DNA of 32,346 nt from a virus. The position numbers were made by a program, and so were the translations under genes. Location of the stretch: positions 1 through 32,346 of IMG/VR virus record IMGVR_UViG_3300032883_000050; one strand, written 5' to 3'. The notes below the pieces were generated by a model, which saw only the letters and a list, made by a program, of their open reading frames with translations, was not told the origin of the DNA and searched no databases. This document shows, piece after piece, positions 1 to 32,346 of the stretch. Position 1 is the stretch's first letter, and each line of letters starts with the position of its first letter.

Positions 1-44
1 AACGCCAGCATCAACAGAGCCAAAATCAAAATCAATTTTTTCAT
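1..44 (-). CDS. Start of a secreted or membrane protein, cut by the window edge
   Basis: Only the first 14 codons are inside the window. They read MKKLILILALLMLA, a lysine pair followed by a hydrophobic core, which is a typical signal peptide or first membrane helix. The ATG lies 2 nt beyond the stop of the HTH gene upstream, and GAGAGG sits about 9 nt before it as a ribosome binding site, so it is probably the next gene of the same minus-strand operon. Function cannot be told. Confidence 0.6.
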   Translation of the reverse strand, partial: MKKLILILALLMLA

Positions 45-46
45 TT

Positions 47-298
47 TTAGTAATCCTCTCTGCGCTTGACGTGATGTATTTCAAGATCGCCAGGCGCAAT
101 CTCTCCGATAATCAACAGCCATAGCATCGCTCGCACCCGCTTGGTCGTGTTATCGCCACCGATGCCTAAGCGGCGATAGACCGATTGGCGGATGTATCTG
201 AGTGTCCGCTCGTTCACTCCCATATCCAACGCGATTCTATTATCGCCCAGCCCCTGGCAACTAGCCAGGAAGATTTGCCGCTGACGCGGTGTCAGCAT
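47..298 (-). CDS. Small LuxR/GerE-type helix-turn-helix protein
   Basis: An 83-aa protein that is almost entirely a LuxR C-terminal DNA-binding domain. It opens with LTPRQRQIF, followed by the recognition-helix region GVNERTLRYIRQSVYRRLGI, close to the family pattern LTxRExEVL...GISERTVKxHxxNIYRKLGV. There is no N-terminal receiver or ligand-binding domain, so it resembles the stand-alone HTH proteins of phages. It overlaps the end of the upstream gene by 38 nt. Its place at the far end of a structural operon suggests a transcription regulator, but the target is unknown. The last 20 residues are charged (VKRREDY at the end). Confidence 0.75.
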   Translation of the reverse strand: MLTPRQRQIFLASCQGLGDNRIALDMGVNERTLRYIRQSVYRRLGIGGDNTTKRVRAMLWLLIIGEIAPGDLEIHHVKRREDY

Positions 299-653
299 CT
301 TCGATCAACCAATCTAGCATCGCCATATCACCCGCCGACATTTTCACGTCTGCTAGATCGGATAGCGGAATCGGCATAATGCCATTCTCGACTTCGGTGT
401 TCATCAGAGCGTTGAGTTCTTCTATGAACTTTTCGCCGTTGCCGTTGGCGAACCTGTACTGGCTGTGTTCAGCATCCAGCGTGCCGTATTTTTTCGCCAG
501 TGCGATGCGTTGCTGCTCGTACAATTCTCTCTCGCCTGCAATGATCCGCAGATTGCGGGCAATCCGAAATGCAGTCTTGGCAACCAGTTGTTTCGATGCC
601 AGGTCATCCAATGCGGGTTGCGCGCTGACGAGTGCCCCTAGTTTCAATTTCAT
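261..653 (-). CDS. DUF1617-like phage protein
   Basis: A 130-aa soluble protein beginning MKLKLGALVSAQPALDDLA, with helical segments (AFRIARNLRII, LYEQQRIALAKKYG) and the C-terminal phrase IPLSDLADVKMSAGDMAMLDWLIED. The layout of a short N-terminal helix, an E-rich helix, 'Y.F....EKFIEEL..L...EVE..I.PI.LSDL' and a terminal helix matches my memory of the DUF1617 family of phage proteins, whose role is unknown. AAAGGAGCAACG precedes the ATG, and the ATG overlaps the stop of the upstream gene as ATGA. This is recognition by pattern only. Confidence 0.6.
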   Translation of the reverse strand: MKLKLGALVSAQPALDDLASKQLVAKTAFRIARNLRIIAGERELYEQQRIALAKKYGTLDAEHSQYRFANGNGEKFIEELNALMNTEVENGIMPIPLSDLADVKMSAGDMAMLDWLIEDADTASAANLPG

Positions 654-1066
654 CGTTGCTCCTTTAGTAGTCTTAAAATTCTATCCAGCCAATTATAGGA
701 AATGCTCTTGAACGACGATAGCGTTACAGCGGTCGAGCAATTCAACGTCACCGCATAGGGCAAATTGGAAATGGGGTCGTTGTCTACATAGCCCCAGGTC
801 GTTTCGTATCGTCCCGAACCGACGCTCCAATTTGATGACGGAATTGAAATGTCGAATCCCAACGAACTATCCAGGTAATAAATGTTTTTGACCCCATCGG
901 GGCGCGTCATTCGCAGACTGACCATCGCGGGAGATGTGTGAGCGACGACTGATGTAATTTTAATCTCGCTACAATTCCAGCCCGCCACCTGGGTTGGGTT
1001 GCTCCATCCCACGAGTCCCAGCGAGAGGAGCAAGATAATGACAATAACCATCTCTTTGAGTTTCAT
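650..1066 (-). CDS. Small exported protein of unknown function
   Basis: A 138-aa protein with an N-terminal hydrophobic helix (VIVIILLLSLGLVGW, residues about 7-21) preceded by MKLKEM, so it is either secreted or anchored by one helix. The rest is beta-rich, with two cysteines (C32, C110) that could form a disulfide outside the cell. No family was recognised. It lies between the collagen-like fibre and the DUF1617-like gene in the same operon, with an 11-nt gap upstream and an ATGA overlap downstream. A virion, lysis or host-surface role is all equally possible. Confidence 0.6.
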   Translation of the reverse strand: MKLKEMVIVIILLLSLGLVGWSNPTQVAGWNCSEIKITSVVAHTSPAMVSLRMTRPDGVKNIYYLDSSLGFDISIPSSNWSVGSGRYETTWGYVDNDPISNLPYAVTLNCSTAVTLSSFKSISYNWLDRILRLLKEQR

Positions 1067-1077
1067 TGTTCCATTTC

Positions 1078-3105
1078 CTAGTCAGTTAGCACGTTGACCA
1101 CTGTGCCGTTGATATTCATAGGAAAATATCGCGCCTGAGTTTTTGCGCCGGTGGTCAGAGTTACGTCTGTACGAATCTGACCCGCTACGTCGAGAATTTG
1201 CGTAGGGACTTTACCGATGCCGACGTTGCCAATACTGTCTATTCTCATCCGTTCCGCTTCTCCCCCCGATCCATTCTGGCGCGTGGAAAACACAAGGTCA
1301 AATCCATAATCACTATCTGTTCCATTTGTTTTGGCTGCCTGAATGGTTGCCACTATGGTTCCGGTTGTTCCGGTATAATTTCCGCGAAACGTTAGAATAC
1401 CCCCGACACCCTTTGCCATTGATGTACTATCTACTATGGTGACGCCACCCGTTGCTCCAGATTTCGCCCCGACGACACTGAATTTATTGATAGGCGCTCC
1501 ATTAACGCCTACATTGCCACTACTATCAATACTTAATAGATTAGCGGTGTCGGTAGAATTGCGAACATGCCATCCTGACGAACCCGCGTAAAAATAACAC
1601 TGGTTGGATGATGTTGCTAAAATATATGCACCCGTCGATGTAATCATGGAATACACACCGTCAGGTAATGTGAGTGCATTTAAGGCGGTTAAGGTCAGTC
1701 TAGTCAGTGTCAATAACCCCGTCGTCGGTGCGCTCGCCAATATCGCCGCCGCCGCGCCAGGATTCGCGCTCGGCGTCAATCGCGCCAGCGTGTTTGCCGC
1801 GCTCAGCCCGAACACGTCCAGCGCCGCGCCGCCGGTGTAACTATGGCTGGTTATCATATCGTGGACGGAGGGAGTGACCGTGCCACTTACGGCGAGCGTG
1901 TGGGTGCTGTGCGTATACGTTAGATTCGCGCCGATGGTGATATTCGTCGGCAGATTGTCGGTGTCGTCCCAGCCCGCGAGGGTGTTTGCGCCTGGGTCGG
2001 CTAGAGCGTAGAGGATGCCTGATTGCGGAACAGTGAGGGTGTATGCGCCATTCCAGTGTAGAATTCCATCCGCGCCCTCGTTGCGTAAACTTGTTACCAC
2101 ATCCAAATGCTTGTTATCATAAATCAAAAAATAGCCCGATGGAGTTCCAGCAAACTTGAAAAAACTGAAAGAGAAAAAACCATCATCGTCATCGTGAACA
2201 ATGCTACATTGGATACCCGCTAAAACATATAATCTACCGCCCGACCACTCAACATCGGTTGCAGTAGTCGTCAAAAATCGGTAGGCATCGGCAGGATGCG
2301 CCAATCGCGCAATCTTCGGCGTGGCGTTGCCGTAAAGAATATCGCCGCGAGCAATCGAACCCGTTAGCACGTCGCCGTGATAGGTAGAGTCTAAAACATT
2401 ATGCGAACTTGGCGGCATTGTTCCCAGGTCTGTCTTCAATGTCGCCAACGTATTGACTTCTGGCGCACCCGCCCCCGCTGTTTTGCGATAGATGAGCGAA
2501 GACGTTGCCATGTCTGCCATTTTCGCAAGCGATACCGCTTTGTTGGCAATCGTCAGCGCGCCCGTATTCGCCAGCGTCGCATCGCCCGACATCGCCACGT
2601 CGGTTGCGACGTTCGAGACGTTGCCGACAAAAATGTGAGCAGAGGTTAGGGCAGACGGCGCATAACTCAACGCTGGAATATCCGCCGCGACGAGTGTCGG
2701 ACGCATCGGAACAGCATCTTCGCCTGGCTCGCCTTCTATTCCAGGAGTCCCTGGTACACCATTTTCCCCTTTCGCGCCTGTTGCGCCCTGGACACCCGCT
2801 ACGCCAGGCACGGGTAACCCATCTTCGCCCGGTTCTCCTTCCGCCCAAGGGACACCCGGAGTGCCTTGCACACCTTGCGCGCCCATTATCCCATCCGCGC
2901 CGGGCGTGGGCAAGCCGTCCTCGCCAGGTTCTCCCTCGAAACCAGGAATGCCCGGAAGACCCTGCGCGCCCACAGCCCCTGCCGCTCCCGTAGCACCTGC
3001 GGGACCGGGCACGCCAGGAATGACAAGCGCATCTTCGCCCGGTTCACCGTCTGCGCCAGGTGCACCAGGAGTCCCTTTTAATGGTACCGGTCCAACCCAG
3101 GGCAT
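1078..3105 (-). CDS. Collagen-like tail fibre protein
   Basis: A 675-aa protein. Residues about 10-135 are Gly-X-Y collagen-like repeats built around four GEPGED units (residues 20, 58, 90, 125), expected to form a trimeric triple helix. The middle is beta-rich with Thr/Ala/Leu repeats (LTLTRLTLTALNALTLPDG). The C-terminal part carries the fibre motif 'IDSSGNVGVNG' and later 'RIDSIGNVGIGKVPTQILDV', common in phage fibre shafts and tips. It probably forms a fibre at the tail tip that contacts the host. The ATG directly abuts the stop of the upstream gene (TAAATG). The triple-helix register is broken in several places, including a Trp at residue 87 where Gly is expected. Confidence 0.85.
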   Translation of the reverse strand: MPWVGPVPLKGTPGAPGADGEPGEDALVIPGVPGPAGATGAAGAVGAQGLPGIPGFEGEPGEDGLPTPGADGIMGAQGVQGTPGVPWAEGEPGEDGLPVPGVAGVQGATGAKGENGVPGTPGIEGEPGEDAVPMRPTLVAADIPALSYAPSALTSAHIFVGNVSNVATDVAMSGDATLANTGALTIANKAVSLAKMADMATSSLIYRKTAGAGAPEVNTLATLKTDLGTMPPSSHNVLDSTYHGDVLTGSIARGDILYGNATPKIARLAHPADAYRFLTTTATDVEWSGGRLYVLAGIQCSIVHDDDDGFFSFSFFKFAGTPSGYFLIYDNKHLDVVTSLRNEGADGILHWNGAYTLTVPQSGILYALADPGANTLAGWDDTDNLPTNITIGANLTYTHSTHTLAVSGTVTPSVHDMITSHSYTGGAALDVFGLSAANTLARLTPSANPGAAAAILASAPTTGLLTLTRLTLTALNALTLPDGVYSMITSTGAYILATSSNQCYFYAGSSGWHVRNSTDTANLLSIDSSGNVGVNGAPINKFSVVGAKSGATGGVTIVDSTSMAKGVGGILTFRGNYTGTTGTIVATIQAAKTNGTDSDYGFDLVFSTRQNGSGGEAERMRIDSIGNVGIGKVPTQILDVAGQIRTDVTLTTGAKTQARYFPMNINGTVVNVLTD

Positions 3106-3480
3106 TTACGCAACCCCTATCTCGCCTTCGCCTTCGATGGCTAAGGCAGTTCCCGTCCCCGCGCCGCCAACTAGGAAATCGACAGTGTCTAGTGGCATTC
3201 GTCCATACCAATCGACATAGGAATTTGCCGCGACGGAATAGCCCTGGAACGCAAATTCTGTGCCTGCGGCGTTTCCGCCCGTTGCGCCAATCCATAGCGA
3301 GACGGTTGCCGCGCTACCGGTCTTATTGGCAACGCGGATATGCGTCAGGATAATCCGCAACTTGTCATACGGCGCAGAAGTCGAGGCAACTCCGCCCGTT
3401 GTCGTGCCAGGATTCAGGATGTTCGTGGTCAAAGTCGCACTGAGCGCGACCGGGCCGAACCGAAATGCTTTCTGTTGCAT
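3106..3480 (-). CDS. Small beta-rich tail structural protein
   Basis: A 124-aa protein with alternating beta strands (LRIILTHIRVANKT, ATVSLWIGATGG, NSYVDWYGRMPLDTVDFLVGG, LAIEGEGEIGVA), which resembles a jelly-roll or small decoration fold. It has a very strong ribosome binding site, AAAGGAGGTTTTC before the ATG, implying a product needed in many copies. It lies between two fibre genes and is translationally linked to the collagen-like fibre downstream, so a fibre-associated or tail-tip role is likely. I recall similar short proteins in phage tail-tip regions but no named family. Confidence 0.7.
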   Translation of the reverse strand: MQQKAFRFGPVALSATLTTNILNPGTTTGGVASTSAPYDKLRIILTHIRVANKTGSAATVSLWIGATGGNAAGTEFAFQGYSVAANSYVDWYGRMPLDTVDFLVGGAGTGTALAIEGEGEIGVA

Positions 3481-3491
3481 GAAAACCTCCT

Positions 3492-4700
3492 TTAGGTTTT
3501 GAAATAAAATAATGGTTCGTTGGGATTCGCAATGTCGAAATAGATCGATCCTGCCGCCCCAGAACCTGGGGCAGGCGCGCCCGAACCACTTAGAACAGGT
3601 GACGCTATATCTGACAGCATCGCCAACGTTCCCGCCTTGTCGGGAAACTTTACGGCGCGATAGGTCGTAAGCAAATCGCCTTGAAGTTCAACTTGCCCCG
3701 CACCCGCTAAGTCAGGGAACGTCAGCACCAAAGTCCCATTTGCGCCGCCATTTGCTCCAATACCGGGCTGGATATTGATTAGACCGCCCTGACCAGGCGT
3801 TATTCCTGCTCCATCTACCGCATTCCCGCCAAGCAGATTCAATACATTGCCCGTCTCGCCTTCGATGGTTGGCAGATTCGAGCGGATCGTCAAGCCAAGA
3901 GTGCTATCACCTTTTATCTTGCGAACGAACAGAGTGCTATCGGCAATCGTATATTTGAAATATTCTTCCGAACCGAACGCACCGCCGTTGTTGATTTGAA
4001 CTTCGGTGTCGTTACCAGCGGGTGGAGTTAGTGTAGAGCCAGGAATCGTAACGAGCGTCTTGCTACTTCCAGGCACATCGGTTACGGTGACACCCGCACC
4101 CGCAAAGTCAAGATTCGGTTCGGCGGGTAGTGGTGTGCCTTCGTCCTGGATCGTATGTCCCGCCGTAATCGCCACATCAGACGCCGCCGTGATTCGTCCC
4201 TGTTGGTCAACCGTGAAAGCGCCAACATGTGTCGCATCGCCGTAAGAGCTAGGAGTAACGGCAGTATTTGGAAGGTCGGTTGCGCCGATAGATTGAAATG
4301 CCGCTGTCGTTGCGCCTGTTGCGCGAAGGACTTGTCCCGCTGTCAGTCCGCTAACCGTATGGTCTGCGCCAAGTCCGCTCGTTAAAGCCAGGACATGAGA
4401 TTGCGCGTGGTGTTGATTGGCAGTAACACCCGTCAAGTTTCCATGCGCGTCGTGTCCAACCGTACCGTGAGCATGGTCGCTTGGCGCATACGCATTGTTT
4501 GACCCGACTGCTGATGATTGCCCATAGGCGGTTTGCGTGACAACCGTCGTGCCTTTGGCTGGAACGCCTAGCGATGTTTTCAAATCGCCAATTTCAATCT
4601 TCTTGGTTTCGGGCGTGGTCGCAGGATCGGTCACGACGACAGTCAGGTCGGTATCGGCTACGGAAGATGTTTGGTTGAGAGCTGTGATTTTTTTGTCCAT
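3492..4700 (-). CDS. Tail fibre protein
   Basis: The start was placed at the ATG giving MDKKITALNQTSSVADTDL (402 aa), 1 nt after the upstream stop; an earlier in-frame start at 4730 would lie inside the previous gene. The N-terminus, with 'TDPATTPETKKIEIGDLKTSLG', is the usual opening of phage fibre or appendage proteins. Then come a His-rich stretch (HAHGTVGHDAHGN, NQHHAQSH) and the fibre repeat 'THVGAFTVDQQGRITAASDVAI'. The C-terminus has 'VKFPDKAGTLAMLSDIA' and ends in PLFYFKT. The His-rich segments may bind metal along the trimer axis, as in other phage fibres. Host recognition is the inferred role. Confidence 0.8.
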   Translation of the reverse strand: MDKKITALNQTSSVADTDLTVVVTDPATTPETKKIEIGDLKTSLGVPAKGTTVVTQTAYGQSSAVGSNNAYAPSDHAHGTVGHDAHGNLTGVTANQHHAQSHVLALTSGLGADHTVSGLTAGQVLRATGATTAAFQSIGATDLPNTAVTPSSYGDATHVGAFTVDQQGRITAASDVAITAGHTIQDEGTPLPAEPNLDFAGAGVTVTDVPGSSKTLVTIPGSTLTPPAGNDTEVQINNGGAFGSEEYFKYTIADSTLFVRKIKGDSTLGLTIRSNLPTIEGETGNVLNLLGGNAVDGAGITPGQGGLINIQPGIGANGGANGTLVLTFPDLAGAGQVELQGDLLTTYRAVKFPDKAGTLAMLSDIASPVLSGSGAPAPGSGAAGSIYFDIANPNEPLFYFKT

Positions 4701-4701
4701 A

Positions 4702-5208
4702 CTATGCCGCTTGCCAAAGCAATCTATCACTCGATTCAGTATTGATAATCTCGCCCGCTTCGGTCAACAAATAGCCGCTATCGCGCGCTAACATTTTCAA
4801 AACCATCTGCGTCGTAAATCGATTCGTCGGCGTGAACAAAATTTTTCCAAATGGGTCAAACAATGCTTCGGTTGCGGGCTTCGGTTCTCCGAGCGATTCT
4901 ATCCACGCTCCGCAATCGTATTTGTGCATCGCCGTATCGTTGCCGCTTGCCGTGTCCCAGGTGACACCGCGTTCGTCAGTGTATTTAAGATTGACGTTTG
5001 TCGAATGGCACTTCGTAAAACTGGCTTTGAGCAGTTCGCTTTCAAACTGCGAAATGTTTAGTGTGATGGTCTCTACTTGGTAGACGTTCCCCGATTCAAT
5101 CGCCAGCACAAGCCCTGTCAGTCCGCGCCCGTAAGTCGCGGGCGCATCGGGTCGGTCTGCATAGTTTGATTTGTCCGTGTGGAATGAAAAGCCGTCAAGG
5201 GTTATCAT
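4702..5208 (-). CDS. Dit-like tail protein, second copy
   Basis: A 168-aa protein clearly homologous along its length to the gene directly after the tape measure (10351-10785). Shared blocks include YADRP, LKASFTKCH, DERG, TEALFD.FG and TP..RFT. It has an extra 30-residue C-terminal tail (GYLLTEAGEIINTESSDRLL). The position of the other copy, immediately downstream of the tape measure, is that of distal tail (Dit) proteins, so both are called Dit-like by context; sequence alone does not prove it. The ATG overlaps the upstream stop as ATGA. This copy may form a second ring or an adaptor for the fibres encoded next to it. Confidence 0.75.
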   Translation of the reverse strand: MITLDGFSFHTDKSNYADRPDAPATYGRGLTGLVLAIESGNVYQVETITLNISQFESELLKASFTKCHSTNVNLKYTDERGVTWDTASGNDTAMHKYDCGAWIESLGEPKPATEALFDPFGKILFTPTNRFTTQMVLKMLARDSGYLLTEAGEIINTESSDRLLWQAA

Positions 5209-6236
5209 ACACCACTCACATCAACTGGGTTATACGTTGCAGGAAGGAACACCTCGCTTATTTGCCACGATAAACCATCATCTATACTGCAGACCGTTCG
5301 TCCATCTAGTGTTGGAATCAATATGGTGTTGAGTGAGTTGACGGTAGGCGCTACTAAAACTAGCGGGCAAGTATAATTTGTGTGTGTCCAGGTTGTTCCA
5401 TCAGTACTTCGTTCAATGGACAGCCCCACTCCCAGGACGAATGAAAAGCACAAGAGTGTTCCAAGTCGAGTAGACATTATGTACCCGCCGGAACTGTTTA
5501 CTTTGGCGAGCGTATCCGTTGACCAAGTGTATTGCCAAATGTCCACGCTGTCTGACAGATAAAAGTTGTCTGTGTCTCCGTATCGCACCGTTCCTGTGTT
5601 AAAGAAATTAGACTTGCCGCGCCAGGTAAATGAACCACTTTTATCAACCAATGCTACGCGTGTTTTTATTTTACCCACTGTATTCTGCCAAATAAATGCG
5701 CTTGACCCGTCGTGGCGCGGTGCGGTAATTGACACATCGGGATCATCGACATATCCATCGGCAGTTCCGAGATTCGCCCAAGTCGCTCCGTAATCTTGGC
5801 TACAATAAGTATCGAAATGCAACAATGTTTTGCTTACATCGACCCAGATAAATGACCCCCAGATTATACTTGGGTCAGAGAAATCATAGCGGAGAAATAC
5901 TTGTGGTTGTGTGTTTGGACTCCACCCCGTCACATAGATGTCCGAATCGTTAAACAACCATATCCCTAACGCAAAACTATTGCCAGCATCTTCCGAGTGT
6001 TGAATGTCTTGGTCAAACCAGGGTGTGTTGTAGTGGTAACTGTAAAGTATCACGCGGTCTGCCGTTGGCGTCGTAATGGCTTCGCGCGTTGCATCCCAGG
6101 TGTTGTGGGTTGAAACCACTGCCCCGTTCACCACTTTGCGAATTTCGTATGCCGTTCCGAATCCTAACGGTTGATGAACAAAATAGAATATACCTTGTGG
6201 CAACCCGCCGCTTGTTCCCCATCCCCATCTTGGCAT
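5205..6236 (-). CDS. Asp-box beta-propeller tail-tip protein
   Basis: A 343-aa protein with several sialidase/BNR-type Asp-box motifs (SxDxGxTW): SQDYGATW, STDGTTW and SIDDGLSW, and a degenerate SEDAGNSF. These mark a beta-propeller. No catalytic residues of a true sialidase can be assigned, so it is better seen as a carbohydrate-binding or structural propeller at the tail tip. Start ATG overlaps the previous stop by one base (TAATG); its own stop overlaps the next ATG (ATGA). It belongs with the propeller region of the large hub protein two genes upstream. Confidence 0.75.
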   Translation of the reverse strand: MPRWGWGTSGGLPQGIFYFVHQPLGFGTAYEIRKVVNGAVVSTHNTWDATREAITTPTADRVILYSYHYNTPWFDQDIQHSEDAGNSFALGIWLFNDSDIYVTGWSPNTQPQVFLRYDFSDPSIIWGSFIWVDVSKTLLHFDTYCSQDYGATWANLGTADGYVDDPDVSITAPRHDGSSAFIWQNTVGKIKTRVALVDKSGSFTWRGKSNFFNTGTVRYGDTDNFYLSDSVDIWQYTWSTDTLAKVNSSGGYIMSTRLGTLLCFSFVLGVGLSIERSTDGTTWTHTNYTCPLVLVAPTVNSLNTILIPTLDGRTVCSIDDGLSWQISEVFLPATYNPVDVSGV

Positions 6237-7039
6237 TAGCGCACCATAGGAAATTGGGTGACGAGATCGCTGCCTGGAATCGTCGCGCCGACTTGCAAAA
6301 TATCCACTGTCAAGTATTCTCCCACCGCCACAATCGGCAGGTCAGGCGGTAACGCGCTCACGCCCGTATAACTCCCCGCCGTGATCGTCGGACGATTCGC
6401 GGGCGTTGTGAAGATGGTCGAGCCGCTATTCTTCACATCCACAATGATGTTATCCCCAGTCGGCGCAGTTCCAACGGAAATATAAATCAATCCTAGTTGC
6501 CAGGGAACACCCGAACGATTGTAGAGCCGTAACTGCCCTGTGCTAACTGATAGCCCACCTGACACCGAGTAGACTTCTTCGTCCGTTCCCAGGGACGGCA
6601 TAAGAAAAGGCGATACCTTTCCCATATCCGCGATGAATGGCGAAAAGTTTGTGTCTACCCTGAACGGCTCGAAGACTATGCTCGAATCGACAATCGGCGT
6701 ATAAGTCGGCAGCGGGATATTTGGTACGTTGACCGTTGCCGTTGACAGACAGCGATTCGTCGTTTCGTAGCCCGTCGCGTGCCACGTTCCTGTCGTGTCG
6801 TTGTATTCAATCGTCGCTAGCCCTTGCACGGAAACCTTCGGGCGAGAGAACGTGCCAAAATCTATCGACGGGTCGGCTTTGACGATCATCTTGCCGTAAC
6901 CCTGGGTCGCCACAACAAAGGAATGGGCTGGGAACAACACGTCAATTATCGGAGTTTTCCTTTTCTTGATTTGCGGCAATTGCTGGGAAAGCAGTTGCGT
7001 ATTCTTTTGGTTGAGCAAGTCCGAGACGGTGCGATTCAT
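6236..7039 (-). CDS. Tail-tip structural protein with a C-terminal jelly-roll domain
   Basis: A 267-aa protein. The N-terminus has a polar helical segment (LLNQKNTQLLSQQLPQIKK). Residues about 30-160 are beta-rich. The last 100 residues ('GLIYISVGTAP.GDNIIVDV.NSGSTIFTT..NRPTI.AG') form a pattern I recognise from many phage tail proteins as a jelly-roll module, 'vGtaPtGa.i.vDi..nG.sIftt...rptI.aG'. No enzyme residues are visible. It is tightly coupled to both neighbours by TAATG junctions and is likely a component of the tail tip beside the hub. Confidence 0.7.
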   Translation of the reverse strand: MNRTVSDLLNQKNTQLLSQQLPQIKKRKTPIIDVLFPAHSFVVATQGYGKMIVKADPSIDFGTFSRPKVSVQGLATIEYNDTTGTWHATGYETTNRCLSTATVNVPNIPLPTYTPIVDSSIVFEPFRVDTNFSPFIADMGKVSPFLMPSLGTDEEVYSVSGGLSVSTGQLRLYNRSGVPWQLGLIYISVGTAPTGDNIIVDVKNSGSTIFTTPANRPTITAGSYTGVSALPPDLPIVAVGEYLTVDILQVGATIPGSDLVTQFPMVR

Positions 7040-10000
7040 TATGGAATTTCCCGCAATCCCAGTTTTTGCTTTGCCGTGCCGTTGAGTTCGTAGTCCCAGG
7101 AAATATCGTTGACCAGATAATCCTTGCCCGTTATCGAGTTGGTGATTCGGTCTTCGATCTCGCCCGGATAAACCGCAATGTCGCTATTCATCGTCGTAGC
7201 ATTATTCTGTTCCTCGGCTAGATTCGCGACGGTCAATCCATCCGCATACGCTTGCTCGTTAGAGAATCCGCGCACATAATCGAATTTTTTGAACACGCGC
7301 AAGCCCACGCGCGCCAATGCTTCGGCAAAGAATCTAAGCGCAGTATGATTCGACGTTGGCTTGATTTGTCCAATCGCATATCGATTCGTCTGCCCCGTTT
7401 CGGTTGCCTGAATCGTGTCTGAATAGGTATCTACACTCACGCGCCGCGAGGCGGGCAAAGACACGATGCGGAGCGAATTGTCAAAGCGCATGAAATACTT
7501 GTAACCCGTCTTGGCTGGGTCAAATAACTTGCCAAGTGCAGTCAACGCCGTTTCGCCTTCATCGGTCAACCAATACGGCACGATTTGATTCAAGTGGGGT
7601 ATTCGCAGATTCGTAAATGTCGCCACGCCGACTCCAAAATATCCTGGGACATTCGCAGCAGGCGCATAGTAGGTTAAGGCGAGTGCTTCGTTGATCCACA
7701 CATAGACAAAATTCGTTTGGCACACCACGCGCAAATGATAAGCCGATGGAATATATTGCATCGATGATAACTGTGATACCAAAACATTCTGCCAGTAGAC
7801 CTTCATCGTTGACCCGATAACGACTTTGTAGCCCGTTGCCGCGTTGCCCTGCGTCGTAGCGCGAAAATAAACTTCAGCATTTGCGCCTGATACATCACAG
7901 TCCATCACGAAATCGCCCAGCGTGCCAAATGCAGACGGCAACCAACCCGCTACTAAGTCCGCTGTAACCCCGAACGCATCAGGTGTGATATTGAGAACGT
8001 GCGCGCGCGCGGAAATATGATGCGCCAAATCTTCTAACGTATGAACGGCTTCGCCGCTTGTCCAATTCATCGAACGGAATTGCGTGAGTCCGCCGTCGCT
8101 ATCGATGAAGATACACGCCGCGAGCGACTTGCCCGATTCAGTTGACCATGTTCCGCCGCCGTCTGTGCTTGACTTAGTTGTGCCATGCGAGCCGCCCGTA
8201 TCGGTATACCACTCCCAGGATTGCCCGCCACCTAGCGCGCCGTTGAAAGTTACATAGAGCCAGTAAAGAGACGAAGCGGCAAGACGCACATTCGACGGCA
8301 CGGGTTGATATTTCCATGCGGGCGCGTCCGTTGCGCCATAGTTGAGCGACTTGACGCTGACCGAATAAATGACATTTTCCTCAACCGTGACATTGGCGGG
8401 ACTGCCCCCGCTGTCGGCTACAATGCCTACGGTCAAGTCGGCGGGCTGTCCCGTCTGCGTAAAGAGTCCCGCGAGCGCATAGAGAATTCCTTTACTTGCG
8501 GGCGTTGTGATTTGGACTGCCCACATTTTAGGACTTCCGCCGCTATCCATTGCGACCTTACCGCCCGTCGCGTCGGTGTTGCCAATTGCGCCCGATGGAC
8601 TAGAGACACTATGCCCCAGGAGTCCCCAGTATCCTTGATTGGCAGGAATGCTTTTGACTGTTGGCGCATGGACTGAATAGTCAATGACTGTTGTCCAATG
8701 AACGGGCGTTGCTTCCGTCGAGACCTCTGCCAAAACATGATCGTGGTATTGAGTCACCTTTAGCCAATACCAGGTATCGGGCGAAAGCGATTGCGATGCG
8801 CCGACATAGACGATATTGATGTCATACGAATAAATCTTGTGACCCGCCGTTGTCGGAACGGCTGGAACGATAACCCACTTACCCAAAATAACCCAGTAAG
8901 CAATTGAATAGAATTGTCGTTCGCCTTGCGCCTTGTCGCCTTGAAACATAATCGCGGCAGTATTGGCGACGTTGACATTGCCCTCGAAACTAAAACGAAA
9001 CTCCATCGACCCGTCCGAGACAATCGGCTGTTGTAAATAAGCCGCTGTTTCGTAACTGACCGCGTTTGGGTCTTGCGGCACACAGGTCAAATCTGTTGTC
9101 ACGCCGTCAAGCCCGATGTAGAACCGCGAGCCATTGATCGGCAGAATTGCGGTCAAGTCGCAAAATGAATCATACACACTTTGCTTGGGCGAGTTATATT
9201 CGTAAGTCGTATCCTCTGACAAATCACGCAAGCGGAGCATCGAATCGCCTGCGATTACATCCAGGGTGTCGCGGTAAGAACCAGGTTGCATTTCCTTCTT
9301 ACCGTCGATGCTGTCAATCCACTCGTAGCCGATGGTACACATTTCCGCGCCGTTTGTCGTCACCCAGCCGTTCTTGCGAATCAAGCGCGCGCCAGGAATG
9401 AGAATTGAGTTGCCATCAAACATCTTGGCGACATTCTGAATCGTTGTTCTGGTTTGCAATGACCCAGGCGCAGTAGGGCGCGAGAACGAATAGGATTGCG
9501 CTTGCTTTGTCACGTCGAGGACTTTGCTCGAATTGGTTACGCCGACAAGTGAGGTTGCCGCACAAGAAAACTTGCTACCTGTCTTGCTCACCATGTAGAC
9601 CTTGCTACCACTCACCGTCAAGTAGGCGTGCTTCAAGTCATTCAACGTAAACGCCGTGCCGCCGTTGTGTTGGTTGATTCCGACAATTGCCTCGTCAGCG
9701 TCGGATGAAACGCCCGCAAGATATTCCTTGCGCGACCAATGTTCGCCGTCGCTGGAACGGAAATAGCATAGGTGATAGGTCAGGACGTTGATTTCTTTGC
9801 CGCACTCTAGCGCGATAATCCAGTACTCGCCGTTGATGACTTGCAGGCGCGGGAACGTCACAAACATTTGACTGGCTTGATTCCATTCGGCAACGGCAAC
9901 AGACGCATAGACGCAAGTCGGTTGCGACCAATACAAATGACCCGCTCCATCATCGACGCATCGCATCACGTAAATTCCAGAATCCCAGCCGTTGCGGAGT

Positions 10001-10347
10001 CGGTTCGCGTAAAAGCAAATCAGGTCTTGCGTGCCACTCATAGCGACTGAGGAAATATACGGCGTGTCGGTTGTCACACCATCGGGCAAGAGAACAGGCG
10101 TGTGCTGTGCTAAATCCTGATACTGCATATCCCAGGACGCGGTTGACTTTTTTACATAATCGCCGCTTGCCGTTCCGTTGAGCGAATAGACCGTCGTCGG
10201 TGTTGCCCACGCGGGCGCGCCCGCATCCGTAACCCAGTCCCCAAGACGCCAATCATCGATAACGACTTGCCCCGCCAAATGAACTTGGACGGGATGCGTC
10301 TTATGAGACGCGGCTAAAATTCTTGTCGATACAATATCTGTCTGCAT
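7039..10347 (-). CDS. Large tail hub / receptor-binding protein
   Basis: A 1102-aa protein, the largest in the window. The first half has propeller-like features (residue 205 region YFRSSDGEHWSRKEYL, an Asp-box variant). Residues about 430-600 resemble a concanavalin/LamG-type lectin fold (MEFRFSFEGNVN..., NQGYWGLLGHSV). A second lectin-like segment lies near 830-935 (GDFVMDCDVSGANAEVYFRA... PGYFGVGVATFTNLR). The last 170 residues look like the conserved end of phage minor structural or tail-hub proteins. By size and position, after the Dit-like gene, it fits the Tal or receptor-binding role. No peptidase motif was found. There is a 3-nt gap from the upstream gene. Confidence 0.75.
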   Translation of the reverse strand: MQTDIVSTRILAASHKTHPVQVHLAGQVVIDDWRLGDWVTDAGAPAWATPTTVYSLNGTASGDYVKKSTASWDMQYQDLAQHTPVLLPDGVTTDTPYISSVAMSGTQDLICFYANRLRNGWDSGIYVMRCVDDGAGHLYWSQPTCVYASVAVAEWNQASQMFVTFPRLQVINGEYWIIALECGKEINVLTYHLCYFRSSDGEHWSRKEYLAGVSSDADEAIVGINQHNGGTAFTLNDLKHAYLTVSGSKVYMVSKTGSKFSCAATSLVGVTNSSKVLDVTKQAQSYSFSRPTAPGSLQTRTTIQNVAKMFDGNSILIPGARLIRKNGWVTTNGAEMCTIGYEWIDSIDGKKEMQPGSYRDTLDVIAGDSMLRLRDLSEDTTYEYNSPKQSVYDSFCDLTAILPINGSRFYIGLDGVTTDLTCVPQDPNAVSYETAAYLQQPIVSDGSMEFRFSFEGNVNVANTAAIMFQGDKAQGERQFYSIAYWVILGKWVIVPAVPTTAGHKIYSYDINIVYVGASQSLSPDTWYWLKVTQYHDHVLAEVSTEATPVHWTTVIDYSVHAPTVKSIPANQGYWGLLGHSVSSPSGAIGNTDATGGKVAMDSGGSPKMWAVQITTPASKGILYALAGLFTQTGQPADLTVGIVADSGGSPANVTVEENVIYSVSVKSLNYGATDAPAWKYQPVPSNVRLAASSLYWLYVTFNGALGGGQSWEWYTDTGGSHGTTKSSTDGGGTWSTESGKSLAACIFIDSDGGLTQFRSMNWTSGEAVHTLEDLAHHISARAHVLNITPDAFGVTADLVAGWLPSAFGTLGDFVMDCDVSGANAEVYFRATTQGNAATGYKVVIGSTMKVYWQNVLVSQLSSMQYIPSAYHLRVVCQTNFVYVWINEALALTYYAPAANVPGYFGVGVATFTNLRIPHLNQIVPYWLTDEGETALTALGKLFDPAKTGYKYFMRFDNSLRIVSLPASRRVSVDTYSDTIQATETGQTNRYAIGQIKPTSNHTALRFFAEALARVGLRVFKKFDYVRGFSNEQAYADGLTVANLAEEQNNATTMNSDIAVYPGEIEDRITNSITGKDYLVNDISWDYELNGTAKQKLGLREIP

Positions 10348-10350
10348 GAT

Positions 10351-10785
10351 TTATGCCAGTGCGATGGCGTTCACGACCAGCGACACTTGAATCGTGAAAC
10401 GCTTTTGCGGCGTATACCATTTCGACCCGAACTTGTCGAATAACGCTTCGGTTGGTTTCGCCTCGGAGAGCGTCGCCATCCAAACACCTGTGCCGTATTT
10501 GTTCGTCGCGTTGTCTGCGCCCGCCGCAACGTGATAGTACATTCCGCGCTCATCGATATAGTCTAGGTAGACCCCTGTCGCGTGGCACTTGGTAAAACTC
10601 GCCTTGAGCGCCTCGCTCTGTGCCTGATTTATATTTAGCGTAAACGTCGGGTCTTGCGTCATAATGCCAGATTCGACGGTTAGCGGCAAGCCCAGCAACC
10701 CGCGCGAATAGGTAGACGGCGAACCAGGACGATCCGCATAGTCCGCTTTTTCGACATAGTAGAAATTGCCGTCAAGATGGATCAT
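10351..10785 (-). CDS. Distal tail (Dit)-like protein
   Basis: The start was set at the ATG giving MIHLDGNFYYVEKADYADRP (144 aa), because it overlaps the tape-measure stop as ATGA and gives the same N-terminus (MI.LDG) as its paralogue at 4702-5208. A longer in-frame start at 10830 would run into the tape-measure gene. Beta-rich with the segment FTLNINQAQSEALKASFTK. Its position, first after the tape measure and just before the hub protein, is the Dit position in siphophages. It is shorter than classic Dit proteins, so it would represent only the ring-forming N-terminal domain. Confidence 0.75.
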   Translation of the reverse strand: MIHLDGNFYYVEKADYADRPGSPSTYSRGLLGLPLTVESGIMTQDPTFTLNINQAQSEALKASFTKCHATGVYLDYIDERGMYYHVAAGADNATNKYGTGVWMATLSEAKPTEALFDKFGSKWYTPQKRFTIQVSLVVNAIALA

Positions 10786-13061
10786 GGGCGAAAGACCTCT
10801 TGCTGTAATCGTCGCTGGAAAATTGACCACACTTCGTCGGGATTGTTACTTTGAATGTTCACCGTGATATTGTTCGTGCGCGTGTTTGAACTTGTCCCGC
10901 CCGATAACGGCGTCACCGTGACCCGTTCGGGCTTGTATCCTTCCGCCACTTGTATCGTCATCGGAGATGAAACAATCGCATCCATGCCTTGCGCTGCACC
11001 AAATCCACTTGACCCGCCTCCGCCACCTCCGCCCGATTGCCCACTAATCGCCATGCTCTTTTGCCAAGCGATTTCGGCTTGCTCTGCGCCAATTGTCTGC
11101 ATAATGAGCATTAGATTCATCATGCGCGCCTTGATTTCTTCCGCGATTGCTAACGCCTTCGCCTTTTCCGCCGCAATGGTATCCTGGACTTCCTGAAGTA
11201 ATGCCGCGCGCAAATCCGTTACTTGTTCGTCGTAGCGTCGCCGTGCGTTTGCGGCTTGCTGATTCAATGCTTCTTCTTCCTGGCGCATCCGAATCGCAAG
11301 ATTGGCTAGTTGTTCCTGGTCGCGCCGTTTCGCATCCTCGACTTGCTGTTGATAGGTTCGTTGCGCGCGCGCAATCTGTTCACTCGCTGTCCGTTCCTCG
11401 ACGGTCTTTTGGTATTCGGCGTCAGATTTGAGTTTTTCAAGTTTCTGATTCTCCAGCGTCATTTGCTGGTCGAATGTCTTTTGTGCGGCGTTCTCTGTGT
11501 CCGTTGCGCGCGATTGAATGACCCCGCGCTCGTGCATTGCCGCCAGTTCGATCTCATTCTTTTCGTTTTCGGTCTTGGCTTTGCGGAGTTTGTCGCCTGT
11601 CGAATAGTCCAGTGCGGCAAGGTCGTCAAGTTTCTTTTTCTCCGCGTCGATAATCTTGGTGTTGAGGTCTTGGCGATCCTTCTCGATAGATTGGTTGATG
11701 GTCTTCAGCGCATCCGCATACTTGCGCGCTTCGTCGTTCTGTTTATCACGCAAGCCCTGTTCAATGTCAGACAGGGAATTTTGCAATGAGCGCGCCGCGT
11801 TCATAATCGAATCGTTCATCGACTGATTGGCTTGGGCAATGGCTTGCAGATTATTTTCCTCGGCTTGGACGCGGCTGAATGAGATTTGCGATAAGGTATC
11901 CTGGAGTGACCGCGCATCGCGCGCAATCGTTTCGTTCATCGTGCGATTGGCTTTGGCTATTTTGTCGGTGTCATCAATCTGCATTTTCGCAATTGCCGTA
12001 TAGTCATCACCAATTGTCTTTTGCAAATCCGATGCTTGACTATCTGCCGCCGCCATATCTAACTTTGCCTGTGTCTCTACTTTGTCTGCTTCGGCAAGCG
12101 CAATCGTAGCATCTTTGGCGCGTTGCATCGCCTGGGTATGCAATTCCAAAAATTGAGTGGCATACTTTGTAGAATCGCCCGTAGCCAAATAAGACGCAAC
12201 GGCTATAAAAGCGGCACTTGCATTGTCACCCCAGCCCTTTGTAGAACCCTGTATCTTTCCGAGTAATAACGAAAATCCCTCACCGATAATATTCAGTGCG
12301 CCAGTTCCTATTTCGGCTTGGTCAGTCAATTTCTTCAAACTGTCTGCGGCTTCGGGACTTGTCTTGGCAAAGTCTAACGCGGCTTGTGCCTGTTCTTTTG
12401 TTGCGCCAGTCAACTTCATCAAGCCAGCAATCGCATCATCCTTCTTACCAAGCGATTCGAGGTCTTTGTTCAACGCGACAATATCAGGGTCGGCTTGCAT
12501 TGCCATTTGCGCTACACCAAATATCCCAGCCGCGATTCCAGCAAGCGCAGCAATGGCGATGTTTCCAGTTACCATAAACGCCAAGAGGGTCACATTCAAT
12601 CCAAGTTCGAGGGTCTTAGAAAGTTCTTGCATGGACTTGTCTGTTTGCCCAGCGGTCAATTGCATCAACGCCATTTCCGCAATCATCAAGCCCATAATCT
12701 CGCGCCCCGCCCGCCTCGCCTCGCCCTGGGAAATTGTGGCGGTGGTTTCGCTTCTAGTCGCCGTTTCGTTTGTGTTCAATGCGGTTGTGTTCTGGGTAAC
12801 GGCTTGGGTGTTGGCTACAACCTCGGCGGTTTCTAGTTTGAAATTGGCTTTGAGATAATCCGCACTCATGCCCATCTGAAGCATGGTGTTATATTCTTTT
12901 TGGGAAATAGTTTCCAACTCAACCGTAGCGGTTGCCGTCGCTTTCGTCTGTGCGACTAATTCCGCTTCGGCTTTTCCCGCCGCTTGGGTTGCGGTAACAA
13001 ATTGCTCCGCACCCTCGGCTATAAGATGGAGACCTACTGGCTTTAAGTTGCTATCCGCCAT
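10782..13061 (-). CDS. Tape measure protein
   Basis: A 759-aa, mostly alpha-helical protein. A hydrophobic stretch at residues about 153-188 (TLLAFMVTGNIAIAALAGI...) suits the membrane-insertion region of tape measures. Residues about 300-660 form long coiled coils rich in K, E, Q and A, with two diverged copies of a motif, ARSLQDTLSQI and ARSLQNSLSDI. A glycine run (SGGGGGGGSSG) links this to a short beta C-terminus (NNITVNIQSNNPDEVW). The general rule of about 0.15 nm tail per residue predicts a tail of roughly 110 nm. It overlaps the chaperone second frame by 11 nt upstream and the Dit-like gene by 4 nt downstream. Confidence 0.9.
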   Translation of the reverse strand: MADSNLKPVGLHLIAEGAEQFVTATQAAGKAEAELVAQTKATATATVELETISQKEYNTMLQMGMSADYLKANFKLETAEVVANTQAVTQNTTALNTNETATRSETTATISQGEARRAGREIMGLMIAEMALMQLTAGQTDKSMQELSKTLELGLNVTLLAFMVTGNIAIAALAGIAAGIFGVAQMAMQADPDIVALNKDLESLGKKDDAIAGLMKLTGATKEQAQAALDFAKTSPEAADSLKKLTDQAEIGTGALNIIGEGFSLLLGKIQGSTKGWGDNASAAFIAVASYLATGDSTKYATQFLELHTQAMQRAKDATIALAEADKVETQAKLDMAAADSQASDLQKTIGDDYTAIAKMQIDDTDKIAKANRTMNETIARDARSLQDTLSQISFSRVQAEENNLQAIAQANQSMNDSIMNAARSLQNSLSDIEQGLRDKQNDEARKYADALKTINQSIEKDRQDLNTKIIDAEKKKLDDLAALDYSTGDKLRKAKTENEKNEIELAAMHERGVIQSRATDTENAAQKTFDQQMTLENQKLEKLKSDAEYQKTVEERTASEQIARAQRTYQQQVEDAKRRDQEQLANLAIRMRQEEEALNQQAANARRRYDEQVTDLRAALLQEVQDTIAAEKAKALAIAEEIKARMMNLMLIMQTIGAEQAEIAWQKSMAISGQSGGGGGGGSSGFGAAQGMDAIVSSPMTIQVAEGYKPERVTVTPLSGGTSSNTRTNNITVNIQSNNPDEVWSIFQRRLQQEVFRP

Positions 13062-13227
13062 TTTTACTCATTGCCTCTTTTGCCAAAGTTCCCTCGATTT
13101 GTCCATGCGCGCGATAATGCGCCACGATCTCGCTTTGTTCCTCGCCGTCCAATGCTAGAAATTCTTTCCACTGATAACCCAGGAAGCGCGCCGCTTCCCG
13201 CATTTCATACTCGCCCGAATAACTCAC
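13051..13227 (-). CDS. Tail assembly chaperone, second frame (GT-type extension)
   Basis: A short frame of 58 codons if read from GTG at 13227; the frame is open from 13302. It contains RFLGYQWKEFLALDGEEQSE and IVAHYRAHGQIEGTLAKE, the 'GEEQSxIVAHYRxxxQIxAxLA' pattern typical of the second tail assembly chaperone product. It lies exactly between the first chaperone gene and the tape measure, overlapping the tape-measure start by 11 nt. In many siphophages this part is made only by ribosomal frameshifting from the first gene; here the needed shift is +1 (or -2). A candidate slip site is TTT C at 13285-13282. Independent GTG initiation (GAGA upstream) cannot be excluded. Confidence 0.65.
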   Translation of the reverse strand: MSYSGEYEMREAARFLGYQWKEFLALDGEEQSEIVAHYRAHGQIEGTLAKEAMSKNGG

Positions 13228-13258
13228 GCCGCTTTTCTCTGTGCGGTAACTGAAAATA

Positions 13259-13819
13259 TCACGCTGTCGATATTGTATTCGGAAATCGGCCGAGCGTTTC
13301 GCTCACCGCCTGTTCTGTGACTTGTGAGCGCCGTTGAATCGCCGCAAAGAGTTCGCCGTAGCCGTCGCCTGTGCCGACCGCGATATTCCAGATGTAGACA
13401 AACTTGTCGCCAGGATCAAGCGCAACCCCTTGCGCTTTCATCGATTCGCGCAATTGCGTGACGGCGCTTTTGTCCACTTCGCACTGAATCGCATAATCGG
13501 CAAAGACGCGCATTGCCTTTTCGTTGACCCAGGTTACTTTTGCCGCGTTCCATTCAGCCAGTAATCGCTGATAGGTCGGATGAGACGGATTCGGTTCGTC
13601 AATCTTTTCGTTATCGCCATAGTCAATCTTTTGCGTCGGCGGTTTCGGCGCGGGGAATTGTTTTTCGTATTCGGTGTGCAGTTGCGCCGTGACCGTGAAT
13701 GGACACTTGCGATAGCGCAAAACAATCCCAGTATCCTTACAAATAAATTCGTGAGGATATTCTTCGGGTCGATTACTTGTTGCAGGCATTTTCACTGCTC
13801 CCTTCTTTTTACTTGACAT
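13259..13819 (-). CDS. Tail assembly chaperone, first frame (gpG-like)
   Basis: A 186-aa acidic protein; the ending 'YIWNIAVGTGDGYGELFAAIQRRSQVTEQAV' region and its place directly before the tape measure identify it as the tail assembly chaperone, which coats the tape measure during tail assembly and is absent from the virion. Two starts are plausible: ATG at 13819 (AAGAAGA upstream) or ATG at 13789, giving MPATSNRPEE, with the better AAGGGAG site 8 nt upstream. The 13819 start codon overlaps the -35 box of the divergent HNH promoter. The frame ends in TGA at 13259 inside the open second frame. Confidence 0.8.
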   Translation of the reverse strand: MSSKKKGAVKMPATSNRPEEYPHEFICKDTGIVLRYRKCPFTVTAQLHTEYEKQFPAPKPPTQKIDYGDNEKIDEPNPSHPTYQRLLAEWNAAKVTWVNEKAMRVFADYAIQCEVDKSAVTQLRESMKAQGVALDPGDKFVYIWNIAVGTGDGYGELFAAIQRRSQVTEQAVSETLGRFPNTISTA

Positions 13820-13841
13820 TAAATCTTCTTTCTGTTATACT
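13813..13841 (+). promoter_or_regulatory. Sigma70 promoter of the first HNH cassette
   Basis: TTGACA (13813-13818), a 17-nt spacer, then TATACT (13836-13841): near-perfect consensus on the plus strand. The -35 hexamer overlaps the CAT that is the start codon of the minus-strand tail chaperone gene. It points at the HNH gene 13970-14488, giving an untranslated leader of about 120 nt. Confidence 0.85.
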
Positions 13842-13847
13842 ACTTTC

Positions 13848-13946
13848 GCTTGTAAGAAATCGCGTTTTTGTTTTACTACTCTGTCGCCCCTGATTCGGGA
13901 AGATTTGCTAAACGCATTTCTTACAAGCCCCGATGAAAGGGGCGAC
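13848..13946 (+). ncRNA. Leader RNA of the first HNH gene, 19-bp stem with pseudoknot
   Basis: Positions 13848-13860 pair perfectly with 13916-13928 (13 bp). After a single bulged C at 13861 the pairing continues with 13862-13867 against 13910-13915 (6 bp). The 42-nt loop contains GTCGCCCCT (13883-13891), which is the exact complement of AGGGGCGAC (13938-13946) downstream of the stem, so an H-type pseudoknot is possible. A competing small hairpin CCCC/GGGG (13928-13942 region) overlaps it. The stem begins close to the expected transcription start. It is followed by CGTTTTTGAAAGGA, which holds the ribosome binding site, so the fold could gate translation or termination. No known class was recognised. 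Confidence 0.65.
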
Positions 13947-13969
13947 TTTCGTTTTTGAAAGGATGATAC

Positions 13970-14488
13970 ATGAAACAAATTCCCTTATCGCTTCAGGGCA
14001 AACACGGCGGGAACTTCTACACGTTGGTAAGTGACATTGATTCTAACCTAACTCTACTTAGGTGGTTTGCTGTCAAAAAAGACGGTGATCGAATCTATGC
14101 CGCAAGACATTTGCCGAAACTTATATCATTCCGTAAGGAAATCATATATTTGCACGATGTCATTGCCCAGCGTATAGGATTGGACACCAAGAGTTTTCAA
14201 GTTGACCATCGTAACAATAACTCCCTGGATAACCAAAGACACAATCTACGCGAGGCAACCTATTCTCAAAATAGATGCAATCGCGGAAAAACTTGCGAAA
14301 ACCAGAGCGGCTACAAGGGTGTTTGTTGGCACGAACACACCCATAAATGGAAAGCATCTATTCAGATAAAAGGAAAATCTATCTATCTGGGAATATATCC
14401 AGAAAAGGCAGACGCCGCACGCGCTTACAATGATGCCGCTAAAAAATATCACGGTGAGTTTGCTGTTCTGAATGACATCAAGGATTGA
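13970..14488 (+). CDS. HNH homing endonuclease with AP2 DNA-binding domain
   Basis: A 172-aa free-standing endonuclease. The HNH part is around residues 60-100: the first His at 62 (YLHDVI), D79-H80 in QVDHRNNN, and N92 in RHNLREAT. Residues 112-168 form an AP2 domain (SGYKGVCWHE, KWKASI, YLGIYPEKADAARAYN, AAKKYHGEFAVLN), which binds DNA. AAAGGA lies 6 nt before the ATG. It is transcribed against the tail operon and sits between the tail tube candidate and the tail chaperone. It nicks or cuts DNA and so spreads itself among related phages. A weak hairpin (14494-14512) follows the stop but has no T-run. Confidence 0.92.
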   Translation: MKQIPLSLQGKHGGNFYTLVSDIDSNLTLLRWFAVKKDGDRIYAARHLPKLISFRKEIIYLHDVIAQRIGLDTKSFQVDHRNNNSLDNQRHNLREATYSQNRCNRGKTCENQSGYKGVCWHEHTHKWKASIQIKGKSIYLGIYPEKADAARAYNDAAKKYHGEFAVLNDIKD

Positions 14489-14585
14489 CATTTGTCCTTT
14501 ACCAAAAAGGGCAGAGCGCATCACTATTCAAGTGACACGATCTGCCGTTGCCCGTTTGTTTCCTGCGGAGCAGGGTCGAGTTAGT

Positions 14586-16139
14586 TTACAACTTGCTTAC
14601 CGCTCCAATAGAGACTGCGCCAGTGGTCGTCGCACCCAGACACGCAATCGCAATGTTATCCGCTGATATTTCGGGATCGCTTTTCGCCACGTCGGGAATC
14701 GCAATCGAATTGCCGCGTTGTGTCGCGGTCGGGAAGCCATTGATGAGTCGCCAGCAGTTCGCCGCAAGCCCCCACGTCTGCCCGCCGTTCCAGGTCGTGT
14801 AAATCAGACCTTTCGGCGTAACATTCGCGCCAACCATAAAGCCGACTTCTTTTGTCGCAAACTTTACGTCTTTGAGAGTGGTCGGAGAACCAGGGAGCGT
14901 AACCGCTGTCCAAGTTGCGCCGCCGTCCATCGTCCAACGTGCCGCGCCCGCATTGTCCACAACCCAAAAGTAGGATTGTCCTAGCACGTCGAGATTTTGC
15001 AAAGTCCCCGCGCCAGGATTAGCGGCGGTCAACGCCCAGGATTGTCCGCGATTGTAGGAAACGACGCAATGCGCCGCTGCACCTACCGCCACGACGACGC
15101 CGTAGTCGGTCAGTCCGCGAATCGCGCTTAGGTTGGAAGTCGTCGCTACGCCCGCATCAAGCACCGTGACGCCTTGCGTGATGTCGGTGATCTTGTAAAG
15201 GTATCCGCCTAGACCGCACGCATACGCCTCGCGGGGATTGGCAACCCAAATATCCGTGATGCCTTTGCCTGCCGCAATACCCGCCGTGACCGTTGTCCAA
15301 GTCGAGCCAATCGGCGCGCCCGTAAACGGATTGAGCGCGATGTAGAAAAGTTTGTCTTCGGCAGAACTTGTAACAACTAGATAGTCTCCCAGGACACGAA
15401 TCTTGTCTGGATCAACTGCCGCACCAATGCCTGTGATTGCAAGCGTCGTCCAGGTCTTGCCGCCGTTCAGCGAGTAGTGCGAAGTAGGCGACCCGCCGTT
15501 GTGCTTTTGAATGGCGTACATCGCTTGCGTTCCGTCGTCCCACGTTCCAAATTCACCTGTGCGAACCCACGAGCCGTAAACCACGTCAAGTGCTTCGTCG
15601 GTTGTAGTGAGTTTGTCACCAAAGCCCATTTGTCCGATGGGATAGATGGAGTCAAAGGTCATGTTCAACTTGTCTTCAAGGCGCGCATCGGCTGCCCAGT
15701 CGGAGCGTTTGCCCATCGCCTTGTTTTCGGTTCGTCCGCCCGAATAGATGATCGCTCCATCGTCCGCGCCATTCACAAAGTCGGAAATGTCGCGCGCCAT
15801 ACCGATGTACTCGTAGATATTGCACAAGCCCAAGCGCCCCAGTTGGTGCGGGACTGAGCCGTGTCGTTCGAGCAGGGTCAGGGTCGCTTTCGGCAAAGTC
15901 CCAGGCGCAGCAATCGTCTTGCTAATCAGATTGTAACGCCCGTCAGTCATGCGCGAGTCCGGCGCCCAGACTGGCGCAATCGTTCCAAATTCTGGAATCG
16001 TTGCAGAGTCCAGCGTCATGTACTGAAAGTCTTGCCCGTAGAACGCGGGCGCGTTCATCGGCAACGCCCCGCCGTTGAATTGGAAATAGTGCCGAACGTG
16101 CCGCGTCATTCGGATTTCATTACTTGTGGGAACTGACAT
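14586..16139 (-). CDS. Major tail protein candidate with C-terminal Asp-box beta-propeller
   Basis: A 517-aa protein. Residues 1-190 look like a structural, tube-like domain with no propeller features. From about residue 200 on there are four Asp-box motifs: SLNGGKTW (223), SYNRGQSW (361), TMDGGATW (403) and TWNGGQTW (449), with blades resembling Ycf48/BNR propellers. It is the only gene between capsid and tail chaperone of suitable size and position for the major tail protein, so by elimination the N-terminal domain is called tail tube and the propeller would be displayed on the tail surface. The alternative is a separate tail decoration protein, with the tube encoded elsewhere. Starts 11 nt after the connector gene. 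Confidence 0.65.
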   Translation of the reverse strand: MSVPTSNEIRMTRHVRHYFQFNGGALPMNAPAFYGQDFQYMTLDSATIPEFGTIAPVWAPDSRMTDGRYNLISKTIAAPGTLPKATLTLLERHGSVPHQLGRLGLCNIYEYIGMARDISDFVNGADDGAIIYSGGRTENKAMGKRSDWAADARLEDKLNMTFDSIYPIGQMGFGDKLTTTDEALDVVYGSWVRTGEFGTWDDGTQAMYAIQKHNGGSPTSHYSLNGGKTWTTLAITGIGAAVDPDKIRVLGDYLVVTSSAEDKLFYIALNPFTGAPIGSTWTTVTAGIAAGKGITDIWVANPREAYACGLGGYLYKITDITQGVTVLDAGVATTSNLSAIRGLTDYGVVVAVGAAAHCVVSYNRGQSWALTAANPGAGTLQNLDVLGQSYFWVVDNAGAARWTMDGGATWTAVTLPGSPTTLKDVKFATKEVGFMVGANVTPKGLIYTTWNGGQTWGLAANCWRLINGFPTATQRGNSIAIPDVAKSDPEISADNIAIACLGATTTGAVSIGAVSKL

Positions 16140-16150
16140 TTTGATTCTCC

Positions 16151-17590
16151 TTAATTGTTCGTGATACCACGAATCAAGCGTAAATGTTTAGTTTGCCGCC
16201 ACGCATCTACCGCGCCCCGTCGCGTTCCCCAGGGACACGACAAGTCGGCATTGTCTACTCTGTAACCATCTGTCCGATCCATGATTTGCGCCAAGTCTTT
16301 CTGCCAGCGCATGATCTCGCGGTTGGCTTCATCGCACGCACTGATTCGATTGTCCAATTGCGCGCAACTCAATCGAAAGTCCGCCACTTGGAATTTGCTA
16401 TCGATCTGCCCATCGCCTGCGAGTGGATAGCCCGCGTTGTATCGAATCAGAACCTTGTCAGGCGGTCGCATCAAGCCGCTCGACCAGGGCGGGTTCGTCG
16501 CGTTCCATAGTCCCGTCGTCGCGTCGTAAATCGCAGAGCCAGGAATAACGATGCCTAGTTTGCCGTTGCCGTTGATGCCTACTCTCGCAATGCTGTATGC
16601 TTGCGCGGCTGGGTCAGTGTTTCCAGATGTAGAAATCAGTCCGCCAAAGATACCTTGCCAACCCGTATAAGGTAGAGTCTGCCAAATGAATTTGCCTTGC
16701 GCCGTGTCAACCGTATTCCCCGTTGAGTCGCAACTGCGTTGATAAACTTCGAGCGTTGACACAAAGTTGGTGCTAGTCGCTGGATCGAGGTCTTGCGCGT
16801 TGTAAGGTTCATAAAGAATCGGCTTGCCGAGCATCCATGCCTTGCCCTTGATCGCGCAAATGCCGCTCGCAATCGAGACGCGCACAGGATTGATGCGCCA
16901 GCGGTCTCCCGCTGATTCTCCGTTCAATCGATCTCCAACTGAAAAGTAAACAGCGATTTGATTCGGGTCAGTGACTGCCGTTGCCAGAGTTAGCGTAAAC
17001 GTTTCATTCAACCCGTCGCCATCTGCGTCAGAGTAAACGACGATCGGAGTTGCCAGCAAAGTGAGCGATTCAATTCCGCACGCTTTGATGTATCCCTCTT
17101 TGAGCGTGACCGATTTCCAGTGTCCGCTTCCGCCGACTGGGTTGATCGCCCACAAACTTTTATCATAGAATGTCGGGTAGTCATTGATTTCTTCCGTGAC
17201 GAAATGCGGCGCAATCGCATAGCCCAAATAATCTTTGAGTCGGCTTTCCGCCTCGATGATCGCTTGCCGAATCTCATTGCGTCCCGTTGATTCTTTCGTC
17301 TGGTAGGCGTATTCCTTGACAACGGAGTTACACGCCGAGGTTACGGGGACGGTTGCGTTTGCAAAGCCCCAGAAATGCCAAGCGTTGTAATGCAATTGCA
17401 ACCTAAATTGTTCGAGTGACAATAGCGGCGCGGTTTGCGGTGTTACGGTTGCGGCACTTGGCGCACTCGTTAGCAGAATATCGCCCGCCACCATGACCGT
17501 TGCGGCGTGAGCATACGTCAACCAACGCAAAGCCCAGGTCAAACCGCTTTTGCTATCATCCCCGCCCGCGCCGATATAATAAATGTTCAC
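16151..17590 (-). CDS. Putative head-tail connector / adaptor protein
   Basis: A 479-aa protein starting at GTG, which overlaps the upstream stop (GTGA). The N-terminal 40 residues (YYIGAGGDDSKSGLTWALRW) resemble the opening of beta-helix proteins. Residues about 100-135 contain GRNEIRQAIIEAESRLKDYL and GYAIAP, the helix pattern of gp6-like head-tail adaptors. Later segments mention metal-binding-like DADGDGLNET (about 190) and NYNAGYPLAG-type text typical of adaptor C-termini (IRYNAGYPLAGDG). Position just before the tail protein supports a head completion or adaptor role. It is far longer than usual adaptors (100-200 aa), so extra domains are present. Confidence 0.55.
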   Translation of the reverse strand: MNIYYIGAGGDDSKSGLTWALRWLTYAHAATVMVAGDILLTSAPSAATVTPQTAPLLSLEQFRLQLHYNAWHFWGFANATVPVTSACNSVVKEYAYQTKESTGRNEIRQAIIEAESRLKDYLGYAIAPHFVTEEINDYPTFYDKSLWAINPVGGSGHWKSVTLKEGYIKACGIESLTLLATPIVVYSDADGDGLNETFTLTLATAVTDPNQIAVYFSVGDRLNGESAGDRWRINPVRVSIASGICAIKGKAWMLGKPILYEPYNAQDLDPATSTNFVSTLEVYQRSCDSTGNTVDTAQGKFIWQTLPYTGWQGIFGGLISTSGNTDPAAQAYSIARVGINGNGKLGIVIPGSAIYDATTGLWNATNPPWSSGLMRPPDKVLIRYNAGYPLAGDGQIDSKFQVADFRLSCAQLDNRISACDEANREIMRWQKDLAQIMDRTDGYRVDNADLSCPWGTRRGAVDAWRQTKHLRLIRGITNN

Positions 17591-17880
17591 AACGAACCGC
17601 CCACCACGTAAACCGCTATCGTCACGTTGCCCTCAGTAATTCCCGTCGTGTCGGTGTAAACAGGCATGGCTTCGATTCGACCGTCTAGCCAGTACGTTCC
17701 GCCGTTTTGCACTAAGTCGCTCGCTTGCAAAACCTTCACGCGCTTGGCGGGTTGACCGAGAACCGATCTACCATCTGTCGGAATAGCAGGATAGCCGTAA
17801 ACAGAAATGGCTACTCCGCCTTCGGTGATATTATCGGTTACAATCGCAACGGGCATTGCGCTTCCGCCGTCTGCGTTCAT
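17587..17880 (-). CDS. Small beta-strand structural protein
   Basis: A 97-aa protein made of two similar halves: 'MPVAIVTDNITEGGVAISVYGY' region near the start and 'MPVYTDTTGITEGNVTIAVYVV' region near the end, both of the form MPV-x-T-x(4-5)-TEG-x-V-x-I-x-VY. The internal repeat suggests a duplicated beta element. ATGA overlap with the glycosyltransferase gene upstream and GTGA with the connector gene downstream tie it to the assembly operon. Similar tiny proteins occur near head-tail junction genes in other phages; the role is unknown. Confidence 0.65.
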   Translation of the reverse strand: MNADGGSAMPVAIVTDNITEGGVAISVYGYPAIPTDGRSVLGQPAKRVKVLQASDLVQNGGTYWLDGRIEAMPVYTDTTGITEGNVTIAVYVVGGSL

Positions 17881-18530
17881 TGGTGATCCCTCGCATCATT
17901 CCATTCGTGTTTGTGTTTCGGGTCGGCAAATCTCTGCAAGATAAAATCTCCCTCGTGATGATAAAACGGTTCGGGCTTGCCTGGGTTTTCTCTCTGCCAA
18001 ATCTTGCGCGCAATGTCCATTAGGAAAAATCCATCATAGATTCCGTTGACTTGCGGCACTCTAAATTCAGGATACTTGTTTCGTAGCCGGGTCGGAAAGC
18101 AAACCGTCGTCCCCGCAAAATTCACATCGCGCCATTCTTCCGTTTGCCCATCGCGCGTTCCACCAATCCATTTCGTTTTACAATGATACTTGCCAATCAT
18201 CCATGCGTCGGGGTGTTGTTCAATTGTTTTGACAACTTCGGCAAGATGGTTCGCGCCGTAGAAATCATCGTCCGACCAACTGACCAGCCAACCCTCGCCT
18301 AGCGCATCACACGCCGCTTGCTGAAAAGCATCTGCCCAGTTTCCTTCTTGCCGCTCGAAAAGCCGCGTTGAGCAATCCGTGTTTCGCGCCAGGTCTTGTG
18401 CCGCGTCGTTTATTTTCGTTGGCAGAATATAGACGGCAGTTGGCTTGACCGTTTGCGCGTTGATTTGTCGTGCCACTTCTTCCCAGCGCCACGTTCGCCA
18501 CGTCGCAAGGCAGACTGCGATTCTAGTCAT
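17877..18530 (-). CDS. Glycosyltransferase, GT-A fold (family 2-like)
   Basis: A 217-aa protein opening RIAVCLATWRT, with PTAVYILPTKIND as the second strand and the metal-binding DXD-type motif WSDDDF at residues 85-90, then 'HLAEVVKTIEQHPDAWMIGKY'. This is a compact GT-A nucleotide-sugar transferase. Near the end, EPFYHHEGDFILQRF could be the acceptor side. It overlaps the DUF1360 gene by 8 nt and is coupled to the small structural gene by ATGA. In this operon it probably modifies a virion protein or a host surface glycan. Sugar and acceptor cannot be told. Confidence 0.8.
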   Translation of the reverse strand: MTRIAVCLATWRTWRWEEVARQINAQTVKPTAVYILPTKINDAAQDLARNTDCSTRLFERQEGNWADAFQQAACDALGEGWLVSWSDDDFYGANHLAEVVKTIEQHPDAWMIGKYHCKTKWIGGTRDGQTEEWRDVNFAGTTVCFPTRLRNKYPEFRVPQVNGIYDGFFLMDIARKIWQRENPGKPEPFYHHEGDFILQRFADPKHKHEWNDARDHQ

Positions 18531-18834
18531 GCTCTAACTTGTAAAGGAAACTTGCCGCGCCTGATAGCGCAAGCCAGTTGAAAACAAAATCAGTCAGATT
18601 ATTGAACGGCAGAAATATCGCCGCGATAAGTCCAAAATAGAACGAGAGACAGACAGGGCAACCAATACCCTCGGATAACCAATGCTTATCACCTGGTTTG
18701 TATTTGATATATCGGTATTCAAACTCGACAACCCGTCCGCGCAGTTTGTCAAATACAGCAAAAAATCCTGTCTCTATCGCTATCATCCGAGAGACCCTGT
18801 AGACTGCGAACACGGCAAGGATGAATTGAATCAT
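18523..18834 (-). CDS. DUF1360-type small membrane protein
   Basis: The start was placed at ATG 18834 (MIQFILAVFAVYRVSRMIAIETGFFAVFDKLR in outline), giving 103 aa and an ATGA overlap with the upstream glycosyltransferase; a longer in-frame reading from 19020 would lie inside that gene. Two hydrophobic helices (about residues 2-15 and 58-90) and the motif GIGCPVCLSFYFG are characteristic of DUF1360, a phage and bacterial membrane-protein family of unknown role. Finding it between glycosyltransferases suggests a membrane platform for glycan or lipid-linked sugar handling, which is inference. Confidence 0.75.
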   Translation of the reverse strand: MIQFILAVFAVYRVSRMIAIETGFFAVFDKLRGRVVEFEYRYIKYKPGDKHWLSEGIGCPVCLSFYFGLIAAIFLPFNNLTDFVFNWLALSGAASFLYKLEHD

Positions 18835-19445
18835 GCGGCAACCTGTTCGTAGGATTGCGTCGTCGTTCCCCAGGAGTGAGAGCAATACGGCTCTCGATCC
18901 GCCTTCGCTAATGCACCCGTATAATGCTGGGGCAAGAAATATGCACTCGGATAGATTTTTACCTTGCCGACGTAGCCCTTGATTGTTTGCGTCAAGTATC
19001 CGGGACCAACCTGTAACCAAGCAGGGTGTTCGTTCATATCGCGCATGAATGTAATTCCCGCCACTAACTTTTTAATGAGCGTGTTGCCTAACTCCGCGCC
19101 CATGATTCCGCTTGCGACAAGTCCAGGTCTCACTGTTTCCGATTCGTAGACGGCAAAGAATTCGTTATCAAGCAAATCGTCGGTCAGGGGTCGTAGTGCA
19201 ACCGTATCGGCATCGATGTAGATTCCGCCGAATCTTTCAAGCATCTCGAATCGCGCCACGTCGCTTTTGCCGTTCCAGGTATTGATCTGTTGCCACTTGT
19301 CAAGATTTGAAAGCAACAGCGGCATATCCCAGTCGCGCCATAGTTTGTACTCAAAACTCGGATTGAGTTTTTGCCACGTCGCCATATTCTCAAATGGCGC
19401 GGACTTGTCGCCAAACCAGCATTGATGAATAATGCGCGGTATCAT
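18831..19445 (-). CDS. Glycosyltransferase with DXD motif (GT32 / OCH1-like)
   Basis: The start was set at ATG 19445 (MIPRIIHQCWFGDKSAP), overlapping the upstream stop as ATGA; the in-frame extension to 19589 lies inside the previous gene. The 204-aa protein shows the hallmark IPRIIHQCWFG opening, then SDVARFEMLERFGGIYIDAD at residues 61-80 with the DXD motif at 78-80 that binds the metal-nucleotide-sugar. This is the Gly_transf_sug family, used by bacteria and phages to add hexoses to polysaccharides or glycoproteins. It is encoded between another glycosyltransferase and DUF1360. Confidence 0.88.
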   Translation of the reverse strand: MIPRIIHQCWFGDKSAPFENMATWQKLNPSFEYKLWRDWDMPLLLSNLDKWQQINTWNGKSDVARFEMLERFGGIYIDADTVALRPLTDDLLDNEFFAVYESETVRPGLVASGIMGAELGNTLIKKLVAGITFMRDMNEHPAWLQVGPGYLTQTIKGYVGKVKIYPSAYFLPQHYTGALAKADREPYCSHSWGTTTQSYEQVAA

Positions 19446-20620
19446 GCGGATTCTTTCATCTTGCGCGCTTTCGGCGCGCGTTTGACCTTGACCGCTTCTT
19501 CGATATATTCCGCACATCCGCAAATCACATCGCCTTCTAGGGCTTGGCATATCCCGCGCGCATCGACAAAGTTTCTTGGGTGTCCGCACTCAATACATAC
19601 TTTGATTTCGACTTGCGGCACAGGCGGGGGACTGGGTAGAATCGGGTTCTGTTGAATCACTTGCGGCAGTTCGGGCTTGCGTGCTTTCAAAACGCTGTTC
19701 GGCACTTGTCGCCAGTTGCCACGATTGTATAATTCTTGCGCGTGAATGTTTTTGACCTTGACAAAGCGCGTCATCGGGTCGTTTGCGCCGCGATAGACCG
19801 TTCCGTCTTCCATCCGAAACGGAATCGCCCCCTGATTCGTTCCCAGATATTCAAATACCATTTCGTCGCCTGCAACCGAGTCGGGGGGCAGGGCGTTGAC
19901 GAGCATTTGCGCGGCTTGCGTTGCCTTGCTATTCTTTGGACAGCATCCCATGAGCGGAATCCTTTCGCTGATATAATCTGCAAATAATTGTTGTTCGTCG
20001 TTATAAATCTCTGCGTGTTTCCTGTAATGCGCCTCTCGGTTTATGCCCGTTCCGACTCGATAGAGAATTAGTGGAACTGGGACGCGCTCGCCGCAAAAAC
20101 CATTCACGCCAAGTTGAATATACAGCAACCAATCTTCCCAGCCTTGAATGACTTCATCGAATCCACCGATTGATCGAATAGATTCAGTTGGCACGAGTGC
20201 CGTGACCGTATGAATGTTTGAACGCAAAAGAAATTTGCGGTCATACGGATAAGCAGGGTAGTAGTCGTTATCGTGAAACGAATCGCCGTAGAGATAATTG
20301 GCGGTATAGTCTGGGTTGGCATACGCTCGCAAAAGTGATTCAATGGCAACATCAACCGCCATGTCGTCTGCGTCCAAGAAAAACACAAATGGCGTGTCTA
20401 CTTGTTCAATGGCTAGATTGCGCGCAATCGCCGCGCCCTGGTGTCCTTTGGTATTCACCACCTTGACACCTGCATTGATGCGAAGCGGTTTGCCCGTATC
20501 ATTGGCAACGATTATTTTATGGGCTTGAATTGTTTGATTTGTTAAAGAACGTAAAGCATCTGGCAGATATTTAACATGAATGTCTGCAACGGGCATCACC
20601 ACCGTTACAATGGGTTTCAT
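19442..20620 (-). CDS. Family 2 glycosyltransferase with C-terminal zinc-ribbon-like tail
   Basis: A 392-aa protein. Residues 1-220 are a GT2 domain: VTVVMPVADIHVKYLPDALR, IIVANDTG, FFLDADDMA (DXD at 83-86), and WEDWLLYIQLG with the ED acid pair typical of the active site. Residues about 255-305 form a second small beta domain (FEYLGTNQGAIPFRMEDG..YRGAND), which I recall as a phage-specific module. The C-terminus has CIECGHPRN...C...CGC, a zinc-ribbon-like cluster, and a basic end (KRAPKARKMK). AAAGGA lies upstream of the ATG. The HNH promoter begins at the base right after its start codon. Confidence 0.85.
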   Translation of the reverse strand: MKPIVTVVMPVADIHVKYLPDALRSLTNQTIQAHKIIVANDTGKPLRINAGVKVVNTKGHQGAAIARNLAIEQVDTPFVFFLDADDMAVDVAIESLLRAYANPDYTANYLYGDSFHDNDYYPAYPYDRKFLLRSNIHTVTALVPTESIRSIGGFDEVIQGWEDWLLYIQLGVNGFCGERVPVPLILYRVGTGINREAHYRKHAEIYNDEQQLFADYISERIPLMGCCPKNSKATQAAQMLVNALPPDSVAGDEMVFEYLGTNQGAIPFRMEDGTVYRGANDPMTRFVKVKNIHAQELYNRGNWRQVPNSVLKARKPELPQVIQQNPILPSPPPVPQVEIKVCIECGHPRNFVDARGICQALEGDVICGCAEYIEEAVKVKRAPKARKMKESA

Positions 20621-20649
20621 TTGACTTTTAATCCTTTGAGAGTTATAAT
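20621..20649 (+). promoter_or_regulatory. Sigma70 promoter of the second HNH cassette
   Basis: TTGACT (20621-20626), a 17-nt spacer, then a perfect TATAAT (20644-20649) on the plus strand. The -35 box begins directly next to the start codon (CAT, 20618-20620) of the minus-strand glycosyltransferase. It points at the HNH gene 20767-21258. Confidence 0.88.
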
Positions 20650-20659
20650 CATCTCAAAT

Positions 20660-20745
20660 GAATGACTTGGGGAAGCAAGTCGTTTCTATTATCTCGATTC
20701 AATCGCCTCATTTGCGCGGGCTTCCCCCCGCGTGAGTGAGGCGAT
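20660..20745 (+). ncRNA. Leader RNA of the second HNH gene, two hairpins with kissing loops
   Basis: Hairpin 1 pairs 20660-20669 with 20676-20685 (10 bp, two G-U) and closes the 6-nt loop GGGAAG. Hairpin 2 pairs 20702-20720 with 20727-20745 in an uninterrupted 19-bp stem (three of the pairs are G-U) and closes the 6-nt loop CTTCCC. The two loops are exact complements, so a six-base-pair kissing interaction is possible. The element lies about 5 nt after the expected transcription start and ends before CGTTTTGAAAGGA, which includes four T and the ribosome binding site. It could work as an attenuator or translation gate. No described RNA class was recognised. Confidence 0.7.
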
Positions 20746-20766
20746 CCGTTTTGAAAGGACAAACGA

Positions 20767-21258
20767 ATGTCTACAATTATTGTTGTAAAAGGAACATCTA
20801 ACCACGTCGTTAGCGAACACAATGCCGACCTTGCAGAAAAACATTGGTCAGTTGATCGCGGCGGTTATGCTCGCCGTAACATCGGCAGTTTTATTTACAA
20901 GGGCGAAAAACTTCATCGCGTAGTTGCCGAGAGAAAATACAATCGCAAGATTGCAAAGGGTGAATACGTTGACCATATCAACGGCGATATTTTCGATGAC
21001 CGCGATGAGAACATCCGCATTGTCACGCCCACGCAAAGCAATCAAAACAAGCGCAAGCACAAAGACAACACAAGCGGTTATATCGGCGTTGTCCTTCACA
21101 AAGAATTAAAGTTCAAGAAATACAACGCCCGTATCCAGGTCGATGGAAAAGAAATCTCGCTTGGGTATTATGCTACCGCCGAAGAAGCACATCGCGTTCG
21201 TCGCGCGGCTGAGTTAAAGTACTTTGGCGAATATGCCCGCCAAGATGATTACGATTGA
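20767..21258 (+). CDS. HNH homing endonuclease with AP2 domain, second copy
   Basis: A 163-aa endonuclease with the same build as the copy at 13970: HNH residues H50 (KLHRVV), D69-H70 (YVDHINGD) and N82 (DENIRIVT), followed by an AP2 domain at about 103-156 (SGYIGVVLHK, YNARIQVDGK, SLGYYATAEEAHRVRRAA). The two proteins are clearly related in domain plan but differ much in sequence, so they are not a recent duplication. AGGA lies 7 nt before the ATG. It is transcribed against the surrounding capsid and glycosyltransferase genes, and followed at once by a strong terminator. Confidence 0.93.
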   Translation: MSTIIVVKGTSNHVVSEHNADLAEKHWSVDRGGYARRNIGSFIYKGEKLHRVVAERKYNRKIAKGEYVDHINGDIFDDRDENIRIVTPTQSNQNKRKHKDNTSGYIGVVLHKELKFKKYNARIQVDGKEISLGYYATAEEAHRVRRAAELKYFGEYARQDDYD

Positions 21259-21261
21259 ATC

Positions 21262-21297
21262 GAGAGGGGTTAGAGAAAATCTAGCCCCTCTCTTTTT
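21262..21297 (+). terminator. Intrinsic terminator of the second HNH gene
   Basis: GAGAGGGGTTAGA (21262-21274) pairs with TCTAGCCCCTCTC (21280-21292) in a 13-bp stem with a 5-nt loop, followed by TTTTT (21293-21297). It ends plus-strand transcription 3 nt before the minus-strand capsid stop codon. On the minus strand no T-run follows the hairpin, so capsid-operon transcription should pass. Confidence 0.92.
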
Positions 21298-21300
21298 ACA

Positions 21301-22779
21301 CTAACTGAACTTCTGTGGGTAGAATGTAGGAGCGGGATTGTACAAATTTCCGCCATCCGGGTTGTATCCGTACTGATCGCCTGGTCTCATGCCAGTGAAT
21401 CCACGTTCCTTTTGCGTGATGGTGTAGCAAGCGTTGGTAAAGCGCACCGCCAGGAACGGCGTGCGGAGAATCAAACGCTTTTTGGTGATGGCTTGCAACT
21501 GCGTGCAGGTGTTCTTCGGCATCTTGCGGACGATCAAGTACTGTCCGCCGCCGAAGGTCGAGACCGTGCCAGCAGGTGTCAAGTAAGCCGCCGCTTCCAT
21601 CGCTCCGCCTGGGGTATCCCAGTTGAAATACTGCCAGAACAGAGACCGATTGCCGCCTGCGGTCGTGATCGGCACGAGGTAGAATTCGGAGCAGAAGTTA
21701 CCCGCGTTCGGCACGACTTCCTCGTCTACGAAGTCATCGATGATAACGGGGATTTTCTGGTCGTAGACCGTGATAAGGTATTGACCCGCGCGCATTTCGT
21801 TGCGGAGTTCGATCTGCCGCTGCGCTTCGACAAACTGGGTCGAGCCAGTATTCAGGTTCGTGCATTGAACGGTGAAGTAGGCGCACGGCCACACTTCCGT
21901 CAACTTCATAAACGTCGAATACCGCATGACGAGCGCCCACCGCACAGGATATTGACCCGTGCGCTTGGCGAGATAGTCCTTGATGCGGACGGCTTCGCTG
22001 ATTTGCTGAACGTAGGTTCGCGCGTTCGTGTCCATCAACGCCGAGCCAAAGTTCACGACAAGCGAGTCAGCGGCGGGGCATGGTTGCTGGGTCGTGGCGT
22101 CAAGATAGCCCGTGTTGACCAACTTGGAAAGACCGAAGTATTCCAAGTATCCGCCCGTGTGCGTCGAGGTGTTGCCAGGATTGCCGTCAAAGGCAAGGTG
22201 ACCGTATCGGCGCGAAATATCGCCAATGAGTTCCACCATGCGCTTGCCCACTTCGTTCTGCAATGCCTGTTGATAGGGGAGCGGTGATGGGGGTTCGATG
22301 TTCTGCCAGGGATTGCCAATCAAGGTCGGGTTGACGAACTCGCCTTGATTGATGAGCCGACCAACGTTCGTGATGTCGATGGTTGTCGAATCTAGTTGGA
22401 TGCGCCCGAACGGAAAGATTTGCTTGCAGATTTTCAAACTGCCCGCAACGGGACTATCCGCGCAGTTCTCTGCTGGCTCTTCGCCACTGGATGCGGTTTG
22501 CCCCGTGAGGATCGGAAAGATTTCATCCTCATAGTTAGAGCGCATATACGGCACGACGTTCGGATCGGCAATACCCGCCAGTGGCATCACCATCGCGTTT
22601 TCGATGGGCTGTTCCATTCCGAGAACGCCCAGGAAACTATTTGGGCCGTGCAAATAGTTGCCCTGGTTACCACTCACCGTTTTCGTTCTCACTCGATTCG
22701 CAACGCGCGAAATGATTTTATCCATTAGCGCGTCCGCTTCGAGGTCTTGCATCTGACTGATTTGTGCTTTGTCAGGCAT
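21301..22779 (-). CDS. Major capsid protein
   Basis: The start was set at ATG 22779 (MPDKAQISQMQDLEAD, 492 aa) because AAAAGGAGAAAACG stands directly before it; the in-frame extension to 22809 lacks such a site. It follows the protease-scaffold gene and is the only protein of fitting size. A helical N-terminal part (residues 1-40) may be a delta-domain removed during maturation. Residues about 36-64 carry GNYLHGPNSFLGVLGM, also present in the protease-scaffold protein. Later parts (VGKRMVELIGDI, RWALVMRYSTFMKL, GNRSLFWQYFNW) fit an HK97-type capsid fold by position; exact subfamily unknown. Confidence 0.85.
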   Translation of the reverse strand: MPDKAQISQMQDLEADALMDKIISRVANRVRTKTVSGNQGNYLHGPNSFLGVLGMEQPIENAMVMPLAGIADPNVVPYMRSNYEDEIFPILTGQTASSGEEPAENCADSPVAGSLKICKQIFPFGRIQLDSTTIDITNVGRLINQGEFVNPTLIGNPWQNIEPPSPLPYQQALQNEVGKRMVELIGDISRRYGHLAFDGNPGNTSTHTGGYLEYFGLSKLVNTGYLDATTQQPCPAADSLVVNFGSALMDTNARTYVQQISEAVRIKDYLAKRTGQYPVRWALVMRYSTFMKLTEVWPCAYFTVQCTNLNTGSTQFVEAQRQIELRNEMRAGQYLITVYDQKIPVIIDDFVDEEVVPNAGNFCSEFYLVPITTAGGNRSLFWQYFNWDTPGGAMEAAAYLTPAGTVSTFGGGQYLIVRKMPKNTCTQLQAITKKRLILRTPFLAVRFTNACYTITQKERGFTGMRPGDQYGYNPDGGNLYNPAPTFYPQKFS

Positions 22780-22812
22780 ACGTTTTCTCCTTTTCAAATT
22801 GCGCGTCACGCG

Positions 22813-24381
22813 CTATTCAATCGTTCCCATGAATTCGGGGAACAGTTTGTTGATCGTCGCATCCAATGCTTCTTGCCCTTCTTTGACACGCGGATGCTTT
22901 TTCATGCCCGCCGAAATTTCTGCGGCTTTATCTCCATCAAGTTTATTGTCGGGCGATTCGCTCGGCACATAGTTTACGCCGCGCGGCATATCACCTTTCA
23001 GTACCGCCACTTCTTTTGTGAGCGTCAATACTTTCTTGCCGATTTCAGCGAGAATAGATTTCGTGGTGTCGATTTCTTTGGCACTCGCCGCCATTGCTTG
23101 TTCGACGGCTTCCATGCCTGGGTCTTCCTGAACGCCGTCGCGGTCTTCCGCTTGCTCCAACTCAATTTGAATCAGTGCAAGTTTCTGAAGAATCTCAGCC
23201 AGCACAGACATCAGCCCGTCCATGCCGAGTTCCTTTGCCTTGACACCCCAGGGTGTGGCGGCAAACGCGTCCGCGATTTCTTTCGCGCCTTCCTTTTTTT
23301 CTGCGGCAGGCGTCTCGACCTTTTCTTCCTTGACGGGTTCAAGCGATTCGGTTTGCGCTTTGGTATGTTCGTGCTTCGCCAAAGTCTCACCATCGGCTAA
23401 AGCGTGCGCGTGCTGCTTGTCGCCGTGCGGGTGCATCTTGCCCGCTTCTTTCTGGCGCAAGTTCTGTTCTCGCGATTCTTTCTGCTTGGACTGGGACTGC
23501 TCCAACACGGCTTTTGCCGTATCTGCCCCCGCCAAGTTTTCAAGTTCCTTGACTTTCTCTGCTTCCATTGGCATAGTCGCCTCCTTAATTGCAAAAGAGG
23601 CAAGTCGATTTGACGCATACGCTTGCGGCAATACCGAACGCCTCACGGTTTGAATATCTCGAATCACGCCCTCTTTGTCTGGATCGGGCGAGACAAACGT
23701 CAACGATAACGATAATTCCTTCGCGTGTTCTGCCAGCGCCGCGCCGAGTTGGTCGTTGTAAACGACACCCGATTCGATGCGACAGTAATCATCCATCGCC
23801 GCAAAGTCACACGAGCCGATGAGAACGGGTTGCATTTGCGGGACGGGATGCGCCGACGTAGGTTCGCCCACGTGCCACCAATTCAGCGCGCCGAACTCTT
23901 TCGTGCGATTCATCCGTTCCACGTCTTTGACCTGGGACGCTTGCGCTAGAATCTCACCGTCGCGGTCATCGAAAGAGGATGTAGTAATTCCCGTCCACCT
24001 GTAATGCCCATCCGCTTGTTTGGTAAAGGTGAACTGCCCTTGCGCCTCTTTCGTTTGAACGATAGGCGCTTTGACTTCTTTCGTTTGCGGAACTAGACCA
24101 GGGAATAATCGCCCTACAATTTCTTTGAATGTCATAGATTTTGCCTTTCGCTTGTTCGGGTTGACCTTTGCGTTGGCTACGCCCGCTTTCATCCCAGGAA
24201 CGCCCAGCAGCGAATTGTCGCCGTGCAGATAATTGCCCGTGTCGCCGCTGATTTCTTTCGCATGTCGCCGCGCCTGGGACAATGCAATGGCAACGGCGAC
24301 TTTTTGCGCCCTGCCCGATTTTATCAATTCGCGGATATTCGCGCTGATAACTTTTTTACTGCGACCCCTTTTTAGTGGCAT
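22813..24381 (-). CDS. Prohead protease fused to scaffold
   Basis: ATG 24381 (MPLKRGRSKKVISANIRELI) gives 522 aa. Residues 1-45 match a short module seen in many phage and bacterial proteins (KKGKSKKVISxNI...AVAIALSQAR, DUF6496-like). Residues about 45-73 hold GNYLHGDNSLLGVPGM, shared with the capsid protein. Residues about 105-280 are the protease: NWWHVGEPT supplies the catalytic His and LSLSLTFVSPDP the nucleophilic Ser of an HK97/U35-type serine protease. After that comes a long charged coiled-coil scaffold with a His-rich run (MHPHGDKQHAHALADGE). Ribosome binding at 24381 is weak, and a terminator lies just upstream, so start choice is moderately sure. Confidence 0.82.
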   Translation of the reverse strand: MPLKRGRSKKVISANIRELIKSGRAQKVAVAIALSQARRHAKEISGDTGNYLHGDNSLLGVPGMKAGVANAKVNPNKRKAKSMTFKEIVGRLFPGLVPQTKEVKAPIVQTKEAQGQFTFTKQADGHYRWTGITTSSFDDRDGEILAQASQVKDVERMNRTKEFGALNWWHVGEPTSAHPVPQMQPVLIGSCDFAAMDDYCRIESGVVYNDQLGAALAEHAKELSLSLTFVSPDPDKEGVIRDIQTVRRSVLPQAYASNRLASFAIKEATMPMEAEKVKELENLAGADTAKAVLEQSQSKQKESREQNLRQKEAGKMHPHGDKQHAHALADGETLAKHEHTKAQTESLEPVKEEKVETPAAEKKEGAKEIADAFAATPWGVKAKELGMDGLMSVLAEILQKLALIQIELEQAEDRDGVQEDPGMEAVEQAMAASAKEIDTTKSILAEIGKKVLTLTKEVAVLKGDMPRGVNYVPSESPDNKLDGDKAAEISAGMKKHPRVKEGQEALDATINKLFPEFMGTIE

Positions 24382-24389
24382 AGGTATAA

Positions 24390-24431
24390 AATAAAAAGGC
24401 GGACACAAATCCCTTTGGATTCATGCCCGCC
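24390..24431 (-). terminator. Intrinsic terminator / attenuator directly before the protease gene
   Basis: On the minus strand, an imperfect stem (24427-24431 with 24398-24402, plus inner pairs ending in GGATT/AATCC around a 4-nt loop) is followed by TTTTTATTTTATA (24397 downward). This is a good intrinsic terminator signature, ending only about 9 nt before the protease ATG. No promoter is visible between it and the ATG, so protease and capsid need read-through. Confidence 0.65.
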
Positions 24432-24439
24432 AGTGTTTT

Positions 24440-24486
24440 ACTTGCAAGGTAGCAAGTTGCTTAACGAGTAATTCGATCTCTCGAAT
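24440..24486 (-). ncRNA. Two hairpins upstream of the protease attenuator
   Basis: Read on the minus strand: ATTCGA-GAGA-TCGAAT (24486-24471), a perfect 6-bp stem with a GNRA tetraloop, then ACTTGC-TACCTT-GCAAGT (24457-24440), a perfect 6-bp stem. Together with the terminator hairpin they fill the 120-nt gap between the 75-aa gene and the protease, which holds no gene. A structured leader controlling read-through is inferred. Confidence 0.45.
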
Positions 24487-24504
24487 CAACGCGCGTGATT
24501 CAGT

Positions 24505-24732
24505 TTACAGATTTACAGCACACGCCTCGAAGATTCTAACGCGCTTAGGAACGCCATCCCCGCCAATGTCCACAAATGCTAAAGATTGTTTTCGCACGGC
24601 TCGAATCTGTTGCACCAGCAACCATTCGGCGCGTGTGATTTGTACATGCTCGACAATGTGCGGAGCGGCTACGTCATTTGGTGATATTGTAGCACTTTTT
24701 TGGTCAAATTGCAATAGTGAGTTTTCAGACAC
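24505..24732 (-). CDS. Small unknown protein in the head module
   Basis: A 75-aa protein starting at GTG, whose first base overlaps the stop of the gp10-like gene (TAGTG). The core ITRAEWLLVQQIRAVRKQS and LAFVDIGGDGVPKRVRIFEA look like a helix followed by a beta hairpin; I recall comparable 'LL..IR....G...V.I..G.P..V.I' small proteins in phages, without function. It is the last gene before the structured RNA in front of the protease. Confidence 0.65.
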   Translation of the reverse strand: MSENSLLQFDQKSATISPNDVAAPHIVEHVQITRAEWLLVQQIRAVRKQSLAFVDIGGDGVPKRVRIFEACAVNL

Positions 24733-25211
24733 TATTTTGTCGCCTCGTCAATCGCCGTTTGCATCCGCGTCGCAAAGCGCGTCTCTTCCTCGGTTTGGAT
24801 CGCAACGTCAAAATCGCGCGCCGTGATTCCTGGATTGTAAACACCGCGTCGTGAAAACACAAACGTACTGCCAGGCGATCCGCTTCCAGACGATAGAACG
24901 CCAGGCATCGTCTTGGCGCGTCCATCGATTGCAAAGCGGAGCGCAAGTTTGTTGACGGGAAATATCGCGTGCGGCATTGTTCCATTATTGACCCATTCAT
25001 AATGCTGATCGACAGTATAAATCAGACGTTGGTATCCCGTGCCGTCACGCTCGACAATGAATTGCGGCTTTTCTGTCCAACTCGCAACCGTGCCTTCAAA
25101 CGCCTGCTTGACCTCAAGCGATTCCTCATCAAGTGCGGATTGTATTGCCGCCGCGATAGTCGGATAGTCGATATTGATGGTATCTGGAATAATTGCTCTA
25201 ATCTGTAACAT
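24732..25211 (-). CDS. HK97 gp10-like head-tail joining protein
   Basis: ATG 25211 (MLQIRAIIPDTINIDYPTIA, 159 aa) is preferred; the in-frame extension to 25289 lies in the previous gene. The pattern is that of the gp10-like/minor capsid family: an N-terminal helix with basic and acidic residues, 'VASWTEKPQF', 'YEWVNNGTMPHAIFP', 'FVFSRRGVYNPGI.ARDF' and a C-terminal helix (FATRMQTAIDEATK). These proteins sit at the head-tail interface. Placement before the capsid gene rather than after it is unusual but known. Overlaps the upstream gene by 14 nt. Confidence 0.72.
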   Translation of the reverse strand: MLQIRAIIPDTINIDYPTIAAAIQSALDEESLEVKQAFEGTVASWTEKPQFIVERDGTGYQRLIYTVDQHYEWVNNGTMPHAIFPVNKLALRFAIDGRAKTMPGVLSSGSGSPGSTFVFSRRGVYNPGITARDFDVAIQTEEETRFATRMQTAIDEATK

Positions 25212-25785
25212 TTGCTTTTGGCACCACCCCGTTTCTGATTCGCAACGGCGACCACTGAATACCACGACGCACACACGTTTTGCAAACACCCTTGTCTTTC
25301 ATGTCTATCCAGTAGGCGTCTACGTCGAGATTGGCTTCGTCAATCCAGTCGAGTATCCACATACATCGGTCAGAGGTCATACACTCACTTGTGCAATCCC
25401 CAGGATAGGCAGGCAGGCGCAAAAATCGCGTTACGCCACGCCAGTATAATTCTTGCGTGCGTTCGCCATACATTTCCGCGCGTATGTTCCAACCGCCATT
25501 CCATCCGCCACTTATGCCAGATTCAATATCGCTCGCAAATCCGTCAAGGTATGGTTGTTGTCCTTGCACATATTCATTGACCGTTTGCGCCGCTTGCGCC
25601 GTTAGGACTTCGGTGTCCAGCCCCAGCATCATCGCCGCGAGCGCCGCGCGTAGAATGATTTGTTCCATCTCGTCGCGCCATTGGTCAACCGTTATTTCGC
25701 CGCGTTCGAGTTGACCCGTTGCGGTATCGATCTCGATTTTGACAATCGCAAAAAGGTTGAGCAGGTAGACGGGATAATCGTTCAT
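25198..25785 (-). CDS. Minor head / head morphogenesis protein
   Basis: ATG 25785 (MNDYPVYLLNLFAIVKIEID, 195 aa) overlaps the stop of the 24-codon gene as ATGA; the longer frame to 25917 lies in the portal gene. The C-terminal half 'RAEMYGERTQELYWRGVTRF', 'PGDCTSECMTSDRCMWIL', 'YWIDMKDKGVCKTCVRRGIQ' resembles the Mu F-like/SPP1 gp7-type head protein end, with two cysteine pairs that may bind zinc. Its position directly after the portal is the usual place of the minor head protein, which binds the portal inside the prohead. Confidence 0.7.
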   Translation of the reverse strand: MNDYPVYLLNLFAIVKIEIDTATGQLERGEITVDQWRDEMEQIILRAALAAMMLGLDTEVLTAQAAQTVNEYVQGQQPYLDGFASDIESGISGGWNGGWNIRAEMYGERTQELYWRGVTRFLRLPAYPGDCTSECMTSDRCMWILDWIDEANLDVDAYWIDMKDKGVCKTCVRRGIQWSPLRIRNGVVPKANVTD

Positions 25786-25856
25786 CTTGCGGTGCGATGG
25801 AATATCATCGCCTCGGTAAACGCGAACACAATCAAGCCGATAACCAAGAGAATCAT
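25782..25856 (-). CDS. 24-aa single-helix membrane peptide
   Basis: Starts at ATG 25856, overlapping the portal stop as ATGA, and ends in TGA overlapping the next start as ATGA. The peptide begins MILLVIGLIVFAFTEAMIF and ends HRTAR: one hydrophobic helix with a positively charged end. Exact overlap at both sides is strong evidence that it is translated. Function unknown; a role linking portal assembly to the membrane or a host-interacting micro-protein is possible. Confidence 0.6.
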   Translation of the reverse strand: MILLVIGLIVFAFTEAMIFHRTAR

Positions 25857-27499
25857 GCGGCAACCTTCTCTCTCGCCTTGCGGTAGAGTTCGCGCGCTCG
25901 TTCGATCTGGGACGCAATCAACGGGCGCTTGGCTTCTTTCGTCTCTATTTCGTATTCAATCCACATTGGCGGCTGTCCGTCCCGCGAAACGAATCTGCCG
26001 CGCGCCTCTTTCGCTTTGGGTTGAGGTTGTTGCGTCTCAACGGGTTGCGTGTTTTCTTTTGGCGCGCTCTCTTGAGCGGATGTGCTTGCCGCTGCCGATT
26101 CTAGTGCGGCGCGATCTGATTCGCTCATCGGCTTTTCTTGATCGGTCAACGTCTCATCGACGGGTGTTTGCGCGTTGATAAACTCTCTCGGTGCGTCATC
26201 GGCTTGGACGGCTTTCCACAGCGATTGCTTGACCGTCAACTCACCTGGGGCTTGCAATGTGCCGCGCATAGTCGCGCGTTCCTCGGCGCGTAGTTTAGCA
26301 ATCTCCGCCTGAATCTTTTCGTCACGCAAGTCATTTTCCTCAAGCGTGACCGTTGTCGCATCGGGTGTCACAAGTCGGTTCAGCGCGTTGGTGATTTTCT
26401 TTGTAAACTGAGCAGGGAGCGCGCCGCGTTGCGCATCGTCAATCGATTGCGTCTGTCCGCTGATTCCCATTGCGCCGCGCGCCGAGAGTCGGGGGTTGAT
26501 TAACGAGAACGGTATGCCCAGCGTCATGGCATATTGAATCTCGCAGAACTCTAGTTCCTTTTCCCTATCCCACCCTTCGGGCAAGTTTTTCATTTGCACT
26601 TCTACCACATGGTCGAGCGAGTCCTTGTCGCCGAAGAACGGAATGAGCAACTTGCCTTGATAGTAGACAATGCCTTTCGAGATTTGCTCTGCCGTTGCTT
26701 GGTCTTTTGCGTCCTTGATAGCATCGACTGTCGCAATGCCAGGAATGAATACAAGCGAGGTATAACCGCTGCCTGTTATCTTTTCATCGAACAGTTGCGT
26801 CATCGCGGCGACCTTGCGAATATCGCGGTAAGCGCGCTCCGCCGCGCACACTCCGCCCCACCACCAACCCGCGCGCACAGACGGCATATCGGTGATTGTG
26901 AAACATTCCCAGGACTTGAGTTCGTGGTAGATTCCGCGTAAGTCCCAGTAGATAATCGGAGTGTTTGGGTCGCCTGTTTTCCAGCATCGCAACGGGTCAA
27001 GCGCATTGACGGTAACGATCTTTGCGCCTGGGTTTCTCGACACGCGCACAATTTCTGCCACTGCGCCAACCGACGAAGAAGTGAGAAATGACACCGCCAT
27101 CTTTTCGAGGAATGTTTCAAAGCCCTCGTAGCCATTGCATAGGTCGAGGATTTGATTGACGTTTTCAATTCGGCGCGCAATCGGGGATTCGATCTTGCGC
27201 CCACGCGCCACTACTTTCGAGCAGAACATATCGACGGCGCTCGACCACTTGCCTTCGGCTTTCAATGTCGCCGCTAATACAAGGTCGCGCGCTTTCGACC
27301 AGGGCGCGGTTGCGGCGACGGGGGGCAGTTCGGGGGGCAATCCAAATATCTCATACGTTCCAAGTGAGAACGCCGGGAGCATCAGGTTAATCACCCCGCT
27401 CCCAGTATACTTCGCTACATCGTCTACCGTGACCGACTTGCGGAGAACTTGGTTCGGTTGCTCGATTGTGTTTGCGTTACTGCCGTTTGATTTTGCCAT
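25853..27499 (-). CDS. Portal protein
   Basis: ATG 27499 (MAKSNGSNANTIEQPNQVLR, 548 aa), 5 nt after the large terminase stop; the GTG at 27511 would overlap it. Position after the terminase, size, and segments such as SAVDMFCSKVVARGRKIESP, 'ALDPLRCWKTGDPNTPIIYWDL', 'FCEIQYAMTLGIPFSLINPRLSARGAM' and the long helix with 'QIERARELYRKAREKVAA' fit an HK97/SPP1-like portal. From about residue 440 a Pro/Gln/Ser-rich linker and a basic helical tail are added beyond the core. Confidence 0.85.
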   Translation of the reverse strand: MAKSNGSNANTIEQPNQVLRKSVTVDDVAKYTGSGVINLMLPAFSLGTYEIFGLPPELPPVAATAPWSKARDLVLAATLKAEGKWSSAVDMFCSKVVARGRKIESPIARRIENVNQILDLCNGYEGFETFLEKMAVSFLTSSSVGAVAEIVRVSRNPGAKIVTVNALDPLRCWKTGDPNTPIIYWDLRGIYHELKSWECFTITDMPSVRAGWWWGGVCAAERAYRDIRKVAAMTQLFDEKITGSGYTSLVFIPGIATVDAIKDAKDQATAEQISKGIVYYQGKLLIPFFGDKDSLDHVVEVQMKNLPEGWDREKELEFCEIQYAMTLGIPFSLINPRLSARGAMGISGQTQSIDDAQRGALPAQFTKKITNALNRLVTPDATTVTLEENDLRDEKIQAEIAKLRAEERATMRGTLQAPGELTVKQSLWKAVQADDAPREFINAQTPVDETLTDQEKPMSESDRAALESAAASTSAQESAPKENTQPVETQQPQPKAKEARGRFVSRDGQPPMWIEYEIETKEAKRPLIASQIERARELYRKAREKVAA

Positions 27500-27504
27500 A
27501 GTTG

Positions 27505-29007
27505 TTACCACAGTTTTAGTATTCGCGCCGAAGCCATTCCGAGGCAGACTGCTAAATCTATTTTCATTGTCGCACTGCGTTTTACCAACCTTAAATGCTC
27601 ACCTTCCGTTTTCGCATTTGCATTCGTAACGTGTTCGGTGAGTTCCGCTTCGCCTTGATGCTCGATTTGTCGCGCGATAATCAGGTCGCGGAGTTGCTTG
27701 TCTGCAATCGCCCTGTCCGTTCCCTGGTTGAACTCGCTAAAGTGAACTTTCATATCGCGCTGTAGGCGTGTGCAAAATGAATGAAGTTGATAGGGGTCAT
27801 AGCAAACTTGGGCAATATAGTTTTCCTTGACAAGTCGCCTCAACTCTGGCTCGATTTCCGAATCAAAATCAAGTTGTCCGCCCTTCGGCGGTTTCCATGC
27901 TCTAGCGTAACGCGGCGTCAAAATGTGGCGAACATTTCCCTTGCCATCTTTCACATCGCGTCGTGAGAGCATCAGCATCCCGAAACAATCAGATGACACA
28001 CCCGCGTCGAGCGCAATCACCATCGGCAAATGGGTTTCGACGGGTGGGGCATTAGTTACTTTGCAAGCGTTCCACCACTCGGCAGGAACGAATGTATCGC
28101 TTGACGTTATCCATTCGTTTTTGTGCATCCGCCTAAATTCGGAGTCGGTTAAACTCGTCGTCTCTTGGCGGTAGTATTCTTGCGTCTGCCAGTCCAAACG
28201 AACTTGCGTATTCCACAAAACGAACAGGCGCGCATTTCTATCCGCGTAAACTTCTAGCCCTGGTATACCCAGATCAATTTGCAATTCTTTTTGAACACCC
28301 TGGGCGTATAGTGATTCGAGTATTTCCGATTCGCCGCTGTAACCCGCATAGGTGTCGATCCATCGAAACGACTGACCGAACTTGGTTGGACTAAGCGTCA
28401 ACTCTGCCCATAGTTTTTTATGCGCCGTTTGAGTTGCCGCCCAAAGTTCTGTCCATTCGAGCATATCGTCGTTGCCGCCCGCTTCGCCGCCTGGGTCAAC
28501 GGCAACCGATTCGATGATGCTGTCATTCGGCAGATAGACTTTGTGCTGAATCGTTTTGATCGATGCGCGCCATTCGGGATTGAGTCGAATCGATTCCGTG
28601 ATAGCGTAGAAGACGCGAGAGTCGGCTTGCTTTAGATCGTTACCGACCAGACGTATTCGCGCACCTGGTTTCGAGAACGCCATCCACATTACAACAGCGG
28701 CGGCAATCGTCGTCTTGGCAGATTTCTTTAGGTCGCTCCACACGATAGTAGAGTAACGGAATAGTCCGCGTTCGTCGCGTGATAACGCCTCAGTCAATAC
28801 CGCTTGCTGATATGGCGCAAGCGTAATTGGCTTTAATGTTTCGGGAATGTAAAAGTGCGTCGTGATCCATGCGGCTGGGTCACTGGGCTGCCCCCGCTCC
28901 TGCTTCGCCCGCCGCGTCAGTTCCGGTGGTTGGCTCTGTGCTTGTCGGTTGCGATGCGCTTGTAGGGATAGCCGCGCCTGCGGCGATAAGTATTGATCGA
29001 GCATCAT
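27505..29007 (-). CDS. terL: Terminase large subunit
   Basis: A 500-aa packaging motor. Walker A-like SDLKKSAKTT (91-100), a variant without the classic GxxxxGKT; Walker B-like DDMLEWTELWA (180-190). The nuclease half has ALDAGVSSD (D334), CYDPYQLHS (D404) and KIDLAVCLG (D484), the three acidic residues of the RNase H-like fold. Together with the small subunit it cuts concatemeric DNA and pumps it through the portal. ATG 29007 overlaps the small-subunit gene by 128 nt, much more than other junctions here; no later start codon gives a sensible N-terminus. Confidence 0.93.
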   Translation of the reverse strand: MMLDQYLSPQARLSLQAHRNRQAQSQPPELTRRAKQERGQPSDPAAWITTHFYIPETLKPITLAPYQQAVLTEALSRDERGLFRYSTIVWSDLKKSAKTTIAAAVVMWMAFSKPGARIRLVGNDLKQADSRVFYAITESIRLNPEWRASIKTIQHKVYLPNDSIIESVAVDPGGEAGGNDDMLEWTELWAATQTAHKKLWAELTLSPTKFGQSFRWIDTYAGYSGESEILESLYAQGVQKELQIDLGIPGLEVYADRNARLFVLWNTQVRLDWQTQEYYRQETTSLTDSEFRRMHKNEWITSSDTFVPAEWWNACKVTNAPPVETHLPMVIALDAGVSSDCFGMLMLSRRDVKDGKGNVRHILTPRYARAWKPPKGGQLDFDSEIEPELRRLVKENYIAQVCYDPYQLHSFCTRLQRDMKVHFSEFNQGTDRAIADKQLRDLIIARQIEHQGEAELTEHVTNANAKTEGEHLRLVKRSATMKIDLAVCLGMASARILKLW

Positions 29008-29386
29008 CTATTCCAAGTTCCTTGACGACCTGCTCAGGGGTAAGGTTTCCGTTTTTCAGCGCATCTATGATTTCGCTTTGCCACGTCTTGAGCGTATCCC
29101 CTTCAGTCGCCTGTCGCAATTCCTTTGCCGCTGTTGTGTCATGGGCGATAATCGCGCGTTGACCTTGCGCCTGTGCAACCAATTGAGCGTGAGTAAATCC
29201 TGTTTCGTCGTCTATTTGCTCTAACCACGCCTTATATGCGCCCGAAATAGACTTAGGGCGTCCACCTGGATTGGCGATCTCGCCCTTTTTGAATGCGTAT
29301 TTGTTACCTGGCTCAAATGGCTTTCCGCGTGGCTTTCCTTTTTGCGCTATTCTGTGCGCTGTCTTTTTTGTTTTTGCTTTAGCCAT
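28880..29386 (-). CDS. terS: Terminase small subunit
   Basis: A 168-aa protein. The N-terminus is basic with 'PFEPGNKYAFKKGEIANPGGRPKSISGAYKAWLEQ', the FxPGNxxxxKKGxxxNPxGRPK signature of phage small terminase (DUF5681-like) proteins. A helical middle (TTAAKELRQATEGDTLKTWQSEIIDAL) suits oligomerisation. The last 35 residues are low complexity (Ala/Thr/Gly), and are those that overlap the large-subunit frame. It recognises the packaging site. First gene of the minus-strand structural operon. Confidence 0.82.
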   Translation of the reverse strand: MAKAKTKKTAHRIAQKGKPRGKPFEPGNKYAFKKGEIANPGGRPKSISGAYKAWLEQIDDETGFTHAQLVAQAQGQRAIIAHDTTAAKELRQATEGDTLKTWQSEIIDALKNGNLTPEQVVKELGIDDARSILIAAGAAIPTSASQPTSTEPTTGTDAAGEAGAGAAQ

Positions 29387-29504
29387 TAAATTTAGCCAAG
29401 TCCCCTACCCCGAATCGCCATTACTAAGCCCCCTACTACTCGTTTTCGCGCAAATTCTCATAATTGCGGCATCGTTTTCGGCTTGAAAAACAAGGCGAAT
29501 AATG

Positions 29505-29530
29505 AGTATTTGAAACTGGTGCTAAATACT
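29505..29530. promoter_or_regulatory. Operator-like palindrome in the divergent region
   Basis: AGTATTT (29505-29511) and AAATACT (29524-29530) form a 7-bp inverted repeat with a 12-nt spacer, ending one base before the -35 box of the plus-strand promoter. The arrangement suits a repressor or activator site between the two diverging operons. The other 200 bases of the gap (29387-29607) hold no further clear element. Confidence 0.4.
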
Positions 29531-29531
29531 A

Positions 29532-29559
29532 TTGACAAATAATGCTTTTCGCATATAAT
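29532..29559 (+). promoter_or_regulatory. Sigma70 promoter of the small plus-strand operon
   Basis: Perfect TTGACA (29532-29537), 16-nt spacer, perfect TATAAT (29554-29559). It drives the genes from 29608 to 31072. AAAGGGAG lies before the first ATG. Confidence 0.9.
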
Positions 29560-29607
29560 AATATATGTAAGTAACGAATAAACCAACTCACCAAAGGGAG
29601 AACAAAA

Positions 29608-29826
29608 ATGAACAACGAATTACTAAAAGCACTGTTTCCGAATCTCACTAAATCCGAAGCGAATCGAATGGCTAACTTCATCGTTGACGATCTATGCACT
29701 AATGGCGCAGAAGACACGGCGCGCTATGTATCAAGTCTTGAATCGGCAATTGCCCTCTACCGATTTGCTGGCAACAGCAAGAAGCGCCAAGTCTGCGAAA
29801 TCGTTCTCGCCAAATACAAATCGTAA
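29608..29826 (+). CDS. Small unknown protein, first gene of the plus operon
   Basis: A 72-aa alpha-helical protein (NELLKALFPNLTKSEANRMA, then LESAIALYRFAGNSKKRQVC and EIVLAKYKS). CAAAGGGAGAACAAAA precedes the ATG, and the consensus promoter lies 50 nt upstream, so strong early expression is likely. No family recognised; size and promoter resemble phage accessory or anti-host proteins, which is only inference from position. Confidence 0.7.
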   Translation: MNNELLKALFPNLTKSEANRMANFIVDDLCTNGAEDTARYVSSLESAIALYRFAGNSKKRQVCEIVLAKYKS

Positions 29827-29835
29827 TCCCGGACC

Positions 29836-29954
29836 GGGCGACCCGTTAGTCGCCCAACTCCTGCCCTAGCATAGGGAGCGACGCGAGACCCGCGTCACGG
29901 TTTCGAGAACCGTAGAGCAGACATTATCCGCCGCACCGCTCAGCGGTCAACGGC
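29836..29954 (+). ncRNA. Five consecutive hairpins between two genes
   Basis: The 141-nt gap between 29826 and 29968 holds no gene but five perfect or near-perfect stems in a row: GGGCGAC/GTCGCCC (29836-29855), CCCTA/TAGGG (29864-29876), GACGCG/CGCGTC (29880-29896), ACGGTT/AACCGT (29897-29913) and GCCG..ACCGC/GCGGT..CGGC (29930-29954). None is followed by a T-run, so they are not terminators. It may be a processed or stabilised mRNA segment or an independent small RNA. Confidence 0.5.
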
Positions 29955-29967
29955 ACAGAGGAGAGCC

Positions 29968-30147
29968 ATGCAAACCGCGATCAAGTGCTATTACTGCAAG
30001 ACCAAACACGAACCAGTCAGATCGGCAGGCGGTCAATACTTTCAATGCCCCGCTTGCAAGCGCCTATTCAAACGATGCGGCACTTGTCTCAAATCGCTTG
30101 CCCACGCCGCCCGTAGTTGCCGCCATTGCGGACGACCAAACGTCTAA
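29968..30147 (+). CDS. Zinc-ribbon protein with four CxxC pairs
   Basis: A 59-aa protein beginning MQTAIKCYYCKTKHEPV. It carries four CxxC pairs: C7-C10, C27-C30, C37-C40 and C51-C54, which could hold two zinc ions in two ribbons. GAGGAG stands just before the ATG. It follows the five-hairpin region in the plus operon. A nucleic-acid-binding or protein-binding zinc protein is likely; nothing more specific can be told. Confidence 0.8.
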   Translation: MQTAIKCYYCKTKHEPVRSAGGQYFQCPACKRLFKRCGTCLKSLAHAARSCRHCGRPNV

Positions 30148-30154
30148 CCACCTA

Positions 30155-30185
30155 CTCGGCGCGTCAGCGCGAACGATGCGCCGAG
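30155..30185 (+). promoter_or_regulatory. Hairpin before the 117-aa gene
   Basis: CTCGGCGC (30155-30162) pairs with GCGCCGAG (30178-30185), 8 bp perfect, loop 15 nt containing CGAACGAT. No T-run follows, so it is not a terminator; it ends 7 nt before the AGGAG ribosome binding site of the gene at 30205. The loop-stem sequence CGAACGATGCGC recurs in the operon terminator. Confidence 0.55.
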
Positions 30186-30204
30186 AGCAGAACAGGAGCA
30201 GAGA

Positions 30205-30558
30205 ATGAGAATTTATATGAATCAGTACAAGCGCCCGATGCTTGCCTATGCCGCCGATGAACAAGAACCAGAACTCAAACCCGCGCACGTCGAGAACGGC
30301 AAGCGCCTCAACGATAGAGGCAGTTGGGTTGCGAGCAAGCCCCGCCAAGTCCCCGCGCAGGTTTGGTTCTACGGATCGATGCACAAAATTGTCAACGGTA
30401 AAGTCCCTGACATTGTGGACGCTCAACCCGACGACGAGGCGGAGATTATCCGCATCCGAACGGCTATTGGCAAATTGCAAGACGAATTGTCTCACGCAAT
30501 GGAACGCGCCTACACGCGCGGAACACCATACAAAATTATTAAGGAGCAACAACCATGA
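30205..30558 (+). CDS. Unknown 117-aa protein
   Basis: A soluble, charged protein with three parts: a short N-terminus MRIYMNQYKRPMLAYAADEQ, a middle with PAQVWFYGSMHKIVNGKVPD that looks like beta structure, and a C-terminal helix (AEIIRIRTAIGKLQDELSHAM). AGGAG lies about 7 nt before the ATG. Its stop overlaps the start of the HTH gene (ATGA), so both are translated together. No family recognised. Confidence 0.68.
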   Translation: MRIYMNQYKRPMLAYAADEQEPELKPAHVENGKRLNDRGSWVASKPRQVPAQVWFYGSMHKIVNGKVPDIVDAQPDDEAEIIRIRTAIGKLQDELSHAMERAYTRGTPYKIIKEQQP

Positions 30559-30770
30559 CCGAACAACTGATTACCGTAACCGAACTTATCAAACGCCGCA
30601 CCTTTGGCGATCTGACCCGTACCACCATAGACACGTGGATTCGGCTCGGACTATTGCGCGGCTTCAAATTCGGACACACCTACGTCGTTACCGCCGCCGA
30701 TCTCGCCGCGTTTGTCGAGTCGAACCGCCAACCGAAGCGCGGCAGACCCGCGAAACCATCGACCTCGTAA
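30555..30770 (+). CDS. Excisionase/MerR-like helix-turn-helix protein
   Basis: A 71-aa protein with the small winged HTH layout of the excisionase (HTH_17) family: LITVTELIKRR, then 'TTIDTWIRLGLLRGFKFGHTYVVTAADLAAFVES', ending in a basic tail (PKRGRPAKPS, AT-hook-like GRP). The core 'T...W...GLL.....G..Y.V...DL..F' is diagnostic. It may regulate the phage promoters nearby or act in DNA rearrangement; no integrase is in the window. It overlaps the upstream gene by 4 nt. Confidence 0.8.
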   Translation: MTEQLITVTELIKRRTFGDLTRTTIDTWIRLGLLRGFKFGHTYVVTAADLAAFVESNRQPKRGRPAKPSTS

Positions 30771-30820
30771 ATCGTTCACCGTCGGGCGCGCACCCGTGCA
30801 AGACAGCGCAGGAGTAGAAG

Positions 30821-31072
30821 ATGACAATCTCAAAATTCAGCACCGACTATCTTGTAAACAATGGTTTCTTTCCAGACCAAGCCGAAAGGGTTTTCGAGCA
30901 GGTCAAGCAAGACAAGTCAAACGAGGCAATGACAAATCGATGGAACGACGAAGTCGATGGTTATCCAAAATCCATGCAGAGCGTTTTGATTTACACGCTA
31001 AACCGCAACGCCGTTGAATGGATTGACGCCAATTGCCCGCAGGCGTGGTTTCGTGAAATCTTCGCCTCTTGA
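30821..31072 (+). CDS. Small conserved-looking phage protein, last of the plus operon
   Basis: An 83-aa protein: TDYLVNNGFFPDQAERVFEQ, then RWNDEVDGYPKSMQSVLIYT and AVEWIDANCPQAWFREIF. The phrases 'NGxFPDQAExV', 'RWxDxxxxYP' and 'AxxWIDxNxPxAWFRxxF' are familiar from unnamed proteins of many phages. AGGAG stands 6 nt before the ATG. No function is known to me. The terminator at 31100 follows. Confidence 0.75.
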   Translation: MTISKFSTDYLVNNGFFPDQAERVFEQVKQDKSNEAMTNRWNDEVDGYPKSMQSVLIYTLNRNAVEWIDANCPQAWFREIFAS

Positions 31073-31099
31073 CAATTGAATAGTTTTGTTAAGGTTCGC

Positions 31100-31130
31100 C
31101 CCGCCGCCCGAACGATGCGCGGCGGGTTTT
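31100..31130 (+). terminator. Intrinsic terminator of the plus-strand operon
   Basis: CCCGCCGC (31100-31107) pairs with GCGGCGGG (31119-31126), 8 bp perfect and GC-rich with an 11-nt loop, followed by TTTT (31127-31130). It lies between the convergent operons. On the minus strand no T-run follows. Confidence 0.85.
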
Positions 31131-31133
31131 GCG

Positions 31134-31235
31134 TTACCAGGTCGGATTCCCGCGCTTCGCCAGATTGACAATGACGAGCGCGACGACAAGCAGAATCAGC
31201 GCGCCGAGCGCATAGAGAATCAGAGTCGGTATCAC
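31134..31235 (-). CDS. 33-aa single-helix membrane peptide
   Basis: GTG start at 31235 overlaps the stop of the upstream gene (GTGA). The peptide reads VIPTLILYALGALILLVVAL and then ends VIVNLAKRGNPTW: one long hydrophobic helix and a short positive tail. It is the last gene of the left-running cassette, 4 nt before the convergent terminator. Translation is supported by the exact overlap. Role unknown; with the 42-aa neighbour it may be part of a lysis system. Confidence 0.6.
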   Translation of the reverse strand: MIPTLILYALGALILLVVALVIVNLAKRGNPTW

Positions 31236-31360
31236 CTCGCTCCGAATCCCCGCAATGTTATCACGCCGACAATAAAACCGACAAACGTCAGCACAGATAG
31301 AAAAATGCCAACGGCGGTATTATCGGCGCGGGTTGCCTTGCGACGCGGCGAGCGTTTCAT
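31232..31360 (-). CDS. 42-aa membrane peptide
   Basis: ATG at 31360 overlaps the stop of the secreted-protein gene by one base (TAATG). It has a basic start (MKRSPRRKATRADNT) and one membrane helix (AVGIFLSVLTFVGFIVGVIT), so the N-terminus should stay in the cytoplasm. The stop overlaps the GTG of the next small gene. A holin- or antiholin-like role is possible but unproved. Confidence 0.65.
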   Translation of the reverse strand: MKRSPRRKATRADNTAVGIFLSVLTFVGFIVGVITLRGFGAR

Positions 31361-31839
31361 TAGTCGAAGAATCCTAGATAGCGGTCAGGATACTTTTGGA
31401 AATGACCGCTTTCGGGTCTGCCGTTTGGAAGGATGAACCGCCACGCGGGTTGACCGCCCAAATCATATATGACTTCGTTGAGGTCGGCATAGTACAGCGC
31501 CGTGCGATCCGCCTCCGTGATGCCGTTGCGGTTGGCATAGTGTTTCGCGTTCACGTCGCGGTCAAAGAGCCAGACCCAATAGTAGCACGTCGCCCAGTCT
31601 TCGTCGAGATTGCGTTCTTTAGCGAACGCGCTAATTTGCGGGTTATACGCCATTGGCGGAGTGCCGTTCTTGGTCACGGTCAGATGCGCCAGGTCGATGG
31701 TAAAATACTTGACACAACCAAAGTCCCGATGGTTGGCAAACATCAGCGTCACGGTTTCGACGGGAGTCTGTGCCGAGGCAGTTGGGACCAACCCGACCAG
31801 AAACGCAAAGAGGAGTAGAGCCAGCCCGCGCCACTTCAT
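31360..31839 (-). CDS. Secreted protein of unknown function
   Basis: A 159-aa protein with a clear signal peptide: MKWRGLALLLFAFLVGLVPTASAQ, in outline a basic start, a hydrophobic core and an AxA cleavage site (ASA-Q) near residue 23. The mature part has FGCVKYFTIDLAHLTVTKNG, two cysteines (C42, C85) that could pair, and WLFDRDVNAKHYANRNGIT. No lysozyme, amidase or spanin motif was found. Its ATG overlaps the stop of the gene before it (ATGA). It acts outside the cytoplasmic membrane. Confidence 0.75.
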   Translation of the reverse strand: MKWRGLALLLFAFLVGLVPTASAQTPVETVTLMFANHRDFGCVKYFTIDLAHLTVTKNGTPPMAYNPQISAFAKERNLDEDWATCYYWVWLFDRDVNAKHYANRNGITEADRTALYYADLNEVIYDLGGQPAWRFILPNGRPESGHFQKYPDRYLGFFD

Positions 31840-32045
31840 GGCTTCACCACCCCGATCAATTTGGCTTGCAAGGTTGCGCCTTTGGGCGACTGCGGGAAGA
31901 ACTTTTTGAGCACTGCCGCCAGCGCCAGACCGAGCGCCCAGAGCGCACCCAAGTCAGCGGCGAGATTGCGCGCCAATGATTCGATCACCGACCAGTTGGT
32001 TTGGAACCAGGCGAGTGCCGCTAAAAACATTCCGTAGAAATCCAT
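31836..32045 (-). CDS. Small membrane protein, holin-like
   Basis: ATG 32045 (MDFYGMFLAALAWFQTNWSV, 69 aa) is chosen because AAGGGG stands 7 nt before it; the ATG two codons earlier (32051) is too close to that site. An amphipathic front part is followed by one hydrophobic helix (LGALWALGLALAAVL) and a basic tail (KKFFPQSPKGATLQAK). Size and layout fit a small holin, and the following genes encode a secreted and two membrane proteins, but no endolysin is in view. Confidence 0.6.
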   Translation of the reverse strand: MDFYGMFLAALAWFQTNWSVIESLARNLAADLGALWALGLALAAVLKKFFPQSPKGATLQAKLIGVVKP

Positions 32046-32047
32046 TG

Positions 32048-32158
32048 TCATTCCCCTTTCAGAAATAAAAATATGCCGAGCAATTTACAGCGTCGGCAAT
32101 GAGGCAGACCGCGTCCGCCAGTGATTGTATGCAGTTGGTTCAAGAAATTAGAACGCAT
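32048..32158 (-). CDS. Possible 36-aa leader peptide gene
   Basis: A frame of 36 codons (MRSNFLNQLHTITGGRGLPH, then CRRCKLLGIF, ending FLFLKGE) lies in the 180-nt leader after the minus-strand promoter. Its TGA lies just upstream of the ATG of the holin-like gene and overlaps an alternative ATG (32051). The site before it (GGAACGTCA) is weak. It has a CxxC pair. It could be a real small gene, a translated leader, or chance. Confidence 0.3.
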   Translation of the reverse strand: MRSNFLNQLHTITGGRGLPHCRRCKLLGIFLFLKGE

Positions 32159-32231
32159 TGACGTTCCGATGGACGCGGCAGGGCGAGAGAAGACAGAGCA
32201 CCCCGCCGCGCGGTCAATTCCTTACGCGGAC

Positions 32232-32260
32232 ATTATACGCCATAAAACCCTGCGTGTCAA
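32232..32260 (-). promoter_or_regulatory. Sigma70 promoter of the left-running small-protein cassette
   Basis: On the minus strand: TTGACA (32260-32255), 17-nt spacer, TATAAT (32237-32232), a perfect consensus promoter. It drives the holin-like, secreted and small membrane genes (32045 to 31134). The -35 box overlaps the stop codon of the partial gene at the right edge. Confidence 0.9.
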
Positions 32261-32346
32261 TGAGTTTTACGTCGCTGTTTTTTGCGCTTGGGCGCATAGC
32301 GGTTGACGTGCGGACGCAGCGTCGGCTGTTCGGTGCGCTTAAGCCG
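32257..32346 (-). CDS. C-terminal end of a basic protein, cut by the window edge
   Basis: An open frame of 29 codons runs from the right edge to TGA at 32257-32259. It ends in a very basic tail (VNRYAPKRKKQRRKTH). Such tails are common in nucleic-acid-binding phage proteins. The start and the rest are outside the window, so even its reality is only moderately sure. Confidence 0.45.
   Translation of the reverse strand, partial: RLKRTEQPTLRPHVNRYAPKRKKQRRKTH

Follow-up and report, generated by a model that had tools for sequence, protein, structure and literature searches.

Morons are autonomous phage genes that carry their own promoter and terminator, and small pseudoknot riboswitches of the preQ1-II and SAM-II kinds hide the ribosome site. 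For the homing endonuclease genes I-TevI, segB, and mobE (of Aeh1), a promoter goes together with an RNA fold that masks the ribosome site, and seg43 of Aeromonas phage 25 has a stable hairpin just 5′ of this site (PMC2988022, PMC3014915). Moreover, T4 segD lies antisense beside the capsid gene (PMC2988022, PMC3014915), and I-TevI represses its own promoter (PMC2988022). The IPA-HNH homing endonuclease genes combine an HNH domain with a C-terminal AP2 (PMC10448857).

The stretch of DNA analysed here (the window) is a virus record of 32,346 bases, from a phage whose host phylum is probably Chloroflexota. Its minus strand carries structural genes, a terminase, a probable capsid, and a glycosyltransferase gene among them, and this operon is interrupted by two plus-strand HNH genes (HNH1 and HNH2), each belonging to a unit (unit 1, 13813–14488; unit 2, 20621–21297). 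The operon genes referred to below are:

13259–13819, minus strand: phage gene downstream of unit 1 in the operon, starting at 13819 or 13789
19442–20620, minus strand: glycosyltransferase gene (Pfam PF00535), next after the capsid gene in the operon
21301–22809, minus strand: probable capsid gene, assigned from gene order/position and conservation
27505–29007, minus strand: terminase of the structural operon

Neither Pfam nor PHROG returned a match for the probable capsid gene (21301–22809), which was used as marker of the unit-2 site in relatives. Short-pattern capsid and terminase searches yielded no or few relatives, and an alignment-based capsid search succeeded.

An earlier, sequence-only reading had described both units as a TTGACW-17-TATAMT promoter placed on a phage start codon, a knotted leader RNA, and an HNH-AP2 gene. 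The observation of two promoter-leader-HNH units was confirmed, with caveats, and their parts (stems and hairpins as predicted) are:

13813–13841, plus strand: unit 1 promoter TTGACA-17-TATACT (11/12 match)
13848–13860, plus strand: unit 1 P1 5′ arm GCTTGTAAGAAAT, beginning 6 nt past the –10 box
13883–13891, plus strand: unit 1 P2 5′ arm GTCGCCCCT, within the P1 loop (partner 13938–13946)
13916–13928, plus strand: unit 1 P1 3′ arm ATTTCTTACAAGC (partner 13848–13860, 13 bp perfect)
13938–13946, plus strand: unit 1 P2 3′ arm AGGGGCGAC (9 bp with 13883–13891), then TTTCGTTTTT
13953–13963, plus strand: unit 1 copy of the shared segment TTTTGAAAGGA, ribosome site AAAGGA at 13958–13963
13970–14488, plus strand: unit 1 endonuclease gene HNH1, 172 aa (HNH_3 and AP2, PF13392 and PF00847; phrog_99)
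20621–20649, plus strand: unit 2 promoter TTGACT-17-TATAAT (11/12), abutting the glycosyltransferase start codon
20660–20685, plus strand: unit 2 leader hairpin 1, loop GGGAAG at 20670–20675
20702–20745, plus strand: unit 2 leader hairpin 2, 19 pairs, loop CTTCCC at 20721–20726
20749–20759, plus strand: unit 2 copy of TTTTGAAAGGA, ribosome site AAAGGA at 20754–20759
20767–21258, plus strand: unit 2 endonuclease gene HNH2, 163 aa (HNH_3; phrog_99)
21262–21297, plus strand: unit 2 intrinsic terminator, 13-pair stem, T5

Both promoters, called by match to the sigma-70 consensus only, are the two best sites in the 13–22 kb region, and the whole window holds four sites of at least 11/12 on both strands, where shuffled windows average 0.5. 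The unit 1 promoter also stood out against shuffles of the region immediately 5′ of P1 (p = 0.002). The proposed placement on a start codon holds for unit 2, where the –35 box directly adjoins the CAT at 20618–20620 of the glycosyltransferase gene. At unit 1, however, it is uncertain: the –35 box overlaps the CAT at 13817–13819, the first of two possible starts of the gene 13259–13819, and the alternative in-frame ATG at 13789 has the better ribosome site. Two 12/12 sigma-70 sites elsewhere in the window, at 29532 (plus strand) and 32260 (minus strand), are probably ordinary phage promoters; the latter is followed by a leader of about 200 nt with nested stems, ahead of a gene starting at 32051.

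The leaders of both units are about 100–120 nt long. In unit 1, the arms follow the order P1-P2-P1′-P2′, so that the two stems interlock (p = 0.003 versus shuffles; fold z –3.3), and interlocking was thus borne out there. In unit 2, the interlock score alone reaches only p = 0.10–0.12 versus shuffles, but the two-hairpin fold has a z of –5.2, the 6-nt loops GGGAAG and CTTCCC complement each other at every position, and hairpin 2 contains three G.U pairs on the plus strand; if the loop pairing is counted as a predicted kissing contact, unit 2 would match the same order. The leader sequences of the two units, described as diverged in the earlier reading, are unrelated apart from the common segment TTTTGAAAGGA, which takes in the ribosome site and whose 11 nt exceed both the random expectation (7) and the random maximum (9). 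In the predicted folds, neither P1 nor P2 of unit 1 and neither hairpin of unit 2 contains the ribosome site AAAGGA, and the U-tracts of both units are weaker than those of two of the leaders described below (L043 and L213). A role of the unit 1 structure as leader of the minus-strand gene was considered and rejected, no good promoter being seen by eye on that strand. The unit 2 leader further contains a 14-nt stretch (20692–20705) that perfectly complements 21252–21265 at the 3′ end of HNH2, touching the terminator stem, where shuffles give at most 11 nt. A guide-like search of the window returned this same gene end as the best match of the unit 2 leader (p = 0.04), and no unusual match for the unit 1 leader. 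Within the window Rfam gave no match above the gathering threshold, and a nucleotide search of the leader against known phages gave no meaningful match.

HNH_3 and phrog_99 were found in both genes. AP2 clears the Pfam cut-off in unit 1 only, the C-terminal AP2-like part of HNH2 remaining below it although its phrog_99 match extends over this part; both proteins would accordingly be placed with the AP2-HNH (IPA-HNH) homing endonucleases. They have indeed diverged strongly (36% identity), and HNH1 is nearer to HNH proteins of other phages (49% to L083) than to HNH2, so that the two units look like separate acquisitions. Both are antisense to the structural operon and have a G+C content of 0.40–0.46 versus 0.52 for the genome; no clear terminator was seen downstream of unit 1.

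Searching for the arrangement elsewhere, as the earlier reading had suggested, showed that the order of promoter, P1-P2-P1′-P2′, usually a U-rich tail, and ATG recurs before about 12 other HNH genes, with unrelated sequences. The closest parallel is L074, an Anaerolineae contig with the same succession as at unit 2 (capsid gene on the minus, HNH on the plus, and glycosyltransferase on the minus strand), in which 2 nt separate the promoter TTGACA-17-TACAAT from the start of the glycosyltransferase gene, and the leader consists of two long interlocked stems. Interlocked leaders also precede HNH genes in L043, L021, L156, L194, L213, L173, L179, L263, L317, and L327, in L176 (recognised by eye), and in L201 (judged by eye only). 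In many members P1 starts 4–10 nt past the –10 box and a U-tract follows P2; in the wider class, a U-rich tract usually comes after the second stem, and then the start codon within 9–23 nt.

This class is delimited by topology, not by sequence. Since thresholds were chosen after examples had been seen, and several leaders were picked by eye for the promoter, U-tract, and G.U tests, the following p-values are descriptive: 5e-8 for a promoter 5′ of P1, combined over 14 HNH leaders (individually non-significant in 7 of them); 3e-4 for T in the nine bases after P2 of these 14 leaders (63% versus a background of 30%, with little T in unit 2, L074, and L176); 6e-4 for G.U versus A.C pairs (46:18 over 16 leaders, of which two belong to non-HNH genes); and 3e-4 for the frequency of interlocked leaders among genes preceded by a gap of 70–500 nt (11 of 49 HNH genes versus 21 of 385 others). 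Among HNH genes packed into operons, only 3 of 89 had such a leader. The reverse strand also yields an interlock score, the geometry being invariant under reverse complement, so that the strand was assigned from the promoter, the U-tract, and the G.U bias; the excess of G.U over A.C indicates that the structure resides in the RNA of the HNH strand. Interlock matches in the G+C-rich L132, L136, L137, L138, L152, and L153 look like chance and were excluded. Rfam, run on twelve leader-bearing loci, reported only a tRNA and a permuted tmRNA, both in the viral contig L213 (permuted tmRNA and tRNA at 4510–4739 and 304–373) and away from its leader.

Leader-like structures were also noted beside other genes. 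An interlocked leader with a U-tract and AAAGGA precedes a non-HNH gene in L190 (about 1450–1590; MAATKEVPLKDIVIDGGTQQRP..., ParB-like by eye). L127 has two interlocked structures behind its capsid gene (5489–5564 and 5685–5796), the second of which precedes a non-HNH gene (MYPAFEKIET...) with a CGTT and ribosome site like those of units 1 and 2. In L136, a leader-like stem right after the capsid gene is followed by a short frame, MEIELPRGKHAIIDESTDGVLNFPDA, that by eye resembles a truncated HNH.

A second kind of leader, R1, is a conserved promoter-leader behind the capsid gene in at least 13 relatives:

L110, 5592–5684: R1
L111, 2879–2971: R1
L112, 3516–3613: R1
L113, 5602–5697: R1
L114, 5582–5685: R1
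L115, 5574–5671: R1
L117, 5587–5691: R1
L118, 5576–5676: R1
L119, 5808–5911: R1
L120, 5525–5624: R1
L121, 5619–5724: R1
L129, 5949–6053: R1
L342 (Chloroflexota genome): R1 between capsid and epimerase

In its layout, P1, which has 20 pairs and takes in the TATAAT box, is followed by a conserved TA, a hairpin, GCTTCC, P1′, and GGAAGC. In P1, 15 of the 20 pairs are changed on both sides, and 93% of cells pair versus 38–50% when the alignment is slid. P2 is formed by GCTTCC and GGAAGC, and in several members the ribosome site consists of GGAAGC or of the purine-rich copy that comes next, so that P2 could hide it. R1 would thus be a candidate new structured RNA family of Chloroflexota-linked phages with an anti-ribosome-site pseudoknot, and Rfam returned no match for the R1 loci tested. 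A large multiplicity of R1 per genome was rejected, each record having one copy, on its own strand. An R1 covariance model found no match in the window, unit 2 included, in a default-filter search, and scored 1.6–3.2 bits at unit 1 with filters off; the likeness of the two kinds of leader is therefore one of topology.

R1 occurs without HNH in nine cases (L111, L112, L114, L115, L117, L118, L119, L121, and L342), a count that leaves out L120, where the frame behind R1 was not identified. The nearest readable gene after it encodes an epimerase in L111, L112, L114, L115, L119, and L121, whereas in L118 it encodes a small protein of membrane type; in L117, a stretch without HNH was read behind R1. 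In three other phages (L083/L110, L113, and L129), an HNH gene lies between R1 and the epimerase gene.

Relatives with an empty site, all of them distant, were found for both units and differ in what the gap contains. The HNH-free capsid-glycosyltransferase gaps of L032, L141, L145, L148, L149, and L151 are short and lack such a leader; as far as distant relatives can show, promoter, leader, and HNH would go together at this antisense site. At the unit-1 site of G001, in contrast, the homologue of 13259–13819 has no HNH upstream, and the 99-nt gap (L084 1369–1467) holds an interlocked structure on the operon strand, formed by CGCGCACGGC/GCCGTGCGCG with CGCTTC/GAAGCG (p = 0.007; 13 bits against the R1 model). 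Conversely, HNH genes without promoter and leader occur in L020, in most of the best 80 relatives, and in cultured phages, and those of Anaerolineae and of the family of a Treponema genome are mostly leaderless. On a tree of 106 HNH proteins, 19 of them with a leader, the leader label changes 17 times versus a shuffled mean of 17.6; half of the branches of this weakly resolved tree are poorly supported, so that the result is an absence of clustering and not proof of scatter. Two further contigs carry notable HNH genes: contig 67 of a Chloroflexi genome (L036/G007) has tandem HNH genes of the window's HNH family without leader, and L116 (a contig also represented by L013) has an HNH gene antisense immediately behind the capsid gene, with its 5′ end off the contig.

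From the two units in the window, it had been proposed that promoter, leader, and HNH gene travel jointly as a single mobile module. Of this proposal, the autonomous promoter, the recurrence of a structured leader with other AP2-HNH genes, and the insertion between operon genes are supported by the sequences; unit 2 and L074 have promoter, leader, and HNH gene at the same antisense site, where other relatives have none of them, and both units of the window are richer in AT than the genome. Both kinds of counter-example named in the earlier reading, namely leaders in HNH-free relatives and HNH-bearing relatives lacking promoter and leader, do occur. Nevertheless, a single fixed module now appears quite improbable: the three leaders (unit 1, unit 2, L074) share no relationship in sequence, the HNH genes of L083, L113, and L129 sit behind R1, and leaders without HNH (the nine R1 phages), HNH genes without leader, and the unclustered leader label together indicate that the leader is not inseparable from the HNH unit. 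The promoter-leader architecture looks like a gene switch and not like a piece of a fixed mobile cassette. Should the leader instead be a resident phage regulatory RNA, behind which HNH genes insert and borrow its promoter and translation start, then R1 would be the case in point, with nine phages lacking HNH and three having it directly behind; this is true or plausible at the capsid-epimerase site, and the HNH-free structure of L084 points the same way. As an account of the units in the window it is fairly unlikely, however, because units 1 and 2 and that of L074 run against the operon, which leaves no obvious resident gene as former user of the leader; moreover, R1 matches neither unit, and the HNH-free relatives have no leader at the capsid-glycosyltransferase site.

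The position of P1 4–10 nt past the –10 box and the U-tract after P2 in many members would also suit a gene for a trans-acting small RNA, made of promoter, knot, and terminator-like stem and perhaps working with the HNH protein, with HNH expressed by read-through. We regard this as very doubtful, given that both units of the window show weak terminator features, that neither conserved sequence nor an Rfam family was found, and that the guide-like search returned nothing unusual for unit 1 and its own gene end for unit 2. Autorepression by I-TevI (PMC2988022), together with the extension of P1 across the –10 box in the R1 family, could further suggest that the interlocked repeats work as DNA, either as a cruciform or as an operator for the endonuclease, yet the preponderance of G.U over A.C on the HNH strand and the lack of conservation of the repeat sequences make this scarcely credible.

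On balance, we lean slightly towards units 1 and 2 being independently acquired, moron-like, free-standing AP2-HNH homing-endonuclease units in which the leader attenuates expression or sets its timing. Each unit would have its own sigma-70 promoter, antisense in an intergenic gap of the structural operon, as read from the sequence, and from the position of the –10 box the transcript would begin at or near the first arm of P1 of a leader of about 100 nt with the predicted fold. Because in the wider class a U-rich tract usually follows the second stem, with the start codon coming within 9–23 nt, the leader would most likely be an attenuator or delay element. P2 and its U-tract, or structure beside the ribosome site, may hold down a potentially harmful nuclease, and P1, interlocked with P2, may alter the ease with which P2 forms. 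The leader would then be a regulatory element of several genes and not an obligatory part of a mobile endonuclease. Promoters and leaders above chance, the T-rich stretch after P2, the excess of interlocked leaders before HNH genes with a gap of their own, the G.U bias, the use of the same antisense site in L074, and the T4 precedents argue for this attenuator-leader reading, whereas the ribosome site outside the main stems and the weaker U-tracts in units 1 and 2, the merely predicted kissing contact of unit 2, and the delimitation of the class by topology argue against it; the observations would fit attenuation, timing, and mRNA stability alike. More tentatively, it is possible that the leaders form a class of sequence-unrelated but topologically conserved phage attenuators, associated with HNH and some other phage genes, to which R1 would be related as a new RNA family. 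On that reading, a terminator-like stem would be interlocked with a stem at the 5′ end of the transcript, which in R1 would include the –10 box, and the P2 of R1 would hide the ribosome site.

The timing of homing-endonuclease expression is so far known mainly from T4-like phages, and leaders that are knotted and preceded by a promoter of their own suggest that a second, widespread way exists in phages outside this group. One candidate RNA family is gained as well, namely R1, which covaries strongly and has no match in Rfam. Should the interlocked attenuator prove real, it would amount to a small RNA switch, open to testing, whose topology lets one stem govern the other.

When compared with the known systems, the units resemble morons in placing promoter, gene, and (in unit 2) terminator between two operon genes and in being AT-richer than the genome; they differ in having an endonuclease gene, a structured leader, and an antisense orientation, and unit 1 lacks a clear terminator. 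With the IPA-HNH genes they share domain order and phage context, although the AP2 part of unit 2 stays under the Pfam cut-off and the accessible part of the IPA-HNH source does not describe the promoter-leader arrangement (PMC10448857). R1 is like the preQ1-II and SAM-II riboswitches in that one strand of its P2, GGAAGC, coincides with the ribosome site or overlaps it in several members, and unlike them in its lack of an Rfam match; in neither unit of the window does P2 contain the ribosome site. As in T4-type endonucleases, a promoter lies immediately before the gene, the leader RNA is structured at or next to the ribosome site, and the units are inserted in an operon, segD being likewise antisense next to a capsid gene. 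In contrast to the single hairpin and the late promoters of the T4-type genes, they have two interlocked stems and sigma-70 consensus promoters, their ribosome site lies outside the stems, and the arrangement occurs in many unrelated phages. The units are most likely a variant of T4's hairpin-controlled endonucleases.
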